From contig JASLQF010000044.1 in assembly GCA_030744625.1 (NCBI GenBank), forward strand, positions 1-64,000: 64,000 nt of DNA. The letters are read 5' to 3'. The DNA is from Rhodospirillales bacterium. Lineage in GTDB: Bacteria > Pseudomonadota > Alphaproteobacteria > Rhodospirillales > JASLQF01. Position 1 is the stretch's first letter. Each line of letters starts with the position of its first letter. The position numbers and the translations under genes are program-made. A model generated the notes under the pieces. It made no database searches and had not been told where the DNA came from. It was given only the letters and a program-made list of their open reading frames with translations. Shown here one piece after another: positions 1 through 64,000 of this stretch.

Positions 1-2754
1 GGCCCGGGGTATTTCGATCCAGAAGGTGCTTCCCTTTCCTTCCTCGCTCTCGAAGCCGATATGCCCGCCCATCAACTCCACCAGCTGCTTGGTCAGGATG
101 AGGCCGACCCCCGTGCCCTCGATGTTCGACAGTTCGGCACCAAGGCGTGAGAAGGGCTTGAAGAGTTGTTCCTGCTTGTCCTTCGCAATGCCCGGCCCGG
201 TATCGGAGACACTGAGCCGCGCCATGCCCCGGCCCCCCTTGGCGCACTCGAGGATCGCCATGCCGCCCGAGCGATTGTACTTCACGGCATTCGACAAGAG
301 GTTCAACATGACCTGCTTGAGCCGCGTGTAATCGGCGCGCACCGTCGTCGTCTCGTGTTTTGCGCCTTCCACGACAACCCTTGCATCGTACTTTTCGGTC
401 AAGGGCTCGATGAGCACCAGGCATTCCTCGAAGATGTCCGCCACTTCCACGTCCTCGATGGAAACCGGAATAGCGCCGGTTTCGATCTTGGATAGATCGA
501 GAACCTGGTTGATTAGGTTGAGGAGGTGCTCGCCGCCATCGAGGATATGGTCGACGTGACTCCTTTGTGTATCGTTGAGCGGCGCCTTCGTGCCGCTCTT
601 GAGGAGCTGCCCGAAGCCGAGAACGGCGTTGAGCGGCGTACGCAGCTCATGGCTCATGCTGGTAAGGAATTGCGATTTTGCCTGGTTGGCGTCTTCCGCC
701 GCCTTCATGGCCATGCGTAGTTCTTCCTCGGCCCTCTTGCGTTCGGTGATGTCCTGGATTTGGCCGAAGGTGTAAAGGGGCTCGCCTTGGGCGTCGCGGA
801 CCATGGAAATTACGGCGTCCGCCCAGACGACGTGGCCGTTCTTGTGGAGGTAGCGCTTTCCAATCCGGAGGCTGTCCAACTCACCCTTCCACATGCGCCG
901 CAAGGAGGCCTCTTCGTTTGCACGGTCATCCGGGTGGGTGATATCGACGGGCCCCATGGCAAGAAGCTCTTCCTCGGAATAGCCAAACATCTCGGAGTAC
1001 GCCGGATTGAACGAAAGGTATCGCCTGTCGCGGTCGACGGCCGCTATTCCCGCCGCGGCATGTTCGAACCCGGCTCTGAAGCGCTCCTCGCTCTCCCTCA
1101 ACGCCTCCTCGGCCCGCTTGCGATCGGTGACATCGGAGATGACGGAGAAAAACGCGGGTTTGCCCTCGAACGGAATGCGCCGACCCGACAAGGTGACCCA
1201 GCGGCTCTCGCCGTCCCTGGTCACAATTTCCAGCGGGAGATCGCGGACCTCGGCATGTTTTTCGAGTTCCTCGACCAGGGCTTGGCGGTCCACCGCATCC
1301 TTGTAGAGTTCCGTGACCTTGAGCCCGATCAATTTCTGGTGCGCCACGTGTTGTAGGTCGCCTGCAGCCTGGTTGCAGTAAAGAATCGTTCCATCGTCGA
1401 AAGCGCTGATAAACATTGCCACCGGCGAAGTCTCCGCAATTCCCCGGAAACGCTCCTCGCTTGTGCGCAGCGCCTCTTCGATCTGGCGTAACTCGGTGAT
1501 GGTGTCTGTCAGACCCTGAGTCCGCTCCACAACACGCAGTTCGAGTTCATCATAGTACTTGCGCAGTGCGTTCTCGGCCTGCTTGCGTTCGGTGATGTCC
1601 CGTGTTGTTCCTTCAACGCCTGCAATGTTCCCCTCCGCATCCAGCCAATAGCGGGCGTTGGTGGAAACCCATACCGTGCTCCCGTCCTTTCTTCGCAGAG
1701 GAGCCTCGTAGCCCACGACCTGACCACCGCTCTTCTCAAGTGCACGGAGGAACTCTTCCCGATCTCTCGGATCCGCATAAAAGTCGGCGAGCTTACTGCC
1801 GATAAGTTCGTCATGCGTATAGCCCAGTAAAACTTCCGCCGATCGGGATGCCATGACAATCCGACCTTCCCGGTCCGAACGGTAAAAAGTGTCCAAGATG
1901 GTATCGAGAATGTTGCGGACTTCTTTTTCCGAAGCCTTAAGCTCGTCTTCCGCCAGCTTGCGCTCCGTGATGTCGATGAACGTCAGGGCAATCCCGCCCT
2001 CGGGGGTCTGGGTTTCCTTTAGGATGTACCATTTGCCGTCGCCGAACTGACGTATGATCGGGGGGCCGGGGTTACGGTGCTGCTCGACGCGCTCGCGGAT
2101 GAACTCCTCCTCGCGGCCACGCGCCTCGACCATCCAGCCGCGCTCGACGTTGGCCCGGATCAAGTCTTCGAAACGCATCCCGCTATCGAGGAATTCCTGC
2201 GCTCTGGGATTGATGCGCCGATATACGTCGTTAATCATGACAATGCGATCGTCGGCGTCAAACAGCGCAAAACCTTCTTGCAGACTTTCGATGGCACCAC
2301 GCAGGATTTCCTCGCTTTTGCGCGGTGCGCTCTCGGTCCGCTTGCGCTCGGTGATGTCGGAGAAGGTTGACACGAACCCGCCGCCGGGCAGGGGTTCGCT
2401 GCGGACCTCAATGGCGGTGCCGTCGGCGCGCACGAGCTCGAACAGATGGGGCTCGAGTTTCCGGGCCCGTTCGACACGCTCGCCGACCAGCTCCTCCACG
2501 TCACCCGGCCCGCAGTCGCCGCGCTCGGCCTTGAAGCGGAACAAGTCGGCGAAGGGCGTTCCGGGTTCGACCAGTTCAGGCGGATACCCGAACATGTCAA
2601 CGAGCCGCTTGTTGGCGAGAACGAGCCTAAGCTCGGAATCGAAGATGGCGATTCCCTGAGCCAGGCGGTCCAGACCCTGGTGAACCAGGTTGGCGAGGGT
2701 AGAGTCTTCTTCGGCTCTATTCGGGCTGGCGATCCGGTTGATGCGCCTACCCAT
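1..2754 (-). CDS. Multi-PAS sensor histidine kinase (3' end outside window)
   Basis: Cytoplasmic-type hybrid or orthodox histidine kinase; 918 codons are visible and the frame is still open at the window edge. Five PAS domains lie at about residues 20-125, 150-265, 288-395, 445-560 and 570-685, most closed by a D-I-T-E-R-K motif. A HisKA domain follows with SMSHELRTPLN (phospho-acceptor His702), then a HATPase with N box (NLLSNAVKYN), G1 (DTGPG) and G2 (GTGVGLILTKQ). I see no membrane segment, so the signal is probably cytosolic (redox, oxygen or a ligand). A C-terminal receiver domain may follow outside the window. The ATG start gives M-G-R-R-I-N-R; it faces a 173-bp gap next to the deacetylase gene. 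The ligand and partner regulator cannot be read from this window. Confidence 0.93.
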   Translation of the reverse strand, partial: MGRRINRIASPNRAEEDSTLANLVHQGLDRLAQGIAIFDSELRLVLANKRLVDMFGYPPELVEPGTPFADLFRFKAERGDCGPGDVEELVGERVERARKLEPHLFELVRADGTAIEVRSEPLPGGGFVSTFSDITERKRTESAPRKSEEILRGAIESLQEGFALFDADDRIVMINDVYRRINPRAQEFLDSGMRFEDLIRANVERGWMVEARGREEEFIRERVEQHRNPGPPIIRQFGDGKWYILKETQTPEGGIALTFIDITERKLAEDELKASEKEVRNILDTILDTFYRSDREGRIVMASRSAEVLLGYTHDELIGSKLADFYADPRDREEFLRALEKSGGQVVGYEAPLRRKDGSTVWVSTNARYWLDAEGNIAGVEGTTRDITERKQAENALRKYYDELELRVVERTQGLTDTITELRQIEEALRTSEERFRGIAETSPVAMFISAFDDGTILYCNQAAGDLQHVAHQKLIGLKVTELYKDAVDRQALVEELEKHAEVRDLPLEIVTRDGESRWVTLSGRRIPFEGKPAFFSVISDVTDRKRAEEALRESEERFRAGFEHAAAGIAAVDRDRRYLSFNPAYSEMFGYSEEELLAMGPVDITHPDDRANEEASLRRMWKGELDSLRIGKRYLHKNGHVVWADAVISMVRDAQGEPLYTFGQIQDITERKRAEEELRMAMKAAEDANQAKSQFLTSMSHELRTPLNAVLGFGQLLKSGTKAPLNDTQRSHVDHILDGGEHLLNLINQVLDLSKIETGAIPVSIEDVEVADIFEECLVLIEPLTEKYDARVVVEGAKHETTTVRADYTRLKQVMLNLLSNAVKYNRSGGMAILECAKGGRGMARLSVSDTGPGIAKDKQEQLFKPFSRLGAELSNIEGTGVGLILTKQLVELMGGHIGFESEEGKGSTFWIEIPRA

Positions 2755-2927
2755 GAAAGTCTCTCCGGGGCATCCTCATGTTGCCCTGAAATCTACCCAA
2801 GGCCACTGACGGCCACAAAAAGTATGTTGGTATTCACGGTGAAATGTCGAGTCGTAAAGCGGCTCCCTGGATCGAGCTGCAGCGAAACGAACCAAGGCCG
2901 CGCCTTGGCGGTCGGGGCTTTCAGGGC

Positions 2928-3848
2928 CTAGGCCCGATAGGGGTGATGCTCCATCCAGTGGCGGGCGATATCGACGCCGCGGGCGATCCACACCTTGTCG
3001 TGTTCGAGCACGTAGTCGAGGAAGCGTTCCAAACCGACGGCGCGCGCCGGGCGGCCGATGATGCGGTCGTGGAGCGCCAGCATCATCATCTTGGGCTCGC
3101 CCCGTTCGCCCTCGCCGTAAAGCACGTCGAAGGCGTCTTTCATGTAGGTGAAAAAATCGTCGGCGGTGACGAAACCCGTTTGTTCGTTGAAACGATTGTC
3201 GTTGGTCTCGTAGGAAATGGGAATCACCAGGTGCGGCTTGCTCTCGACCTCGACCCAATAGGGCAGTTCGTCAGCGAGCGAATCCCGGTCATAGAGGAAA
3301 CCGCCCTCCTCGACCAGGAGACGCCTGGTGTTCGGCCCCGGCCTTCCTGTCATCCAGCCCACCGGCCGCTCACCGGTGAGGCTTCGCAGTCCTTCGATGG
3401 CGCGTTGAATGTGTTCGCGCTCCACCTCCTCGGGGACACATTGATAGTCGATCCAGCGCCAGCCATGGCTGACCATCTCGTGACCGCCCTCGACGATGGC
3501 GCACGCGGCTTGCGGATTGCGCTCGAGGCCCATGACCACCGCCCAGGCGCTGACCTTGATGCCGCGTTCGTCGAGGATGCGGAGGATACGCCAAATGCCG
3601 CGCCGGCTGCCGTACTCAAAGGCGGTTTCGGTGATCACGTTGCGGGCATCGTCATAAGCCGGGAAGCCGGTGTCGGTGAGCATGCTCTCCGAACGGGCGT
3701 CGCCGTGCAGAATGTTCATCTCTCCGCCGGCCTCGTAGTTCAGCGCCACGGTGAGACAGATGTTGGCGCCACCGGGCCACTTCGGATCGGGCGGGTTGGC
3801 GCCATACCCGACCATGTCTCTCGGGTAGGGGCCGTTCGAGGTTGTCAT
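2928..3848 (-). CDS. PuuE-type polysaccharide deacetylase / allantoinase-family protein
   Basis: Product of 306 residues with the NodB-like fold of cofactor-independent allantoinase PuuE. Visible marks are the N-terminal GYGANPPDPKWPGGA, the ALNYEAGGE segment, SHGWRWIDY (metal-type His) and LHDRIIGRPAR near the end. PuuE opens allantoin in purine breakdown, but close relatives act on other cyclic amides or sugars, so the substrate is uncertain. No ureide genes lie next to it. The start at MTTSN is preferred over one 11 codons upstream because AAGGGGAGGG sits directly before it. Confidence 0.85.
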   Translation of the reverse strand: MTTSNGPYPRDMVGYGANPPDPKWPGGANICLTVALNYEAGGEMNILHGDARSESMLTDTGFPAYDDARNVITETAFEYGSRRGIWRILRILDERGIKVSAWAVVMGLERNPQAACAIVEGGHEMVSHGWRWIDYQCVPEEVEREHIQRAIEGLRSLTGERPVGWMTGRPGPNTRRLLVEEGGFLYDRDSLADELPYWVEVESKPHLVIPISYETNDNRFNEQTGFVTADDFFTYMKDAFDVLYGEGERGEPKMMMLALHDRIIGRPARAVGLERFLDYVLEHDKVWIARGVDIARHWMEHHPYRA

Positions 3849-3950
3849 ATTCCCTCCCCTTGATGGGCGCCACCCCGGCACGTTACCAGCCTGGCGCGCG
3901 GCGGGGGTGAGAAAATGAGAGCGCGTCCCCCTTCATGTCCGCTTGGCACC

Positions 3951-3980
3951 CAACGGCGGGCATCGGCGCCGGATCATCGG
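3951..3980 (+). repeat. Dispersed intergenic repeat, copy A
   Basis: A 30-bp block (CAACGGCG...ATCATCGG) matches copy B at 5017-5046 in 27 of 30 positions. Both copies lie in non-coding gaps and have an ATGTCCG-like arm nearby. This copy fills part of the 242-bp gap before the interrupted gene. It is probably a degenerate remnant of a dispersed element; no transposase is visible. Confidence 0.5.
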
Positions 3981-4090
3981 GGCTTCTGCCGCCGCCCCTT
4001 AGAGGACATCAATGACGCGAGACCTCCACCCGTTCGGCCGCTTTCCCGCGCCACACGAAGCCCGCAACCTCTCGCCGGGTCTAAAATGCC

Positions 4091-4750
4091 CTATCCGTCC
4101 TCGGTCCCAATGACCAGCTCGAACATCCGCGGATGGATGTCCTCCGGAAACTTCATGTACAGCTCCACCTCGAACAGGCCCTTTCGGTTCTTCGAGTTAT
4201 CGTGGTGATGGGAGATGGGCGTCTGCAGGATGCTGCCGTCTTTCGAGGGGACCAGAAACCGCATTATCTCGAAGAAATCGTCGCCTCCCTCGGGCAGGAT
4301 CAGGATGAACGACTGGAAGCGGTCCACCCGGATTGGTTCGGTAAAGGCGTTGTACATGAACAGCTGGAACCCGCATTCGAGGGAATAGACTACCTCCATG
4401 TGGTGAAGCTGATTAGGCACCATGATGAACTCGCCACCGCGTACGCCCTTATGGACGTTATGCGCGCCTTCCATCCCCTTCATCGTCTTGTCGCTCATCA
4501 TCGCGTTGGAGGCCGGCATGGCGCCCATCTTCATCCCGGCCATCTGCTTGGCCGCCTCCGGGAGCGGGCCGTCGTACAATGCGCCGCCCATCTTCTTCTC
4601 GGCCGCTTAGGTCAGGTGCACGGGCACCGTGCAGGGCACCTTCTTATGGTCCATTTTCATTTCGTGCTTCTTCTCGTCGGCGATCGCCGCAAGGACCACC
4701 ACAACCGAGAGGACGAGTGCGACCATTCCCGCCGTCAGAATATTTCTCAT
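4091..4750 (-). pseudogene. Exported Met/His-rich protein interrupted by an in-frame TAA
   Basis: The reading frame begins with a clear signal peptide (MRNILTAGMVALVLS..., about residues 1-25) followed by a His/Met-rich stretch (KKHEMKMDHKK). It stops at TAA (4607-4609) after 47 codons. The same frame continues without further stops for 172 codons after the TAA, starting AAEKKMGGALYDG, with Met-rich KMGAMPASNAMM and a soluble domain containing PNQLHHMEVVYSLECG and PISHHHDN. One CAA or GAA to TAA change would explain this. The downstream part could also restart at ATG 4591, giving a 166-residue protein without a signal. An alternative upstream start adds MIRWKKK. I do not recognise the family; Met and His content suggests a periplasmic metal-related role (inference). 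Confidence 0.65.
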
Positions 4751-5150
4751 CTTCTTCTTCCAACGGATCATCTGTAATCCCAATATCCCTGAGGTTGTAA
4801 GTATGCCGGGCTTCAGATCCGTTGTATTCCAAAATTTCGCCTGATACCCCGTCCGGTCCTGGGTGTTCCTCCGTACGGATCGTTCACGCGCAGGCCGTTT
4901 TTGGAAGATCCACGACCTGTGGCATTTGTCGCTAGGTCTGCTCTCGGCTAGATGCGGTCCTGGAAGCATGGACCGCCCGACGTCCGCTCCTTGGCGATTT
5001 ATGACTGCCTTGCGCCCAACGGCGAACATCGGCGCCGGGTCATCGGCGCTTTTGCCTATGACGCTTAACGGACATGAGGGCAGGATTGCGGAAACGGTGG
5101 CCTGTCGGGCCACCGTCTCACCGTTTATCCGCGACGCTGGAGTGCCTTGA
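4751..5150. other. Non-coding gap with dispersed repeat copy B
   Basis: No supported gene lies here. It contains repeat copy B (5017-5046) and CTTAACGGACAT near 5062-5076. ORFs that cross it lack start signals and family features. It must also hold the promoter of the interrupted exported gene. Confidence 0.5.
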
Positions 5151-6419
5151 TCAAGCCGCCCGCCGACGCCCCGCGCCGCGGTTGGAGGGCGGCTTGCGAT
5201 GGCGGCCGTTGCCGGGCTGGCGACGCTTGCGCCAGGGCTCGCCATGGGGCATTTCGGCCGTGCCCCGGCCGTCGGGCGCGGCGGCGGCGGGCTCCGCCCC
5301 GATCACCGTCAGCCGGCGCCGGATCAGGCGCTCGATGTCGCGCAGGTAGCCACGCTCGGCCGGGTCGCAGAACGAGACCGCCACCCCGCGGGCGCCGGCC
5401 CGCGCCGTCCGCCCGATACGATGGACGTAGCTTTCCGGCTCGTTGGGAAGCTCGTAGTTGATGACATGGGTGACGCCGTCGACGTCGATGCCCCGGGCCG
5501 CGATGTCGGTCGCCACCAGGACCCGCGCCTCGCCGGCGCGGAACCGTTTGAGGGCACGCTGGCGGGCGCCCTGGGACTTGTTGCCGTGGATGGCCTCGGC
5601 GGAGATGCCGCGTTTTCCGAGGTGCTCGGCGACGCGATTGGCGCGGTGCTTGGTGCGTGCGAACACGAGCACCCGCGACAGCGCCGGATCGCCTAGGATG
5701 CCGGCCAGCAGGTCCCTCTTGCCGGCGGCCTCGACGTGGTAGATGTTCTGCTCGATGCGCTTGATCGGCGTCGCCTGGGGCGTCACCTCGAGGCGCACCG
5801 GATGAGCCAGGATGTCGCCCGCCAGATGCGCGATCTCGCCCGGCATGGTGGCCGAAAACATCAGCGACTGGCGTTTCACGGGCAAGGCCGCGATGATCCT
5901 CCGGACGTCGCGCACGAAGCCCATGTCGAGCATCCGGTCGGCCTCGTCGAGGACCAGGAACTCGACCGCGTCCAGCCCGATCCGCCGCTGGCCCATGAGG
6001 TCGAGCAGGCGGCCCGGCGTGGCGACGACGATGTCGACGCCGCCGGCCAGGGCGTTGACCTGTGGCTTCTGGTTGACGCCGCCGAAGATCACGGTGTGGC
6101 GCAGTTGCAGATGCTTGGCGTAGGCGCCGAACTCGTCGCCGATCTGGATGGCCAGCTCGCGGGTCGGTGCCAGGACCAAGGCGCGCGGGCGGCGCCGTCC
6201 GTGGTGGCGGTCCTTTTGGGAAAGTTTGTGGAGAATGGGCAGCGCGAAGGCCGCCGTCTTGCCGGTGCCGGTCTGGGCGATGCCCAAAATATCCTTGCCG
6301 GCGAGAAGTTGGGGGATGGCCCGCGCCTGGATCGGCGTCGGGATGACATGGTTTCTGGATCTCAAGGCAAGCTGTATCGGCTCGGCCAGGCCGAGTTCCG
6401 AAAAATTACGATTGGTCAC
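5151..6419 (-). CDS. rhlE: DEAD-box RNA helicase, RhlE-like
   Basis: ATP-dependent RNA helicase of 422 residues, the usual size for RhlE. Motifs run in order: Q-motif region (PTPIQARAIP), Walker A AQTGTGKT, PTRELA, TPGRLLDL, DEAD, SAT, ARGIDVDGVTHVINYE and HRIGRTARAG. The C-terminus is a short Arg/Gly/Pro-rich basic tail, as in RNA-binding RhlE tails. These enzymes remodel rRNA and mRNA structure, often in ribosome assembly or cold adaptation. It stands alone, with a gap of about 430 bp upstream. A second DEAD-box gene occurs at 31.5 kb. Confidence 0.93.
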   Translation of the reverse strand: MTNRNFSELGLAEPIQLALRSRNHVIPTPIQARAIPQLLAGKDILGIAQTGTGKTAAFALPILHKLSQKDRHHGRRRPRALVLAPTRELAIQIGDEFGAYAKHLQLRHTVIFGGVNQKPQVNALAGGVDIVVATPGRLLDLMGQRRIGLDAVEFLVLDEADRMLDMGFVRDVRRIIAALPVKRQSLMFSATMPGEIAHLAGDILAHPVRLEVTPQATPIKRIEQNIYHVEAAGKRDLLAGILGDPALSRVLVFARTKHRANRVAEHLGKRGISAEAIHGNKSQGARQRALKRFRAGEARVLVATDIAARGIDVDGVTHVINYELPNEPESYVHRIGRTARAGARGVAVSFCDPAERGYLRDIERLIRRRLTVIGAEPAAAAPDGRGTAEMPHGEPWRKRRQPGNGRHRKPPSNRGAGRRRAA

Positions 6420-6850
6420 GTAGGTATCCTTATGTGCCCGGCGGTCCGGACGGCGTCATCGACGCGGCCGAACCCCGGCATATTACCTTGCCCCGGGCGC
6501 GGCCGGAGTTGGTAGATTTTTGATTATTGTTCTCGGGAAATAATGCCGCCGGTCGGCGGCGTTTCGCGCAATCGCGAGACAATGTACAGCCGTTAGATGG
6601 ACTCACTTGCCCGATATGTCAAGTAAATCAATTTTTTATGTGCGGCGGGACGGCAGCGAATTGCGGAACTCCGGGAAATGTCGGTCTACCGCCGAATTCG
6701 TGCCGGGGTGCTCCGTGTGCTACCATCGTCGGCAACCGGGAAGTGTCATCCGGGCTATTTGAACGTAAACACGATGTCCCCGTATTCGATGATATCCTCG
6801 TATTTTCTTGAATGCGAAGGAGCACCGGGGGAAAAGCAAGCGAGGGCGAA
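6420..6850. other. Divergent intergenic region with a dispersed repeat
   Basis: No gene is supported. The region separates two divergent genes and should hold both promoters. A block at 6716-6755 (TGTGCTACC...CATCCGGGC) matches 22453-22492 at about 33 of 40 positions. GGAG and GGGGGA occur upstream of the next gene, but its ATG is chosen at 6851 because of the adjacent AGGGCGA. Confidence 0.45.
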
Positions 6851-8308
6851 ATGAGCGGCGACAACCTGACCAACAGCATCGGTGCCGCGCAGGGCATCGA
6901 GATTTTCGAAGGCGAGGGCCGCGGCCCCAAGCGTCCGCGCCCGCCATTGACCATCAAGGAGGCGGCGCGCGAGACCCCGGTCTTCGCCGAGACCGACGTG
7001 CTGGTCGTCGGCGGCGGGCCGTCCGGCACGGCGGCGGCGGTGGCGGCGGGGCGCCTCGGCGCCGAGGTCATGCTGGTCGAGCGCTACAATCATCTCGGCG
7101 GCCTGTCGACCGGCGGCCTGGTCATCTGGATCGATCGCATGTCGGACTGGAACGGCCGCCAGGTCATCGCCGGCATCGCCCACGACATCTTCGAGCGCCT
7201 GCCCAAGGACGCGGTGCTCGGCCCCGAGCGCGCCGACTGGGGCTCCAGGGACGCCGCCACCGCAGCCTACTGGTCGCAGCGCACGGCCGCCTATCACGGC
7301 ATCGTCACCTGGTCGCCGACCATCGATCCGGAGGCCCTGAAGACGCTTTCCATGCGGATGACGCTGGAGCAGAAGGTGCGCCTCACCTTCCATGCCTGGG
7401 CGGTCGAGCCCATCGTCGAGGACGGCACCATGCGTGGCGCCATATTCGAGAGCAAGGAGGGCCGCCGCGCGGTGTTGGCCAAGACCGTCGTCGACACGAC
7501 GGGCGACGCCGACCTCCTGGCCCGCGCCGGTCTCTCGTTCGAGAACGACATCGACGAGAGCGACATCCACCACTGCATCAACACCGCCTTTTTGCTGGGC
7601 GGCGTCGACATGGAGCGCTGGCTGGCCTTTCGCGCCGACGATGCGCAAGGCTTCAAGGATTTCCTGGCGCGCGGGCGCGATCAGCTGAAAACCTTCGAGA
7701 AGCCCTTCGTCTCGTGGCGCAATGACGTGGCGCTGTTCATGGGGCCCCGGTTGTCCGGCTACAGCGCCGTCGACGTCGAGGACCTGAGCGAGGTCGAGGT
7801 CCGCTCGCGCCTGCTCACCGTCGGCCATGTCGAGGTTTACCGCGAGCACGCGCCGGGCTTCGAGAACGCCTTCCTCATGCTCGGCGCGCCGCAGGTCGGC
7901 GTGCGCCACAGCCGCCGCCTGGTCGGCGCGAAAAAGGTGACGCGGGCGCAGTGGGACGAGGGCAAGGTGTGGGACGATGAGATCGGCGTCTCGACCTCGC
8001 TGTCACCCAAGACCCCGAACATCTCGGTGCCTTACGGAGCACTGGTGCCGGCCGGCATCGACGGCGTGCTCGGCGCCGGCCGTCACATCGCCTGCGACGC
8101 CAACTCTCATTCCTTCCTGCGCGAGATCCCGCAATGCTGGATGACGGGCCACGCCGCCGGCATCGCGGCGGCGCTTTCGGCGGACACAGGGGTACGCCCG
8201 CGCGACCTCGACCCGCTGCTTGTCCAGCGCCAGCTGCTGCACCAGGGGGCCTATCTTTCGCCATCGATCGAGGCGGCGGTGGAACAGGCTTCGCGCGCCG
8301 CCGAGTAG
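6851..8308 (+). CDS. FAD-dependent oxidoreductase
   Basis: Product of 485 residues. A Rossmann dinucleotide motif near residue 52 (VLVVGGGPSGTAAAVAAGR, then LVERYNHLGG) and a C-terminal FAD-contact segment (GVLGAGRHIACDANSHS, then CWMTGHAAG) place it in the FAD_oxidored family (thiazole-synthase/FixC-like fold). Substrate is unknown; relatives oxidise small organic acids or amines. It is followed after 59 bp by an M24 peptidase-like gene on the same strand, so the two probably form one transcript. The first in-frame ATG (6812) lacks a good ribosome site. Confidence 0.85.
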   Translation: MSGDNLTNSIGAAQGIEIFEGEGRGPKRPRPPLTIKEAARETPVFAETDVLVVGGGPSGTAAAVAAGRLGAEVMLVERYNHLGGLSTGGLVIWIDRMSDWNGRQVIAGIAHDIFERLPKDAVLGPERADWGSRDAATAAYWSQRTAAYHGIVTWSPTIDPEALKTLSMRMTLEQKVRLTFHAWAVEPIVEDGTMRGAIFESKEGRRAVLAKTVVDTTGDADLLARAGLSFENDIDESDIHHCINTAFLLGGVDMERWLAFRADDAQGFKDFLARGRDQLKTFEKPFVSWRNDVALFMGPRLSGYSAVDVEDLSEVEVRSRLLTVGHVEVYREHAPGFENAFLMLGAPQVGVRHSRRLVGAKKVTRAQWDEGKVWDDEIGVSTSLSPKTPNISVPYGALVPAGIDGVLGAGRHIACDANSHSFLREIPQCWMTGHAAGIAAALSADTGVRPRDLDPLLVQRQLLHQGAYLSPSIEAAVEQASRAAE

Positions 8309-8367
8309 CCGCCACCGGGGTCGCGGGACGAACCATTCAATCATTTTGCACCGAGGAGCATTTTGCA

Positions 8368-9597
8368 ATGCCAAGCGAGCTCGACAAGGCCATACGTCGG
8401 GAAACCCTGACACCCCAATATCCTTACATGCCAAGAGAGGAATGGCAGGACCGAATTACCCGGGTCCGCGCGCTGATGAAGGAAAAGGGGCTCGACGCCC
8501 TGATGCTCGTCAACAGTCAAAACCACCAGTATTTTTTTGGTTCCACCAAAACGTACAAGAACGTGTATCCCGCCGTGGGTATTGTCCCACGGCTAGGCCC
8601 GACGGCGGCGGTGATGGAGTCCGCCGATTCCCTGGTGCTCGAAACCCAGGGCTACGCGGAATTGAATGTTGGCTTTCGGGGGGATACCCAGGCTCCCACG
8701 CCGACGGCTTCGGAACCCGTAAAATTGATATCCGAACTCATGTACGAGATGGATCTCGCGGGCAAAACCATCGGCATGGAATTCGGGCGCTTCATGTGGT
8801 GGGACGCATTTACCATGAATGAGTGGGAGCGGCTCAAGAAGGACTTGCCGACCACGACATTCGTCGATGCGACCGACCTGATCTGGGATCTGCGAATGAT
8901 CAAGTCGCCATGGGAGATGGAGATAATGCGGCATCTTCATCGTGTAACGGCGAAGGGCTATGCCCGGATTCTCAACGACGCCGCCCCGGGCATGAATGAA
9001 CTGCAGCTTTTTTACGATGCGCTCAAATTCTGGATAGATGAAGGCATCGTGGAGTCCACCAACTACACGCTCAGCTGCATGAATGCGATACAGCCGTTTC
9101 GCGACCGCACGCTAAACCCGGGTGACTGGATCATGTTGGATGGCGGCCCGTGCTACAAAGGCTATTGCTCCGACATTCAGCGTTTCATCAAGATCGGCAA
9201 GGTCAGTCCCGATTTTGAAAAGGCCGCGCGTCTTGCCAGCGAGGCCATGTGGGCAGTCGAGGAAATATTGAAACCGGGCGTGACGGCGGGACAAATCTGG
9301 GAAACCAGCTACGCGACGATCGCCAACAAGGTCCCCGATATTTGGAGAACCGCCCGATCACGGAGAATGGTCGGCTGGGTCGGCCACGGAATGGGCCTTA
9401 ACATTCACGAGCCGCCTTACTTCGTCGAGGGTTCGGATGCCGTCTTGAAGGAGGGCATGGTGGTTGCGGTGGAAGTGCCTTCCTATCACGAGCGTACTTT
9501 TGCCAATATGCCCGAAGACACTTACATCATTACAAATGACGGATATGAAAAGTTGAGCATTGATCTGGGCCCAACGGAAACGTCTGTCAGAACCTGA
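8368..9597 (+). CDS. M24-family metallopeptidase (Xaa-Pro aminopeptidase/creatinase type)
   Basis: Product of 409 residues with an N-terminal creatinase domain and a C-terminal pita-bread domain from about residue 165. Metal-site segments are visible: LDGGPCYKGYCSDIQRF (two Asp), GWVGHGMGLNIHEPP (His), VAVEVPSY (Glu) and the final EDTYIITNDGYEKLS. The family cleaves Xaa-Pro peptides or hydrolyses C-N bonds such as creatine; which applies here is unknown. GAGGAG precedes the ATG. Base composition is visibly lower in GC than the upstream FAD gene, hinting at a separate origin. Confidence 0.9.
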   Translation: MPSELDKAIRRETLTPQYPYMPREEWQDRITRVRALMKEKGLDALMLVNSQNHQYFFGSTKTYKNVYPAVGIVPRLGPTAAVMESADSLVLETQGYAELNVGFRGDTQAPTPTASEPVKLISELMYEMDLAGKTIGMEFGRFMWWDAFTMNEWERLKKDLPTTTFVDATDLIWDLRMIKSPWEMEIMRHLHRVTAKGYARILNDAAPGMNELQLFYDALKFWIDEGIVESTNYTLSCMNAIQPFRDRTLNPGDWIMLDGGPCYKGYCSDIQRFIKIGKVSPDFEKAARLASEAMWAVEEILKPGVTAGQIWETSYATIANKVPDIWRTARSRRMVGWVGHGMGLNIHEPPYFVEGSDAVLKEGMVVAVEVPSYHERTFANMPEDTYIITNDGYEKLSIDLGPTETSVRT

Positions 9598-9635
9598 ATA
9601 ATATCGTGGTAGACGGCACGGAGGAGGAGGACTGA

Positions 9636-9986
9636 GTGGGATCGAGAATCGCGCTATTGATTGCCGTTCCGGCGACCGCCTTGACGACGGTGTCAGCCGT
9701 GGCACAGACCTACGGAAACCACCCGCATACGGGGGACATGATGGGACATATGGGGGCTTGGGGATGGGGCGGGATGATCCTTGGCCCGATCATGATGATC
9801 GTATTCATCGCCGTGGCGGTGGTCGTCGTCGTGCTCCTGGTGCGCTGGCTCGGTGGGACGGGGCATGGCGGTGCCGTTCACGGCCCGCCGGGCAGGACGG
9901 CCCTGGACATCCTCAAGGAACGGTTCGCCAGGGGCGAGATCGACAAGGAAGAGTTCGAAGAGCGGCGACGCGTGCTGGGTGAATAG
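9636..9986 (+). CDS. Small membrane protein with C-terminal SHOCT domain
   Basis: Product of 116 residues starting at GTG behind GGAGGAGG. It has a signal-like N-terminus (about 1-23), a Gly/Met/His-rich stretch, one strong membrane helix (ILGPIMMIVFIAVAVVVVV) and a C-terminal SHOCT motif (ALDILKERFARGEIDKEEFEERRR). SHOCT is a short C-terminal oligomerisation domain. The role is unknown; similar proteins occur near metal-stress and transport genes. Confidence 0.85.
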   Translation: MGSRIALLIAVPATALTTVSAVAQTYGNHPHTGDMMGHMGAWGWGGMILGPIMMIVFIAVAVVVVVLLVRWLGGTGHGGAVHGPPGRTALDILKERFARGEIDKEEFEERRRVLGE

Positions 9987-10055
9987 CGTACTCGCACGAG
10001 GCCTCCGTCGAATGACCGTCCGACGCCCTCTCCGGGGCGCCAAGGCGACATCGGC

Positions 10056-10712
10056 CTAGCTTCCGGCCGCCCGTAGGGCCTCGATGGCGGCCTTGTAGTC
10101 GCCACCGCCGAACACGGCGCTACCCGCCACCAGTACGTTGGCGCCGGCCTCGATGGCCGCCTTGGCGGTGTCGGCGTTGATGCCGCCGTCGACCTCCAGC
10201 TCGATGGGGCGGTCGCCGATCATGTGCCGCACGCGGCGGATCTTCTCGAGCTGATCGGCGATGAAGCTCTGGCCCCCGAAGCCGGGGTTGACGGTCATCA
10301 CCAGCACCAGGTCGACGGCGTCGAGGACGTGCTCGACGGCCGCCGCCGGCGTCGCCGGGTTGAGCGACACGCCGGCCTTCCTGCCAAGCCCGCGGATGAC
10401 CTGGAGCGAGCGGTCGAGGTGGGGGCCGGCCTCGACGTGGACCGTGATGATGTCGGCGCCGGCTTCGGCGAAGGCCTCCAGGTAGGGATCGGCGGGGCTG
10501 ATCATGAGGTGCACGTCGAGGGGCTTCCCGGTGTGCGGGCGCAGCGCCCGCACCACGTCCGCACCGATGGTGATGTTGGGAACGAAATGGCCGTCCATGA
10601 CGTCGACGTGGACGTAGTCGCAGCCGGCGGCGTCGATGGCGCGCACCTCCTCGCCGAGCCGCGCGAAATCGGCGGACAGGATCGAGGGCGCGATCTTGAT
10701 GGCGTCGGTCAT
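10056..10712 (-). CDS. rpe: Ribulose-phosphate 3-epimerase
   Basis: Interconverts ribulose-5-P and xylulose-5-P in the pentose phosphate or Calvin cycle. The 218-residue TIM barrel has [10 protein letters not shown] at the start, [22 protein letters not shown] and ELEVDGGIN, covering the catalytic Asp pair and metal-site His residues. It is the last gene of a leftward tkt-fba-rpe cluster, 18 bp after fba, which supports a shared transcript. Confidence 0.96.
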
Positions 10713-10730
10713 ACAGATGTCATGTGGCCG

Positions 10731-11762
10731 CTACGCCGCCTCCAACTCGCCTTCCATGTCCCGGGTATAGCCGCCGCTACACGCCGCGCTGTTGAACTTG
10801 GCGCGGTGGTAAAGGGCCTGCTGGGCGGCCGCCACGTTGTCGGCGGAGCCACCCCACCGCTTCAGGGCCAGGGCCTGCAGGGCACGGCCATACGAGAAGC
10901 TGAGCTTCCACGGATGCGACCCGGTGAGCGCGTTCATAGCGTTGAGGTGTTGGGTCGCCACCTCGTCGCTCTGCCCGCCCGACAGGAACACGATGCCCGG
11001 CACCGCGGCGGGCACGGTGCGGGCGAGACAGGCGACAGTGCGCGCCGCCACCTCCTCGATGCCGGCCTGGGCGGCGCACTCGGCGCCCGAAATCACCATG
11101 TTCGGCTTCAGCAGCATGCCCTCGAGGCTGACGCCATGTTCGTGCAGGGCGTGGAAGACCGCGGCCAGGGTGTCGGTGGTGACCTCGTCGCAGCGCTCGA
11201 TATCGTGGGCGCCGTCCATCAGCACCTCGGGCTCGACGATGGGCACCAGCCCGCCTTCCTGACAGAGGCGCGCGTAGCGGGCCAGGGCGTGGGCGTTGGC
11301 CTCGATGCAATAGCGGCTGGGAATGGCGTCGCCGATGGTGATGACGGCCCGCCACTTGGCGAAGGTGGCGCCCAACTCGCGGTATTCGGCGATGCGCTCG
11401 CGCAGGCCGTCGAGGCCCTCCGTCACCTTTTCGCCCGCCGCGCCGGCCAGCGCCTTGGCCCCGGTGTCCACCTTGATGCCGGGATGGATACCCTGGCCTT
11501 GCAGGACCTCGACGATGGGGATGCCTTCGGGGCTCGATTGGCGGATGGTCTCGTCGTAGAGGATGGCGCCGCTGACGAATTCACCGAGGCCGGCGGTGGT
11601 GAACAGCAGCGCGCGGTAGGCGCAGCGGCTGTCCTCGGTCGATTCGACGCCGATGGTCTCGAAGCGCTTTCCGATGGTCGGCGTGCTTTCATCGGCCGCC
11701 AGGATGCCCCGGGCGTCGGCCACGATGTCCTGGGCCACAGATTCGAGTTGCTGCACCGTCAT
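10731..11762 (-). CDS. fba: Class I fructose-bisphosphate aldolase
   Basis: Cleaves or forms fructose-1,6-bisphosphate by a Schiff base. The 343-residue product has GILAADESTPTIGKR at the N-terminus, IHPGIKVDTGAKAL, GATFAKWRAVI and LEGMLLKPNMVI (Schiff-base Lys), with a C-terminal Tyr segment (GGYTRDMEGELEAA). These mark the eukaryote-like class I enzyme rather than metal-dependent class II. GGGAGGAGGGCG precedes the ATG, and a 21-codon mini-ORF from the tkt end terminates across this ATG. Confidence 0.95.
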   Translation of the reverse strand: MTVQQLESVAQDIVADARGILAADESTPTIGKRFETIGVESTEDSRCAYRALLFTTAGLGEFVSGAILYDETIRQSSPEGIPIVEVLQGQGIHPGIKVDTGAKALAGAAGEKVTEGLDGLRERIAEYRELGATFAKWRAVITIGDAIPSRYCIEANAHALARYARLCQEGGLVPIVEPEVLMDGAHDIERCDEVTTDTLAAVFHALHEHGVSLEGMLLKPNMVISGAECAAQAGIEEVAARTVACLARTVPAAVPGIVFLSGGQSDEVATQHLNAMNALTGSHPWKLSFSYGRALQALALKRWGGSADNVAAAQQALYHRAKFNSAACSGGYTRDMEGELEAA

Positions 11763-11782
11763 CGCCCTCCTCCCGATATTCC

Positions 11783-11831
11783 GTTCATTTTACAGACGTC
11801 TTTCATTTTACAGGCGTCGTTCATTTTACAG
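11783..11831 (-). repeat. 18-bp tandem repeat (about 2.7 copies) bridging tkt and fba
   Basis: On the coding strand the unit is CTGTAAAATGAACGACGC with small changes. The first copy includes the tkt stop codon. The repeats form an open mini-ORF (11824 down to 11759, 21 codons) that starts ATG inside the tkt stop region (TAAAATG) and ends in TGA overlapping the fba ATG. It may be replication slippage, or a translational coupler; the sequence alone does not decide. Confidence 0.8.
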
Positions 11832-13847
11832 CCGGGCCTTGACGGCGGCGACAACGTTCTCGGGCGTGATCCCGAAATGGGTGTAAAGCTGCCCGGCCGG
11901 CGCCGAGGCGCCGAAGGAATCCATGCCGACGAAACCGCCGGCCTCGCCGAGATACCTTTCCCAGCCCTGGCCGACGGCGGCCTCGACGGCGACGCGCGCC
12001 GAGTCAGGCGCCAGCACGGAATCGCGGTAGGCGGCATCCTGCTCGTCGAAGAGTTCCCAGCACGGCATGGAGACCACGGCGGTGGGCACGCCGTCGGCCT
12101 GCAATGCCCGGCGCGCTTCCATGGCGAGGGCGACTTCCGAGCCGGTGGCCAGCACCGTCGCCCGCCGTTCGCCGTCGGCCTCGGCCAGCACGTAGGCGCC
12201 GCGCGCGCACAGGTTTTCGCTGCAGTGTTCGGTGCGCAGGGCCGGCACTCCCTGGCGGGTCAGGGCCAGGGCCGAGGGCCCGGTGACGCGGGTGAGCGCG
12301 ACGGCCCAGCACTCCGCCGTCTCCACCGCATCGGCCGGGCGCAACACGGCCATGTTGGGAATGGCGCGCAAGCTCGCCAGGGTCTCCACCGGCTGATGGG
12401 TCGGGCCGTCTTCGCCGAGGCCGATGGAATCGTGGGTCAGCACGTAGATGACGCGCTGGCCCATGAGGGCCGAGAGGCGCATGGCCGGGCGCATGTAATC
12501 GGCGAAGATGAGGAAGGTGCCGCTATAGGGGATGAGCCCGCCGTGCAGGGCCATGCCGTTCATGGCGGCGGCCATGGCGTGCTCGCGCACCCCGTAGTGG
12601 AGGTAGCGCCCGGCGAAATCGTTCGCCGTGATCACCGTCGTGCTTTCGGTGCGCGTGTTGTTGGATCCCGTGAGGTCGGCCGAGCCGCCGATCATCTGGG
12701 GCACCTGGGCGGTCAGCACGTCGAGGGCGGCCTGCGAGGCCTTGCGCGTCGCCCAGGCCGGCTTGTCGTCGGCCAGGGCGCGCTTGTGGGCATCGAGCGC
12801 CGCTTCCCAGCCGTCGGGCGGATCGCCGGCCAGGGCGCCGTCAAAGCGCGCCCTGGTGTCCGCATCAAGCTCGGTAATGCGCGCCTCCCAGTCGCCGCGC
12901 GCGCCCGCGCCGCGCGCGCCCGCGGCGCGCCAGGCGGCGAGCACGTCGTCGGGAACGGCGAAGGGCTCGTGCGGCCAGCCCAGATTCTGGCGGGCGCCGG
13001 CGATTTCTTGCGAGCCGAGAGGCGCGCCGTGGGTGGCCGACGTCCCCTCCTTGGTCGGCGCGCCGTAGCCGATGGTTGTGCGGCAGGCAATCAAGGACGG
13101 CTTGTCCGAGGTCCGCGCCTCCTCGATGGCGGCGGCGACGGCGACGGCGTCGTGGCCGTCCACCGATTGGACGTCCCAGCCCGAGGCGCGAAAGCGCGCC
13201 GGCTGGTCGTCGGAGACGGTGAGCTCGGTGGCCCCGTCGATGGAAACGTGGTTGTCGTCGAACAGCACGATGAGCCTGGCCAACCCGAGATGGCCGGCGA
13301 GCGAGATCGCCTCGTGGCTGATGCCTTCCATCAGGCAGCCGTCGCCGGCCACGGCGTAGGTGTAGTGATCGACGACGCCGTCGCCGAAGCGGGCATTCAA
13401 AAGGCGCTCGGCCAGCGCCATGCCGACGGCGTTGGCCACCCCTTGTCCCAGGGGGCCCGTCGTCGTCTCGATGCCCGGCGCGTGGCCGTACTCGGGATGG
13501 CCCGCCGTGCGTGCCCCGAGCTGGCGGAAATTCTCCAGCTCCGTCAGGGTCATGTCCTCGTACCCGGTGAGATAAAGGAGGGAATAGAGAAGCATCGAGC
13601 CGTGGCCCGCCGACAGCACGAAACGATCGCGGTCCGGCCACTCGGGCGCCGATGGGTCGAACTTCAGGAAATGGGTGAAAAGGACGGTGGCGGCGTCGGC
13701 CATGCCCATGGGCATTCCCGGATGGCCCGAGTTGGCTTTCTCCACCGCGTCCGCCGCCAGGAAGCGGATGGCATTGGCCATGTCTTCGTGGGCGACGCCG
13801 GGCGCGGAAGTGGTCTCGGCGCGGGGCTTTTGGCGGGTGGCGGTCAT
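11826..13847 (-). CDS. tkt: Transketolase
   Basis: Thiamine-diphosphate enzyme moving two-carbon units between sugar phosphates. The 673-residue product has [11 protein letters not shown], the ThDP motif [22 protein letters not shown], and [17 protein letters not shown] with [17 protein letters not shown] in the pyrimidine-binding half. An unusual low-complexity Arg/Ala/Gly run ([13 protein letters not shown]) lies around residues 300-320. The start MTATRQ is chosen because AGGAG lies ten bases upstream. It heads the tkt-fba-rpe cluster; no RuBisCO or phosphoribulokinase gene is in view, so Calvin-cycle use is not shown. Confidence 0.96.
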
Positions 13848-14185
13848 CGGCGGGTTTCTCCTAGTCGATGGTAACCGGTGCCGGGACCGCCGATGGCACA
13901 CGGCGGCGCGGCGCTCCGAATCCCAGGAGATCGCTTTATCTTGCGCGGTTTCAAGGGATTAGCTGGAATCGCCCAGACCCTTATTCTTGCCAAGCGACAC
14001 CCCGGAAACCGGTGGAGCCAAGCGCTGCGGCGAACAACCGCCCGCCGCGTCTTCAATACCACATTGGCGGAACCAATCAACAGGGCATCGGCGGCGCGGC
14101 AGCGCCGGTTTAGCGCTTCTCGCGGTGCCCGCAAATCGGCTATACGGGGTGTCCGAGAAAAAACCCATTGGGAAGGAAGCACGTC
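13848..14185. other. Divergent intergenic region
   Basis: No supported gene. The region lies between divergent tkt and the Rid-family gene and must contain both promoters. Short ORFs here lack ribosome sites or family features. I see no strong palindrome. Confidence 0.4.
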
Positions 14186-14578
14186 ATGTTCACTGTTCAC
14201 AACCCGGCATCCATCGTCGCCCCGCTCAGCCATTACAGCCACGCCATCAAGGTGCCGCCGAACGCCGAATGGCTTTACCTCGCCGGGCAGGTCGGGATCG
14301 GAGCGGACGGCAAGCTCGCCGAGGGATTCGAGGCCCAGAGCGACATCGTCTGGACCAACATCGGGGCGATACTCGAGGATGCCGGCATGGGCTTCGAGCA
14401 TTTGGTCAAGGTCAACATCTACCTGACCGATACCGCCGACATCCCCGCCTCGCGCACTCTTCGCGACAAGTACCTGGGCGATCTGGAAAACCCGCCGGCG
14501 GCGACCCTGGCCGTCATCTCCCAGCTCGCCAACCCGGGTTTCCTGGTCGAGATCGAGGGTATCGCCGCCAAGGCTTGA
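14186..14578 (+). CDS. Rid-family (YjgF/YER057c/UK114) protein
   Basis: Product of 130 residues with the Rid chorismate-mutase-like fold: LYLAGQVGIGADGKLAEGF, VKVNIYLTDTADIPA, and NPPAATLAVISQLANPGFLVEIEGIA. Family members hydrolyse reactive enamine/imine intermediates. The usual catalytic Arg of RidA (RxA near the end) is not seen; PPAATL stands in its place, so it is more likely a Rid2-7 type of unknown substrate. ATG is used with GGAAGGAAG upstream; a TTG six codons earlier is also possible. Confidence 0.88.
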   Translation: MFTVHNPASIVAPLSHYSHAIKVPPNAEWLYLAGQVGIGADGKLAEGFEAQSDIVWTNIGAILEDAGMGFEHLVKVNIYLTDTADIPASRTLRDKYLGDLENPPAATLAVISQLANPGFLVEIEGIAAKA

Positions 14579-14626
14579 CGCTGCTGAGGCGCGCCACGGA
14601 ACCACGGCCAAGCATGGAGGTGGATC

Positions 14627-14848
14627 ATGGGAAAGGTCGAAAGCCTGTACGGCACAACCCCAGCCGAGATTTTCGAAAGCGGGCTGGAAAACATCGGCGA
14701 TATCGAAGCGGTCGCCGTTTCCGTCCTGTGGAAGGACGGCACCGTCACCGCCGGATGGTCGAACATGGAACGGGCGCAGGTGGCGTTCTTGGTATTGGCG
14801 CTCGACGCGCGCCAGCGCCGCGACCTGTTGCGGGAGATCGAGGGTTGA
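14627..14848 (+). CDS. Small conserved-looking protein of unknown function
   Basis: Product of 73 residues with an excellent GGAGGTGGATC ribosome site. The sequence (MGKVESLYGTTPAEIFESG...) looks soluble, with a VLWKDGTVTAGWSNM strand and an Arg-rich C-terminal helix. I do not recognise the family. It sits between the Rid and GFA genes in the same direction and probably shares their transcript. Confidence 0.7.
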   Translation: MGKVESLYGTTPAEIFESGLENIGDIEAVAVSVLWKDGTVTAGWSNMERAQVAFLVLALDARQRRDLLREIEG

Positions 14849-14876
14849 AGGCCGGCGAGGCGGCGGGACCGGCGCC

Positions 14877-15320
14877 ATGAGCGCGCCGGAAGGCGAAGAG
14901 TGGACAGGCGGATGCCTGTGCGGGGCGTTGCGCTACCGGGCCGCGAAAGGCCCGGTGCGCGCCGTCATCTGCCACTGCGAAATGTGCCGCAAGGTGTCCG
15001 GGGCGCCGCTGCTTTCGTTCGTCCACTTTCCCCTCGACGGCTTCCAGTGGAGTGAGGGCGAGCCATCCTACTATCGCTCCTCGGCCGACGCCGAACGCGG
15101 CTTCTGCCCCATTTGCGGCAGCACGGTGTCGATGAAGGAAACGGTCCTCGACGACCGCGTCCAGGTGTCGCTGGGCAGCCTCGACCGGCCCGGGGACGTC
15201 ACCCCCGACGACCACGTGTGGACGCAGAGCCAGCTTCCCTGGCTGCACATCGATGACCGGTTGCCACGCTATCCCCGGAACAGCCCGGCGGCGCCCAGCC
15301 TCGCCGTCGAAGCGGATTAG
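14877..15320 (+). CDS. GFA-family (Mss4-like) zinc protein
   Basis: Product of 147 residues with the glutathione-dependent formaldehyde-activating (GFA) fold. Zinc ligands are visible as GGCLCGALRY, CHCEMCRKVSGAP and FCPICGSTV. The family binds zinc, and some members bind glutathione; the enzymatic role of most is unproved. Its start is 28 bp after the preceding small gene. Confidence 0.9.
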   Translation: MSAPEGEEWTGGCLCGALRYRAAKGPVRAVICHCEMCRKVSGAPLLSFVHFPLDGFQWSEGEPSYYRSSADAERGFCPICGSTVSMKETVLDDRVQVSLGSLDRPGDVTPDDHVWTQSQLPWLHIDDRLPRYPRNSPAAPSLAVEAD

Positions 15321-15433
15321 GGGGCTCGAACCCGGGCGGCGGCCTGGCCATGGCCGGCCGGCGGCGCTTCGTGCTAACGTCGCGCCCGCGAACAACAGCC
15401 CGCGACGCGGCGCCTTGATCAGGAAACAAAAAC

Positions 15434-16489
15434 ATGCACAGCCAACAAATCGTCGAATTCGGCGGGCCGCTCGTGGCCCACGACTATCCCACGCCCGAGC
15501 CCACCGGCACCGAGGTCCTGGTGCGCGTACATGGCTGCGGCGTCTGCCATTCCGACCTGCATATCTGGGACGGCTATTTCGATCTCGGCGGCGGCAACAA
15601 GGTCATGGTCATCGACCGCGGCATGAAGATACCCTTCACCCTCGGCCACGAAATCGTCGGCGAAGTGGCGGCGCTGGGGCCCGAGGCCGAGGGAGCCACC
15701 GTCGGCGACAAGCGCATCGTCTATCCCTGGGTGGGCTGCGGCGAATGCGCGATCTGCGCGCGCGGCGACGATAACCTGTGCGTCACCCAGCGATTTCTCG
15801 GCACCCGCGTCGACGGCGGATACTCAGACCACGTGGTGGTGCCGCACCCGCGCTACCTGGTCGACTACGAAGGCGTCGACGACGACATCGCCGGCACCTA
15901 CGCGTGCTCGGGCCTGACCGCCTATGCGTCGCTCAAGAAGGTGGCCTCGCTCGGCGCCGACGACAACGTGGTGATGATCGGCGCCGGCGGCGTCGGCCTC
16001 AGCGCCGTGCACCTGGCGCCGTCGGTGATCGAGGCCGGCGTCATCGTCGCCGACACCGATGCGGCGAAGCGCCAGGCGGCGCTGGCGGCGGGTGCCTGGC
16101 ACGCCATCGACAGCACCGCCGAGGACGCCGTCAAGACGGTACGCACGGAGCTGACCAAGGGCGGCGCCGGCGCCGTCATCGACTTCGTGGGCAGCCCCGC
16201 CACCGCCCAATTCGGCCTCGACGTGCTGCGCAACGGCGGAACCCTGGTCATCGTCGGCCTGTATGGGGGCCAATTGCCCCTGTCTCTCGTCCTGCTCCCC
16301 TTCCGCAGCCTGCGCATCATGGGCTCGTTCGTGGGCTCCCTGCCTGACCTGCGCGCCCTCATGGCGCTGGTCAAGGAGCGCGGCGTGCCGCCCATACCGT
16401 ACGAGACGCGGCCGCTCTCGGATGCCAGCCAGGCGCTCGTCGACCTCAAGGCCGGCCGCGTCACGGGCCGCGTCGTCCTCAGGCCCTGA
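15434..16489 (+). CDS. Zinc-dependent alcohol dehydrogenase (MDR family)
   Basis: Product of 351 residues. Catalytic zinc site GCGVCHSDLHIWDG plus GHEIVGEV; structural zinc Cys cluster GCGECAICARGDDNLC; NAD-binding VVMIGAGGVGLSAV. These define a zinc-type medium-chain dehydrogenase acting on alcohols or aldehydes. The substrate cannot be named. Spacing from the GFA gene (113 bp) leaves room for its own promoter. Confidence 0.92.
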   Translation: MHSQQIVEFGGPLVAHDYPTPEPTGTEVLVRVHGCGVCHSDLHIWDGYFDLGGGNKVMVIDRGMKIPFTLGHEIVGEVAALGPEAEGATVGDKRIVYPWVGCGECAICARGDDNLCVTQRFLGTRVDGGYSDHVVVPHPRYLVDYEGVDDDIAGTYACSGLTAYASLKKVASLGADDNVVMIGAGGVGLSAVHLAPSVIEAGVIVADTDAAKRQAALAAGAWHAIDSTAEDAVKTVRTELTKGGAGAVIDFVGSPATAQFGLDVLRNGGTLVIVGLYGGQLPLSLVLLPFRSLRIMGSFVGSLPDLRALMALVKERGVPPIPYETRPLSDASQALVDLKAGRVTGRVVLRP

Positions 16490-16567
16490 GAGCCCGTCGG
16501 CGGTGCTCCATGCGAGGACGCCTCCGCGCCGAGTGCGCGGGCACCGGATGTGGGTTATGATGGCCCC

Positions 16568-17128
16568 ATGAATGACGAGTCCCAACAACTCCACTTCCGC
16601 TATTCCCCGGAAGACGACCGCATCATGGCGTTCATCCGCGGAGAGGGGGGAAAGGAACACGTCTTCGAACTGACGCGCCGGGTGATCAAGGCGCTGTGGC
16701 CGCAGCTCGCGTCAAGGGTCGGCGCCGCCAGCGAGGCCGTCAAGAAAGCGCCGACGGACGTCCGCAAGCAAGTGCTGGAGTTCGAACAGGAGGGCGCCAT
16801 GCAGAGCGCCAGGCAGACGGGCGCCGTCTCGACCGGCCAGAAGCTGCCGGCGGCACAGCAGCGCACCCGCTACCTGGTCAAGAAGATACAGTTGGAGGAC
16901 CACCCTTCGGGCCACAAGATTCTGCATTTCTCGGACGGCAAGACGTCCCTCAACCTGCCGATCACGGTGGAGCGCCTGCAGGTGGTATGCGAACTTTTGC
17001 GGTCCCTGGCGACCAACGCCGATTGGGACCTCAACCTGGCCTACGGGATGGCGCCGGCCAAGCCCGGACAAAAAAAACCGGCGGCCAGCGGCGGCACGAC
17101 GCCAAAGGGCAAGCCGTCGCTCCATTAA
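16568..17128 (+). CDS. Hypothetical protein
   Basis: Product of 186 residues, no signal peptide or membrane segment. The N-terminal half (residues 1-60) is mixed, followed by a charged region and an ordered C-terminal segment (VKKIQLEDHPSGHKILHFSDGK, with SLNLPITVERLQVVCELLRS). A Lys/Pro/Gly tail ends the protein. I do not recognise the family. ATG 16568 is preferred over GTG 16550. It lies 26 bp before a BON protein gene in the same direction. Confidence 0.75.
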   Translation: MNDESQQLHFRYSPEDDRIMAFIRGEGGKEHVFELTRRVIKALWPQLASRVGAASEAVKKAPTDVRKQVLEFEQEGAMQSARQTGAVSTGQKLPAAQQRTRYLVKKIQLEDHPSGHKILHFSDGKTSLNLPITVERLQVVCELLRSLATNADWDLNLAYGMAPAKPGQKKPAASGGTTPKGKPSLH

Positions 17129-17154
17129 ATTCTTATCAAGAAAGGCAAGATGCC

Positions 17155-17787
17155 ATGCGAAACGGGGTAATCAACAAGCTTTGTGCGGTCTTTTTCACCT
17201 TCTTGCTTGTCGCATGGGGCGTCGGCACCGGGCCGGCGGCCGCCCTCGAACTCAATCCCTTTTCGGCCATCAAGAGCGCCGTCGAGGCCGCCGTCGAGGA
17301 TCGCAGCTCCGAAGACATCGCCGAGGACCTGAGGATCAAGGCGGCGATCACCGCCGACGTCATCGGCGAGATGGGAACCGACGTCATCTCGATCAGCTCA
17401 GACGTCTACGAACAGGACGTTATGCTGACCGGCAGCGTCGAGAAGGAAGAGCAGAAGAAACAGGCCGAAAAGCTGACCAAGGCCATCGAGGGGGTGAAAA
17501 AGATCTATAACGAAATCCTCGTTAAAAAGCCCTTGGACAAGGAAAAAGGCGCCGTCGAGAACTTCGTCGACGACTCCGTCATCGAGGGCAAGATCAACGC
17601 CCTCCTGCTCGACGCCTCGGGCGTCAACGTCACCAACTTCCGCTGGCGCTCGGTGGGCGGCACGGTGTTCCTGTTCGGCCGCGCGCTGTCGAAGGAAGAG
17701 CTCAAGAAGGCGATCGCCGTCGTCAAGGACATCGACAACGTCGTCGCCGTGACCAGCCGGGTGAAGGTCCGCCCCAAGTCCGACTGA
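17155..17787 (+). CDS. Exported BON-domain protein
   Basis: Product of 210 residues with a signal peptide (about 1-31, ending GPAAALE). Two BON-like units follow: one around residues 60-120 (LRIKAAITADVIGEMGTD, DVMLTGSVEKEEQKKQAEK) and a second around 140-205 (VIEGKINALLLDASGVN, VFLFGRALSKEEL). BON domains in OsmY/DolP-like proteins bind membranes in the periplasm. The short gap to the next quinone oxidoreductase gene (9 bp) suggests co-transcription. Confidence 0.88.
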   Translation: MRNGVINKLCAVFFTFLLVAWGVGTGPAAALELNPFSAIKSAVEAAVEDRSSEDIAEDLRIKAAITADVIGEMGTDVISISSDVYEQDVMLTGSVEKEEQKKQAEKLTKAIEGVKKIYNEILVKKPLDKEKGAVENFVDDSVIEGKINALLLDASGVNVTNFRWRSVGGTVFLFGRALSKEELKKAIAVVKDIDNVVAVTSRVKVRPKSD

Positions 17788-17796
17788 GAGCCAGCC

Positions 17797-18783
17797 ATGC
17801 CCAAAGCAGCCGTCATCCACGAGAAGGGTCCGCCCGAGGTCCTGGTGTGGGAGGACATCGAGGTGCCCGACCCCGGACCCGGCGAGGCCCGCCTCAAACA
17901 GACCGCCGTCGGGGTTAATTTCGTGGACACCTATCACCGGGCCGGGGTCCCCCACCCGTGGCCGGTGCCGCCGCCGCCCACAGTCATCGGGCTCGAGGGC
18001 GTCGGCATCGTCGAGGCGGTCGGCCCCGGCGTCACCGGCATCGCGGCCGGCGATCGCGTGGCCTACGCCCTGCCCCCGCTCGGCGCCTACGCCGAGGTCC
18101 GCAACATGACCACCCACCGCCTCATCAAGGTGCCCAAGGGAATCGGCGACGTTCAGGCCGCCGGCATGATGCTCAAGGGCCTGACCGCCCAATACCTGTT
18201 GCGCAGCACCTACCGGGTGCGGCCCGGAGACACCATCGTGGTGACGGCGGCGGCCGGCGGCATGGGGCTCATCCTATGCCAGTGGGCCAATCACCTGGGC
18301 GCCACCGTCATCGGCACGGTGAGCACCGAGGAAAAGGCGGAACAAGCCGCCGCCCACGGCTGCCATCACCCGGTGGTGTACGAGCAACGCGACTTCCGCG
18401 AGACCGTGCGCGAAGTCACCGACGGCGCCGGCGTGCCGGTGGTCTACGAATCGGTCGGCAAGGACACCTTTCAGCGCTCCCTCGATTGCCTGCGCCCGCG
18501 CGGCATCCTGGCCAGCTTCGGCCACGCCTCGGGACCGCCCGACCCGGTCGACGTGATCGACCTCGGCGCCCGCGGCTCGCTGTGGGTGACGCGGCCCACC
18601 ATCATGACCTACATGGAAGATCGCGACGACATGGTCGCTGCGGCGGGCGAGCTCTTCGAGGTGGTGCAATCAGGCGCCGTCAAGATCGAGGTCAACCAGA
18701 CCTTCGCCCTGAAGGACGCCGCCGAGGCCCACCGCGCCGTCGGCGAGCGCCGGACCACGGGCTCTACGGTGCTGCTTCCTTAG
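17797..18783 (+). CDS. qorA: Quinone oxidoreductase (zeta-crystallin-like MDR)
   Basis: Product of 328 residues of the zinc-free MDR branch. Marks are VNFVDTYHRAG, GLEGVGIVEAVGPGV, GDRVAYALPPLGAYAE and the NADPH motif VTAAAGGMGLILCQWA. The family reduces quinones with NADPH by one- or two-electron transfer. No zinc-ligand Cys clusters are seen, which fits. It ends the BON-qor pair. Confidence 0.92.
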   Translation: MPKAAVIHEKGPPEVLVWEDIEVPDPGPGEARLKQTAVGVNFVDTYHRAGVPHPWPVPPPPTVIGLEGVGIVEAVGPGVTGIAAGDRVAYALPPLGAYAEVRNMTTHRLIKVPKGIGDVQAAGMMLKGLTAQYLLRSTYRVRPGDTIVVTAAAGGMGLILCQWANHLGATVIGTVSTEEKAEQAAAHGCHHPVVYEQRDFRETVREVTDGAGVPVVYESVGKDTFQRSLDCLRPRGILASFGHASGPPDPVDVIDLGARGSLWVTRPTIMTYMEDRDDMVAAAGELFEVVQSGAVKIEVNQTFALKDAAEAHRAVGERRTTGSTVLLP

Positions 18784-19135
18784 CAGGCTCCATGACCGCC
18801 CGGTCAAGCCGCCAGGGCGCCTTGGTTCAAGGAGTGTTCGTTCTTCGGGCCGCGCCCAAAGTCGCGGACCCCGCGGGAAGCACGCTGAATAGCGCGCCCC
18901 CGCGAGACCCGCCGGGATCCCGAGACCCATGGGGGCAATGGGCCAACGGTTGTTCGCCGTTCGAGATCCTTGTTCTCCCTAAAGCTCGAACACGGGAGCG
19001 TGATTCAAAGGTAATGCTACTTACTCGCATTTTCAAGGTTCTTTGCCGGCGTGACACCGGCCTGCTCCTCCGAATGTCCCCATCCAAGGAGTTGTCGGTT
19101 GGCAAGTGGGCATCGCCGAGGCATCATTCGACGCC
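18784..19135. other. Intergenic region
   Basis: About 350 bp without a supported gene. It holds AAGGAG at 19086-19091, too far from either candidate start of the cytochrome gene to decide between them. No clear terminator or operator seen. Confidence 0.35.
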
Positions 19136-19507
19136 ATGGGATGCCGCGCTCCCTCTCTTGCCCTGGCCGCCGCGGCGCTTGTCGCGACGGGCCCGGCGGG
19201 CGCTGAGGGCGACGCCGGGAAAGGCAGGCGGCTCGCCATCGAGCACTGTTCCCGATGCCACGTGATCGACGATTACAACCGTTTCGGCGGCATCGGGAGC
19301 ACACCCTCCTTCCAAATCCTGGCCCACATGCCGGACTACCTGGAACGCTTTCAGACCTTCTACGCGCGCCGTCCCCATCCGACCGTCGTCAATGTGCCGG
19401 GCGTCGAGGCCTGGACCAAACTTCCGGCGTTCGTCGTCAAGTTCACGGTGAGGCCCGAGGACATCGATGCCCTCGTCACCTTCGTCGAGACCCTGCGAAA
19501 AAAATAG
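19136..19507 (+). CDS. Small monohaem cytochrome c
   Basis: Product of 123 residues (or 133 from GTG 19106). A signal peptide (MGCRAPSLALAAAALVATGP) precedes GDAGKGRRLAIEHCSRCHVID, a single CXXCH haem site. A Met in ILAHMPDYL may be the distal ligand. It should be a soluble or loosely bound periplasmic electron carrier. Two hemerythrins follow on the same strand, suggesting an oxygen- or redox-related neighbourhood (inference). Confidence 0.82.
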   Translation: MGCRAPSLALAAAALVATGPAGAEGDAGKGRRLAIEHCSRCHVIDDYNRFGGIGSTPSFQILAHMPDYLERFQTFYARRPHPTVVNVPGVEAWTKLPAFVVKFTVRPEDIDALVTFVETLRKK

Positions 19508-19603
19508 GGAATATTCCGAAAAAGTAGGAAATACCCCGCACAATGGCGGCAAAATGTGCAATAGTCCGGTTTCGAAACCCTAAAAAAAAATTGTGGATTT
19601 ACA

Positions 19604-20008
19604 ATGACGTTTCTTCCGTGGTCCGAAGACTACAAGGTCAACATCCGCGTCATCGACAACGAGCACCGGGCGCTGTTCGATCTCGTCAACGCCCTTCACC
19701 TGGAGATCAGCCAGGGAAAGGGCGAGCGGGTCGTCGGCAGCACCTTGAGCGCCCTCATCCGCCACATCGAGGAACACTTCCCCAACGAGGAAAAGTACAT
19801 GGAGCAGTGCGGGTTCCCGGGCCTGAGGCACCACGTCTCCGAACACGAAAGGTTCGCCCAGACGGTGCGCCGCTTCAAGCAGCAGTTCGACGACAACCCG
19901 GACCGCCTGAATACCGACAGTCTCCTCAATACGCTGAAGAATTGGATCACCGGCCACATCTTGAAGAGCGACAGGGAAATGATCCCCTACCTGCGCGGCG
20001 AGAAGTAG
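19604..20008 (+). CDS. Bacteriohemerythrin
   Basis: Product of 134 residues with a complete di-iron set in the usual spacing: His21 (DNEHRALF), His54/His58 and Glu62 (HIEEHFPNEEKYM), His77 and His81 (HHVSEHERF), His118 and Asp123 (WITGHILKSD). Bacteriohemerythrins bind oxygen reversibly for storage, delivery or sensing. No other domain is fused. The 95-bp upstream region is AT-rich and probably carries its promoter. Confidence 0.93.
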   Translation: MTFLPWSEDYKVNIRVIDNEHRALFDLVNALHLEISQGKGERVVGSTLSALIRHIEEHFPNEEKYMEQCGFPGLRHHVSEHERFAQTVRRFKQQFDDNPDRLNTDSLLNTLKNWITGHILKSDREMIPYLRGEK

Positions 20009-20115
20009 CCGGCCAAAGGCGGCTTGACCGACATCAAGGACGACGCGCCGGTAAGCTGTTGGTGTCTCGGTGCGTCCTGCCTGACGCCGAGAGACAAGGG
20101 GGAGCGGGTCCGACG

Positions 20116-20535
20116 ATGAAACGGCGGTTCTGGAAAGAAGATTATCGGCTTGGCATCGACGAGCTGGACGAAGACCACATCGCCATCTGCGACATCATGG
20201 AGCGCTTCGTCGACGCGGCGGGCAAAGGGCCGGACAACCCGGACGTCAAGGCGATTTTCCGCGAACTGCATGGCATGCTGGACGAGCACTTCAAGACGGA
20301 ACAACGCTACCTTTCGAAGACGCCGATCCCCGAGGACGACCTGCGAAACCACATCGACGGACACCTCGACGTCCTCTACACCTTCGAACACGAGTTCTCC
20401 AAATGGGAGGAAGCGCCGGAGGGAACGGCCCCATCGGGCGATCTCTCCAAAGTCTGTACGTGGGTGTGGACGGAGTTGGCGCGCGCCGACATGGAGATCG
20501 GCCGGCGGCTCCGGGCCCTCAGGGAAGGGGCATAG
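20116..20535 (+). CDS. Divergent hemerythrin-like protein
   Basis: Product of 139 residues that aligns along its length with the preceding gene. His21, His58, Glu62, His79 and His83 are kept, but the helix-D ligand corresponding to His118 is Glu120 (WVWTELARAD), with Asp125 kept. It therefore has a His-to-Glu change at one iron ligand. It may bind iron differently, or not oxygen at all. Its position suggests tandem duplication and divergence. Confidence 0.85.
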   Translation: MKRRFWKEDYRLGIDELDEDHIAICDIMERFVDAAGKGPDNPDVKAIFRELHGMLDEHFKTEQRYLSKTPIPEDDLRNHIDGHLDVLYTFEHEFSKWEEAPEGTAPSGDLSKVCTWVWTELARADMEIGRRLRALREGA

Positions 20536-20592
20536 CGGCGCAACGGCTGAATCGCCGATACCGCGCGCGGCGTCAGGCTGGGGCTAAGAAAT

Positions 20593-20670
20593 TGGGGTGG
20601 CTGATGGGAATTGAACCCACGACCTCTTGGTCCACAACCAAGCGCTCTGACCAACTGAGCTACAGCCACC
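20593..20670 (-). tRNA. tRNA-His (GTG)
   Basis: The minus strand folds as a cloverleaf: acceptor GTGGCTG pairing with CAGCCAC, D arm AGCTCAGTTGGTCAGAGC, anticodon stem CTTGG/CCAAG around loop TTGTGGA (anticodon GTG), and T arm GTGGG/CCCAT region with GTTCAATTC. The extra G-1 typical of tRNA-His is encoded opposite C73, and CCA is encoded. It is convergent with the hemerythrin gene. Confidence 0.97.
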
Positions 20671-20749
20671 ATGGAAGCGCCCCCTAACTAACCTCGGGGG
20701 TGCGGCCCGTCAACAATGGTGCAAGGGGCGCCCGGGGCTCGTGGATCCC

Positions 20750-21109
20750 CTAGATCACGATGTCGATGATCGAGCCCCGCGGCAGGTCGGGATCGAAGAC
20801 GGCGTCGGTCGAAAGATCGATGTTGCGCTGGACATTGTCCGCCAGCTCGGCGTCACGGACGTCGTCTTCGTGCCGCGCCCGGACCTCATCGGTCCGGCGG
20901 GCGTCGTCCCTCTCCCGAATGGCGCCGGCGGTGGCCTCCCGGTCCTCCCCGACCGCCTCCTCGCGGGCCCGGTTGATCTGCCGCGCGGTGCTGTCGCGCT
21001 GCTGCTCGCGGGCGATTTCGACACGCACGAGCTGAGAGGCAATATCGGTGATTTCCGCCAAGGTCCCTGGACGCCCTTCCTGCACCCGATGAGCCAGACA
21101 GGGTGCCAC
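20750..21109 (-). CDS. Small hypothetical protein
   Basis: Product of up to 119 residues; the true start may be further in, near GTLAEITDIASQ. The middle is a long charged helix (EIAREQQRDSTARQINRAREE) and the end is a hydrophobic RGSIIDIVI. The opposite frame is also open, so the coding strand is a judgement based on its helical, low-Pro composition. I do not recognise a family. Confidence 0.5.
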   Translation of the reverse strand: MAPCLAHRVQEGRPGTLAEITDIASQLVRVEIAREQQRDSTARQINRAREEAVGEDREATAGAIRERDDARRTDEVRARHEDDVRDAELADNVQRNIDLSTDAVFDPDLPRGSIIDIVI

Positions 21110-21239
21110 GAATCGCTCTTGGCGGTCAAACCGCCGGGCGCTCGCGGGGAGCGGACAAGGCTTCGTCCGGCGTTGCCCTTTCGCCCCCCGTCGGCCATAA
21201 CCTTGCCCTGGACATCAATCGCCGGGAGCTAAGGACAAC

Positions 21240-22403
21240 ATGCTGACACTGGCCGCCGGAATGTCACGGCTGGGAACGGAGACCGCCTTTGACGTCCTGG
21301 CGCGCGCCAAGGCGCTGGAGGACGAAGGCCGCGACATCATCAACCTAGGCATAGGGCAGCCCGACTTCCCGACCCCCGACAACATCGTGGAAGCGGCGGT
21401 CAGGGCGCTGCGCGACGGCCATCACGGCTACACCCCGGCCGGCGGCATCAAGGAGCTGCGCGAGGCGGTGGCCGCCGACGTCGAGGCGCGGCGCGGCGTC
21501 GCCGTCGAGCCCGGCAACGTTCTCGTCGTGCCCGGCGGCAAGGTCACCATGTTTTTCGCCATCCTCATGTTCGGCGAGGCGGGGGCCGAGATCCTCTACC
21601 CCAACCCCGGATTCCCCATCTACCAGTCCGCCATAGAATTCAGCGGCGCCACGGCGGTGCCCATCGCCCTGCACGAGAAGAACGGCTTCTCGTTCGACGC
21701 CGGCGAGGTCCTGGAGCGCCTGAGCGCGGCGACCCGGCTGATCATCCTCAACAGCCCGGCCAACCCGACGGGCGGCGTCGTGCCGCGCGCGGAGATCGAG
21801 CGCCTGGTGGAAGGGCTGGAGGCCTACCCGCAAGTCGCCGTGCTCAGCGACGAGATTTACGGCCGCATGCTGTACGACGGGCGCCGGCACGTCAGCCTCC
21901 TCGAATTCCCGGCCATCCGCGACCGTCTCATCGTGCTCGACGGCTGGTCCAAGACCTACGCCATGACCGGCTGGCGCATGGGCTACGGCATTTGGCCGGC
22001 GTCGCTCATCGAGGCGGCGACGCGGCTCGCCATCAACTGCCACAGTTGCGTCAACGCGCCGGCCCAGTGGGCCGGCATCGAGGCGCTCACCGGCCCCCAG
22101 GACGAAGCCGATCAAATGGTTGCCGCCTTCGATGGGCGGCGCAAGGTGGTGGTCGAGGAACTCAACGCCCTCCCCGGCTTCAGTTGCATCGAGCCGGGCG
22201 GCGCCTTCTATGCCTTCCCCAACATCACGGGCACGGGCGTCGGCGCCGCCGCGCTCCAGGACGGGCTGCTCACCGAAGCCGGCGTCGCCACCGTCGCCGG
22301 CACCAGCTTCGGTGCCTTCGGGGAGGGCTATCTGCGCATCTCCTATGCCAACAGCACCGAGAACATCCGCCAGGCCGTGCGCCGCATCCGCGAGTTCCTG
22401 TAA
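21240..22403 (+). CDS. Class I/II PLP aminotransferase
   Basis: Product of 387 residues of the aspartate-aminotransferase fold. Key segments are INLGIGQPDFPTP, YTPAGGIKELREAV, NSPANPTGGVV, SDEIYGRM, the PLP-Lys segment DGWSKTYAMTGWRMGY, and the C-terminal Arg (GYLRISYANS). It is probably an aspartate or aromatic/alanine aminotransferase; the substrate cannot be fixed from sequence. It faces away from the small hypothetical gene on the other strand. Confidence 0.93.
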   Translation: MLTLAAGMSRLGTETAFDVLARAKALEDEGRDIINLGIGQPDFPTPDNIVEAAVRALRDGHHGYTPAGGIKELREAVAADVEARRGVAVEPGNVLVVPGGKVTMFFAILMFGEAGAEILYPNPGFPIYQSAIEFSGATAVPIALHEKNGFSFDAGEVLERLSAATRLIILNSPANPTGGVVPRAEIERLVEGLEAYPQVAVLSDEIYGRMLYDGRRHVSLLEFPAIRDRLIVLDGWSKTYAMTGWRMGYGIWPASLIEAATRLAINCHSCVNAPAQWAGIEALTGPQDEADQMVAAFDGRRKVVVEELNALPGFSCIEPGGAFYAFPNITGTGVGAAALQDGLLTEAGVATVAGTSFGAFGEGYLRISYANSTENIRQAVRRIREFL

Positions 22404-22452
22404 GGGCCCTGTGCCCTGGACGTTTTTGGGCAAGTGCGGGGCCCCTGCCCCT

Positions 22453-22494
22453 TGTGCTACCCTTGCCGGCAACCGGGGGGAGCCATCCGGGCAA
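22453..22494 (+). repeat. Dispersed intergenic repeat, copy matching 6716-6757
   Basis: A block of about 40 bp (TGTGCTACC...CATCCGGGC) lies between the aminotransferase and the ChaN-like gene. It matches the block at 6716 at about 33 of 40 positions. A preceding GTTTTTGGGCAAGTGC also resembles 24296-24312 in the gap before glnB. Confidence 0.45.
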
Positions 22495-22518
22495 TCCCGG
22501 CTTTATCCAGGGAACTTC

Positions 22519-23562
22519 ATGCCGCGCATGCTCGCCGTTATCGTGGTCCTGGCGACCGCCGGCCTCGGTGCCTGCTCCGGGGAGGGGCGCCGGCCCGTGC
22601 CCGAGACCGTGACCGTTGCCGCGGAGCCGGGGCCGCCATGGGTTTCCGCCGTCAGGCGCCACCACTCGCTGGCCGGGCGCATCTGGCGGCCCTCGGAGAA
22701 TGCCTTCGTCGATCGCCACGAGGTGCTGGCGGCCCTCGCCAAGTCGCCCTTCGTGCTCGTCGGCGAAAAACACGACAACGTCGATCACCACGCCATCCAG
22801 GCCTGGCTGCTGGCCCGGCTCATGGCCGGAGGGCGGCGCCCCACCGTCGCCTTCGAGATGCTGACCACGGACCAGGAAGCTCGCTTGGCCGACTACCTCG
22901 CCGCCCATCCCCGCCAGGCCGCCGGCCTCGGCGACGCCGTCGCCTGGGGCAAGAGCGGCTGGCCGGACTGGTCCACCTACCGGCCCATCGCCCAGGCGGC
23001 GCTCGACGGCGGTGCCCCGATCGTGGCGGCCGGCCTGGCACGCAAGACGCTGCGGGCGATCGCCGAAAAGGGGATCGAGGCGCTGGACGACGGGGAAAAG
23101 GGCTTGGTCGGGCCCTATCGCGCCCTGCCGCCGCGCCTCGCCCTGCGCATGAAGAAGCGGATCGTCGAGAGCCACTGCCACATGCTGCCGGCGCCGATGA
23201 TCGATCCCATGCTCACCGTGCAGACGGTGAAAGACGCCGCCATGGCCGCCACCCTGGTGCGCGGCGGGCAAGCGGCGGGACGCGACGGCGCCGTCCTCAT
23301 CGCCGGCAACGGACACGTCCGCGACGATCTCGGGGTCCCCTGGCACCTGCGGCGCATGGCTCCCGGCAAGGCCGTGGCCACGATCGGCCTGCTCGAGGTG
23401 GAGGAAGGGGTAGACGACCCGTCCGCCTACGCGGCCGGGTTCGGCGGCGGCACCCCGCCATTTACCTTCCTATGGTTTTCACCACGCGTCGACAACACCG
23501 ATCCGTGCGAGAAATACGCCGAGCAACTGCGCCGCATGGGGAAAAAGAGAGCCAAGCCGTAA
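22519..23562 (+). CDS. ChaN-family haem-binding-type lipoprotein
   Basis: Product of 347 residues. The N-terminus is a lipoprotein signal with lipobox GLGACS. The body matches the ChaN / DUF399 fold: LVGEKHDNVDHHAIQAWLL, VAFEMLTTDQ, and a late VLIAGNGHVRDDLGVP. Campylobacter ChaN is a haem-binding outer-membrane lipoprotein, so iron/haem handling is the family expectation. The start has CCAGGGAA upstream. No transporter genes are adjacent. Confidence 0.86.
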   Translation: MPRMLAVIVVLATAGLGACSGEGRRPVPETVTVAAEPGPPWVSAVRRHHSLAGRIWRPSENAFVDRHEVLAALAKSPFVLVGEKHDNVDHHAIQAWLLARLMAGGRRPTVAFEMLTTDQEARLADYLAAHPRQAAGLGDAVAWGKSGWPDWSTYRPIAQAALDGGAPIVAAGLARKTLRAIAEKGIEALDDGEKGLVGPYRALPPRLALRMKKRIVESHCHMLPAPMIDPMLTVQTVKDAAMAATLVRGGQAAGRDGAVLIAGNGHVRDDLGVPWHLRRMAPGKAVATIGLLEVEEGVDDPSAYAAGFGGGTPPFTFLWFSPRVDNTDPCEKYAEQLRRMGKKRAKP

Positions 23563-23620
23563 ACCGCCACGCTGCGGAGGCCCCGGCCGCCGCCTTCGGG
23601 GCTCGGATCCCCAGAGTCTG

Positions 23621-24217
23621 TTACGGCTCTCTGTGGATCACTTTGCCGTTCCGTTCGACCCACAGCACCTGATCTATGCCCTCTTCCGAACGTTCGAAAT
23701 CAAGGTGTTCGGTCCAGATCTTGTCCCCCATCTTGAAATCGATTCGGTAGCGGCCCGGGGCCAGCACGACGCTGGTATTAAACGTGGTTTCGGGCAGATC
23801 ACTGAAGTGCACCCATTTTTTTTCGCCGACAGGCGTTCCATCCAGTGACAGTGGATGGAAGCCGACAAGCAGGCTTGGCAAGGCCCCCGTGGTTTCTATC
23901 GCAATCCAGTTCTTGCCATCCTCACTGGTTTCCTGACGGGCTCGGACAAAGGCAAAATTGTCGCCGCCGGTCAGTTCATCCTTGAATTTCTTGAATTCCG
24001 CATCCGCCCTGATCCGTTCCTGGCGATCGAGATACCAGCCACCTCCACCGGCGGCGGAAATGACGAGGGCGACAACGGCAAATGCCGCGATCCACAGCCT
24101 GATCGCGAACCGATCCGTGGGCGGCGGCGGTTTGAGCGCCACGGCGGCCCCCATGACCACCAGCACCCAAGGTCCGCCGTGCAGGACTATGGCAAGAAAC
24201 ATCTCCACGCCACACAT
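23621..24217 (-). CDS. Hypothetical membrane protein
   Basis: Product of up to 198 residues. Two membrane helices near the N-terminus (about 6-28 and 40-60) precede a soluble domain (residues 65-198) rich in beta-strand patterns, including WVHFSDLPETTFNTS and APGRYRIDFKMGD. The soluble part probably faces the periplasm. I do not recognise a family. The GC content is a little lower than its neighbours. The second Met (MFLAIVL) is an alternative start. Confidence 0.7.
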   Translation of the reverse strand: MCGVEMFLAIVLHGGPWVLVVMGAAVALKPPPPTDRFAIRLWIAAFAVVALVISAAGGGGWYLDRQERIRADAEFKKFKDELTGGDNFAFVRARQETSEDGKNWIAIETTGALPSLLVGFHPLSLDGTPVGEKKWVHFSDLPETTFNTSVVLAPGRYRIDFKMGDKIWTEHLDFERSEEGIDQVLWVERNGKVIHREP

Positions 24218-24376
24218 CCTGACTCGGCCTCTCCCGCGAAGCCAGCGAATACCCGAAGTGGCCGCTGTTTACCCGGCCAAAGGGGGAAGCGCCCGTTTTT
24301 TGGGCAAGTGCCGCAATCCTGGGCACGGGGGATTGGCCAGGACCAGGGCGGCGGCGCGCACGCATGGCAGGATTGA

Positions 24377-24817
<441 letters not shown>

Positions 24818-24831
24818 GAGGAGCCCCGACC

Positions 24832-26253
24832 ATGACACTGAATTGCAAATCCCCCGCCGACGTCCTCAAGGCCCTCAAGGACGATGGCGTCGAATTCGTC
24901 GACCTCAGGTTCACCGACCCCCGCGGCAAGTGGCAGCACCTGGCCATCACGGCCCCCCATCTGAGCGATGATTCCTTTGCCGACGGCGTCATGTTCGACG
25001 GCTCGTCCATCGCCGGGTGGAAGGACATCAGCGAATCCGACATGGCGCTCATCCCCGATCCCACCACGGCGGTGATGGACCCGTTCTCGGCGCAAGACTC
25101 GCTGATCCTGATGTGCGACGTGCTCGAGCCCTCGACGGGCCAGCCCTACGGGCGCGACCCGCGCTCGCTGGCGCGCCGCGCCGAGGCCTATCTCGGCGCC
25201 ACGGGCGTAGGTGACACGGCGTATTTCGGGCCCGAGGCCGAGTTCTTCGTGTTCGACGACGTGCGCTTCGACGTCTCCATGAACCGGGTCTTCTATGAGT
25301 TCGATTCGGGCGAGGGACCGTATGTCAGCGGAAAGATCCTGCCCGAGGGCAACGCCGGCCACCGGCCGCCGCCGAAGGGCGGCTACTTCCCGGTGCCGCC
25401 GGTCGATTCCCTATCCGACTTGCGCGCCGAAATGGTCACGGTGATGCGCGAGATGGGCCTCGACATGGAAAAGCACCACCACGAGGTGGCGCCCAGCCAA
25501 AACGAGCTCGGCATGGTCTTCGACACCTTGCTGCGCACCGCCGACAACCTGCAGATCTACAAATACTGCGTGCAAATGGTGGCCCACACCTACGGCAAAT
25601 CAGCCACCTTCATGCCCAAGCCGGTGATCGACGACAACGGCTCGGGCATGCACGTCCACCAATCCATCTGGAAGGACGCCAAGCCGACGTTCGCCGGTTC
25701 GGGCTATGCCGATCTTTCGGACACGGCGCTCCACTACATCGGCGGCATCATCAAGCACGCCAAGGCTCTCAACGCCTTCACCAACCCCACCACGAACAGC
25801 TACAAGCGCCTCATCCCCGGTTTCGAGGCGCCGGTGCTGCTCGCCTATTCGGCGCGCAACCGCTCGGCCTCGTGCCGCATTCCGTTCACCACGGCGCCCG
25901 GCGGCAAGCGCGTCGAGGTGCGCTATCCCGACGCCACCGCCAACCCCTACCTGGCGTTTTCCGCCATGCTCATGGCCGGGCTCGACGGCATCCAGAACAA
26001 GATCAACCCCGGCGATCCCATGGACAAGAACCTCTACGACCTGCCGCCCGAGGAACTCGAAGGCGTGCCCGTGGTGTGCGGCAGCCTGCGCGAGGCCCTG
26101 GGGGAACTCGACGCCGACCGCGACTTCCTGAAGGCCGGCGACGTGTTCTCCGACGACGTCATCGACGGCTACATGGAGCTCAAGTGGGAGGAGGTCTACA
26201 ACTTCGAGCACACGCCACATCCGGTGGAGTGGCAGATGTACTACTCGTCGTAG
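24832..26253 (+). CDS. glnA: Glutamine synthetase type I
   Basis: Makes glutamine from glutamate, ammonia and ATP. 473 residues. Visible marks are FDGSSIAGW, the catalytic [52 protein letters not shown] and the adenylylation loop NLYDLPPEE (Tyr near 397). The intact loop means activity is probably controlled by GlnE adenylylation. GAGGAG precedes the ATG. Confidence 0.98.
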
Positions 26254-26358
26254 GCGGCGGGACGCCACCCTCTAAATCGCTTCCGTTTACCAAATCTTGA
26301 CGAATGGCGGCTAGGGTCCGCGGCCGAAAAACCGGCACGCGGGCACCGGAGGTCAGCC

Positions 26359-26676
26359 ATGGAACAGTTCCTGTCGAATTTCGCCTCTCTCTTCGACTCG
26401 GAGGAGTTCACCATATTCCTCACTGCGTGGGGCGCCCTGGCCATAGCCCTGACCATCGCCCTGGTGATCCGCAAGGTCTCCGACCACATGGCCGGGATCG
26501 AGGAAGCCAAGCACCGCCAACGCGTCGAGGCGAGCCTCGGCGACGAAAAGGCCGAGGCCGAGCAGGCGGAGGCGGAACGCGCCCTCGAAGCGCTGCAAAG
26601 CAATGCCGCCGACAAAGTCGGCCCGCGCACGGCGAGGGATTTCATCCCTTACGGTTACTCCGACCGCGCCGCCTGA
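26359..26676 (+). CDS. Small single-pass membrane protein of unknown function
   Basis: Product of 105 residues: a hydrophobic segment at about 18-40 (FTIFLTAWGALAIALTIALVI) then a long charged helix with coiled-coil character (EAEQAEAERALEALQSN) and a short conserved-looking end (ARDFIPYGYSD). I do not recognise it. It follows glnA by 105 bp on the same strand. Confidence 0.7.
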   Translation: MEQFLSNFASLFDSEEFTIFLTAWGALAIALTIALVIRKVSDHMAGIEEAKHRQRVEASLGDEKAEAEQAEAERALEALQSNAADKVGPRTARDFIPYGYSDRAA

Positions 26677-26747
26677 AGGCACCCAGCACCAACCAAGGCC
26701 ACGAGTGGCGGCTGGCTGAGGGCCGGCACCCCGCTTATAATCCATCG

Positions 26748-27440
26748 ATGGCAAACGGATCGCCCGGTGGCGGCAGGCGGCGCGGGCTCGCTGTACTTGT
26801 GGCGACCGCCGTTCTTGGGTTGGCGACCTCAAGCGCGGCGGCGCAATGCGTCGCGGACGGGCGCGGCGTGGTCGTCGATTTGCGCCCGGTTCGCGGCCAG
26901 ATAAAGTATCAATCGGCCAGCCCGGGGCAGTTGCGGCGCCTGCGCACGCGGGTGCGCGGCGCCGCCGGGAAGCTCGGCTGGCACGCCGTCGGCTTCACCC
27001 GCACCGAGGTGGAATACCGCATGCGCGTCACGGTGAGCGCGACACCTCTCTCCACGCGCCTCTACTGCGTCAGCCTGACCACGGTGGACGCGACGCTCGG
27101 CTACGGCACCCTCAACGTCTACATCGACGCCAAGTATCCGCGAAGGAGCTGCGCCTACCGCTCGATCATGGCCCACGAGAACGCTCACGTGGACATTTTC
27201 CGGACCACGCTGGAACGCTTCGCGCCGCGCCTGCGGGCCCATCTGAGGCAGGCCACCGGGCGCATGGCGCCGATCCGCGCCGTCTCGCCCGACGACGGCG
27301 CCGAGCGCCTGAAGGAGCGCTTGCGCCATCAGATCGAGCCCTTGTTCAACGACATGAACCGGGTCCTGAACCGGGCCAACGCCAAGCTCGACACCACCCG
27401 CAACTACAAGCGCGAGCAGGAGCGCTGCAGCGATTGGTGA
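26748..27440 (+). CDS. Exported DUF922-like protein with HENAH motif
   Basis: Product of 230 residues. A signal peptide (residues about 12-32, ending SSAAAQ) is followed by a domain with VDLRPVRGQIKYQSASPGQL, YCVSLTTVDATLGYGTLNVYID and MAHENAHVDIFR. The last has the HExxH form of zinc peptidases and resembles DUF922 proteins (family recall, not searched). Four Cys suggest disulphides. A periplasmic zinc hydrolase is a fair inference but unproved. Confidence 0.75.
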   Translation: MANGSPGGGRRRGLAVLVATAVLGLATSSAAAQCVADGRGVVVDLRPVRGQIKYQSASPGQLRRLRTRVRGAAGKLGWHAVGFTRTEVEYRMRVTVSATPLSTRLYCVSLTTVDATLGYGTLNVYIDAKYPRRSCAYRSIMAHENAHVDIFRTTLERFAPRLRAHLRQATGRMAPIRAVSPDDGAERLKERLRHQIEPLFNDMNRVLNRANAKLDTTRNYKREQERCSDW

Positions 27441-27563
27441 GGCTAACCCTACGTTAAGGAATTTGTTCTAGACCGGGTTTGGCGGTCGGCGCACGCCGCC
27501 TTACACGCCGATGGACGGTGCGGGAAATCGGGATTATTGTTGATTCGAGCCGAGGACACGGAC

Positions 27564-28022
27564 ATGGCCGAAGAAGACGACGCGGTCGAGGAACAGGCGG
27601 AAGAGCCGAGTGACGCGGAAGCCGCCGAGGCCGCGGCGTTCGCGGCGGCCGCCGAGGAGCCGAGTGACGCGGAAGCCGCCGAGGCCGCGGCATTCGCGGC
27701 GGCCGCCGAGGACACAGGTGACGCGGCCGCCGCCGGGCCCGCGCCGGACCTCCCACAGCGCAATCCCAACCAGAAGGAAGCGGTCTACGACATCCCCGTC
27801 AAGGTCTCGACGGTACTCGGCGAGTCGGCCGTGCGGGTGAGCAGACTCATGAAGCTTGGCCGCGGCGCCGTGATCGTGCTTGACCGCAAGCTCGGCGAGC
27901 CCATCGATCTCTACGTCAACGACCGCTTGGTGGCGCGCGGCGAACTGACGGTGAGCGAAGGCCGCCTGGGCGTCACCATGACGGAAGTCATCCGCGGCAA
28001 CATCAAGCCCGGCGCATCGTAA
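27564..28022 (+). CDS. fliN: Flagellar motor switch protein FliN (orphan copy)
   Basis: Product of 152 residues. The C-terminal half is a typical SpoA/FliN domain: YDIPVKVSTVLGES, VSRLMKLGRGAVIVLDRK, EPIDLYVNDRLVARGELTV and GVTMTEVIR. FliN forms the C-ring with FliM and FliG. The N-terminus is an Ala/Glu-rich linker containing an 18-residue tandem duplication. No other flagellar gene is in view, so it lies outside a flagellar cluster. ATG 27564 has GAGGAC upstream; TTG 27537 is an alternative. Confidence 0.9.
   Translation: MAEEDDAVEEQAEEPSDAEAAEAAAFAAAAEEPSDAEAAEAAAFAAAAEDTGDAAAAGPAPDLPQRNPNQKEAVYDIPVKVSTVLGESAVRVSRLMKLGRGAVIVLDRKLGEPIDLYVNDRLVARGELTVSEGRLGVTMTEVIRGNIKPGAS
27600..27707 (+). 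repeat. 54-bp tandem duplication in fliN
   Basis: Two near-identical 54-bp units encode EEPSDAEAAEAAAFAAAA twice, differing by few bases; a degenerate third follows. It extends the acidic/Ala-rich linker in front of the FliN domain. Confidence 0.9.
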
Positions 28023-28076
28023 ACGAGTGGACGTCCTTCCCCCACAGGGCCCCCATGGGGAAGGTGGCGATAGGGT

Positions 28077-28475
28077 ATGGCGGAAAAGGTAACGAAATCG
28101 GACGCCGAATGGCGCGCCCAGCTCACCCCCGAACAATTCGCGGTGACCCGGGGGAAGGGCACGGAAAGGGCTTACAGCGGCGCCTACCACGACAGCAAGG
28201 TGGCGGGAACGTATCGCTGCGTATGCTGCGGCGCCGCGCTGTTCCGTTCCGAAACCAAGTTCGATTCGGGAACCGGCTGGCCCAGCTTCTGGGCACCGGC
28301 CGCGGACGACGCACTGGCCACGGAAGAGGATCACGGCTTCGGCATGATCCGCACCGAGGCGACGTGCGCGCACTGCGACGCCCACCTCGGCCACGTCTTC
28401 CCGGACGGCCCGCCGCCAACGGGACAGCGCTATTGCATCAATTCACTCGCCCTCAAGCTCGACAAAAGCGATTAG
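28077..28475 (+). CDS. msrB: Peptide-methionine (R)-S-oxide reductase
   Basis: Repairs R-methionine sulfoxide in proteins. 132 residues, the usual single-domain length. Zinc Cys pairs are [11 protein letters not shown] and [12 protein letters not shown]; the catalytic Cys is in [20 protein letters not shown] lies between. No MsrA fusion and no signal peptide, so cytosolic. It lies 54 bp after fliN. Confidence 0.96.
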
Positions 28476-28626
28476 AACCCTCGCCATGACGCCGCCAACT
28501 CTCCCCGGCAGGGCCGGCGCCGCCTTCGCGGCGGGATCCCCGGGCAAGCCCGCCGACGGCCTCGCGGCGTGGGGACCGGCCGCCGCCCGGTGGCTGAAGA
28601 AAACCGGCGGAACGGACTGAGAGACC

Positions 28627-29472
28627 ATGGACCCCGCCGCCATCCGCGCCCAGGAAAAGGACCGCTGGAACTACGTCGCCGCCGGCTGGAAAACGTGGTG
28701 GGAGGTCATCGAAGGCTGGAGCCAGCCGGTCAGCGACCGCCTCGTCGAAATGGCCGGCGTGGGTCCCGGCGACACCGTCCTCGACATCGCCACCGGCGCC
28801 GGCGAGCCCGCCCTCACCGCGGCGCGCCGGGTCGGGCCGGCGGGCCGCGTCGTCGCCACCGACCTGTCCGGCGCCATGATGCGGCTCGCCGCCGAGCGCG
28901 CCGCCGCCGACGGCCTCGGCAACATCGAGTTCCGCGAGGCCGGGGCGGAAACCCTCTCGTTGCCCGGAACAACCTTCGACGCCGCGCTGTGCCGCTGGGG
29001 TCTGATGTTCATGCCCGAGCCGGTGGCGGCGCTGGAGCGTGCCCTCGCCCACCTCGGACCAGGCGGGCGTCTCGCCGCCTCGGCCTGGGGGGCGGCCGAG
29101 GAGGTGCCCATGATCAGCATGGGCAGGTCGCTATTCAGCTCGCTCCTGCCGCCGCCCCCGGACCCCGACATCGGCCCCTTCCGCTTCGCCGAGGCGGGCA
29201 CCCTGGAAGGCCTGCTCGCCGCCGCCGGGTTCGACGACATCGAGGGCGAGCCGATCACCGTCACCGTCGAGTTTGCGGGGATGGCCGATTTCATCCGCTA
29301 CCGCCAGGAGGTCAGCACCCAGGACTTGGCGCTGCGCCAGAACCACCCGCCGGAGAAGGTGGCCGAGACATGGGCGACGGTCGCCGAGGAGGCCGCCGCC
29401 TACGCCGGTCCCGACGGCCGCGTGGTGATCGAGAACCGCGCCCTGATCTCGTCGGGCCGGCGAGCAAACTAA
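28627..29472 (+). CDS. Class I SAM-dependent methyltransferase
   Basis: Product of 281 residues with motif I VLDIATGAGEPALTAAR, VVATDLSGAMMRLA (motif II Asp), and LCRWGLMFMPEPVAAL. It belongs to the UbiE/Methyltransf_11 group; the acceptor is unknown. Its stop overlaps by four bases the stop of the convergent carbonic anhydrase gene. Confidence 0.88.
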   Translation: MDPAAIRAQEKDRWNYVAAGWKTWWEVIEGWSQPVSDRLVEMAGVGPGDTVLDIATGAGEPALTAARRVGPAGRVVATDLSGAMMRLAAERAAADGLGNIEFREAGAETLSLPGTTFDAALCRWGLMFMPEPVAALERALAHLGPGGRLAASAWGAAEEVPMISMGRSLFSSLLPPPPDPDIGPFRFAEAGTLEGLLAAAGFDDIEGEPITVTVEFAGMADFIRYRQEVSTQDLALRQNHPPEKVAETWATVAEEAAAYAGPDGRVVIENRALISSGRRAN

Positions 29473-29999
29473 CCGCTGGTTTCGTCGGCCTCCTTGAATT
29501 GGCGCGCCCGCTTGACGTAGTTGTCGGCGGACCGCGTCATGACCGCCAAGTCGTCGTCGTTGAGGTCGCGCAGGCGCCTTGCGGGGACGCCGCCCCACAG
29601 TTCGCGCGAACCGACCCGGACATCCGGCAACACCACGGCGCCGGCGGCGATGAACGCCTCCTTGCCGACCACGGCGCCGTCGAGAACCGTGGCGCCGACG
29701 CCGATCAGGCAACCATCCTCGAGGATGCAGCCGTGGAGGACGGCGGCGTGGCCGATCGAGACGCCGGAGCCGATGATCGTCGGCGTGCCGAATTCCACGT
29801 GAACGACGCAACGGTCCTGGATGTTGGAGCGCTCTCCGACGCGGACCCCCGCCTCGTCGCCGCGCAGGACGGCGCCCGGCCAGAGACTGCTCTCGGCGCC
29901 GATCTCGACGTCACCGACGACGGCGGAGCCGGGTGCCAGGTAGACGGTGTCGTCGACGCGGGGCCGCGCATCCTCATAGGGAACAATAAGGCCACTCAT
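29469..29999 (-). CDS. Gamma carbonic anhydrase-family hexapeptide protein
   Basis: Product of 176 residues forming a left-handed beta helix. Features are VVGDVEIGAESSLWPGAVLRGD, the zinc His residues (VVHVEFGTPT, then IGHAAVLHGC) and WGGVPARRLRDL. The family includes gamma carbonic anhydrases and PaaY-like thioesterases. The start is set at MSGL because GAGGGACGG precedes it. It is the last gene of a leftward group of three. Confidence 0.9.
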   Translation of the reverse strand: MSGLIVPYEDARPRVDDTVYLAPGSAVVGDVEIGAESSLWPGAVLRGDEAGVRVGERSNIQDRCVVHVEFGTPTIIGSGVSIGHAAVLHGCILEDGCLIGVGATVLDGAVVGKEAFIAAGAVVLPDVRVGSRELWGGVPARRLRDLNDDDLAVMTRSADNYVKRARQFKEADETSG

Positions 30000-30018
30000 G
30001 GTTCCGTCCCTCATCCTT

Positions 30019-30726
30019 TCACGGTATCTGAAGCCAGTCGCGCAGGGCGGCGTTGACGGCTTGGGGTTGCTCGAGGGTGGCCAGGTGGCCGCAGTCCTCG
30101 ACCACGACAAGGCTTGCCCGGGGCATGGCACCGGCCATCTCCTGGTGTACCTCGAGGGGCGTTAACGCGTCCTGGCGCCCGCACAGGACCAGCGTCGGGC
30201 AGTGGATCGCCGATAGGTGCGGCCGGCTGTCGATACGCTTCAGGATGGCGCTCTGCTGGCGCAGGAAGGCGTCCTTCCCGATGCGCTCCGCCATGGCCAT
30301 GACGCACCCCGTCAGCTCCTCGTCGTCGAGCCGGTCGGGGTGAATCAACAATGGCAGAAGGCGCGGCGTAACGCCCTTGAACCGGCCCTTCCGGGCGAGC
30401 TCGATGAGGCCGCCGCGGTGTACCGTATTTTCCGGCGTATCGGCGCGCGCCGAGGTGTCGAGGAGAGCCAGGCGCGTCACCCGGTCGGGCGCCTGGCGCA
30501 TGATCTCGAGGGCCACGTAGCCGCCCATCGAAAGCCCGGCCAGGGCGAAGTTCTCCGGCGCCTCGATGAGCACCGAGCGCGCCATCGCCTCGATGCTGTC
30601 GTCGTCGGTGAAATCGCCGATGGTGAAGGACGCGGCGTCGCCCAGGGTCTCCGTCTGGTGGCGCCACAGCGCCCCGTCGCAAAGCAGGCCGGGCAGAAGC
30701 ACGAGCGGGGTCGTGGACGCCGTCAT
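30019..30726 (-). CDS. Alpha/beta hydrolase
   Basis: Product of 235 residues with the catalytic triad in order: nucleophile elbow GLSMGGY, acid GRQDALTP and His in EDCGHLATLE. It begins with LVLLPGLLCDGALW, typical of the 3-oxoadipate enol-lactonase/MenH-like group. The substrate is unknown. It is 19 bp from the carbonic anhydrase gene and 25 bp from the isochorismatase-like gene, so the three probably share a transcript. Confidence 0.88.
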   Translation of the reverse strand: MTASTTPLVLLPGLLCDGALWRHQTETLGDAASFTIGDFTDDDSIEAMARSVLIEAPENFALAGLSMGGYVALEIMRQAPDRVTRLALLDTSARADTPENTVHRGGLIELARKGRFKGVTPRLLPLLIHPDRLDDEELTGCVMAMAERIGKDAFLRQQSAILKRIDSRPHLSAIHCPTLVLCGRQDALTPLEVHQEMAGAMPRASLVVVEDCGHLATLEQPQAVNAALRDWLQIP

Positions 30727-30751
30727 CGGGGCACCGTCATTCGAGTTTTCG

Positions 30752-31303
30752 TCATTTGATCAAGGCCAGAAGTTCCCTGAAGTGGGGATGGTCGGCGCGC
30801 TCCATCCATTCGAAGACGACCATCTCGGTGGTAACGATGGCGGCTCCGGCGGCGCGCAGGCGCTCCACGCCGGCGGTGGCGTTCTCCGGCGTGCGCGAGG
30901 CGGCGGCGTCGGCCACCACGAAGACCTCATGGCCCTTGTCCAGCAGATCCATGGCGCCCTGCAGGACGCAGACATGTGCCTCCATGCCGGCGACCACCGC
31001 CTGGCCGCGGTCGAGCTCGCGGAAACGATCCGCGAAAGCGTCGTCGGCGACACACGAGAAGTGCATCTCCTCGACGATGGAGCCTTGGGGGGCCAGCTCG
31101 GCGATTTCCGGTACCGTATGGCCAAGACCGCCGGGGCTCAGCTCGGGCACCAGGACGGGAACCCCGAGGCGCCGCGCCGCCGTCATCAGCACGCGGGCAT
31201 TGGCGATGGCGCGGGCGGAATCGTGGACGGCAGGCGCCAGCCGGGCCTGAACGTGCACGACCAACAGCGCCGAGCGCTCGGCCTTGATCAGCATCGGCCT
31301 CAT
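30752..31303 (-). CDS. Isochorismatase-fold protein, catalytic residues altered
   Basis: Product of 183 residues. The fold is clear from AGMEAHVCVLQGAMDLL (nucleophile Cys112), HEVFVVADAAASRTPEN and AAGAAIVTTEMVVFEWM, close to the YcaC-like hydrolases. Two members of the usual Asp-Lys-Cys triad are replaced: LLVVDVQ reads LLVVHVQ (His17) and the Lys of the EKTxFS segment is Glu79 (VEEMHFSC). It may be inactive, or may use a different chemistry. It opens the leftward three-gene group. Confidence 0.88.
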   Translation of the reverse strand: MRPMLIKAERSALLVVHVQARLAPAVHDSARAIANARVLMTAARRLGVPVLVPELSPGGLGHTVPEIAELAPQGSIVEEMHFSCVADDAFADRFRELDRGQAVVAGMEAHVCVLQGAMDLLDKGHEVFVVADAAASRTPENATAGVERLRAAGAAIVTTEMVVFEWMERADHPHFRELLALIK

Positions 31304-31495
31304 TCCCCAAACGAACCGCGTAATCGGGGCGCCACGTTAACGGATGCGGCTAGCCCCGCCAAGGGCACTGCTAGCGCCCCGGCGCCCCGACATGCAGGGG
31401 CGATTGACAGGGGTGTGGGAAAGCCTAAACTCGCGCACCAGACTTGGCGCCAACCGCTTCCATTGGCGGCTCCCCGCCGCTCAGACCCGGTTTGA

Positions 31496-32995
31496 ATGAA
31501 GTTTTCTGAACTCGAGCTTAGCGAAGATGTCCTGCGCGCCGTGACCGAGGCGGGCTACTCCGAGCCCACGCCGGTGCAGGAGCAGGCCATCCCCTACGTC
31601 TTCATGGGCCGCGACGTGCTCGCCTGCGCGCAGACGGGGACCGGAAAGACGGCGTCCTTCACCCTGCCCATGATCGACATCCTGGCGGCGGGCCGCGCCA
31701 AGGCGCGCATGCCGCGCTCCATCATCCTCGAGCCGACACGCGAGCTGGCGGCCCAGGTCGCCGAAAACTTCGACACCTACGGCAAGTATCACAAGCTGAC
31801 CAAGGCGCTGCTCATCGGCGGCGTTTCCATGGACGACCAGATAAAGGTGCTGGACCGCGGCGTCGATGTGCTGATCGCCACGCCGGGGCGCCTACTCGAC
31901 CTGTTCGGGCGCGGGCGTCTCCTGTTGAACGACGTCAAGATCCTGGTCATCGACGAAACCGACCGCATGCTGGACATGGGTTTCATCCCCGACGTCGAGC
32001 GCATCGTCTCGCTGACGCCCAAGATACGCCAGACCCTGTTCTTTTCGGCCACCATGCCGCCCGAGATCAGGCGTCTTGGCGAAGCCTTCCTCATGAACCC
32101 CAAGGAAATTCACGTGTCGCCGCCGGCGACCACGGCGGTTAACGTCATCCAGGGGGTGATCACGATCAGGCACAATGACGGCCCCCGGCCGGGCGGCGGC
32201 CAGAAGGAGAAGCGCCACGCCCTGCGTCAGTTGATCAGCCACGAGAACGTCAAGAACGCCCTCGTCTTCTGCAACCGCAAGCGTGATGTCGGCGTGCTTC
32301 ACCGCTCCCTCAACCGTCACGGCTTCAACGCCGCCCAGTTGCACGGCGACATGGTGCAGTCGGTGCGCATGGAGACCCTGGCCGCCTTCAAGCGCGGCGA
32401 GATGAAATTCCTGGTGTGCAGCGACGTCGCGGCGCGCGGCCTCGATATCCAGGACATGAGCCACGTCTTCAACTTCGACGTGCCGACCAGTCCCGAGGAC
32501 TACGTGCACCGTATCGGGCGCACGGGGCGCGCCGGACGAACCGGGCGCGCCTACACTTTGGCCCTGCCCGAAGACGCCAAGTACATACAGGCGATCGCCC
32601 GTCTCATCGGCAAGGAAATCCCGCGCATCACCCTCGACGGCGATTCGGCCCCGGAGAGCAGGGGCAAGGCTGAGAGCGAAAGCGAAAGCGAAAGCGAAAG
32701 CGAAAGCGAGAGCGGGAAAAAGGGCGAGGAAGAACGGGAACATGCCCCGGCGCGCCGCCGCCGACGCCGGTCGGGGGGACGCGGGCGCAAAGCGGCGGGC
32801 GACACGAAGGCCGACGCCGGGCGCGGCCCTCGGCCCAACGAAAAGCCGGGCGAAGCGAAACCGGAAGCCGGCCCGACGGACGGCGGCCGGCGCCGCCAGA
32901 AGCCGGCGGAGAGCGCCGACAAGCCGGTGGTCGGCATGGGGGACCATGTGCCCGCCTTCATGCAGCGGCCGGTCAAACCACCGACGGAGCGCTGA
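31496..32995 (+). CDS. DEAD-box RNA helicase with DETD motif and long C-terminal tail
   Basis: Product of 499 residues. Motifs: PTPVQEQAIP, AQTGTGKT, PTRELAAQ, TPGRLLDL, motif II reads DETD (Asp153-Asp156) instead of DEAD, SAT, ARGLDI and HRIGRTGRAG. The tail from about residue 385 is disordered: a Ser-Glu run coded by a 6-bp repeat at 32671-32712, then basic Arg/Lys/Gly-rich blocks. RhlE/CsdA-like tails bind RNA. The AsnC-like gene starts four bases after its stop. Confidence 0.93.
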   Translation: MKFSELELSEDVLRAVTEAGYSEPTPVQEQAIPYVFMGRDVLACAQTGTGKTASFTLPMIDILAAGRAKARMPRSIILEPTRELAAQVAENFDTYGKYHKLTKALLIGGVSMDDQIKVLDRGVDVLIATPGRLLDLFGRGRLLLNDVKILVIDETDRMLDMGFIPDVERIVSLTPKIRQTLFFSATMPPEIRRLGEAFLMNPKEIHVSPPATTAVNVIQGVITIRHNDGPRPGGGQKEKRHALRQLISHENVKNALVFCNRKRDVGVLHRSLNRHGFNAAQLHGDMVQSVRMETLAAFKRGEMKFLVCSDVAARGLDIQDMSHVFNFDVPTSPEDYVHRIGRTGRAGRTGRAYTLALPEDAKYIQAIARLIGKEIPRITLDGDSAPESRGKAESESESESESESESGKKGEEEREHAPARRRRRRSGGRGRKAAGDTKADAGRGPRPNEKPGEAKPEAGPTDGGRRRQKPAESADKPVVGMGDHVPAFMQRPVKPPTER

Positions 32996-32999
32996 GCCG

Positions 33000-33242
33000 A
33001 TGCAGACCATATTCATCCAAGTGAAATGCGAGCTGGGCAAGGCCTACGATGTCGCCGACAAGGCGGTGGAGCGGGTGTCACAGGTCTCGGAGGTTCACTC
33101 CACGTCGGGCAACTACGACCTGCTGATCAAGTGCCACCTCGACGACGGTACCGACCTCGGCCACTTCGTGACCGAGCACATCCAGACCCTTCCCGGGGTC
33201 AAGGACACCTTCACCATCATTACCTTCAAGGCCTTCACCTAA
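33000..33242 (+). CDS. Stand-alone Lrp/AsnC ligand-binding (RAM) domain protein
   Basis: Product of 80 residues made only of the AsnC-type RAM domain: FIQVKCELGKAYDVADKAVE, VHSTSGNYDLLIKCHLDD, LPGVKDTFTIITFKAF. There is no DNA-binding helix-turn-helix. Such stand-alone domains form octamers and bind amino acids. Its start lies just after the helicase stop, so the two are co-transcribed. Confidence 0.9.
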   Translation: MQTIFIQVKCELGKAYDVADKAVERVSQVSEVHSTSGNYDLLIKCHLDDGTDLGHFVTEHIQTLPGVKDTFTIITFKAFT

Positions 33243-33496
33243 AGGCGATCACGGCGCCGCGCCCGGCCCGCCGACCACGCCTTCGCTCCATTCTCGCGAC
33301 CCCGGTACAAGCCGGCGCGGTGGCCCGCGTGCGCGCCGAAAGCTTCCTCGGGAAATGAGTTGTGCATGCACATGACACGCGTCAATTACAGAGCGAGGGG
33401 AAGGCGCTATAAGACGAACAAAACATAATCAATCATGCCGAGGAGGCGGGAGACCGAGGTGGGGCACGAAGTTTCGCACCGATGGAGACAACCGCC
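33243..33496. other. Intergenic region with a 12-bp palindrome
   Basis: No gene is supported. TGTGCATGCACA at 33361-33372 is a perfect palindrome, followed by TGACACGCGTCA at 33373-33384 with matched TGAC/GTCA ends. These lie about 130 bp before the haem-protein start and may be regulator sites. TATAAGAC at 33410 could belong to a -10 element. Confidence 0.4.
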
Positions 33497-34861
33497 ATGA
33501 AACAGAACAAGAAATTGACCGGTTGGCGGACGTCGCCGCTGGTCTTGTTCGCCGCGACACTGGGTCTCGCCTTCTTCGTTTCCGGCTCCGCTGCGGCGGC
33601 TGATCCGGCAGCCATCGACTGGTCGAAAATTTCCACCAAGACCGTCAAGCTTTTCTATCCCGGTCAGTCAAGCCACCAGTGGATGCGCAGCCCCGCGCAC
33701 AAGCGCGCCGACAAGAAGTCCAAGGCCGGCGATAGCTGTATTTCCTGCCACGAAGACGAAGAGTCCGAAATCGGCGACCTCATCGCCACCGGCAAGAAGC
33801 TGGAGCCGACGCCGCCGCCCGCCAAGCCAGGCAGCATCGACCTTGAGGTTCAGGCCGCCTACGACTCCAAGAACGCCTACCTCCGCTTCCGCTGGAAGAC
33901 CAAGAACCCCTTCCCCGGCGACGCCCATCCGCACTGGCGCTTCGACGGCAAGGCGTGGAAGGGCTACGGCGGCCCGCGCCTGACCAAGTCCGTGTACACG
34001 GGCCAGACCCCGCCGATTTACGAGGACCGGCTGTCGATGATGATCGACGATGGCGGCGTGCCGATGTTCGCGGCCCAGGGGTGCTGGCTGACCTGCCACG
34101 ACGGCGGTCGCGACATGCAGGGCGTCGTCTCGGCGGACCGGGTCAAGGCCCACTCGCTGCTCGGCAAGGTGCTCAAGAAGAAGGACGTGCGCAAGTACCT
34201 GCCGGCCTCGCGCGGCGACAAGAAATCGACCTGGGACAAGACCAAGTCGGTCGAGGAGATCGCCAGGATCAAGGCCGCCGGCGGCTTCGTCGACCTCATG
34301 CAGTGGCGGGCGCATCGCTCCAACCCGATCGGCATGGCCGATGACGGTTACGTCCTCGAGTACCGCCTGTTCGACGCCGGCAAGAAAATGTTCTTCAAGA
34401 ACAAGGACGCCAAGACCGGCCTGCCCAAGTTCATGTACGACGCAAACAAGGTCGGCGTGAAGGCGATCCGGGCCGAGGACCTGCGCGTGGCCGGCAAGCC
34501 GCAACAGTTGATCGAGGGCGTCAACGCGGTGCCCTTCGATGCCGGTGCCGGTTGGAAGGAAGGCGACCTCATCCCCGAGTACGTGCTGACCCGCGCCGTC
34601 CAAGGCTCGGCCGGCGACAACAACAACGTCAAGGGCACGTGGAAGGACGGCGCGTGGACCGTTGTGTGGGCGCGGCCCATGAACCTCAACAATCCGGACG
34701 ACAAGCCATTCAAGGACGGCGCCGTCGTCAACGTCGGGTTCGCGGTCCACGACGACAACATCACCACCCGCGGCCATCACGTTTCCTTCTCCATGAGCCT
34801 CGGGTTCGGGGTCAAGGCCGACATCACGGCGGTGAAGCTGGGGGCGGCCCTGGGGGGCTGA
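33497..34861 (+). CDS. Periplasmic haem protein, ethylbenzene-dehydrogenase-gamma-like
   Basis: Product of 454 residues. A signal peptide (about 1-38, ending SGSAAAAD) is followed by a c-type site GDSCISCHEDE near residue 80. The central domain resembles the EB_dh / cytochrome c-552 haem-binding fold (DLEVQAAYDSKNAYLRFRWK, HPHWRFDGKAWKGYGG, DRLSMMIDD). A second site, QGCWLTCHDGG, has three residues between the Cys. The end (VNVGFAVHDDNITTRGHHVS) matches the family. It should carry electrons in the periplasm, probably with the following tetrahaem protein. Confidence 0.85.
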   Translation: MKQNKKLTGWRTSPLVLFAATLGLAFFVSGSAAAADPAAIDWSKISTKTVKLFYPGQSSHQWMRSPAHKRADKKSKAGDSCISCHEDEESEIGDLIATGKKLEPTPPPAKPGSIDLEVQAAYDSKNAYLRFRWKTKNPFPGDAHPHWRFDGKAWKGYGGPRLTKSVYTGQTPPIYEDRLSMMIDDGGVPMFAAQGCWLTCHDGGRDMQGVVSADRVKAHSLLGKVLKKKDVRKYLPASRGDKKSTWDKTKSVEEIARIKAAGGFVDLMQWRAHRSNPIGMADDGYVLEYRLFDAGKKMFFKNKDAKTGLPKFMYDANKVGVKAIRAEDLRVAGKPQQLIEGVNAVPFDAGAGWKEGDLIPEYVLTRAVQGSAGDNNNVKGTWKDGAWTVVWARPMNLNNPDDKPFKDGAVVNVGFAVHDDNITTRGHHVSFSMSLGFGVKADITAVKLGAALGG

Positions 34862-35032
34862 ATCCGCCGGCCGGTCGAATGGCCACGGTCGGGACCGTGT
34901 GTCGCGTCTCGGCGAACGCGGCTTCGACCCGGCCGGCCCGAACCTGAAGCCCTAACCCACTTCGCTGTTTCCGGCGAGACGCCGGAGGGCCACGCACCGT
35001 GTTAAGGTGTCGTGAAAGTCGCGGAGGAATCG

Positions 35033-35647
35033 ATGACGGACCACCCACCTAAAGTCGCTGGAGCCAGCGAAACAGAGGCAGATGGCCGAGCGCCAAGGTT
35101 CAAGCGGCGCCGGCTGGCCGGCGCCGCCATCGCGGTGCTGGTGATCGCCGGCATGGCGCTGGCGTTCGGGCCGGCGACGCGGACGGTCGTCGCCGATCAG
35201 TTCGTCTGCCTTGGCTGCCATCAGAAAGCGGACTACGCCACCAGCGGCGAAGGCGCGCGCTCCAAGGTCCATCGCGCCACCAAGGAGGGCGGAGAGACGA
35301 CCTGTGCCGAGTGTCACGTGATGCCAAGCTGGTCGGGGTCGGCGTTCGTGTATTCCCACTACGTGGCTGGCACCGACCTCTTCGGACACTTCCCCGATCG
35401 CCGGGCGCAACGCCATGGCGCGGCCGTCACGCCGACCGCCGCCAAGGCGTACCGGGTCCGCGATCGTTTGGTGGAGTACGACAGCAACACGTGTCGCACC
35501 TGTCACATCGAATCCGAGATCAAGCCCAAGCGCAAGCGTGGACGGAACGCGCACAAGAACGCGTTGGTGAAAAAGGAAACCTGCATCCTATGTCACTACA
35601 ATCTCGTCCACATCGAGGTTCCTCTGCGCGAGGAATCCCAGGAGTAA
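35033..35647 (+). CDS. Membrane-anchored tetrahaem cytochrome c (NapC/NirT-like)
   Basis: Product of 204 residues. One N-terminal membrane helix (LAGAAIAVLVIAGMALAFG) precedes four CXXCH sites: CLGCH, CAECH, CRTCH and CILCH. This matches the NapC/NirT group, which takes electrons from quinol and passes them to periplasmic partners. It is shorter and more divergent than NapC. GGAGGA precedes the ATG. The preceding haem gene is the natural partner; no reductase subunit is visible. Confidence 0.87.
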   Translation: MTDHPPKVAGASETEADGRAPRFKRRRLAGAAIAVLVIAGMALAFGPATRTVVADQFVCLGCHQKADYATSGEGARSKVHRATKEGGETTCAECHVMPSWSGSAFVYSHYVAGTDLFGHFPDRRAQRHGAAVTPTAAKAYRVRDRLVEYDSNTCRTCHIESEIKPKRKRGRNAHKNALVKKETCILCHYNLVHIEVPLREESQE

Positions 35648-35689
35648 GGGGCGCCGCCCGAGACATCTTCGCCGCGCCCCGACAAGAAA

Positions 35690-35715
35690 AACGGCGGCCC
35701 GTCTGGGCCGCCGTT
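35690..35715 (-). terminator. Intrinsic terminator-like hairpin
   Basis: AACGGCGGCCC and GGGCCGCCGTT pair around a GTCT loop. On the minus strand the stem is followed by TTTTTC, so it best fits termination of leftward transcripts from thiSG about 190 bp away. It could also help end the cytochrome transcript. Confidence 0.55.
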
Positions 35716-35902
35716 CGGCACCGCCCGGCGCGCGCCATTATGGTATGCGAATGGTAATTAATACAGTTCGGAGATGGTGAAGCCTCGGATGCCATCGACC
35801 GCCGGCGGCGGGAAGGTGGCGCCGGTCCGATACCCTCCCACCCCGGCCCGACCGGACGGATGGGAATGGCAACGACACGACCCCGACTACACGGGCAATG
35901 CC

Positions 35903-36898
35903 CTAGATCAGCCCGCCGAGCGGCGAGGACGGATCGGCGTAGCGCTTCTTGGCCATGCGCCCGGCCAGATAGGCGTGGCGCCCGGCGGCCACCGCGTGCT
36001 TCATGGCGGCGGCCATGCGGATCGGGTCCCCGGCCTCGGCGATGGCGGTGTTCATGAGCACCCCGGCGCACCCCAATTCCATGGCCACGGTGGCGTCCGA
36101 CGCCGTGCCGACACCGGCGTCGACGATGACCGGCACCCTCGACTGTTCGACGATGAGGCGGATGTTGACGGCGTTCTGGATGCCTAGGCCGGAGCCGATG
36201 GGGGCGCCCAGCGGCATGATGGCGGCGGCCCCGGCGTCCTCCAGGCTCTTGCACATGATGGGGTCGTCGGAGCAGTAGACCATGACCTGGAAACCCTCCC
36301 CGACCAGGGTCTCGGTGGCGGCCAGGGTCTCCATCATGCGCGGATAAAGGGTCTTCTCGTCACCCAGGATCTCCAGCTTGACCAGGTCCCAGCCCCCCGC
36401 CTCGCGCGCCAGGCGAAGCGTGCGCAGCGCTTCGTCGGCGGTAAAGCAGCCGGCGGTATTGGGCAGATAGGTGTACTTCTTGGGGTCGATGAAATCGACC
36501 AGCATGGGCTGGTCCGGGTCGGACACGTTGACCCGGCGCATGGCGACGGTGATCATCTCCGCCCCCGACGCTTCGAGGGCGAGGCGGTTCTGCTCGTAAT
36601 CGCGGTACTTGCCGGTGCCGATGATGAGCCGCGAGCGGAAGCGCCGCCCGGCCACTTCGAGAAGATCGTCTTCGTCCCGGACGGCGGCGTCGTCGGGCGC
36701 GCCGCCGCCGATGAAATGGACGATTTCCAGCCTGTCCCCGTCGGCCAGCGCGGTTTGCGGGTAAGTGGATCTGGAGACGATCTCCAGGTTGCGCTCGACC
36801 GCCACCTTGCGCGGGTCGATGCCGATGCGGCCGAGGAGCTGCTCGACGCTCAGCGCTTCCTCGAAGGTGCGTTCCTCGCCGTTGATGGTCAGGCGCAT
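35903..36898 (-). CDS. thiG: ThiS-ThiG fusion (sulfur carrier / thiazole synthase)
   Basis: Product of 331 residues. Residues 1-66 are ThiS ([20 protein letters not shown] ... EIVHFIGGG). From about 78 the ThiG barrel follows ([17 protein letters not shown], the Schiff-base Lys174 in [35 protein letters not shown]). Together they make the thiazole phosphate of thiamine. The ThiS GG that should be a free C-terminus for thiocarboxylation is internal, followed by GAPDD. Such fusions occur in alphaproteobacteria (recall). No TPP riboswitch is evident upstream. Confidence 0.93.
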
Positions 36899-37072
36899 GG
36901 GGTTCACTGGACTCGCAGGATCGACAAACGACAAGTATGGGGCCGGCCCGCGGCCCGTTCAACCGGCGACGCAGCTCATTCGAGAACCCCGCCGGGGACG
37001 GAAATTGTATATGTTCGCGCCACGCGGGGCCATGGTATAAACCGTCGACGCGGCCGGGAAATCCTCAAGACG

Positions 37073-37516
37073 ATGTCCAAGAAGATCATGGTCCTCAACG
37101 GACCCAACCTCAACCTGCTGGGCACGCGACAGCCCGACGTGTACGGCGAGGAAACCCTTGCCGACATCGAGGCGGCGTGCGCCGGGCGGGGCACAGCCCT
37201 CGGGCTCGACGTGGATTTCCGCCAGACCAACTCGGAAGGCGAGATGGTCGACGCCATCCAGGAAGCGGGCGCCGCCCACGCCGGGCTCGTCGTCAATGCC
37301 GGGGCCTACACCCATACCTCGGTGGCCGTCCTCGACGCCCTCCTCGCCTGCGAGATGCCGATCATCGAGGTGCACCTTTCCAACATCTACCGACGCGATG
37401 ACTTCCGCCAACACTCTTTCGTCTCCAAGGCGGCGCTGGGCTCCATCTGCGGCCTCGGCGGCCACGGCTACGAGCTCGCCCTCGAGGCCTTGGCGCGGCT
37501 GCTCGAGGATAGCTGA
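37073..37516 (+). CDS. aroQ: 3-dehydroquinate dehydratase, type II
   Basis: Shikimate pathway enzyme. 147 residues, the usual type II size. Visible: LNGPNLNLLGTRQPDVYG (catalytic Tyr), FRQTNSEGEMVDAIQEA, VNAGAYTHTSVAV, EVHLSNIYRRDDFRQHSF. The gene precedes accB-accC as in many alphaproteobacteria, but here a 119-bp gap with a strong operator-like palindrome separates them. Confidence 0.96.
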   Translation: MSKKIMVLNGPNLNLLGTRQPDVYGEETLADIEAACAGRGTALGLDVDFRQTNSEGEMVDAIQEAGAAHAGLVVNAGAYTHTSVAVLDALLACEMPIIEVHLSNIYRRDDFRQHSFVSKAALGSICGLGGHGYELALEALARLLEDS

Positions 37517-37546
37517 AACCACGCCGCCGGCGGCACACCGCCAGAC

Positions 37547-37592
37547 AATCATAATTTGCGTCATTCGCAAATTATGATTGCGTAAAACGCAA
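37547..37592 (+). promoter_or_regulatory. Twin inverted-repeat operators upstream of accBC
   Basis: Site 1 has perfect 14-bp arms AATCATAATTTGCG and CGCAAATTATGATT around TCATT. Site 2 is TTGCG-TAAAA-CGCAA and overlaps site 1 by two bases. Both share the core TTGCG-T-N4-CGCAA, and their centres are 22 bp apart, about two helical turns. A possible -10 (TATGAT) lies within site 1. No T-run follows, so this is not a typical terminator for aroQ. Confidence 0.8.
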
Positions 37593-37635
37593 ATTCCTCT
37601 TGAAAGACGCCGCCTTCCCTGGCAGGATGGTAACC

Positions 37636-38307
37636 ATGAAGCTCTCCGAATACCTTGCCGATAGGGCAATTACCGCATCCGACCTGGCCAGGGAGATCAA
37701 CCGCTCGGTTTCGACGGTGACGCGCATCGTTAACGGCGAAAGCAAACCGGACTGGTCGACCATGGCCCGCATCGACGACGCCACCGACGGCGCCGTCAAG
37801 CCCAACGATTTCCTACCGGCGGCGGGAGAACCGGCGCCAGAGGCCGAAACCGTGGGTTCCGTGGATGCCGATCTGGTGCGCGAGCTGGCCCGCCTGCTCG
37901 ACGAGACCGGCCTCTCCGAGATCGAATACTCGAGGGGCGAATGGCGGGTACGCGTCGCCAAGGCGCCGCCTGCCGCCGCCGCCGTCCCGGCCTCCGCTCT
38001 CGCGGTCCAGGAGCCGGAGGCGGCGCCTACCGAGGCGGCGGCGGACCCGACGGGCGAGGACTTCGCGGGGCATCCCGGCGTCATCACGTCGCCCATGGTC
38101 GGCGTCGTCTATACCTCGGAAAGCCCCGACACGCCGCCCTTCGTCAAGGTCGGCGACACGGTGACGGAGGGTCAGACCCTGTTGCTGATCGAGGCCATGA
38201 AGGTATTCAACCCGATCGTCGCTCCGCGCCCCGGCAAGGTGGCCCGCATCCTGGTCGGTAGTGGCGTGCCGGTCGAATTCGGCGAACCCCTGATCGTCGT
38301 CGAATAG
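37636..38307 (+). CDS. accB: HTH-AccB fusion: biotin carboxyl carrier protein with N-terminal DNA-binding domain
   Basis: Product of 223 residues. Residues 1-62 form a Cro/XRE-like helix-turn-helix (MKLSEYLADRAITASDLARE, then SVSTVTRIVNG, then a segment ending AVKPNDFLP). Residues from about 73 are a normal AccB: VDADLVRELARLLDETGLSE, an Ala/Pro linker, and a biotinyl domain with Lys189 in IEAMKVF. AccB carries carboxybiotin in acetyl-CoA carboxylase. The frame is open throughout with no stop between the parts. GTG codons 37852 and 37861 could start a short AccB. The twin operators lie 44-89 bp upstream, suggesting autoregulation. Confidence 0.9.
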   Translation: MKLSEYLADRAITASDLAREINRSVSTVTRIVNGESKPDWSTMARIDDATDGAVKPNDFLPAAGEPAPEAETVGSVDADLVRELARLLDETGLSEIEYSRGEWRVRVAKAPPAAAAVPASALAVQEPEAAPTEAAADPTGEDFAGHPGVITSPMVGVVYTSESPDTPPFVKVGDTVTEGQTLLLIEAMKVFNPIVAPRPGKVARILVGSGVPVEFGEPLIVVE

Positions 38308-38328
38308 GGGAAAGGCGGCACCGATCCG

Positions 38329-39668
<1,340 letters not shown>

Positions 39669-39672
<4 letters not shown>

Positions 39673-40355
39673 GCTTGCTGTCCGAGCGCGGCCAGTTGAC
39701 GCCCGAGCTGTTGCTGCGCGCCTACGCCGCCGGCATCTTCCCGATGGCCGAATCGCGCCACGACCCGAACATCTTCTGGGTCGACCCGGAAGTGCGCGCC
39801 ATCCTGCCGTTCGAGGAGTTCCGTGTCCCCCGCAGCCTGCGCAAGACCGTGCGCCGCGGCATCTTCGAGGTGCGCTGCGACACCGCCTTCGCCGACGTCA
39901 TCCGGGCCTGCGCCGAGGTCACCCCGGGGCGCCGCGACACCTGGATCAACGACGAAATCATCGCCGCCTACTCCGCCCTGCACGAACTCGGCCACGCCCA
40001 CAGCGTCGAATGCTGGCTCGGGACCGAGTTGGTCGGCGGCCTCTACGGGGTGGCGTTGGGCGGCGCCTTTTGCGGCGAGAGCATGTTCTCGCGCCACACC
40101 GACGCCAGCAAGGTGGCGCTGGTGCATCTGGTGGCGCGCTTGGCCCTCGGCGGCTTCACCCTCCTCGACGTGCAGTTCGTGACCGACCACCTGCGCCGCT
40201 TCGGCGTCGTCGAGATCCCGGCCCGCCGCTACCTGAGGCACCTGGGCGAGGCCCTCGAAGTACGCGCCGCCTTCCCTTGCGAGTTGCCGTCCGCCGAGGA
40301 AAAGGCGGCCCTGGAGGCGGTGCTGGACGGGGGCGCCGGCGCGTCGTCGAACTAG
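39669..40355 (+). CDS. aat: Leucyl/phenylalanyl-tRNA-protein transferase
   Basis: Adds Leu or Phe to N-terminal Lys/Arg of proteins to make N-degrons for ClpS-ClpAP. 228 residues with [66 protein letters not shown] (start of core) and [12 protein letters not shown]. clpS and clpA lie 21 kb away in this window, so the substrate-marking and degradation parts of the pathway are both present. Confidence 0.96.
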
Positions 40356-40390
40356 TTGACAAAACTATAAAACTAGTTCTATAGTTCTTT
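40356..40390 (+). promoter_or_regulatory. Palindromic operator-promoter of arsR
   Basis: A 24-bp near-perfect palindrome (AACTATA, then AAACTAGTTC, then TATAGTT; one mismatched pair) spans 40363-40386. TTGACA at 40356-40361 and TATAGT at 40380-40385 are -35 and -10 elements 18 bp apart. The arsR ATG lies five bases after the -10 and no ribosome site fits between, so the mRNA should be leaderless. A bound ArsR dimer would cover both elements. Confidence 0.85.
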
Positions 40391-40723
40391 ATGGCAAAGT
40401 CACGGCATTCGTTGGAGGAATTGGCGGCGCGCGCCCTTGCCGCGCTCGGCAACAGGACCCGGCTGCGCATGTTTCGCCTGCTGACCCGGGCCGGCCGGGA
40501 CGGCCTCGTCGTCGGCCAGGTGCAGCGCCACCTGGGCATTCCGGCATCGACGCTGGCGCATCATCTTTCCACCCTCGCCCAGGCTGGTCTGGTGGTCCAG
40601 GAACGGCGCGGGCGCGCCGTCGTGTGCACAGCCGATTTCGTGGCCATGAACGGGCTGACGGCCTACCTGACGGAACAATGCTGCACCGGTGTGCACCTGG
40701 AGGCGGAGGCCGACGCGGCATGA
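40391..40723 (+). CDS. ArsR-family winged-helix regulator
   Basis: Product of 110 residues: LGNRTRLRMFRLLTRAG, the recognition region GIPASTLAHHLSTLAQAGLV and a wing (VQERRGRAVVC). A C-terminal Cys pair (TEQCCTGVH) may bind metal or arsenite. It should repress its own operon and release on metal binding. The adjacent permease is the expected target. The usual alpha-3 ELCVC motif is absent. Confidence 0.92.
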   Translation: MAKSRHSLEELAARALAALGNRTRLRMFRLLTRAGRDGLVVGQVQRHLGIPASTLAHHLSTLAQAGLVVQERRGRAVVCTADFVAMNGLTAYLTEQCCTGVHLEAEADAA

Positions 40724-40745
40724 TTCTTTCCACGGATATGATCGC

Positions 40746-41777
40746 ATGAACGCCCTATACGCCGTCGCCGCGACATGGCCGAGAAAGGCCATGGAATTCG
40801 ACCGCGCCTGGCTCGCCGTCGGCGTCGTGATTGCGGCCGTCGCCGTGCTCGACCCGACGCAAATGCGGCCTTCCGCCGTTTTCACGGCCGTGGCCGTGGC
40901 CGGCGTGCTGCCGTTCCTGCTGCTGTCCGTGGCCATCGCCGCCTATGCCAAGGCGAGCGGCGCCGACAACCTGATCGGCCGCGCCTTCCAGGGGCGCATC
41001 GTGGCGATGATCGGTTTCGCCGCCGCCATGGGCGCGCTGTCGCCGTTCTGCTCGTGCGGCGTCATTCCGTTGATCGCCGCGCTGTTGGTCATGGGCGTGC
41101 CGCTGGCGCCGGTGATGGCGTTCTGGCTGGCCTCGCCGCTGATGGATCCCTCCATGTTCGTGCTGACGGCGGGCACCCTCGGCGGCGGCTTCGCCGTGGC
41201 CAAAACCGCCGCCGCGCTGGCCATCGGCGTGATGGGCGGCGCCGGCGTCCTGGCCCTGCAGCGCACCGGGCTGTTGCGGGCCGTGCTCCGCGACGGCGTT
41301 GGTGACGGCGGCTGCGCCGGCGCCCAGGTGCGCGCCCCGCAAGAGGTGGCATGGCGCTTCTGGCACCAGCCGGCACGGCGCGCCGCCTTCATGGCTGGCG
41401 CGCGCGACAACCTGCTGTTCCTCGGTAAGTGGCTGGTCCTGGCCTTCGTGCTGGAAAGCCTCATGCTGGCCTACGTGCCCGCCGAACTGGTGGCCGGCGT
41501 CGCCGGGGGAGACGGCGTCGGGCCGGTGATCGCCGCCACCGTGGTCGGCGTGCCCGCCTATCTCAACGGCTACGCGGCCTTGCCCCTGGTCGCCGGGCTC
41601 ATCGAGCAAGGCATGTCGCCGGGCGCCGGCATGGCCTTCCTGATCGCCGGCGGGGTGTCGTCGGTCCCCGCCGCCATCGCCGTCTACGCCCTGGCCCGGC
41701 CGCCCGTCTTCGCCGCCTATCTCGGCTTCGCCTTCGTGGGGGCGACGGCGGCGGGGCTGGCCTACGGCGCCCTTTGA
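40746..41777 (+). CDS. ArsP/DUF318-type permease
   Basis: Product of 343 residues with about eight to ten membrane helices. The signature SPFCSCGVIPL near residue 100 marks the PF03773 permease family, which includes ArsP organoarsenical exporters and other metal-related efflux proteins. A cytosolic loop (about 180-215) has a Cys (GGCAGAQ). The arsR gene ends 22 bp upstream, so they form one operon for metal or metalloid efflux (inference). Confidence 0.88.
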   Translation: MNALYAVAATWPRKAMEFDRAWLAVGVVIAAVAVLDPTQMRPSAVFTAVAVAGVLPFLLLSVAIAAYAKASGADNLIGRAFQGRIVAMIGFAAAMGALSPFCSCGVIPLIAALLVMGVPLAPVMAFWLASPLMDPSMFVLTAGTLGGGFAVAKTAAALAIGVMGGAGVLALQRTGLLRAVLRDGVGDGGCAGAQVRAPQEVAWRFWHQPARRAAFMAGARDNLLFLGKWLVLAFVLESLMLAYVPAELVAGVAGGDGVGPVIAATVVGVPAYLNGYAALPLVAGLIEQGMSPGAGMAFLIAGGVSSVPAAIAVYALARPPVFAAYLGFAFVGATAAGLAYGAL

Positions 41778-41802
41778 GCCGGCCCAGGAATCGACAGCGG
41801 CG

Positions 41803-42189
41803 TTATTCGTCGAGGCAGTCCAGCACCCAGACATCGTAGACCGGGTGGTGTACGGCGGAGAGCGCCGGGCTCGAGGCGAACATCCAGCCGCGGAAGACGC
41901 TGATCGCCGCCTCCCCCGGGCGCACCTCCCAGATATCGAGGAAGGCGGCGCTTTCCGGGGTTTCCTCGGGCGGCCGCTTGTCGCAGGTGCGGGCGATGAT
42001 CTGCAGGGTCCCGAAGCGCACGGTGCGCCCCACCGGCGCTTCGATGGTGGAGACCCGCGCCGTCACCTTGTCAAGGCCCTGCAGGAGCGCCACGTCGTAG
42101 GGTTCGGCGCGCCCCGGCGCCGTGGCCAGCACCAAGAGGATTGCCGCCAGGGCGGCGGCCAGGCGGCAGCCGGACATCCATGGGGACAT
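41803..42189 (-). CDS. Exported DUF2155 protein
   Basis: Product of 128 residues with a signal peptide (ending TAPGRAEP). It has the DUF2155 pattern: DVALLQGLDKVTARVSTIEA, VGRTVRFGTLQIIARTC, PPEETPESAAFLDIWE, VFRGWMFASSPALSAV and HPVYDVWVLDC. Two Cys probably form a disulphide. The function is unknown; the family is found in alphaproteobacteria, typically near aat and accBC. The ATG overlaps the methyltransferase stop (TGATG), with GGGGGAGGGG upstream. Confidence 0.93.
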   Translation of the reverse strand: MSPWMSGCRLAAALAAILLVLATAPGRAEPYDVALLQGLDKVTARVSTIEAPVGRTVRFGTLQIIARTCDKRPPEETPESAAFLDIWEVRPGEAAISVFRGWMFASSPALSAVHHPVYDVWVLDCLDE

Positions 42190-42968
42190 CACCCCTCCCC
42201 CACCTTGCGGGCGGCGAAACGCAGGCGAACGTAGTCGGCGGTCCAGCCGCCATCGGCGTCCTTGAGGCGGGGCTCCAGCCGGGCCCTCACCTCATCCAGG
42301 AAGGCCGGGCGCCCGTCCTCGGGCAGGGCCGAGAGGAAGCTCTCGGCGAAGGTCTCGAGCCAGCCGTCGATGCCGGTCGGCAACGCCGTCGGCCGCGCCA
42401 CGAGACGCATCGAGCAAACGTCGAAGCCGGCCTCCTCGAGGCTTTGCCGGTACTCGGCGGGAGCCGGAAAATACCACGGAAACAGGGCGTCGCCATCGAT
42501 GCCGCGGCGCGCCAGCGCGTCGGCGAGGGCGCTCCGGATGGCCTCCACGTTGCCCTCGCCTCCCATCTCTCCGACGAAGCGTCCGCCGGCCTTGAGGGCG
42601 CGCCAGACGTTGTCGATGACCGTTCGCGGGCAATGCATCCAGTGCAGGGCGGCGTTGCTGAATACGGCGTCGAACTCGCTCTCGAATTCGAGCTCGGCAC
42701 CGTCCATGACGCGGGCGTCCAGTCCCAGTTGGCGGGCCGCGGCGACCTGTTCGGGGCTGGCGTCGACGCCGACCACCGTGGCCCCGGCATTGGCCAGGCG
42801 CTTTGTCAGGACGCCGTCGCCGCACCCCAGATCGAGGATGCGTTCGCCCGGGCGCGGCGCCAAAAGCTCGACGACCGGCCGGCCGAGTTCGGGCACGAAG
42901 GCGGCGTTCTTGGCGTACCGCTCCGGATTCCAGGACTGCGATCGGAGGTGGTCATTCCTCCCCCGCAT
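42189..42968 (-). CDS. Trans-aconitate-methyltransferase-like SAM methyltransferase
   Basis: Product of 259 residues: RILDLGCGDGVLTKRLANAG (motif I), VVGVDASPEQVAAARQLG, FDAVFSNAALHWMHCP and GGRFVGEMGGEGN, which match the Tam group. The acceptor is unknown. It sits inside an otherwise membrane-associated operon; its start overlaps the end of the downstream-named mlaD gene by 17 bases, so the pair is translationally coupled. Confidence 0.9.
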   Translation of the reverse strand: MRGRNDHLRSQSWNPERYAKNAAFVPELGRPVVELLAPRPGERILDLGCGDGVLTKRLANAGATVVGVDASPEQVAAARQLGLDARVMDGAELEFESEFDAVFSNAALHWMHCPRTVIDNVWRALKAGGRFVGEMGGEGNVEAIRSALADALARRGIDGDALFPWYFPAPAEYRQSLEEAGFDVCSMRLVARPTALPTGIDGWLETFAESFLSALPEDGRPAFLDEVRARLEPRLKDADGGWTADYVRLRFAARKVGEG

Positions 42969-43422
42969 TGGACTCCGGCTTGCTGGTGGCCAGGAATATG
43001 ATCTCGCCCACCTGGTCCTCCAGGGAGCGGAAGTCCTTGGTCTTGGCGATGGCCTCTCCGGGTTCGAGGTAGGTCTTCTCGGTGCCCGGCTCGAGGCGCA
43101 CGTACTTGCCGCCGAGGACGCCTTCGCTGGCGATGCCGGCCACCGTGTCCACGGGCAGCTTGATGCCGTCGGCGACCGACATGGAGACGACGGCGTCATA
43201 GGTCTCGGCATCGATGCCGAGGTCGATGACGGTACCCACCTTGATGCCGCTGACGCGCACGTCGCTTCCCTTCTTGAGGCCGCCGACCTTGTAGAAGGCG
43301 GCCTTGACCTCGTAGCCCTTCACGGTCTCCGCTTCGGCCATGTTGTAGGCGAAGAAGACGAACACCGCGGCGACCGCCAAGACGACCGCCCCCATGACCG
43401 TTTCGATGATGTTCCTGCCCAT
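42952..43422 (-). CDS. mlaD: MlaD-like MCE-domain protein
   Basis: Product of 156 residues: N-terminal membrane helix (about 9-27), then one MCE domain (YEVKAAFYKVGGLKKGSDVR, GIKVGTVIDLGID, LPVDTVAGIASEGVLGGKYV) and a short helix (FRSLEDQVGEIIFLAT). MlaD rings in the inner membrane carry phospholipids between membranes with MlaFEB. MlaFE genes are not in view. Confidence 0.93.
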   Translation of the reverse strand: MGRNIIETVMGAVVLAVAAVFVFFAYNMAEAETVKGYEVKAAFYKVGGLKKGSDVRVSGIKVGTVIDLGIDAETYDAVVSMSVADGIKLPVDTVAGIASEGVLGGKYVRLEPGTEKTYLEPGEAIAKTKDFRSLEDQVGEIIFLATSKPESNAGEE

Positions 43423-43424
43423 GG

Positions 43425-43964
43425 TCAGTCGTCTCCTTCCTTACGGATGCCGCGGGAGTTATCGTCGGTGGCGGCGCTTGTTTTGCGATTGGCCTTGCCC
43501 TCGGCGATGATGAGGTCGAGAAGCTCGCCCACGATCATGGCGTCCTGGGTGAAGGTGATTTCGTCACCGGGTTCCAGCATGTCCTCCTCGCCACCCGGAT
43601 CGAGCACCACGAACTTGGTCCCGAACAGGCCGTCCGTATGGATGGCGACCGCCGTATCGGTGGGCAGCCGGACCCCGGCGTCGATTTGCATCTCGACCTC
43701 CGCCCGGTAATCGTCGTCGAGCCTCTGGCCACTGACGGTTCCCGCCTTGATGCCGGCGAGGTACACGTCGGCGCCCTCGGCGAGGCCGTCAACCCGGTTG
43801 AAGTTGGCGGTGAGCGTGTAGGCGCCGACCGCCGAGGAGACCCGGTCGCCGCCATAGGAGTAGGCGAGGACCAAGGCGAGCACGACGATGACCGCCCCTC
43901 CGTAGACGATTTCCCGCGCCTCGCGGGGCGACCATCGGACCTGGGCGCCAGGCTCGCCGCTCAT
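43425..43964 (-). CDS. Second MCE-domain protein, MlaD paralogue
   Basis: Product of 179 residues with a membrane helix near 22-42 and one MCE domain (LTANFNRVDGLAEGADVY, GIKAGTVSGQRLDDD, LPTDTAVAIHTDGLFGTKFV). The layout matches the next gene, but the sequences are quite different, so the duplication is old. The tail is polar. It may form mixed or separate lipid-transfer rings. Confidence 0.88.
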   Translation of the reverse strand: MSGEPGAQVRWSPREAREIVYGGAVIVVLALVLAYSYGGDRVSSAVGAYTLTANFNRVDGLAEGADVYLAGIKAGTVSGQRLDDDYRAEVEMQIDAGVRLPTDTAVAIHTDGLFGTKFVVLDPGGEEDMLEPGDEITFTQDAMIVGELLDLIIAEGKANRKTSAATDDNSRGIRKEGDD

Positions 43965-44317
43965 TCCGGCCGCCACGCCTGATAGTCGCCGGTGGCGGGG
44001 GCACGGCGGCCGCCGCGGTAGTCGTGGCCGCTCGGCCGGTAGGCCTTCGCCGTGCCGGTGAGGTTGGGCACGTGCTCCTTCTGCCACGGCCGCGGCTGGG
44101 CGGCGCTATCGCTGAGCGGCTCCTCGCAGGTGTGGTGCAACCAGGCATGCCACTCCGGCGGAATCTTCGAGGCCTCGGCGCCGCCCTTGTAGAGGACCCA
44201 GCGGCGCTCCCGCCCTTGCAGGCGGCGGCCCTTGCCCCGGTAGTAGCGGTTGCCGAACTCGTCGGTGCCGACTTGGGCACCCATGAGCCACGTGTAAATC
44301 ACGGTCCCGGTGTTCAT
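43961..44317 (-). CDS. NDUFA12-family NADH:ubiquinone oxidoreductase accessory subunit
   Basis: Product of 118 residues: [40 protein letters not shown] and a Pro-rich C-terminus ([20 protein letters not shown]). This matches B17.2/NDUFA12, a complex I subunit shared by alphaproteobacteria and mitochondria. The stop overlaps the MCE gene by ATGA. It heads the leftward operon. Confidence 0.95.
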
Positions 44318-44410
44318 GGCGCCCCTTGCGTTACTTATTAACCCTTGAATACGGCCCGCGCCGCGGCGGCCGGCCCAACTATGGCACCAGGGTCAACCCC
44401 CGTCCAGCCC

Positions 44411-44470
44411 ACAGAAACCCACAGAAGCGCACAGAAACGCTCGGAAGCCCACGGAAGCGCACAGGAGCCG
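44411..44470 (+). repeat. Six 10-bp tandem repeats upstream of nrdJ
   Basis: Consecutive units ACAGAAACCC, ACAGAAGCGC, ACAGAAACGC, TCGGAAGCCC, ACGGAAGCGC and ACAGGAGCCG keep an exact 10-bp period. They lie about 75 bp before the nrdJ promoter. The spacing matches nearly one helical turn, so a stack of sites on one face or DNA curvature are possible. A simple degenerate microsatellite is the plain alternative. Confidence 0.75.
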
Positions 44471-44542
44471 ACGGCCGGTGCTCCCCGAAACGGGTGGTTT
44501 GCGACAGATTGTTCGAAAATTTGGGGCGCCGGCGAAATGTTC

Positions 44543-44625
44543 TTGCACCCCCGTCATCGCTTACTATATATAGGTGTTTTGCTGCTCTCGACCACGCGAT
44601 GTTGTATTTATCACAATATCTAGTG
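44543..44625 (+). promoter_or_regulatory. nrdJ promoter with two NrdR-like boxes
   Basis: TTGCAC (44543-44548) and TATATA (44565-44570) form a plausible promoter. Box 1, TACTATATATAGGT (44562-44575), overlaps the -10. Box 2, CACAATATCTAGTG (44612-44625), matches the NrdR consensus CACWATATATWGTG at 13 of 14 positions. Start-to-start distance is 50 bp, longer than the common 31-32 bp but near five turns. NrdR with ATP/dATP bound represses RNR genes. Confidence 0.75.
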
Positions 44626-44700
44626 GAGCGACGACTCAGGGAGCCTGGGGGCTCGCAAAAGGCCCGACGAAGGAAGGGCCCGAGCCGAAGTGGGGGAAAC

Positions 44701-47700
44701 ATGCGAATCCGTCGTCATTTTACCAAACAAGGCCGATCGCCCTACGACACCATCGAGTTCGCCACCACATCGAGCGAGATCCGCAACCCGGACGGCTTCG
44801 TGGTGTTTCAACTCGACAACCTCGAGGCGCCCAGCCACTGGTCGCAAGTCGCCCGTGACGTGCTGGCCCAGAAATATTTCCGCAAGGCGGGGGTGCCGGC
44901 CCGCCTGAAGGCGGTCGAGGAAAACGATGTCCCGTCGTGGCTGTGGCGCCATGTCGCCGACGAGAAGGCGCTGGCCGATGTGCCCGAGGACGAGCGTTTC
45001 GCCGGCGAGGAAAGCGCCAAGCAGGTATTCGACCGTCTCGCCGGGACGTGGACCTATTGGGGCTGGAAAGGCGGTTACTTCGACAGCGAGGAAGACGCCC
45101 ACGCCTACCACGACGAGATGCGTCACATGCTGGCCGCCCAGATGGGCGCGCCCAACTCGCCCCAGTGGTTCAACACCGGCCTGCACTGGGCCTACGGCAT
45201 CGACGGGCCGGCCCAGGGCCATTATTTCGTGGATTTCCGTACTGGCGAGCTGACCCGTTCCGATAGCGCCTACGAGCACCCCCAGCCCCACGCCTGCTTC
45301 ATCCAGGGCATCAAAGACGATCTGGTCAACGATGGCGGCATCATGGACCTGTGGGTGCGCGAGGCCCGGGTGTTCAAGTACGGCTCGGGGACGGGCTCCA
45401 ACTTCTCGAATCTGCGCGGCGAGGACGAGTCCCTGTCGGGAGGCGGGAAATCCTCGGGCCTGATGAGCTTCCTCAAAATCGGCGACCGCGCCGCCGGCGC
45501 CATCAAGTCGGGCGGCACCACGCGGCGCGCCGCCAAGATGGTGGTCGTCGACATCGACCATCCGGATATCGAAGAGTTCATCGACTGGAAGGTGCGTGAG
45601 GAACAGAAGGTGGCGGCGCTTGTCACCGGATCGCGCCTGGCCAACCACCATCTCAACGCCATCATGGCGGCGTGCCACGCCGCCGCCACAGATGCCGACA
45701 CGGAAATCGACGACCCCTTCGATCCCAAGCTGAACAGGGCCCTGAAGAAGGCCATCATCGCGGCGCGCAAGTCGATGATCCCGGAGAACTACATCCAGCG
45801 CGTCATGCAGTTCGCGCGCCAGGGATACACGGAGATCGACTTCCCCCAATACGACACGGACTGGGAATCGGACGCCTACAGGACGGTTTCCGGCCAGAAC
45901 TCCAACAACACCGTGCGCCTGTCCAACGCCTTCCTGGAGGCGGTGCTGGACGATGGCGATTGGGAGCTGATCCGGCGCACCGATGGCGTCGTGGCGAAGC
46001 GCGTGCCGGCCCGCGAGCTGTGGGAAAGCATCGGCCACGCGGCGTGGGCCTGCGCCGATCCCGGCACCCAGTTCGACACCACCATCAACGAATGGCACAC
46101 CTGCCCCGAGGCGGGCCGCATCAATGCCTCGAACCCGTGCTCCGAGTACATGTTCTTGGACGACACGGCGTGCAACCTGGCCTCGCTCAACCTCATGGCC
46201 TTTCTTGACGATGACGGCGCCTTCGGTGTCGAGGACTTCACGCACGCCGTGCGGCTGTGGACCATCACCCTCGAGATTTCGGTGCTCATGGCGCAATTTC
46301 CCTCGGCGCGCATCGCCCAGCTTTCCTACGAATACCGCACCCTGGGGCTCGGTTTCGCCAACATTGGCGGCTACCTGATGGCGTCGGGCATTCCTTACGA
46401 TTCGGAATCGGGGCGCGCCGTCTGCGGGGCCATCGCCGCCCTCTTGACCGGCGTTTCCTACGCGACATCGGCGGAGATGGCCGGCGAGCTCGGCGCCTTT
46501 CCGGATTTCGCCCGCAACCGCGACGCCATGCTGCGCGTCGTCCGCAATCACCGCCGCGCCGCGCAAGGAACGCTCGACGGTTACGAGGAGCTTTCGGTGC
46601 TGCCCGTGGTCCTCGACGCGGAAACGGCTCCCGACGCGCCGCTGGTGAGGGCCGCCGCCGAGGCCTGGGACAAGGCGCAGTTGCTGGGCGAGGCCCATGG
46701 CTACCGCAACGCCCAGGTCAGCGTCATCGCGCCGACCGGCACCATCGGGCTGGTCATGGACTGCGACACCACCGGCATCGAACCCGACTTCGCCCTCGCC
46801 AAATTCAAGAAGCTGGCCGGCGGCGGCTATTTCAAGATCATCAACCGCGTCGTCCCGGCGGCGTTGACGCGCCTCGGATATGGCGAAGACGAAATCGACG
46901 AGATGGTGCGCTACGCGGTCGGCGTCGGGACCCTGGAAGGCTCCCCCGCCATCGATCACGCGGCGCTGATGGACAAGGGGTTCACGGCCGCCGCCATCGG
47001 GGCCGTCGAGGAATCCCTCAAGGAAACCTTCGACATAAAGTTCGTCTTCAACCGCTGGACCCTGGGCGAGAAGTTCTGCACCGAAACCCTCGGCCTGCCC
47101 GGGAAGCTGCTCGACGACCCCTCCTTCGACCTGCTCGGCGCGCTCGGTTTCACCAACAACGAGATCGAGGCCGCCAACACTCACGTCTGCGGCGCCATGA
47201 CCCTGGAGGGCGCCCCCCACCTGAAGGACGAACACCTGCCCGTGTTCGATTGCGCCAGCCCCTGTGGCCGCAACGGCAAGCGCTTCCTGTCCGTGAACAG
47301 CCACATCATGATGATGGCCGCGGCGCAGCCCTTCATTTCGGGGGCCATCTCCAAGACCATCAACATGCCGAACGACGGCACGGTCGAGGACTGCATGGAC
47401 GCCTACATGCTGTCCTGGCGTCTCGGGCTGAAGGCCAATGCTCTCTATAGGGACGGCTCGAAGCTGTCGCAGCCGCTCTCGGCGGCCGTGCTCGGCGACA
47501 TCGACGACGACGAGGACACCGCGGAAGAGGTGGCCGGGCGCATCGACCCGCTTCCGGCCGCGGCGCGCGTCGAGCGCGTCGTTGAACGCGTCGTCGAGCG
47601 CATCTCCGGAGAGCGCAAGCGCCTGCCGGCAAGGCGCAAGGGTTACACCCAGAAGGCCATCGTCGGCGGCCACAAGGTTTATTTGCGCACCGGCGAATAC

Positions 47701-48378
47701 GAGGACGGCAGCCTCGGCGAGATTTTCATCGACATGCACAAGGAGGGCGCCGCCTTCCGCAGCCTGATGAACAACTTCGCCATCTCCATCTCCATCGGCC
47801 TGCAGTACGGCGTGCCCCTCGAGGAGTTCGTGGAAGCCTTCACCTTCACCCGCTTCGAGCCTTCGGGCATGGTCGAGGGTAACGACTCGGTGAAGATGGC
47901 CACCTCCATCCTCGACTACCTCTTCCGCGAGGTGGCGGTGTCCTATCTCGGGCGTACCGACCTCGCCCATGTCGAGCCCAGCGACCTCAAGCCCGACAGC
48001 GTCGGGCGCGGGCGCGACGAGGACAAGCTTGGCCCCGACGTCGTCCGGACCAGCGTCCTCGAGACCGTGAAGTCGCTGACCAGCAGCGGCTACGTGCGCA
48101 ACCGGTTCCTCGTGTTGGAAGGTGGAAACGCCGCGAAAAGCGTCGGCGCGGCGGCGACGCCGGCGACGGCGCTGGCCGAAGACCACGCCGCCGCGGCGGC
48201 GGTCCACATCGCCGACGACGGGTTTCAGGCCACCGACAAGCACATGGTCCTGATGCGCGAAGCCAAGCTCAAGGGATACGAGGGCGATCCCTGTTACGAA
48301 TGCGGCCACTTCACCCTGGTGCGCAACGGCACCTGCATGAAGTGCGTCACCTGCGGCGGGACCAGCGGGTGTTCATGA
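44701..48378 (+). CDS. nrdJ: Adenosylcobalamin-dependent ribonucleotide reductase (class II)
   Basis: Makes deoxynucleotides without oxygen dependence. 1225 residues. The catalytic barrel has [26 protein letters not shown], the cluster [21 protein letters not shown], and GPTGTIGL-like [17 protein letters not shown]-terminal residues hold a zinc-ribbon with redox Cys ([18 protein letters not shown], then CGGTSGCS). A short tandem Arg/Val/Glu stretch ([15 protein letters not shown]) lies near residue 960. GGGGG precedes the ATG. No cobalamin riboswitch is visible. Confidence 0.97.
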
Positions 48379-48414
48379 AGATGGAATTCTCCAGGCGATC
48401 CTCCCTGCGAAACT

Positions 48415-48460
48415 CGGGGCGCGGTCCGGGAGCCCTTCCCGCCCGCGCCCCGCTTTTTTT
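48415..48460 (+). terminator. Intrinsic terminator 1 after nrdJ
   Basis: CGGGGCGCGG pairs with CCGCGCCCCG, followed by C and seven T. It lies 37 bp after the nrdJ stop. Confidence 0.88.
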
Positions 48461-48558
48461 CACAGGGACGGCACGACAGACGGAATGGCGAACGACACAA
48501 AAGGTGCCACGGACGGCACCGATGACGGAAATCTCCAGGCGATCCTCCCTGCGAAACT

Positions 48559-48604
48559 CGGGGCGCGGTCCGGGAGCTCTTCCCGCCCGCGCCCCGCTTT
48601 TTTT
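48559..48604 (+). terminator. Intrinsic terminator 2, duplicated copy
   Basis: The same CGGGGCGCGG / CCGCGCCCCG stem with a T-run occurs again 144 bp downstream. It is in tandem with the first and lies 25 bp before the likely start of the CD-NTase-like gene. Confidence 0.88.
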
Positions 48605-48628
48605 CACAGGGACGGCACGACGGACAGA

Positions 48629-49660
48629 ATGGCAGATGGCCCGGCACGCGCGGTGAGGGATCCGGGTCCACTGGTCGGGTCCCCGCCTGTGACGGATCCG
48701 GCCGCCGAGTGGCGCCATGTGGTAGAACGCTTTCTCGGGTTCATTTCCGGCCTGCGTTCCACATCCGACGAACTCCGGGATGCCCAAGAGTCCGTGGCCC
48801 TGGTCATCGCCAACCTCAGGATCCATTTCCGGCGCGCCGATTTCCTACCGATTTTCAAGCCGCCGGCGGAAGATGCCGAAGACCACATGGTGGTGGGCAG
48901 TTACGGCAAGGGCACGGCCATCCGACACGGCCGTGTCGTTGACGTGCTTTACACCGCAAGCCCCGAGACACGGGCGCGGATCGGCGGCGGCCGGGCCCTG
49001 ACACGCGAACTCGCTTCCGCCTTGGCCGATCAGTTTCCCGGCGTCGATTGGGCCGACGAGGGATGGATTTCGGTGAAGCCGGGAACCCCTTTCACGGTCA
49101 GGCTCTTGCCCACCTCGCCATGCCGCGACGGCGGTTTCCTGATCGAGAATCAGGCCAAGGCCACTCCCCGCGACCTCGGTGCGTGGCGTTACATCAACCC
49201 CGGGGTGGAGGCGGCCCGCCTGGCCAAGGCCGACGAGCTCAGCGGCAACAAGGCGACCCACCTGATCCTCATGCTCAAGGCGTGGCGGCGCACCCACACC
49301 CTTCCCATCGGTGCCTTCGCGCTCGAGCTCTTGGTGACCGAGTTCATTTCGGTTTGGAACTATTACCGCCGCAGCCTGCTTTTCTACGACTGGATGATGC
49401 GGGATTTCTTCTTCTGGCTGCGCTATCAGGGCGAGCGCCAACTGGCCATCCCGGGGACCCTGCATTCCCTTTATCTGGACAGTTCCTGGCAGACGGCGGC
49501 GGAACGCGCCTACCGGGGCGCCGAGCGCGCCTCGCGCCTCGAGCGCGACAACCGCGAGGGCGAGGCACTGGCCGAATGGCGGCGCATCTTCGGTCCGGCC
49601 GTCGGCGGGGCGCCCGCCCTGGCGGCGCCAGCAAACCCGGCCATAGCGGCGGCGTCCTGA
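48629..49660 (+). CDS. CD-NTase-fold protein with degenerate active site
   Basis: Product of 343 residues resembling OAS/CD-NTase nucleotidyltransferases: VVGSYGKGTAIR (residues 88-99), a C-terminal OAS-like helical part (HLILMLKAWRRTH, FALELLVTEF) and the terminal A-x-x-x-WRRIFG pattern. The usual DVD pair reads V103-V104-D105, and the third acid in the VDVVPAF-like strand is Arg158 (TVRLLPTS). Two of three metal-binding acids are missing, so nucleotide synthesis is doubtful. No CBASS effector or cap gene adjoins. ATG 48629 is chosen; ATG 48485 in the first repeat is in frame but would put terminator 2 inside the gene. Confidence 0.8.
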   Translation: MADGPARAVRDPGPLVGSPPVTDPAAEWRHVVERFLGFISGLRSTSDELRDAQESVALVIANLRIHFRRADFLPIFKPPAEDAEDHMVVGSYGKGTAIRHGRVVDVLYTASPETRARIGGGRALTRELASALADQFPGVDWADEGWISVKPGTPFTVRLLPTSPCRDGGFLIENQAKATPRDLGAWRYINPGVEAARLAKADELSGNKATHLILMLKAWRRTHTLPIGAFALELLVTEFISVWNYYRRSLLFYDWMMRDFFFWLRYQGERQLAIPGTLHSLYLDSSWQTAAERAYRGAERASRLERDNREGEALAEWRRIFGPAVGGAPALAAPANPAIAAAS

Positions 49661-49778
49661 TCCTCAGGACTTGCGGCCGCCCGTGACCGCTTACGGGGTT
49701 GGATTTGACCGCTCCAGGCGGTTAATCTGTCGGCCCGCCGAAATCCACCATCCCAAGCAATTTCAGGAGAGAGACGTC

Positions 49779-50246
49779 ATGGCCGGAAAAATCGACGCGC
49801 GCCTTGCCGAGTTGGGCATCGAACTGCCGGAGGCTCCGGCGCCGGTGGCCTCCTACGTGCCTTACACCGTGAGCGGCAAGCTGGTCTTCCTGTCGGGTCA
49901 GATCAATGTCTGGAACGGTGAGTTTGGGCCCTCCGGCAAGGTGGGCGTCGACGTCACCATCGAGCAGGGCCAGGAAGCGGCGCGCCTTTGCGCCCTCAAC
50001 CTGATCGCGCATCTCAAGAACGCCTGCGGCGGCGACTTGGACCGGGTGAGCCAGGTAATCAGGCTCGGCGGCTTCGTCAACTGCAACCCCGACTTCGCCG
50101 ACCAGCCCAAGGTGATCGAGGGGGCCTCGGCGCTTTTCATCGAGGTTTTCGGCGACGCCGGGCGCCACGCCCGCACGGCGGTCTGCGCGCCGTCGCTTCC
50201 CTTCCTGGCGCCGGTGGAGGTCGACGGCATCTTCGAAATCTCCTGA
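49779..50246 (+). CDS. Rid-family protein (YjgF/chorismate mutase-like)
   Basis: Product of 155 residues: LAELGIELPEAPAPVASYVP, LVFLSGQINVWNGE, GQEAARLCALNLIAHLKNAC, GRHARTAVCAPSLPFLAPVEVDGIFEI. This is the longer Rid branch with an Arg/Ala segment (HARTAVCA) near the end. The substrate is unknown; these proteins often act on reactive enamines. It is unlike the Rid gene at 14.2 kb. AGGAGAGAGACGTC precedes the ATG. Confidence 0.9.
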   Translation: MAGKIDARLAELGIELPEAPAPVASYVPYTVSGKLVFLSGQINVWNGEFGPSGKVGVDVTIEQGQEAARLCALNLIAHLKNACGGDLDRVSQVIRLGGFVNCNPDFADQPKVIEGASALFIEVFGDAGRHARTAVCAPSLPFLAPVEVDGIFEIS

Positions 50247-50382
50247 GCGCCGCGCCAATCAACTTCCCGTGAGGACTCGTCAGGATGGCGGTACGTTACT
50301 ATAATGACGAAAAAAACGCTTTGACCCGTCCGCGGGGGAGAACCGCACAAAACCGGAATTGGGAAATAGCAGGCCGCGAATC

Positions 50383-51057
50383 ATGCGGATTCTTCTAGCC
50401 GACGACCACACGCTGATCCGCGAGACCCTGAGCGCGTTTCTGAAGATCCTCGACCCGGAGGTCGAGGTTTTCGAGGCTCCGGGGCTCAAGGAAGCCGACG
50501 CAATCGCGGCGCGGGAGCCCGGCCTCGATCTGATCGTCCTCGACCTGGTGATGCCGGGAATGGACGGCCTTTCCGGCGTCCGTCATATGGTGGATGCCTA
50601 TCCCGACGTGCCCATTGTCGTCCTTTCCGGGGCGGATGGGCGGGACAACGTGACAAACGTCATGAACATGGGCGCCCGCGGCTTCATCCCCAAGACCATC
50701 GGCAGCAAGGGCCTGATCAGCGCTCTCCAAAGTGTATTGACCGGGAATATCTATGTTCCGCCGGTGACGCTGAAAAGCGGCTCGGCCTCTCCGCCGGCCG
50801 CCTCTCCGGAAGGCTCCCAGGTGGACCCGGTCGGCAAGCTCACGCCCCGCGAGAGCCAGGTCCTCGCCCTCGTCGTCGAGGGACACCAAAACAAGCAGAT
50901 CGCCTGGGCGCTGAACCTCAAGGAAATCACCGTCAAGGTCCACCTGCAGAAGGTGTTCCGCAAGCTCGGCGTCTCCAACCGCACGCAGGCGGCGACCTTC
51001 GCCCTTCAACGCGGCATTGACCTGGACACCGCGCCGCCGCCGCGCCCCGCTTCCTGA
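50383..51057 (+). CDS. NarL/LuxR-type response regulator
   Basis: Product of 224 residues: receiver domain 1-120 (ILLADDHTLIRETL, phospho-Asp in LIVLDLVMPGMDG, VVLSGAD, GFIPKTIG with the conserved Lys) and a C-terminal LuxR HTH (LTPRESQVLALVVEGHQNKQIAW, VKVHLQKVFRKLGVSNRTQA). No kinase gene adjoins. MRILLADD is chosen over the TTG eight codons upstream. Confidence 0.93.
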   Translation: MRILLADDHTLIRETLSAFLKILDPEVEVFEAPGLKEADAIAAREPGLDLIVLDLVMPGMDGLSGVRHMVDAYPDVPIVVLSGADGRDNVTNVMNMGARGFIPKTIGSKGLISALQSVLTGNIYVPPVTLKSGSASPPAASPEGSQVDPVGKLTPRESQVLALVVEGHQNKQIAWALNLKEITVKVHLQKVFRKLGVSNRTQAATFALQRGIDLDTAPPPRPAS

Positions 51058-51127
51058 AGAGCTTTGGCCGGGGTCGCCGGGACCATGTCATAATGTATCC
51101 GAATCGCACGCCGGAGGCTCGCCTGTC

Positions 51128-51385
51128 ATGTCGCTCCGCCGATTGTTGCTGCACGCCGCCCGCCACATCGCCGCCGACCCGCGCGTCCAGGCCAAGGCCG
51201 TCGAGGTAATCGAGACGGAGATCAAGCCGCGCGCCCAGGCGGCCTGGCGGCACGCCAAGCCGAAGCTGGAATCGGTCAAGGCAGATCTCGAGGATATCGT
51301 GCTCGAGGCCGACCCCCGCACCGAACCCGGGAAGTTCGCGGCCAAGGTGAAGGAGCGCTTCATCGGCCGCGGTAGGTCGCGCTGA
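51128..51385 (+). CDS. Small basic helical protein of unknown function
   Basis: Product of 85 residues, mostly charged amphipathic helix (ADPRVQAKAVEVIETEIKPR, AKPKLESVKADLEDIV). No signal or membrane segment. I do not recognise a family. Its stop overlaps the start of the next gene by one base, so the two are co-translated. Confidence 0.75.
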   Translation: MSLRRLLLHAARHIAADPRVQAKAVEVIETEIKPRAQAAWRHAKPKLESVKADLEDIVLEADPRTEPGKFAAKVKERFIGRGRSR

Positions 51386-52545
51386 TGCCGGACGGCCGCG
51401 AACCGACCACCGTCAAAGTCGTCTCCGCCATCTCCGAAGTGGCGGCGGCCCAGTGGGACGCCTGTGCCGGACCCGGCGATCCATTCATCAGCCACGCCTT
51501 CCTCAAGGCGCTGGAGGACAGCGGCTCGGTCTCGTCCGGAGCCGGCTGGCAGCCCCATCACCTAGTCATCGAGGACGAGGCGGGCAAAGTGCTCGCCTGC
51601 GCGCCGCTTTATGCCAAGGGACACTCCTATGGCGAGTACGTGTTCGACTGGGGCTGGGCCGACGCCTACCAGCGGGCCGGCGGACGCTATTACCCGAAAC
51701 TCCTGTCGGCAGTGCCGTTCACGCCGGTCACCGGGCGGCGTCTCCTGGTGCGCCCGGACGCCCCCGAGGAACTGGCCGACGTTCTCATCGGCGGCATGGT
51801 TCAACTGGCCGAGCGCTCCGGCGTCTCCTCGCTGCACGTCAACTTTCCCACCGAGACGGAGTGGCGGCGGCTCGCACACGCCGGGCTCATCCCCCGCCTC
51901 GGCCAGCAGTTCCACTGGGAGAACAGGGGTTACGGGTCCTTCGAGGACTTCCTCGCCACCCTCAATTCCCGCAAGCGCAAGGCGGTGCGTAAGGAGCGCC
52001 GCGCCGCGGCGGCCGACGGCATCGACATCGGCGCGCTTTGCGGCGCCGACATCGAGGCGCGCCACTGGGACGCCTTCTTCCGGTTTTACCGCGATACCTC
52101 GGACCGCAAGTGGGGTTCGGCCTATCTCAACCGCGACTTCTTCGAGCGCCTGCACGCGGCGATGGGCGAGCAGGTAGTGCTGATCCTGGCGCATCGGCGA
52201 GGCCGCCCCGTCGGTGGCGCGCTCAACCTGTTGGGCGGCGACACCCTGTATGGCCGTTATTGGGGCTGCGCGGAGGCCCACAAGTTCCTGCATTTCGAGG
52301 TGTGCTACTACCAGGCCATCGACTTCGCCATCGAGCACCGCCTCAGGTGGGTGGAGGCCGGCGCCCAGGGACCGCACAAGATTCAACGCGGCTATTTGCC
52401 GCGCCCCACCTACAGCGCCCACTGGATCAAGGACGACGCCTTCCGCAAGCTCCTGGAGCGCCATCTGGCCGAGGAGCGCGAAGCCATCACCTACGAAATG
52501 GCGGAGCTGGCCAAGGAATCGCCCTACCGCCGGGAAGGCGGATAG
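51385..52545 (+). CDS. FemAB-like GNAT acyltransferase (peptidogalycan type)
   Basis: Product of 386 residues with the twin-GNAT fold of PF04339: DPFISHAFLKALEDSGSV, YGEYVFDWGWADAY, VNFPTETEWRRL, FLATLNSRKRKAVRKERR, KWGSAYLNRDFFE, and YGRYWGCAEAHKFLHFEVCYYQ. FemAB-like enzymes transfer aminoacyl or acyl groups to cell-surface precursors; the substrate of this branch is not known. Confidence 0.92.
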   Translation: MPDGREPTTVKVVSAISEVAAAQWDACAGPGDPFISHAFLKALEDSGSVSSGAGWQPHHLVIEDEAGKVLACAPLYAKGHSYGEYVFDWGWADAYQRAGGRYYPKLLSAVPFTPVTGRRLLVRPDAPEELADVLIGGMVQLAERSGVSSLHVNFPTETEWRRLAHAGLIPRLGQQFHWENRGYGSFEDFLATLNSRKRKAVRKERRAAAADGIDIGALCGADIEARHWDAFFRFYRDTSDRKWGSAYLNRDFFERLHAAMGEQVVLILAHRRGRPVGGALNLLGGDTLYGRYWGCAEAHKFLHFEVCYYQAIDFAIEHRLRWVEAGAQGPHKIQRGYLPRPTYSAHWIKDDAFRKLLERHLAEEREAITYEMAELAKESPYRREGG

Positions 52546-52598
52546 CCCTCCGGACCCCCGTTACCATTTATCAATCTTTGCGCGCCTACAATGGCGGC

Positions 52599-53366
52599 AT
52601 GTTCAGCATGTTAGGCAGGTACGCGGGGATCGACTTGCGACTGGATGGCCAGCGAAACCTTGAACGGAGTCCGCTGGCCGTCCGCCTCGCCTGGGCTGGC
52701 GCCATTCAGGTGTGCACACCCCGCCGCAAAGCGCGCCGCGCCCCCGGCGGCGGCCGCAGCGTGCTCCTCGGGCTGCTGCTCGCCATGATTCTGGGTTCGG
52801 CCTGGACGGCATCGGCGTGGGGAGAGGAGACGCAGCTCTCCTGCCTGGGCTGCGGCGGCGCCGGCAAGCAAGCCTCGGACGACTGGCTCAACCCTTTGCT
52901 CGAACGCGCCAAGGCCTTGCGGTGCGTGCGCCTCGCCAAAAGGTCGGGCCGCGAGATCGTCGTTAACGCCTGCGGCACCTGCCGCATCGTCAAGGTGTCG
53001 CGGAAACGTCCTGGGTCGAACCCGGCCAGCTCGCGCACCTACACCATGGCCCGCAGCTCGACCATGCCCCTGCCCTTCCGTGGCCCCGGCCGGACGCGGC
53101 TTCTCGGCGATCAGCCGTGCAAGGGCAAGGACGCATCGCCCGCCGAGGCCAGCGATCGGCAGTGCGTTGCCCTGCGCAAGAACAAGACGGGAAAGACCGT
53201 GCTGGTCAACGGCTGCGAAGTGTGCCGCAAGGTGAGCCTCGAACGCATCCATGCGAACGGCGAACGCACGGTCCAGTTCTACACCATCGCGCGCAACGCC
53301 TACGTGCCGGCGCCACCGCGCGGTGCCAGGTCGGCCCGCGTCCTCAGCGACCAAAACTGTCGTTAG
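52599..53366 (+). CDS. Exported Cys-rich protein with two internal repeats
   Basis: Product of up to 255 residues. A signal-like helix (RSVLLGLLLAMILGSAWTAS) sits unusually far in, so translation may start at a later GTG. The mature part has a short CLGCGG motif and then two similar units of about 70 residues. The first has CVRLAKRSGREIVVNACGTC and RTYTMARSS; the second has CVALRKNKTGKTVLVNGCEVC and QFYTIARNA; each ends LGDQPC or LSDQNC. Each unit keeps four Cys, suggesting disulphides or metal binding in the periplasm. I do not recognise the family. Confidence 0.72.
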   Translation: MFSMLGRYAGIDLRLDGQRNLERSPLAVRLAWAGAIQVCTPRRKARRAPGGGRSVLLGLLLAMILGSAWTASAWGEETQLSCLGCGGAGKQASDDWLNPLLERAKALRCVRLAKRSGREIVVNACGTCRIVKVSRKRPGSNPASSRTYTMARSSTMPLPFRGPGRTRLLGDQPCKGKDASPAEASDRQCVALRKNKTGKTVLVNGCEVCRKVSLERIHANGERTVQFYTIARNAYVPAPPRGARSARVLSDQNCR

Positions 53367-53399
53367 CACCTTATCCGTTTAGATGTAATCACCGCTAGC

Positions 53400-53463
53400 G
53401 GGCCGGTCCGGGACCGGCCCCTACGCTATTTGCTGAATGTAGGGGCGGGTCTCGGACCCGACC
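53400..53463. repeat. Pair of convergent palindromic units (REP/BIME-like)
   Basis: Unit 1 is GGGCCGGTCC-G-GGACCGGCCC followed by CTAC. Unit 2, starting 18 bp later, is GTAGGGG then CGGGTC-TCG-GACCCG. CCCCTAC and GTAGGGG are inverted copies, so the two units can also pair with each other. It looks like a REP pair in the gap between two convergent genes. Confidence 0.65.
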
Positions 53464-53536
53464 GGGTCGAACAGGCATTACGCTGCCTAAAACTAAACGG
53501 GGGGTTGCTCTAGTAACCGGGGAAATCCACCCCCAG

Positions 53537-53569
53537 TAAAAAAAACCGGGCAACCCCTGGGTTGCCCGG
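53537..53569 (-). terminator. Intrinsic terminator of livK
   Basis: On the minus strand CCGGGCAACCC and GGGTTGCCCGG form a stem with a two-base loop, followed by a run of eight to nine T. It lies 27 bp after the livK stop. Confidence 0.93.
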
Positions 53570-53595
53570 TCTTTAAGGATGAAGAGAACTTAGGA

Positions 53596-54786
53596 TTAGT
53601 AAATCTTGATGGTCGCGAATTTGCCGCCTTTCACTTCCACTTCCTTGAAGGACCCAAGCACTTCGCCGACTTCATTGAATTCGACGTTGGTGGCGCCGAC
53701 ATAGTCGATATCGCCGCCGCCGGCGAGAATCTTCAGGCCCTTGGCAATTTCACCGGGCATGATTTTCTCGCCGGGCGCGTTGGCGACCATCATTATCTTC
53801 GACTGGATGGCCGCCCGGTCGGCGGAACCGGCCGCCTGCATGGCAAGGACGATCAAGGCGCCGGCGTCGTAGGACTCGCCGACGTAGGGGCCGTCTTTCT
53901 TGATGCCCGCCTTGCCGGCCATGTCCGAATAGGTGGCCGCGCCCTTCGATGCGCCGCCGGGAACAGTGCCGACGGTGCCTGTCAGGTCCTTGCCGATGGC
54001 CTTGATCAGGCTGTCGCCGATCATGCCATCGGCGAGCACGAAGTTTTCAAAGGCGCCGCTGTCAAGCGAAGCCTGGATGATGCCCTTGCCGCCCTGATCC
54101 AGATAACCGAACACGGCGAGATGCTTCGAGCCGGCCGCCGACAAAGCGCCGACTTCGGCCGAATAATCGGCCTTGCCGTCTTCATGGGCGGCGGTGATGG
54201 AGACCTTGCCGCCGACCGCCTTGAAAGCGTTGTTGAAGGAATCGGCCAAGCCCTTGCCGTAATCGTTGTTGGTGTACGTGACGGCGACATCTTTGATGCC
54301 GCGGCTTTTCAGCACGGCGGCCAGAACCTGGCCCTGACGGGCGTCGGACGGCGAAGTGCGGAAAAAGAAGCCGTTATCCTTGATGGTCGAAAGACCGGGC
54401 GACGTCGCCGATGGCGAAATCATGACAACGCCATTGGGCACGGCCACATTCTTGGCGACGGCACCGGTGACGCCGGAGCAATCGGCGCCATAAATAGCGG
54501 CGACGCCTTCGGACGAGATCAGCCGCTCGCCGGCGGCGGTCGCTGCCGCCGAATCGACGCACGTCGAATCGGCACGCACCGGAACAATCTTCTTTCCACC
54601 CAGCAACAGACTGGAATCGGAAGCTTCCTTGAAAGCCAGTTCGGCCGAATTGGCCATGTCCGGGGTCAGGGATTCGATAGGGCCGGTAAAGCCCAAAAGC
54701 ACGCCGACTTTAACGTCATTCCCGGCGGCCATCGCCGAGCCCGTCATGGCGGTGAGCAGGGTCAACGGCAAAAGAAGTTTTTTCAT
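53596..54786 (-). CDS. livK: Branched-chain amino acid ABC transporter, substrate-binding protein
   Basis: Periplasmic binding protein of 396 residues. Signal peptide MKKLLLPLTLLTAMTGSAMA; type I periplasmic-binding fold with VKVGVLLGFTGPIESLTPDM, an inter-lobe SPSATSPGLS and TYTNNDYGKGLADSF. Family members bind Leu/Ile/Val or related amides; the true ligand is uncertain. AAGGAGGAAACC precedes the ATG. It is last in the operon, after livM. Confidence 0.95.
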   Translation of the reverse strand: MKKLLLPLTLLTAMTGSAMAAGNDVKVGVLLGFTGPIESLTPDMANSAELAFKEASDSSLLLGGKKIVPVRADSTCVDSAAATAAGERLISSEGVAAIYGADCSGVTGAVAKNVAVPNGVVMISPSATSPGLSTIKDNGFFFRTSPSDARQGQVLAAVLKSRGIKDVAVTYTNNDYGKGLADSFNNAFKAVGGKVSITAAHEDGKADYSAEVGALSAAGSKHLAVFGYLDQGGKGIIQASLDSGAFENFVLADGMIGDSLIKAIGKDLTGTVGTVPGGASKGAATYSDMAGKAGIKKDGPYVGESYDAGALIVLAMQAAGSADRAAIQSKIMMVANAPGEKIMPGEIAKGLKILAGGGDIDYVGATNVEFNEVGEVLGSFKEVEVKGGKFATIKIY

Positions 54787-54814
54787 GGTTTCCTCCTTGT
54801 TTTAGTTGGTTGCC

Positions 54815-54880
54815 GATCGAAAGACTTTAGATTTCACGGATTGCGAAAAGTTGCGCCTACAATAGGATGTTCTTTCGATC
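54815..54880 (-). promoter_or_regulatory. Long-range inverted repeat between livM and livK
   Basis: Perfect 10-bp arms GATCGAAAGA (54815-54824) and TCTTTCGATC (54871-54880) enclose 46 bases. In the mRNA this would be a stem with a large loop just before the livK ribosome site. It may be an mRNA-processing or stability element, or paired sites for a regulator. Confidence 0.6.
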
Positions 54881-54893
54881 CTGATCTATTTTT

Positions 54894-56267
54894 TTATTGT
54901 GCCCGGGCCTTGGTCACCTCCGGCAATATCCCGCCGGGATTGAAGCGCATGACCAGCAACAGGACCAGCCCCATCATGAACAGGCGCATATGCTGCGCTG
55001 AGTCCATCAGATGAAGGCGGAGGGGACTTGTATCGTCCATCCAGCTGGTCGCGAAATCGATCAGCCACACACCGACGGGTTCGGCCTCGATCCAGATGAA
55101 CCAGATAAGAAAGCCGCCCAGAACCGATCCAAGGTTGTTGCCGGATCCGCCGACGATCACCATCACCCAGATCAGGAACGTGAAACGCAACGGATTGTAG
55201 GAACCGGGCGTCAGTTGGCCGTCGAGCGTCGTCAACATGGCGCCGGCGATGCCGACCACGGCGGAACCGACGATGAAGACCTGCAGACGCCGACCGGTCA
55301 CGTCCTTACCCATGGCGGCGGCGGAGACTTCGTTGTCACGAATGGCGCGCATCATGCGACCCCACGGCGAATTCAGGGCCATCACGCTCATGCCGAGGAC
55401 GACCACCAGAACCACGGTGAAAAGACCGGCGTAGCCGAGCTTGACGAAAACGCCGGAGTGCTGGATGACCAGGTTGGACAAAAGATCGGCGCGGTCGCTG
55501 GCCGCCAGTCCTTCCAGGGCACTGGAATTCAGCCATTCCGTCCCGCCGATGAACCAGTCGCTTTTCTGCAGGTCCACCTCGTAGGGGACGGGGCGGGACA
55601 ACCCGGCGACGTTCTTGACGCCGCGGGTCAGCCAGTCTTCGTTTTTCAGAAGCGCGATGATGATTTCCGAAATGCCCAAAGTGGCGATGGCCAGATAATC
55701 GGAGCGCAACCCGAGGGTGATCTTGCCGATGATCCAGGCGGCGCCGGCGGCGAACAAACCGCCGGCGGCCCACGAAAACAGGATCGGCAGTCCAAGGCCG
55801 CCCAGGTATCCGGTCACCGCCGGGTTGACGGCCTCGATATCGGCGATGGCCGGATCGAAGAAATAACGGGTCGCGATGATGCCGATGATGATGATCCCCG
55901 ACAGGGCGAGGACCCTGAGGGGGCCTTTGGGGATTCGCCGATAGGCGACGACGGTGGCGGCGACGGTAAGCGCGAAAAGCAGCGCCCCCATGAACAGGTT
56001 CGATCCGCCCGCCGCCCAGGCTTCCGGCACCGGTGCTTTGGAGACCAGCACCGCGGCGACGCCGCCCAGGGCGGCGAATCCCATGGTGCCGACATTGAAC
56101 AGGCCGGCATAGCCCCATTGAATGTTGACGCCGAGCGCCATCACCGCCGAAATCAGGCAGAGATTGAGGATCGTCAGCATCAACGGCCACGACTGGGAGA
56201 ATCCGACGACCATCAGCAAAGCCGCCATGACGGCGAAAGACAGGGCCGAGCGCTGGGCGTTGCTCAT
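54894..56267 (-). CDS. livM: Branched-chain amino acid ABC transporter permease LivM
   Basis: Product of 457 residues, long for LivM, with about ten membrane helices. The conserved cytosolic loop is SPWGRMMRAIRDNEVSAAAMGKD. An insertion of some 70 residues near 215-285 (containing GLSRPVPYEVDLQKSDWFIG) faces the periplasm or a helix cap and explains the length. It overlaps livH by ATGA. Confidence 0.95.
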   Translation of the reverse strand: MSNAQRSALSFAVMAALLMVVGFSQSWPLMLTILNLCLISAVMALGVNIQWGYAGLFNVGTMGFAALGGVAAVLVSKAPVPEAWAAGGSNLFMGALLFALTVAATVVAYRRIPKGPLRVLALSGIIIIGIIATRYFFDPAIADIEAVNPAVTGYLGGLGLPILFSWAAGGLFAAGAAWIIGKITLGLRSDYLAIATLGISEIIIALLKNEDWLTRGVKNVAGLSRPVPYEVDLQKSDWFIGGTEWLNSSALEGLAASDRADLLSNLVIQHSGVFVKLGYAGLFTVVLVVVLGMSVMALNSPWGRMMRAIRDNEVSAAAMGKDVTGRRLQVFIVGSAVVGIAGAMLTTLDGQLTPGSYNPLRFTFLIWVMVIVGGSGNNLGSVLGGFLIWFIWIEAEPVGVWLIDFATSWMDDTSPLRLHLMDSAQHMRLFMMGLVLLLVMRFNPGGILPEVTKARAQ

Positions 56268-57304
56268 ATCACCCGCCCCCTCAGAATGCCGGTCGGGCGG
56301 ATCAGCAACACCAGAACCAGGATGATAAAGGATACGGCGAACTTGTAGTCGGTCGATAGGAACTGAACCAGCCCGTCCGGCTCCCAGTTTTCCGGAACCA
56401 GATACTTGAGGAACTTCTTGTAGGCGTAAGTGATGCTGACTTCCGAAAAGGCGACGACGTAGCCGCCGAGGATGGCGCCCAGCGGATTGCCGATACCGCC
56501 GACAATGGCGGCGGCAAACAACGGCAGCAAAAGTTGGAAATAGGTAAACGGCTTGAAGCTTTTGTCCAGGCCATACAGGGTCCCGGCAATGGTCGCCAGC
56601 GTTGCCGTGATGATCCAGGTCACCATGACCACCCGTTCCGGATTGATGCCGGAAAGAAGCGCCAGGTCCTCGTTGTCCGAGTAGGCGCGCATGGCCTTGC
56701 CGGTGCGGGTACGCTGCAGGAACCAGAACAGGGCAACCACCAGAAGGAAAGCGATGGAGATGGTCAGACCCTGGCTGACCTTGATCGCCAGCCCCTCGTT
56801 GAGGCCGGTCATCTGCTTGAAGGCGCGGGCCTTGATGATGAAACGTTCGCCATCGGAAAAACGTTGGTCATTGGGGCCGATGATAAAACGGACAATGCCG
56901 TTCAGCACGAACATGACGCCGATCGAAGCGATGACAAACAAGGCCGGCGCGCTACGCTTCCTTCGATAGAACTTGAAGACCGACTTGTCGATGAACAGGA
57001 CCATGACGATGGTAATGGCGATGGCCACCGGCAGGGCGAGCAGGGCGGTCGGCAAGGGGCCCAAGCCGACGCCGATGGATTGCAGCCACCAGGTCATCAG
57101 GACGGTAACCATCGTGCCGAAGGCCATCAGGTCGCCGTGGGCGAAATTGGCGAAACGGAGGATGCCGTAAATCAGGGTGATGCCCAAAGCCCCGAGAGCG
57201 AGCTGGGAGCCGTACGTCAGCACCGGAATGATGACGAAATTCGACAGTAGGATTAAGGCGTCGAAAACATCGGTCAAAACGGCCCTACCCCCCCAGGAAT
57301 GCAC
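56264..57304 (-). CDS. livH: Branched-chain amino acid ABC transporter permease LivH
   Basis: Product of up to 346 residues with eight or more membrane helices: LALGALGITLIYGILRFANFAHGD at the N-terminus (split by two helices), RTRTGKAMRAYSDNEDLALLSG as the coupling loop and GAILGGYVVAFSEV. The ATG overlaps the livF end by 20 bases. A TTG at 57277 (giving LTDVFDALILL) behind GGGGGG is a good alternative start. Confidence 0.93.
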   Translation of the reverse strand: MHSWGGRAVLTDVFDALILLSNFVIIPVLTYGSQLALGALGITLIYGILRFANFAHGDLMAFGTMVTVLMTWWLQSIGVGLGPLPTALLALPVAIAITIVMVLFIDKSVFKFYRRKRSAPALFVIASIGVMFVLNGIVRFIIGPNDQRFSDGERFIIKARAFKQMTGLNEGLAIKVSQGLTISIAFLLVVALFWFLQRTRTGKAMRAYSDNEDLALLSGINPERVVMVTWIITATLATIAGTLYGLDKSFKPFTYFQLLLPLFAAAIVGGIGNPLGAILGGYVVAFSEVSITYAYKKFLKYLVPENWEPDGLVQFLSTDYKFAVSFIILVLVLLIRPTGILRGRVI

Positions 57305-57989
57305 GCCGGACTTCCGGGTCGGCCAGCAATGCCTCGCCGGTATCCGTAAACTTGTTTTCGCCGGTCACCAGAACATAGCCGGTGTCGGCGATATTCAGGG
57401 CCTGGCGGGCGTTCTGTTCGACCATCAGGATGGCGATGCCGGTCTGCTTGACTTCCAGGATGCGGTCGAACAACTCGTCCATGACGATGGGCGACACCCC
57501 CGCTGTCGGTTCGTCCAGCAACAGCACTTGCGGGCCGGTCATCAAGGCGCGGCCGACGGCGACTTGCTGGCGTTGGCCGCCAGAAAGTTCGCCCGCCGGC
57601 TGGTCCCGTTTGTCCTTCAGGATGGGGAACAACTCGAACACAAGATCCATGGTCCGGTAGATATCGTCACGGCGAAGAAACGCCCCCATTTCAAGGTTTT
57701 CCTGGACCGTCATGCTGACGAACACATTGTTCGTTTGCGGCACCATGGCCATGCCTTCCTTGACCCGATCCTGCGGCGACATCTGGGTGATATCCTTGCC
57801 GTCCAGGGTGACGGTCCCCTCGCGCAGGTGCAGCATGCCCAACAGGGCCTTCATGGCCGTCGATTTACCGGCCCCGTTGGGGCCGACGATGACGGCGATC
57901 TCTCCCTTGTCGACCGAAATATCACAGCCGCGCAGAATATCCGCGCCGCCGTACCCGCCGCTCATGCTCAGACCCGATAAAAAGCTCAC
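57285..57989 (-). CDS. livF: Branched-chain amino acid ABC transporter ATP-binding protein LivF
   Basis: ATPase subunit of 234 residues: Walker A GPNGAGKSTAMKALLG, signature ELSGGQRQQVAVGRAL, Walker B VLLLDEPTAGVSP and H-switch region MVEQNARQAL. The MVEQN form is typical for LivF. It begins right after livG. Confidence 0.97.
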   Translation of the reverse strand: MSFLSGLSMSGGYGGADILRGCDISVDKGEIAVIVGPNGAGKSTAMKALLGMLHLREGTVTLDGKDITQMSPQDRVKEGMAMVPQTNNVFVSMTVQENLEMGAFLRRDDIYRTMDLVFELFPILKDKRDQPAGELSGGQRQQVAVGRALMTGPQVLLLDEPTAGVSPIVMDELFDRILEVKQTGIAILMVEQNARQALNIADTGYVLVTGENKFTDTGEALLADPEVRRAFLGG

Positions 57990-58772
57990 TTAGGATATCG
58001 CCCCTACTTTGTTCTTGAGGCCTCTCCCGAGATAAGCCTCGATAACGTCTTCGTTGGATTTGACTTCCTCGGCGGTACCTTGCGTCAGCACCTTGCCTTC
58101 GGCCATTACCACCACCGGGTTGCAAAGCCGGGATATGAAATCGATGTCGTGCTCGATCATGCAGAAGGTGTAACCGCGTTCGGTGTTGAGCCGTATGATG
58201 GCGTCGCCGATTTCGTTCAGAAGGGTCCGGTTGACGCCGGCGCCGACCTCATCCAGCAGCACGACCTTGGCGTCGACCATCATGGTACGCCCCAGTTCCA
58301 GCAGTTTCTTCTGGCCGCCGGAAAGGTTCCCCGCCGGTTCGTCCGCCAGATGGCCGAGGTTGAGGAAATCGATTACCTCGTTGGCCCTGTGGCGAATCGC
58401 TTCTTCCTCTTCGGCCACCTTGGCGCGATGAAACCAGGTGCTGATCAGGGATTCGCCCGATTGGCCGCCCGGCACCATCATCAGGTTCTCGCGAACCGAC
58501 AGGGATGAAAACTCGTGCGCGATCTGGAACGTCCGCAACAGCCCCTTTGCGAAAAGCTGGTGCGGTTTCAGGCCGGTAACGTCCTCGCCATCAAGACTGA
58601 CACTGCCGACCGAGGGCGGGAAAACCCCGGCGACAAGGTTGAACAATGTCGTCTTGCCGGCGCCGTTGGGGCCAATCAATCCGGTGATGGTACCCTTCTG
58701 GATATCGAAGCTCGTCCCATCGACCGCTTTCAAACCTCCGAAATGCAGGGCGACATCTTCAATGTTAATCAT
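57990..58772 (-). CDS. livG: Branched-chain amino acid ABC transporter ATP-binding protein LivG
   Basis: ATPase subunit of 260 residues: LHFGGLKAVDGTSFDI, Walker A GPNGAGKTTLFNLVAGVF, signature NLSGGQKKLLELGRTM, Walker B VVLLDEVGAGVNRTLL and MIEHDIDFISRLC. It heads the livG-F-H-M-K operon. The Walker B reads DEVGAG rather than the more usual DEPxAG. Confidence 0.97.
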   Translation of the reverse strand: MINIEDVALHFGGLKAVDGTSFDIQKGTITGLIGPNGAGKTTLFNLVAGVFPPSVGSVSLDGEDVTGLKPHQLFAKGLLRTFQIAHEFSSLSVRENLMMVPGGQSGESLISTWFHRAKVAEEEEAIRHRANEVIDFLNLGHLADEPAGNLSGGQKKLLELGRTMMVDAKVVLLDEVGAGVNRTLLNEIGDAIIRLNTERGYTFCMIEHDIDFISRLCNPVVVMAEGKVLTQGTAEEVKSNEDVIEAYLGRGLKNKVGAIS

Positions 58773-59034
58773 TAGGCGGGACTGACCATGAATTAATCCG
58801 ATGTTTCTTATTTAACCTTCGCATCCACGGCGATAGTACCCAAATCCCACCACACATTGGAATTGCAATCTTGCTGTATCCGGCAAGCGGACCAGACGGC
58901 ATGGATCGCGGGGCTCCGCTTCGGGGCGCGAAGTCCGACATCGGCGTGGCGGGAAAACACCCGATCATGACGTTGTCTATGAGTACACGACCCAGCGAAA
59001 CCGGATCGTTGAACGGCGGCTTGCCCGAAATGGG
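58773..59034. other. Intergenic region upstream of the liv operon
   Basis: About 260 bp without a gene between the clpA stop and livG. It should hold the liv promoter. The segment from 58890 to 58985 contains GCGGACC, GAAGTCCGACATCGG and GTACACGACCC, resembling degenerate fragments near repeat copies A and B at 4-5 kb. Confidence 0.4.
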
Positions 59035-61347
59035 CTACTTGACGTAGACGGGGACCCCCGGCTTGCCGCGCTTGGCGGGCGGTTTCGCCCCGCCACTCTC
59101 CGGATAGTCGAAGGTGGGCTTGCCGTCCTTGACGCCGACCAGCACGACGCCGCCCTTGGCCAGCTTGCCGAATAGCAGTTCCTCGGCCAGCTGCTTCTTG
59201 ATGTTTTCCTGGATGACCCGCGCCAGCGGCCGCGCTCCGAACCTCTTGCTGTAGCCCTTCTTGGCGAGCCACGCCCGAGCGTCGTCGGTAAGCTCGATGG
59301 TCACGTTACGGTCGCCGAGTTGGGTCTCCAGCTCCATGATGAACTTGTCTACGACGCGCGTCATGACCTCGGGGGTGAGGCTGGAGAACCCGATGGTGGC
59401 GTCGAGCCGGTTGCGGAACTCGGGCGAGAACATCCGCTCGATGGCTTCCTGGTCGTCTCCCTCGCGCTCGTCGCGCTCGAAGCCGATGGCCGCCTTGGCC
59501 AGTTCGACGGCGCCGGCGTTGGTGGTCATGACGAGGATGACGTTGCGGAAGTCGATGCTCTTGCCGTTGTGGTCGGTCAGCTTGCCGTGGTCCATGACCT
59601 GCAACAGGATGCTGAAGAGGTCCGGGTGGGCCTTCTCGATCTCGTCGAGCAGCAGGACCGCGTGGGGCTGCTGGTCGATGGCGTCGGTCAACAGGCCCCC
59701 CTGGTCGAATCCCACATAGCCCGGCGGCGCGCCAATGAGGCGAGAGACGCTGTGGCGTTCCATGTATTCCGACATGTCGAAGCGCACGAGTTCGATGCCG
59801 AGGACGAGAGACAACTGGCGCGCCACCTCGGTCTTGCCGACGCCAGTGGGACCGGAAAACAGGTAGCACCCGATGGGCTTCTCCGGCTCGCGCAACCCGG
59901 CACGCGACAGCTTGATGGCGCTGGTCAGGGCGCCGATGGCCTTGTCCTGGCCGAACACCATGGTCTTGACGTCGCGCTCCAGGTTCTTGAGGGCCTCGCG
60001 GTCGTCGGTGGAGACGCTCTTCGGCGGAATGCGGGCGATCTTGGCGACCACCGTCTCGATGTCCTTGACCGTGATCGTCTTGCGCCGCTTGTTCTCGGGC
60101 AACAGCATGCGCGAGGCGCCCACTTCGTCGATGACGTCGATGGCCTTGTCGGGCAGCTTGCGGTCGTTGATGTAGCGCGCCGAAAGCTCGACCGCCGTAC
60201 GCAGGGCCTCGGACTTGTAGCGGACTTTGTGGTGCTCCTCGAAATAGGGCTTGAGGCCGCGCAGAATCTTCACCGTGTCCTCGACGGACGGCTCATAGAT
60301 GTCGATCTTCTGGAAGCGGCGGGCCAGGGCGCGGTCCTTTTCGAAGTAGTTGCGGTACTCCTTGTAGGTGGTCGAGCCCATGCAGCGTAGCCTGCCGTCC
60401 TGCAGGGACGGCTTGAGGATGTTGGAGGCATCCATGGAGCCGCCGCTGGTGGCGCCGGCGCCGATGATGGTGTGGATCTCGTCGATGAAGAGGATGGCGC
60501 CCTCGATGGCCTCGAGTTCCGCCATCACCGCCTTCAGCCTCTCCTCGAAGTCGCCGCGGTAGCGCGTGCCGGCCAGCAGCGCCCCCATGTCGAGAGTGTA
60601 AATGTTGGAGTCCTTCAAGACATCCGGCACTTCGCCATGGACGATGCGCCGTGCCAGCCCCTCGGCGATGGCCGTCTTGCCGACACCGGGGTCGCCCACG
60701 AACAGCGGATTGTTCTTGGTGCGACGGCACAGGATCTGGATGGTGCGCTCGATCTCGTTCTGGCGCCCGATGAGGGGATCGATGCGGCCCTCGGCGGCTC
60801 TTTTGTTGAGATCGATGCAGTAGGCTTCCAAAGCTTCGTGTCCCTTGGGAACCTCCTGCTCCTCGCCGCCGTCCTCGTCGGCGCCCTGGGCCGTGCGCGT
60901 CTCGGATCGGCCCGCCACCTTGGCGATGCCGTGCGAGATGTAGTTGACGGCGTCAAGCCGCGTCATGTCGTGGACCTGCAGGAAATATACGGCGTGGGAT
61001 TCGCGCTCCGAGAACAAGGCCACCAACACGTTGGCCCCGGTCACCTGCTCGCGTCCCGAAGACTGCACGTGAATGGCGGCGCGCTGGACGACGCGCTGGA
61101 ATCCGGCCGTTGGCTTGGGCTCGCTCACCTGGCTGATGACCATGCCGGTGAGTTCGGTGTCGATGAACTCGGTCAGATTCTGGCGCAGCTGCTTGAGTTC
61201 CACGCCGCAGGCGCGCAATACGGCCATCGCGTCCTGGTCCTCGGTCAAGGCAAGCAGAAGATGCTCGAGCGTGGCGTATTCGTGAAGGCGTTCGGTAGCC
61301 AGCGCCAAGGCGCCGTGCAGGGTCTGCTCGAGATTCACTGACAACAT
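59035..61347 (-). CDS. clpA: ATP-dependent Clp protease ATP-binding subunit ClpA
   Basis: AAA+ unfoldase of 770 residues. Clp N-domain at 1-145 (LSVNLEQTLHGALALATERL, YATLEHLLLALTED); first AAA with Walker A GDPGVGKTAIAEGLA and IHTIIGAGATSGGSMDA; second AAA with GPTGVGKTEVARQ, LLDEIEKAHPD. No middle coiled-coil as in ClpB, so it is ClpA. It feeds ClpP and receives N-end substrates from ClpS, whose gene lies 7 bp upstream. Confidence 0.98.
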   Translation of the reverse strand: MLSVNLEQTLHGALALATERLHEYATLEHLLLALTEDQDAMAVLRACGVELKQLRQNLTEFIDTELTGMVISQVSEPKPTAGFQRVVQRAAIHVQSSGREQVTGANVLVALFSERESHAVYFLQVHDMTRLDAVNYISHGIAKVAGRSETRTAQGADEDGGEEQEVPKGHEALEAYCIDLNKRAAEGRIDPLIGRQNEIERTIQILCRRTKNNPLFVGDPGVGKTAIAEGLARRIVHGEVPDVLKDSNIYTLDMGALLAGTRYRGDFEERLKAVMAELEAIEGAILFIDEIHTIIGAGATSGGSMDASNILKPSLQDGRLRCMGSTTYKEYRNYFEKDRALARRFQKIDIYEPSVEDTVKILRGLKPYFEEHHKVRYKSEALRTAVELSARYINDRKLPDKAIDVIDEVGASRMLLPENKRRKTITVKDIETVVAKIARIPPKSVSTDDREALKNLERDVKTMVFGQDKAIGALTSAIKLSRAGLREPEKPIGCYLFSGPTGVGKTEVARQLSLVLGIELVRFDMSEYMERHSVSRLIGAPPGYVGFDQGGLLTDAIDQQPHAVLLLDEIEKAHPDLFSILLQVMDHGKLTDHNGKSIDFRNVILVMTTNAGAVELAKAAIGFERDEREGDDQEAIERMFSPEFRNRLDATIGFSSLTPEVMTRVVDKFIMELETQLGDRNVTIELTDDARAWLAKKGYSKRFGARPLARVIQENIKKQLAEELLFGKLAKGGVVLVGVKDGKPTFDYPESGGAKPPAKRGKPGVPVYVK

Positions 61348-61354
61348 GATGGGC

Positions 61355-61693
61355 CTATTCGCTCCCGTCCTTTTCGATGGTGCACTGAAGAGGATGCTGG
61401 TTCTTCCGCGCCAAGTCCATGGTCTGGTTCACCTTGGTTTCCGCAACCTCGTAGGTATATACCCCGCATACGCCGACGCCACGGCGATGGACGTGCAGCA
61501 TGATGTTGGTCGCCGCCTGCTGGTTCTTGTTGAAGAATTGCTGGAGGACGTGGACGACGAACTCCATCGGCGTGTAATCGTCGTTCAGCAACAGGACCTT
61601 GTACATGTCCGGCTTCTTGGTCTTGGGCCGCGACTTGACAGCGATGCCGGTCTTCGGGTCGAAGTCGTCGCCACGCTTGTCGTCGTCGCTCAT
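61355..61693 (-). CDS. clpS: ClpS adaptor
   Basis: N-degron adaptor of 112 residues: a disordered charged N-terminus, [20 protein letters not shown] (contact residues for N-degrons), [19 protein letters not shown] and [15 protein letters not shown]. The ATG is chosen at MSDDDK; longer readings lack support. It and clpA form an operon; aat in this window makes Leu/Phe N-degrons for this adaptor. Confidence 0.97.
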
Positions 61694-61838
61694 CTGGATC
61701 GCCGCTCCTTCCGGACTGCCGCGCCGCCTCAATCCACACGCAAAATCCAAGCCTCCCATCCCTCAATATATAGTCCATTTTGGCCCGTTCGTACACCTGT
61801 GAGCAGGGCCACACAGTTCAGATAGGGCCTCGCGGGCG

Positions 61839-61875
61839 AAAAAAAAGGCGCCCGGCGGAGATTCCGCCGGGCGCC
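61839..61875 (-). terminator. Intrinsic terminator of the phasin gene
   Basis: GGCGCCCGGCGGA and TCCGCCGGGCGCC form a 13-bp perfect stem with a three-base loop. On the minus strand eight T follow it. It lies 33 bp after the phasin stop. Confidence 0.95.
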
Positions 61876-61908
61876 TTTCAAGGCTTGCCCCTGATGGGGG
61901 GGAGTCGA

Positions 61909-62448
61909 TCAGGCGGCAAGCGGTTTGGTGAACTTCTCGACGGCAACGTTGACGCGACCGGCGATCGGCTTGGCGGCATTTTCCGCGACCTTCACCGACA
62001 TGTCGGACATCTTGCGGCTCTCGGTCACCAGCTTGTCGTAGCCGCCCTTGACCAGGTCGCCCTGGACCTCGGCCACCTGCTGCAGGGTCTTGCAGCCGAG
62101 GATCGCCTTGGTGGCGGCGATGCCTTCCTCGATCGACGCCTGGGCGAAATCGAACCACAGGGCGTTGAAGTCCTGGGCGCCCTTGGCGAGCACGGCCCCG
62201 CTCTTGACCAGGGCATCCACGTTGTCCTTGTTGAAGGCGGCCACGTCCTCATAGCCCTTGAAGGCGTCGGAACCGGCCTTGAAGGCGGCCTCGACGTGCT
62301 CCTTGGTGGCCTGGACGGCCTGATCGTAGCCCTTGGCGGCGGCTTCGGCGCTGGCCTTGACGACGGTCTCCATGTTGTCCTTGCCGGCGGCGACGGCGGC
62401 TTCAATCTGCTCGGCGGCGTTGGCGGCGGCGGTCTTTTTCGTAGTCAT
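61909..62448 (-). CDS. Phasin family protein
   Basis: Product of 179 residues, almost entirely helical with an Ala/Lys-rich pattern (ANAAEQIEAAVAAGKDNM) and the Phasin_2-like core (FNALWFDFAQASIEEGIAAT, VAEVQGDLVKGGYDKLV). Phasins coat polyhydroxyalkanoate granules. MTTKK is chosen with GGAGA just upstream. Two palindromic PhaR-type sites lie upstream, supporting control by PHA state. Confidence 0.93.
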   Translation of the reverse strand: MTTKKTAAANAAEQIEAAVAAGKDNMETVVKASAEAAAKGYDQAVQATKEHVEAAFKAGSDAFKGYEDVAAFNKDNVDALVKSGAVLAKGAQDFNALWFDFAQASIEEGIAATKAILGCKTLQQVAEVQGDLVKGGYDKLVTESRKMSDMSVKVAENAAKPIAGRVNVAVEKFTKPLAA

Positions 62449-62555
62449 CTCATTCTCCATTAAAAACGCATTACTGGCCCTTGCAGGGGCGCGCCCGATT
62501 CGCGGGCGGCGGCAATCCGGGTGACGTTCCCGGGTAGTATGTTTGCATGCTCTTT

Positions 62556-62631
62556 TGCTGCATTGCAGCATAGAACCCGCTTATAAACCCTATCCGAGCC
62601 CAATGTCAAGCAATTTTGCTGCATCGCAGCA
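62556..62631 (-). promoter_or_regulatory. Two PhaR-type operators upstream of the phasin gene
   Basis: TGCTGCATTGCAGCA (62556-62570) is a perfect palindrome and TGCTGCATCGCAGCA (62617-62631) differs at one central base. Both contain CTGC-N3-GCAG, the core reported for PhaR of Paracoccus and Rhodobacter. Their centres are 61 bp apart, close to six helical turns, so looping between them is possible. PhaR represses phasin genes until PHA granules form. Confidence 0.88.
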
Positions 62632-62639
62632 TAATTCTA

Positions 62640-62902
62640 CGTTCATGAAAAATAACATAAAAACGACCATATTTAATCAACTTCTGAAATTTTGACGCAC
62701 CGCATCATGAAAGGCGCCACCGGAGATCCTCTTAGTTGAAGCCGCCGTCCCCGTTAACCAATTCTTATGGGGTGTGCCGTAAACGCCGTGATGGGATTTC
62801 GGCGACGCCGCGATGGGGTCGAGCCAGAAACGACTTGAGGCACGGCAGCGAATTCTGTTTAGCTGTCAGGATGTTCGCCGAAGCGCACTTGGGGGAGGCA
62901 TC
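62640..62902. other. Divergent intergenic region
   Basis: No gene is supported between the phasin operators and the carboxypeptidase. The first 60 bp are AT-rich (AACATAAAAACGACC, ATATTTAATCAAC) and probably hold promoters. GGGGGAGG precedes the GTG of the next gene. Confidence 0.4.
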
Positions 62903-64000
62903 GTGAAGGCTGTGTCGGGAGATCGCCAAAGACGCGCCTTGGGGCCTTTCCTGGCCCGCTGCCTAGGTGTCATCGCCATCGCCGTTTGCGTCGCCGCCCT
63001 CGCCCCGGCGCCCGCCGCCGCCAAGTACGCCACCCTGGTCATGGATGCCGAATCGGGCCGCGTCCTGTACTCGGTCAACGCCGACACCCGCAATTATCCG
63101 GCGTCGCTCACCAAGATGATGACCCTCTACATGGTCTTCCGGGCCCTTGACGAGGGACGCTGGAGCCTGGACGAGCATCTGCCCATATCGGCCCGCGCCG
63201 CCCGCCAGCCGGCCTCCAAGCTGGGCCTGGCAAGGGGGCGCACCGTGTCGGTGCGCGACGCCATCTACGCCCTGGTCACCAAGTCGGCCAACGACGTGGC
63301 CACCGCCATCGCCGAGGCGATGGCCGGAGGCGACAGAAATTTCGCCCGCATGATGACGGCCGAGGCCCGCAAGCTGGGCATGAGCCGGACGACCTTCCGC
63401 AATTCCTCGGGCCTTCCCCACAGCCGGCAGATGAGCACGGCGCGCGACATGGCGACCCTGGCGCGCGCCCTGCTGACGCGCTATCCCCACTACTATCACT
63501 ATTTCGCGACGCGCCACTTCACCTTCGACGGCGTCACCCACAAGAACCACAACGATCTTCTGTCCACCTACGACGGCACAGACGGCCTCAAGACCGGCTA
63601 CATTCGGGCCTCCGGCTTCAACCTCGTGGCCTCGGCCAAGCGCGGCGACTACCGTATCATCGGGGTCGTTTTCGGCGGCCGCTCGCCGAGGGCGCGCAAC
63701 CGCCACATGGTGCGCATCCTCGACAAGGGCTTCCGGCTGCTCGGCGAAACAGGCACGGCGCGGGCCGACGCCCAAGGCGGAAAAGACGTGGAACGCCTCG
63801 CCACCGCCCCCGCCACCTCTCCCGCGGCCAACAATCCGCGCCGCAAGACGCCGCGCCCAGGCTGGGGTGTCCAGGTCGGCGCCTATTTCACTCACGCCCC
63901 GGCTTACGCCGCCGCCAGGAAGGCCGTGGCGCGCGCCCCCGGCTATCTCGAGGACGGCACCATCGCGGTGGTGCCCCTGAAGCGAAAGAAAGGCCGGACG
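62903..64000 (+). CDS. D-alanyl-D-alanine carboxypeptidase with SPOR-like C-terminus (3' end outside window)
   Basis: Penicillin-binding protein of the S11 family; 366 codons visible. Signal peptide (about 1-40), KYATLVMDAESGRVLYSVNA, catalytic SLTK motif, KSANDVATAIAEAM (SxN), and KTGYIRASGFNLVAS (KTG). A linker from about 285 leads to GWGVQVGAYFTHAPAYAAAR, the start of a SPOR-like peptidoglycan-binding domain. It trims pentapeptides in the periplasm. The start is GTG behind GGGGGAGG. Confidence 0.95.
   Translation, partial: MKAVSGDRQRRALGPFLARCLGVIAIAVCVAALAPAPAAAKYATLVMDAESGRVLYSVNADTRNYPASLTKMMTLYMVFRALDEGRWSLDEHLPISARAARQPASKLGLARGRTVSVRDAIYALVTKSANDVATAIAEAMAGGDRNFARMMTAEARKLGMSRTTFRNSSGLPHSRQMSTARDMATLARALLTRYPHYYHYFATRHFTFDGVTHKNHNDLLSTYDGTDGLKTGYIRASGFNLVASAKRGDYRIIGVVFGGRSPRARNRHMVRILDKGFRLLGETGTARADAQGGKDVERLATAPATSPAANNPRRKTPRPGWGVQVGAYFTHAPAYAAARKAVARAPGYLEDGTIAVVPLKRKKGRT

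Follow-up and report, generated by a model that had tools for sequence, protein, structure and literature searches.

The window analysed here, by which we mean the whole 64,000-nucleotide stretch from a Rhodospirillales bacterium (contig JASLQF010000044.1), carries between aroQ and accC a gene whose product joins a DNA-binding domain to AccB, the biotin carboxyl carrier protein (BCCP) of acetyl-CoA carboxylase. This gene is a single uninterrupted open reading frame of 223 codons plus stop on the plus strand, 37636-38307, with a further in-frame ATG at 37627, and its product (HTH-AccB below) consists of a five-helix Cro/XRE helix-turn-helix (HTH) domain at residues 1-60, a linker, and then a complete BCCP with its biotinyl Lys189. 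The features of the locus are the following; the promoter elements were placed with the help of the HTH-SucA genes described further on.

37073..37516, plus strand: aroQ, the upstream neighbour, as is usual in relatives
37556..37570, plus strand: putative operator 1, TTGCG-TCATT-CGCAA, TTGCGTCATTCGCAA, core of the 37546-37580 inverted repeat
37578..37592, plus strand: putative operator 2, TTGCG-TAAAA-CGCAA, TTGCGTAAAACGCAA, placed as the distal operator of the HTH-SucA promoters
37600..37605, plus strand: probable -35, TTGAAA, by eye against the HTH-SucA promoters and unreported by a consensus scan
37623..37628, plus strand: probable -10, CAGGAT, by eye from the same alignment; weak (3/6 to consensus), with a 17-nt spacer
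37636..38307, plus strand: HTH-AccB fusion gene, 223 aa plus stop
37636..37815, plus strand: Cro/XRE HTH domain, residues 1-60, from Pfam HTH_26, AlphaFold2 and XRE-type structural neighbours
37708..37731, plus strand: recognition helix, residues 25-32, VSTVTRIV, the third helix of the AlphaFold2 model
37816..37863, plus strand: linker, residues 61-76, from the end of the HTH to where fusion-free AccBs align
37852..37854, plus strand: possible internal GTG start (Val73), from sequence inspection, with GAGG at 37840-37843, eight nt before it
37864..38304, plus strand: complete AccB/BCCP, residues 77-223, from TIGR00531 above its cutoff
38200..38202, plus strand: codon of the biotinyl lysine, Lys189 in EAMK, from the product sequence
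38329..39672, plus strand: accC, the downstream partner subunit, identified from its product sequence

Both halves of the product are recognised by curated profiles. Pfam HTH_26 matches residues 2-49 (E 6e-8; 33.2 bits, past the gathering score of 22), or with E 1e-8 when run alone, the NCBIfam BCCP equivalog TIGR00531 matches residues 81-223 with 118.6 bits (cutoff 115.2), and Biotin_lipoyl matches residues 149-221. The lysine of the EAMK motif, the predicted biotinylation site, is residue 189, and the BCCP part is 49-59% identical over the aligned region to that of nine relatives from the order; the equivalog score, the EAMK lysine and the adjoining accC mark it as AccB. AlphaFold2, given residues 1-63 and 25 aligned natural domains, predicts five helices (residues 3-10, 14-21, 25-32, 40-49 and 56-59) with a mean pLDDT of 95; a full-length model was poor (mean pLDDT 59) and was set aside. 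Foldseek relates the domain to XRE domains (DdrO, SinR, HigA, YdaS/8co2) with a probability of 1.00, with E-values, for a domain of this length, of no better than 0.02, and its sequence profile matches phage Cro/YdaS structures (PDB 8co2, 8c7k) at 4e-8. Profile score above the curated cutoff and five-helix predicted fold thus both place the N-terminal part among XRE-type HTH domains, and DNA-binding domain and enzyme subunit lie in one polypeptide. The sequence-only reading of this DNA, which had proposed an HTH joined directly and in one frame to a complete AccB with its Lys189, is borne out by HTH_26, by TIGR00531 and by the uninterrupted frame: the structure prediction and profile search that it suggested assign the N-terminal part to a known HTH family, and the available sequence has neither stop nor frameshift between the parts. 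At third codon positions the HTH part has a G+C of 0.81, close to the 0.87 of the accB part. A short, HTH-free AccB could, speculatively, arise from the internal GTG at 37852.

The same reading had suggested a search for this fusion in related genomes, and a search of 317 genomes from the order gave no further AccB matching the HTH part. No second AccB fusion was found in partial samples of the class (385 genomes) and the phylum (399 genomes), in a scan of genome contigs or among plasmids. HTH-AccB is known from one metagenome-assembled genome (MAG), 87.8% complete and 4.2% contaminated, and the genomes compared included no other member of its own family. The AccBs of order relatives have a normal short N-terminus that begins just before the BCCP helix. 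The gap between aroQ and accB is 119 bp here versus a median of 11.5 bp in 50 fusion-free relatives, none of which has a TTGCG palindrome in that region (0/50). Since the relatives without the HTH are also without the long gap and the palindromes, the domain and the upstream sites appear together. The genome has a second BCCP-like gene (G000:C29:59330-59809), which adjoins a pyruvate/oxaloacetate-carboxylase-like (carboxyltransferase-like) gene; it is 37-41% identical and, by this context, no spare AccB, and the gene (L129) is probably part of another biotin carboxylase.

Between the aroQ stop (37516) and accB lie two TTGCG-N5-CGCAA palindromes, 22 bp apart from start to start, and a perfect 15+5+15 inverted repeat at 37546-37580 encloses the first of them. 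A narrower motif common to both, TTGCGTNNNNCGCAA, occurs without mismatch only there in the 3.2-Mb genome. One-mismatch copies of it are genome-wide no commoner than those of a reversed-pattern control, which gives no sign of a wider regulon; the best of them, C33:21845, was rejected as a further target, being without a convincing target gene. About 3.5 TTGCG-N5-CGCAA sites are expected in the genome by base composition, and a lone site would accordingly mean little; two adjacent palindromes at the accB promoter, in a segment of 37.7% G+C within a window of 65% G+C, are hard to put down to chance. A consensus promoter scan upstream of accB found nothing at its threshold. Transcription from the CAGGAT -10 would probably begin at or near the accB ATG. 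Seven nt separate the end of the second putative operator from the probable -35 downstream of it, and neither operator falls within the core promoter. Operators just upstream had also been proposed from the sequence: the two palindromes are indeed present, but at 44-80 nt from the ATG they precede the likeliest core promoter and are not on it. A second perfect 15+5+15 inverted repeat elsewhere in the window (61844-61878), G+C-rich and ending in TTT, is likely a terminator.

In other Alphaproteobacteria, the HTH subfamily found on AccB is attached to six or more further, unrelated proteins, for the most part metabolic enzymes. With the HTH part alone as query against the 385 class genomes, the first matches were HTH fusions to a NarJ/TorD-like protein (57% identity) and to SucA (52%), followed by fusions to glutamine synthetase, RibBA, MeaB and a carbamoyltransferase, and small stand-alone Cro-like genes were also among the matches; the fusion partners were confirmed by Pfam. 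A profile that combined fused and stand-alone members added RibBA fusions from several families; its matches at E <= 1e-10 in the phylum sample of 399 genomes were confined to Alphaproteobacteria. The alignment behind this profile is enriched for fusions, and by its design it favours them. No such bias affects the search with the AccB domain as single query, which still placed the NarJ and SucA fusions at the top; the fusions are therefore recurrent. An N-terminal HTH is carried by RibBA in several alphaproteobacterial families (L152, L166, L167, L203-L208), by glutamine-synthetase-like enzymes (L150, L154, L155, L173, L175, L176), where upstream sites are less clear, by the MeaB GTPase in small (1.4 Mb) genomes (L159, L170, L171), and by a carbamoyltransferase (L174, 523-1680, minus strand) that Pfam assigns to the aspartate/ornithine family and that sequence motifs alone suggest to be PyrB. 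The NarJ/TorD-like chaperone (L148, 1501-2295) comes from one genome only. The stand-alone relatives are small Cro-like genes, several of them adjoining another XRE gene, and phage matches to the domain are weak.

One of these relatives is HTH-SucA (L215-L229, relatives of G636), in which SucA, the 2-oxoglutarate dehydrogenase E1, has an N-terminal Cro-like HTH that shares with the AccB domain the SVSTVTR helix. In all 15 HTH-SucA loci (15/15, one genus) a TTGCC-N5-GGCAA palindrome stops 9 to 11 nt short of the ATG, with ten invariant arm positions and a spacer that takes several forms. Of 14 sucA loci that give no full HTH match, some of them from the same genus, none has this palindrome in the 2-3 kb examined (0/14); SucA of other members of that genus and family has no HTH. 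A second site, GTGCC-N5-GGCAA, precedes a TTGAC -35 by 6-7 nt at every HTH-SucA locus. The proximal HTH-SucA site falls between -35 and -10, where AccB has none; relative to the -35, putative operator 2 of accB takes the place of the distal HTH-SucA site and putative operator 1 lies 22 bp further up. One genome (G1065, 6% contamination) has two HTH-SucA copies, on C25 and C173, by duplication or contamination.

A perfect 5-bp-arm N5 palindrome is present within 150 nt upstream of 28 of the 46 HTH-family members (18/46 have none), compared with 9.1 expected and a maximum of 15 in 20 shuffles; counts at other odd spacers are raised as well, since one longer palindrome is scored at more than one spacing. 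Of the 5 members whose recognition helix reads VSTV[T/S]R, 4 have TTGC-N7-GCAA upstream (AccB, SucA and a pair of near-identical stand-alone genes), against 0 of the 41 others, an association with p about 3e-5, or 3e-4 if the two near-identical members are counted once, under a helix grouping set up post hoc on data already inspected. At the exception, the NarJ fusion G540, a TTGC-type N5 site is recognisable by eye but imperfect (TTGCA-AGCCA-TGCAT). Members with other helices have other arms: TAACC-N5-GGTTA directly before the start of the MeaB fusions, TTACC-N5-GGTAA between TTGACA and TAATAT at the L174 carbamoyltransferase, and TTCAG-N5-CTGAA at -66 to -68 from the ATG of the RibBA fusions L204, L205 and L207, which come from different families. 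The candidate operator half-sites follow the recognition helix.

On these comparisons we strongly infer that the HTH domain of AccB binds the two accB palindromes, and we assign a probability of about 0.72 to the reading that this BCCP with a Cro-like HTH binds the two 15-bp sites and controls its own accBC, with negative feedback as the likeliest sign. The Cro-like domain would dimerise on the two palindromes in the aroQ-accB gap, each with TTGCG/CGCAA arms around a 5-nt spacer, bound HTH-AccB would control transcription of its own operon, and the amount of carrier protein would in this way set the expression of both the carrier and the biotin carboxylase. AccB exceeding its partners would bind and lower accBC transcription, and its capture by AccC or by the full enzyme, or its biotinylation, would free the sites. 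AccB assembles with AccC, so that free versus assembled carrier would make an attractive switch, as would biotinylation. The earlier proposal that AccB represses its own operon fares well by comparison as regards self-binding and less well as regards repression, given two sites upstream of the probable -35. Repression nevertheless seems to us the favoured sign in view of the core-promoter sites of the homologues, the Cro-like ancestry of the domain and the E. coli precedent discussed below; in HTH-SucA and in the L174 carbamoyltransferase a site lies between -35 and -10, an arrangement that would favour repression.

Because both AccB sites precede the probable -35 (37600) and the core promoter itself has none, HTH-AccB might instead activate, binding the same two sites (centred near -51 and -73) and aiding RNA polymerase at a weak promoter. 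We hold this only tentatively: it would suit the weak accB -10 and the -66 to -68 position of the site in the three RibBA fusions, but the closest homologue that is conserved, HTH-SucA, has a further site within its core promoter, and Cro-like relatives are in general repressors. A domain captured from a small phage or mobile-element regulator might also have become a leftover that folds and no longer regulates, with the palindromes as relic operators. The small stand-alone Cro-like relatives beside other XRE genes, the weak phage matches, the restriction of HTH-AccB to one genome and the low G+C of the operator segment would all fit such a history, which we nonetheless think unlikely: the domain is complete and open, both putative operators are perfect, the homologous HTH-SucA module retains domain and arms across a genus, and 60 added residues that served no purpose on an essential protein should tend to decay.

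It is highly improbable that the inverted repeats form an RNA hairpin or terminator between aroQ and accB that has nothing to do with the HTH. The 15-bp perfect stem with its 5-nt loop has the look of one, and one site scored as terminator-like, but there is no noteworthy Rfam match, any T-run is slight or absent, HTH-family promoters share the 5-bp-arm N5 geometry, and the HTH-SucA loci keep the arms fixed while the spacer varies. That an error of assembly or binning joined a regulator gene to accB we find scarcely credible, even in a MAG with some contamination, in the face of an in-frame junction within the usual aroQ-accB-accC order, a complete BCCP, matching operators and the similar third-position G+C of the two parts.

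BirA, PutA and NadR are enzymes with a DNA-binding domain that regulate transcription. They resemble HTH-AccB in combining a metabolic function and a DNA-binding domain in one polypeptide, and differ in the DNA-binding families and targets involved; HTH-AccB and its relatives have a small Cro-like module on unrelated proteins, whose own genes are the apparent targets. Phage Cro/YdaS-type and XRE repressors share with HTH-AccB the fold, the size and palindromic operators (candidates here) beside their own promoter, but stand alone with no enzyme subunit attached. With HTH-SucA, HTH-AccB has in common the HTH subfamily, helix, TTGC-type half-sites, N5 spacing and a site 6-7 nt upstream of the -35; HTH-SucA differs in its enzyme, its extra core-promoter site and its conservation in many genomes, near-complete ones among them. 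The nearest functional parallel is E. coli AccB, a BCCP subunit proposed to autoregulate accBC through its N-terminal part (James & Cronan 2004, as cited in PMC3896788 and PMC11602165); according to those two articles, accB overexpression lowers accBC transcription and AccB is without a recognised DNA-binding motif, whereas HTH-AccB has an added Cro-like HTH and candidate operators. The sequence-only reading knew of no described example; our literature search, mostly of open-access texts, likewise found no account of an HTH-BCCP fusion or of these HTH-enzyme fusions, but AccB autoregulation as such had already been proposed for E. coli.

With AccB autoregulation already proposed and enzymes with DNA-binding domains already known, a recurrent cassette would be a more novel claim than HTH-AccB itself. 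We would give even odds to the view that the Cro-like HTH and its N5 operators form a plug-in autoregulation cassette, placed repeatedly at the N-terminus of unrelated, mostly metabolic proteins in Alphaproteobacteria: AccB, SucA, RibBA, glutamine synthetase, MeaB, a carbamoyltransferase and a NarJ/TorD-like chaperone. Each fused protein would then become sensor and regulator of its own gene, with half-sites that follow its recognition helix, and HTH-AccB would be the fatty-acid-synthesis case. To our knowledge, the control of bacterial acetyl-CoA carboxylase levels is poorly understood, and an explicit DNA-binding domain with candidate sites brings a direct coupling of carrier level to transcription within reach of a test on a single construct. 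More widely, the pattern hints at a general way for a biosynthetic enzyme to gain control of itself, through a 60-residue domain and a short upstream segment.
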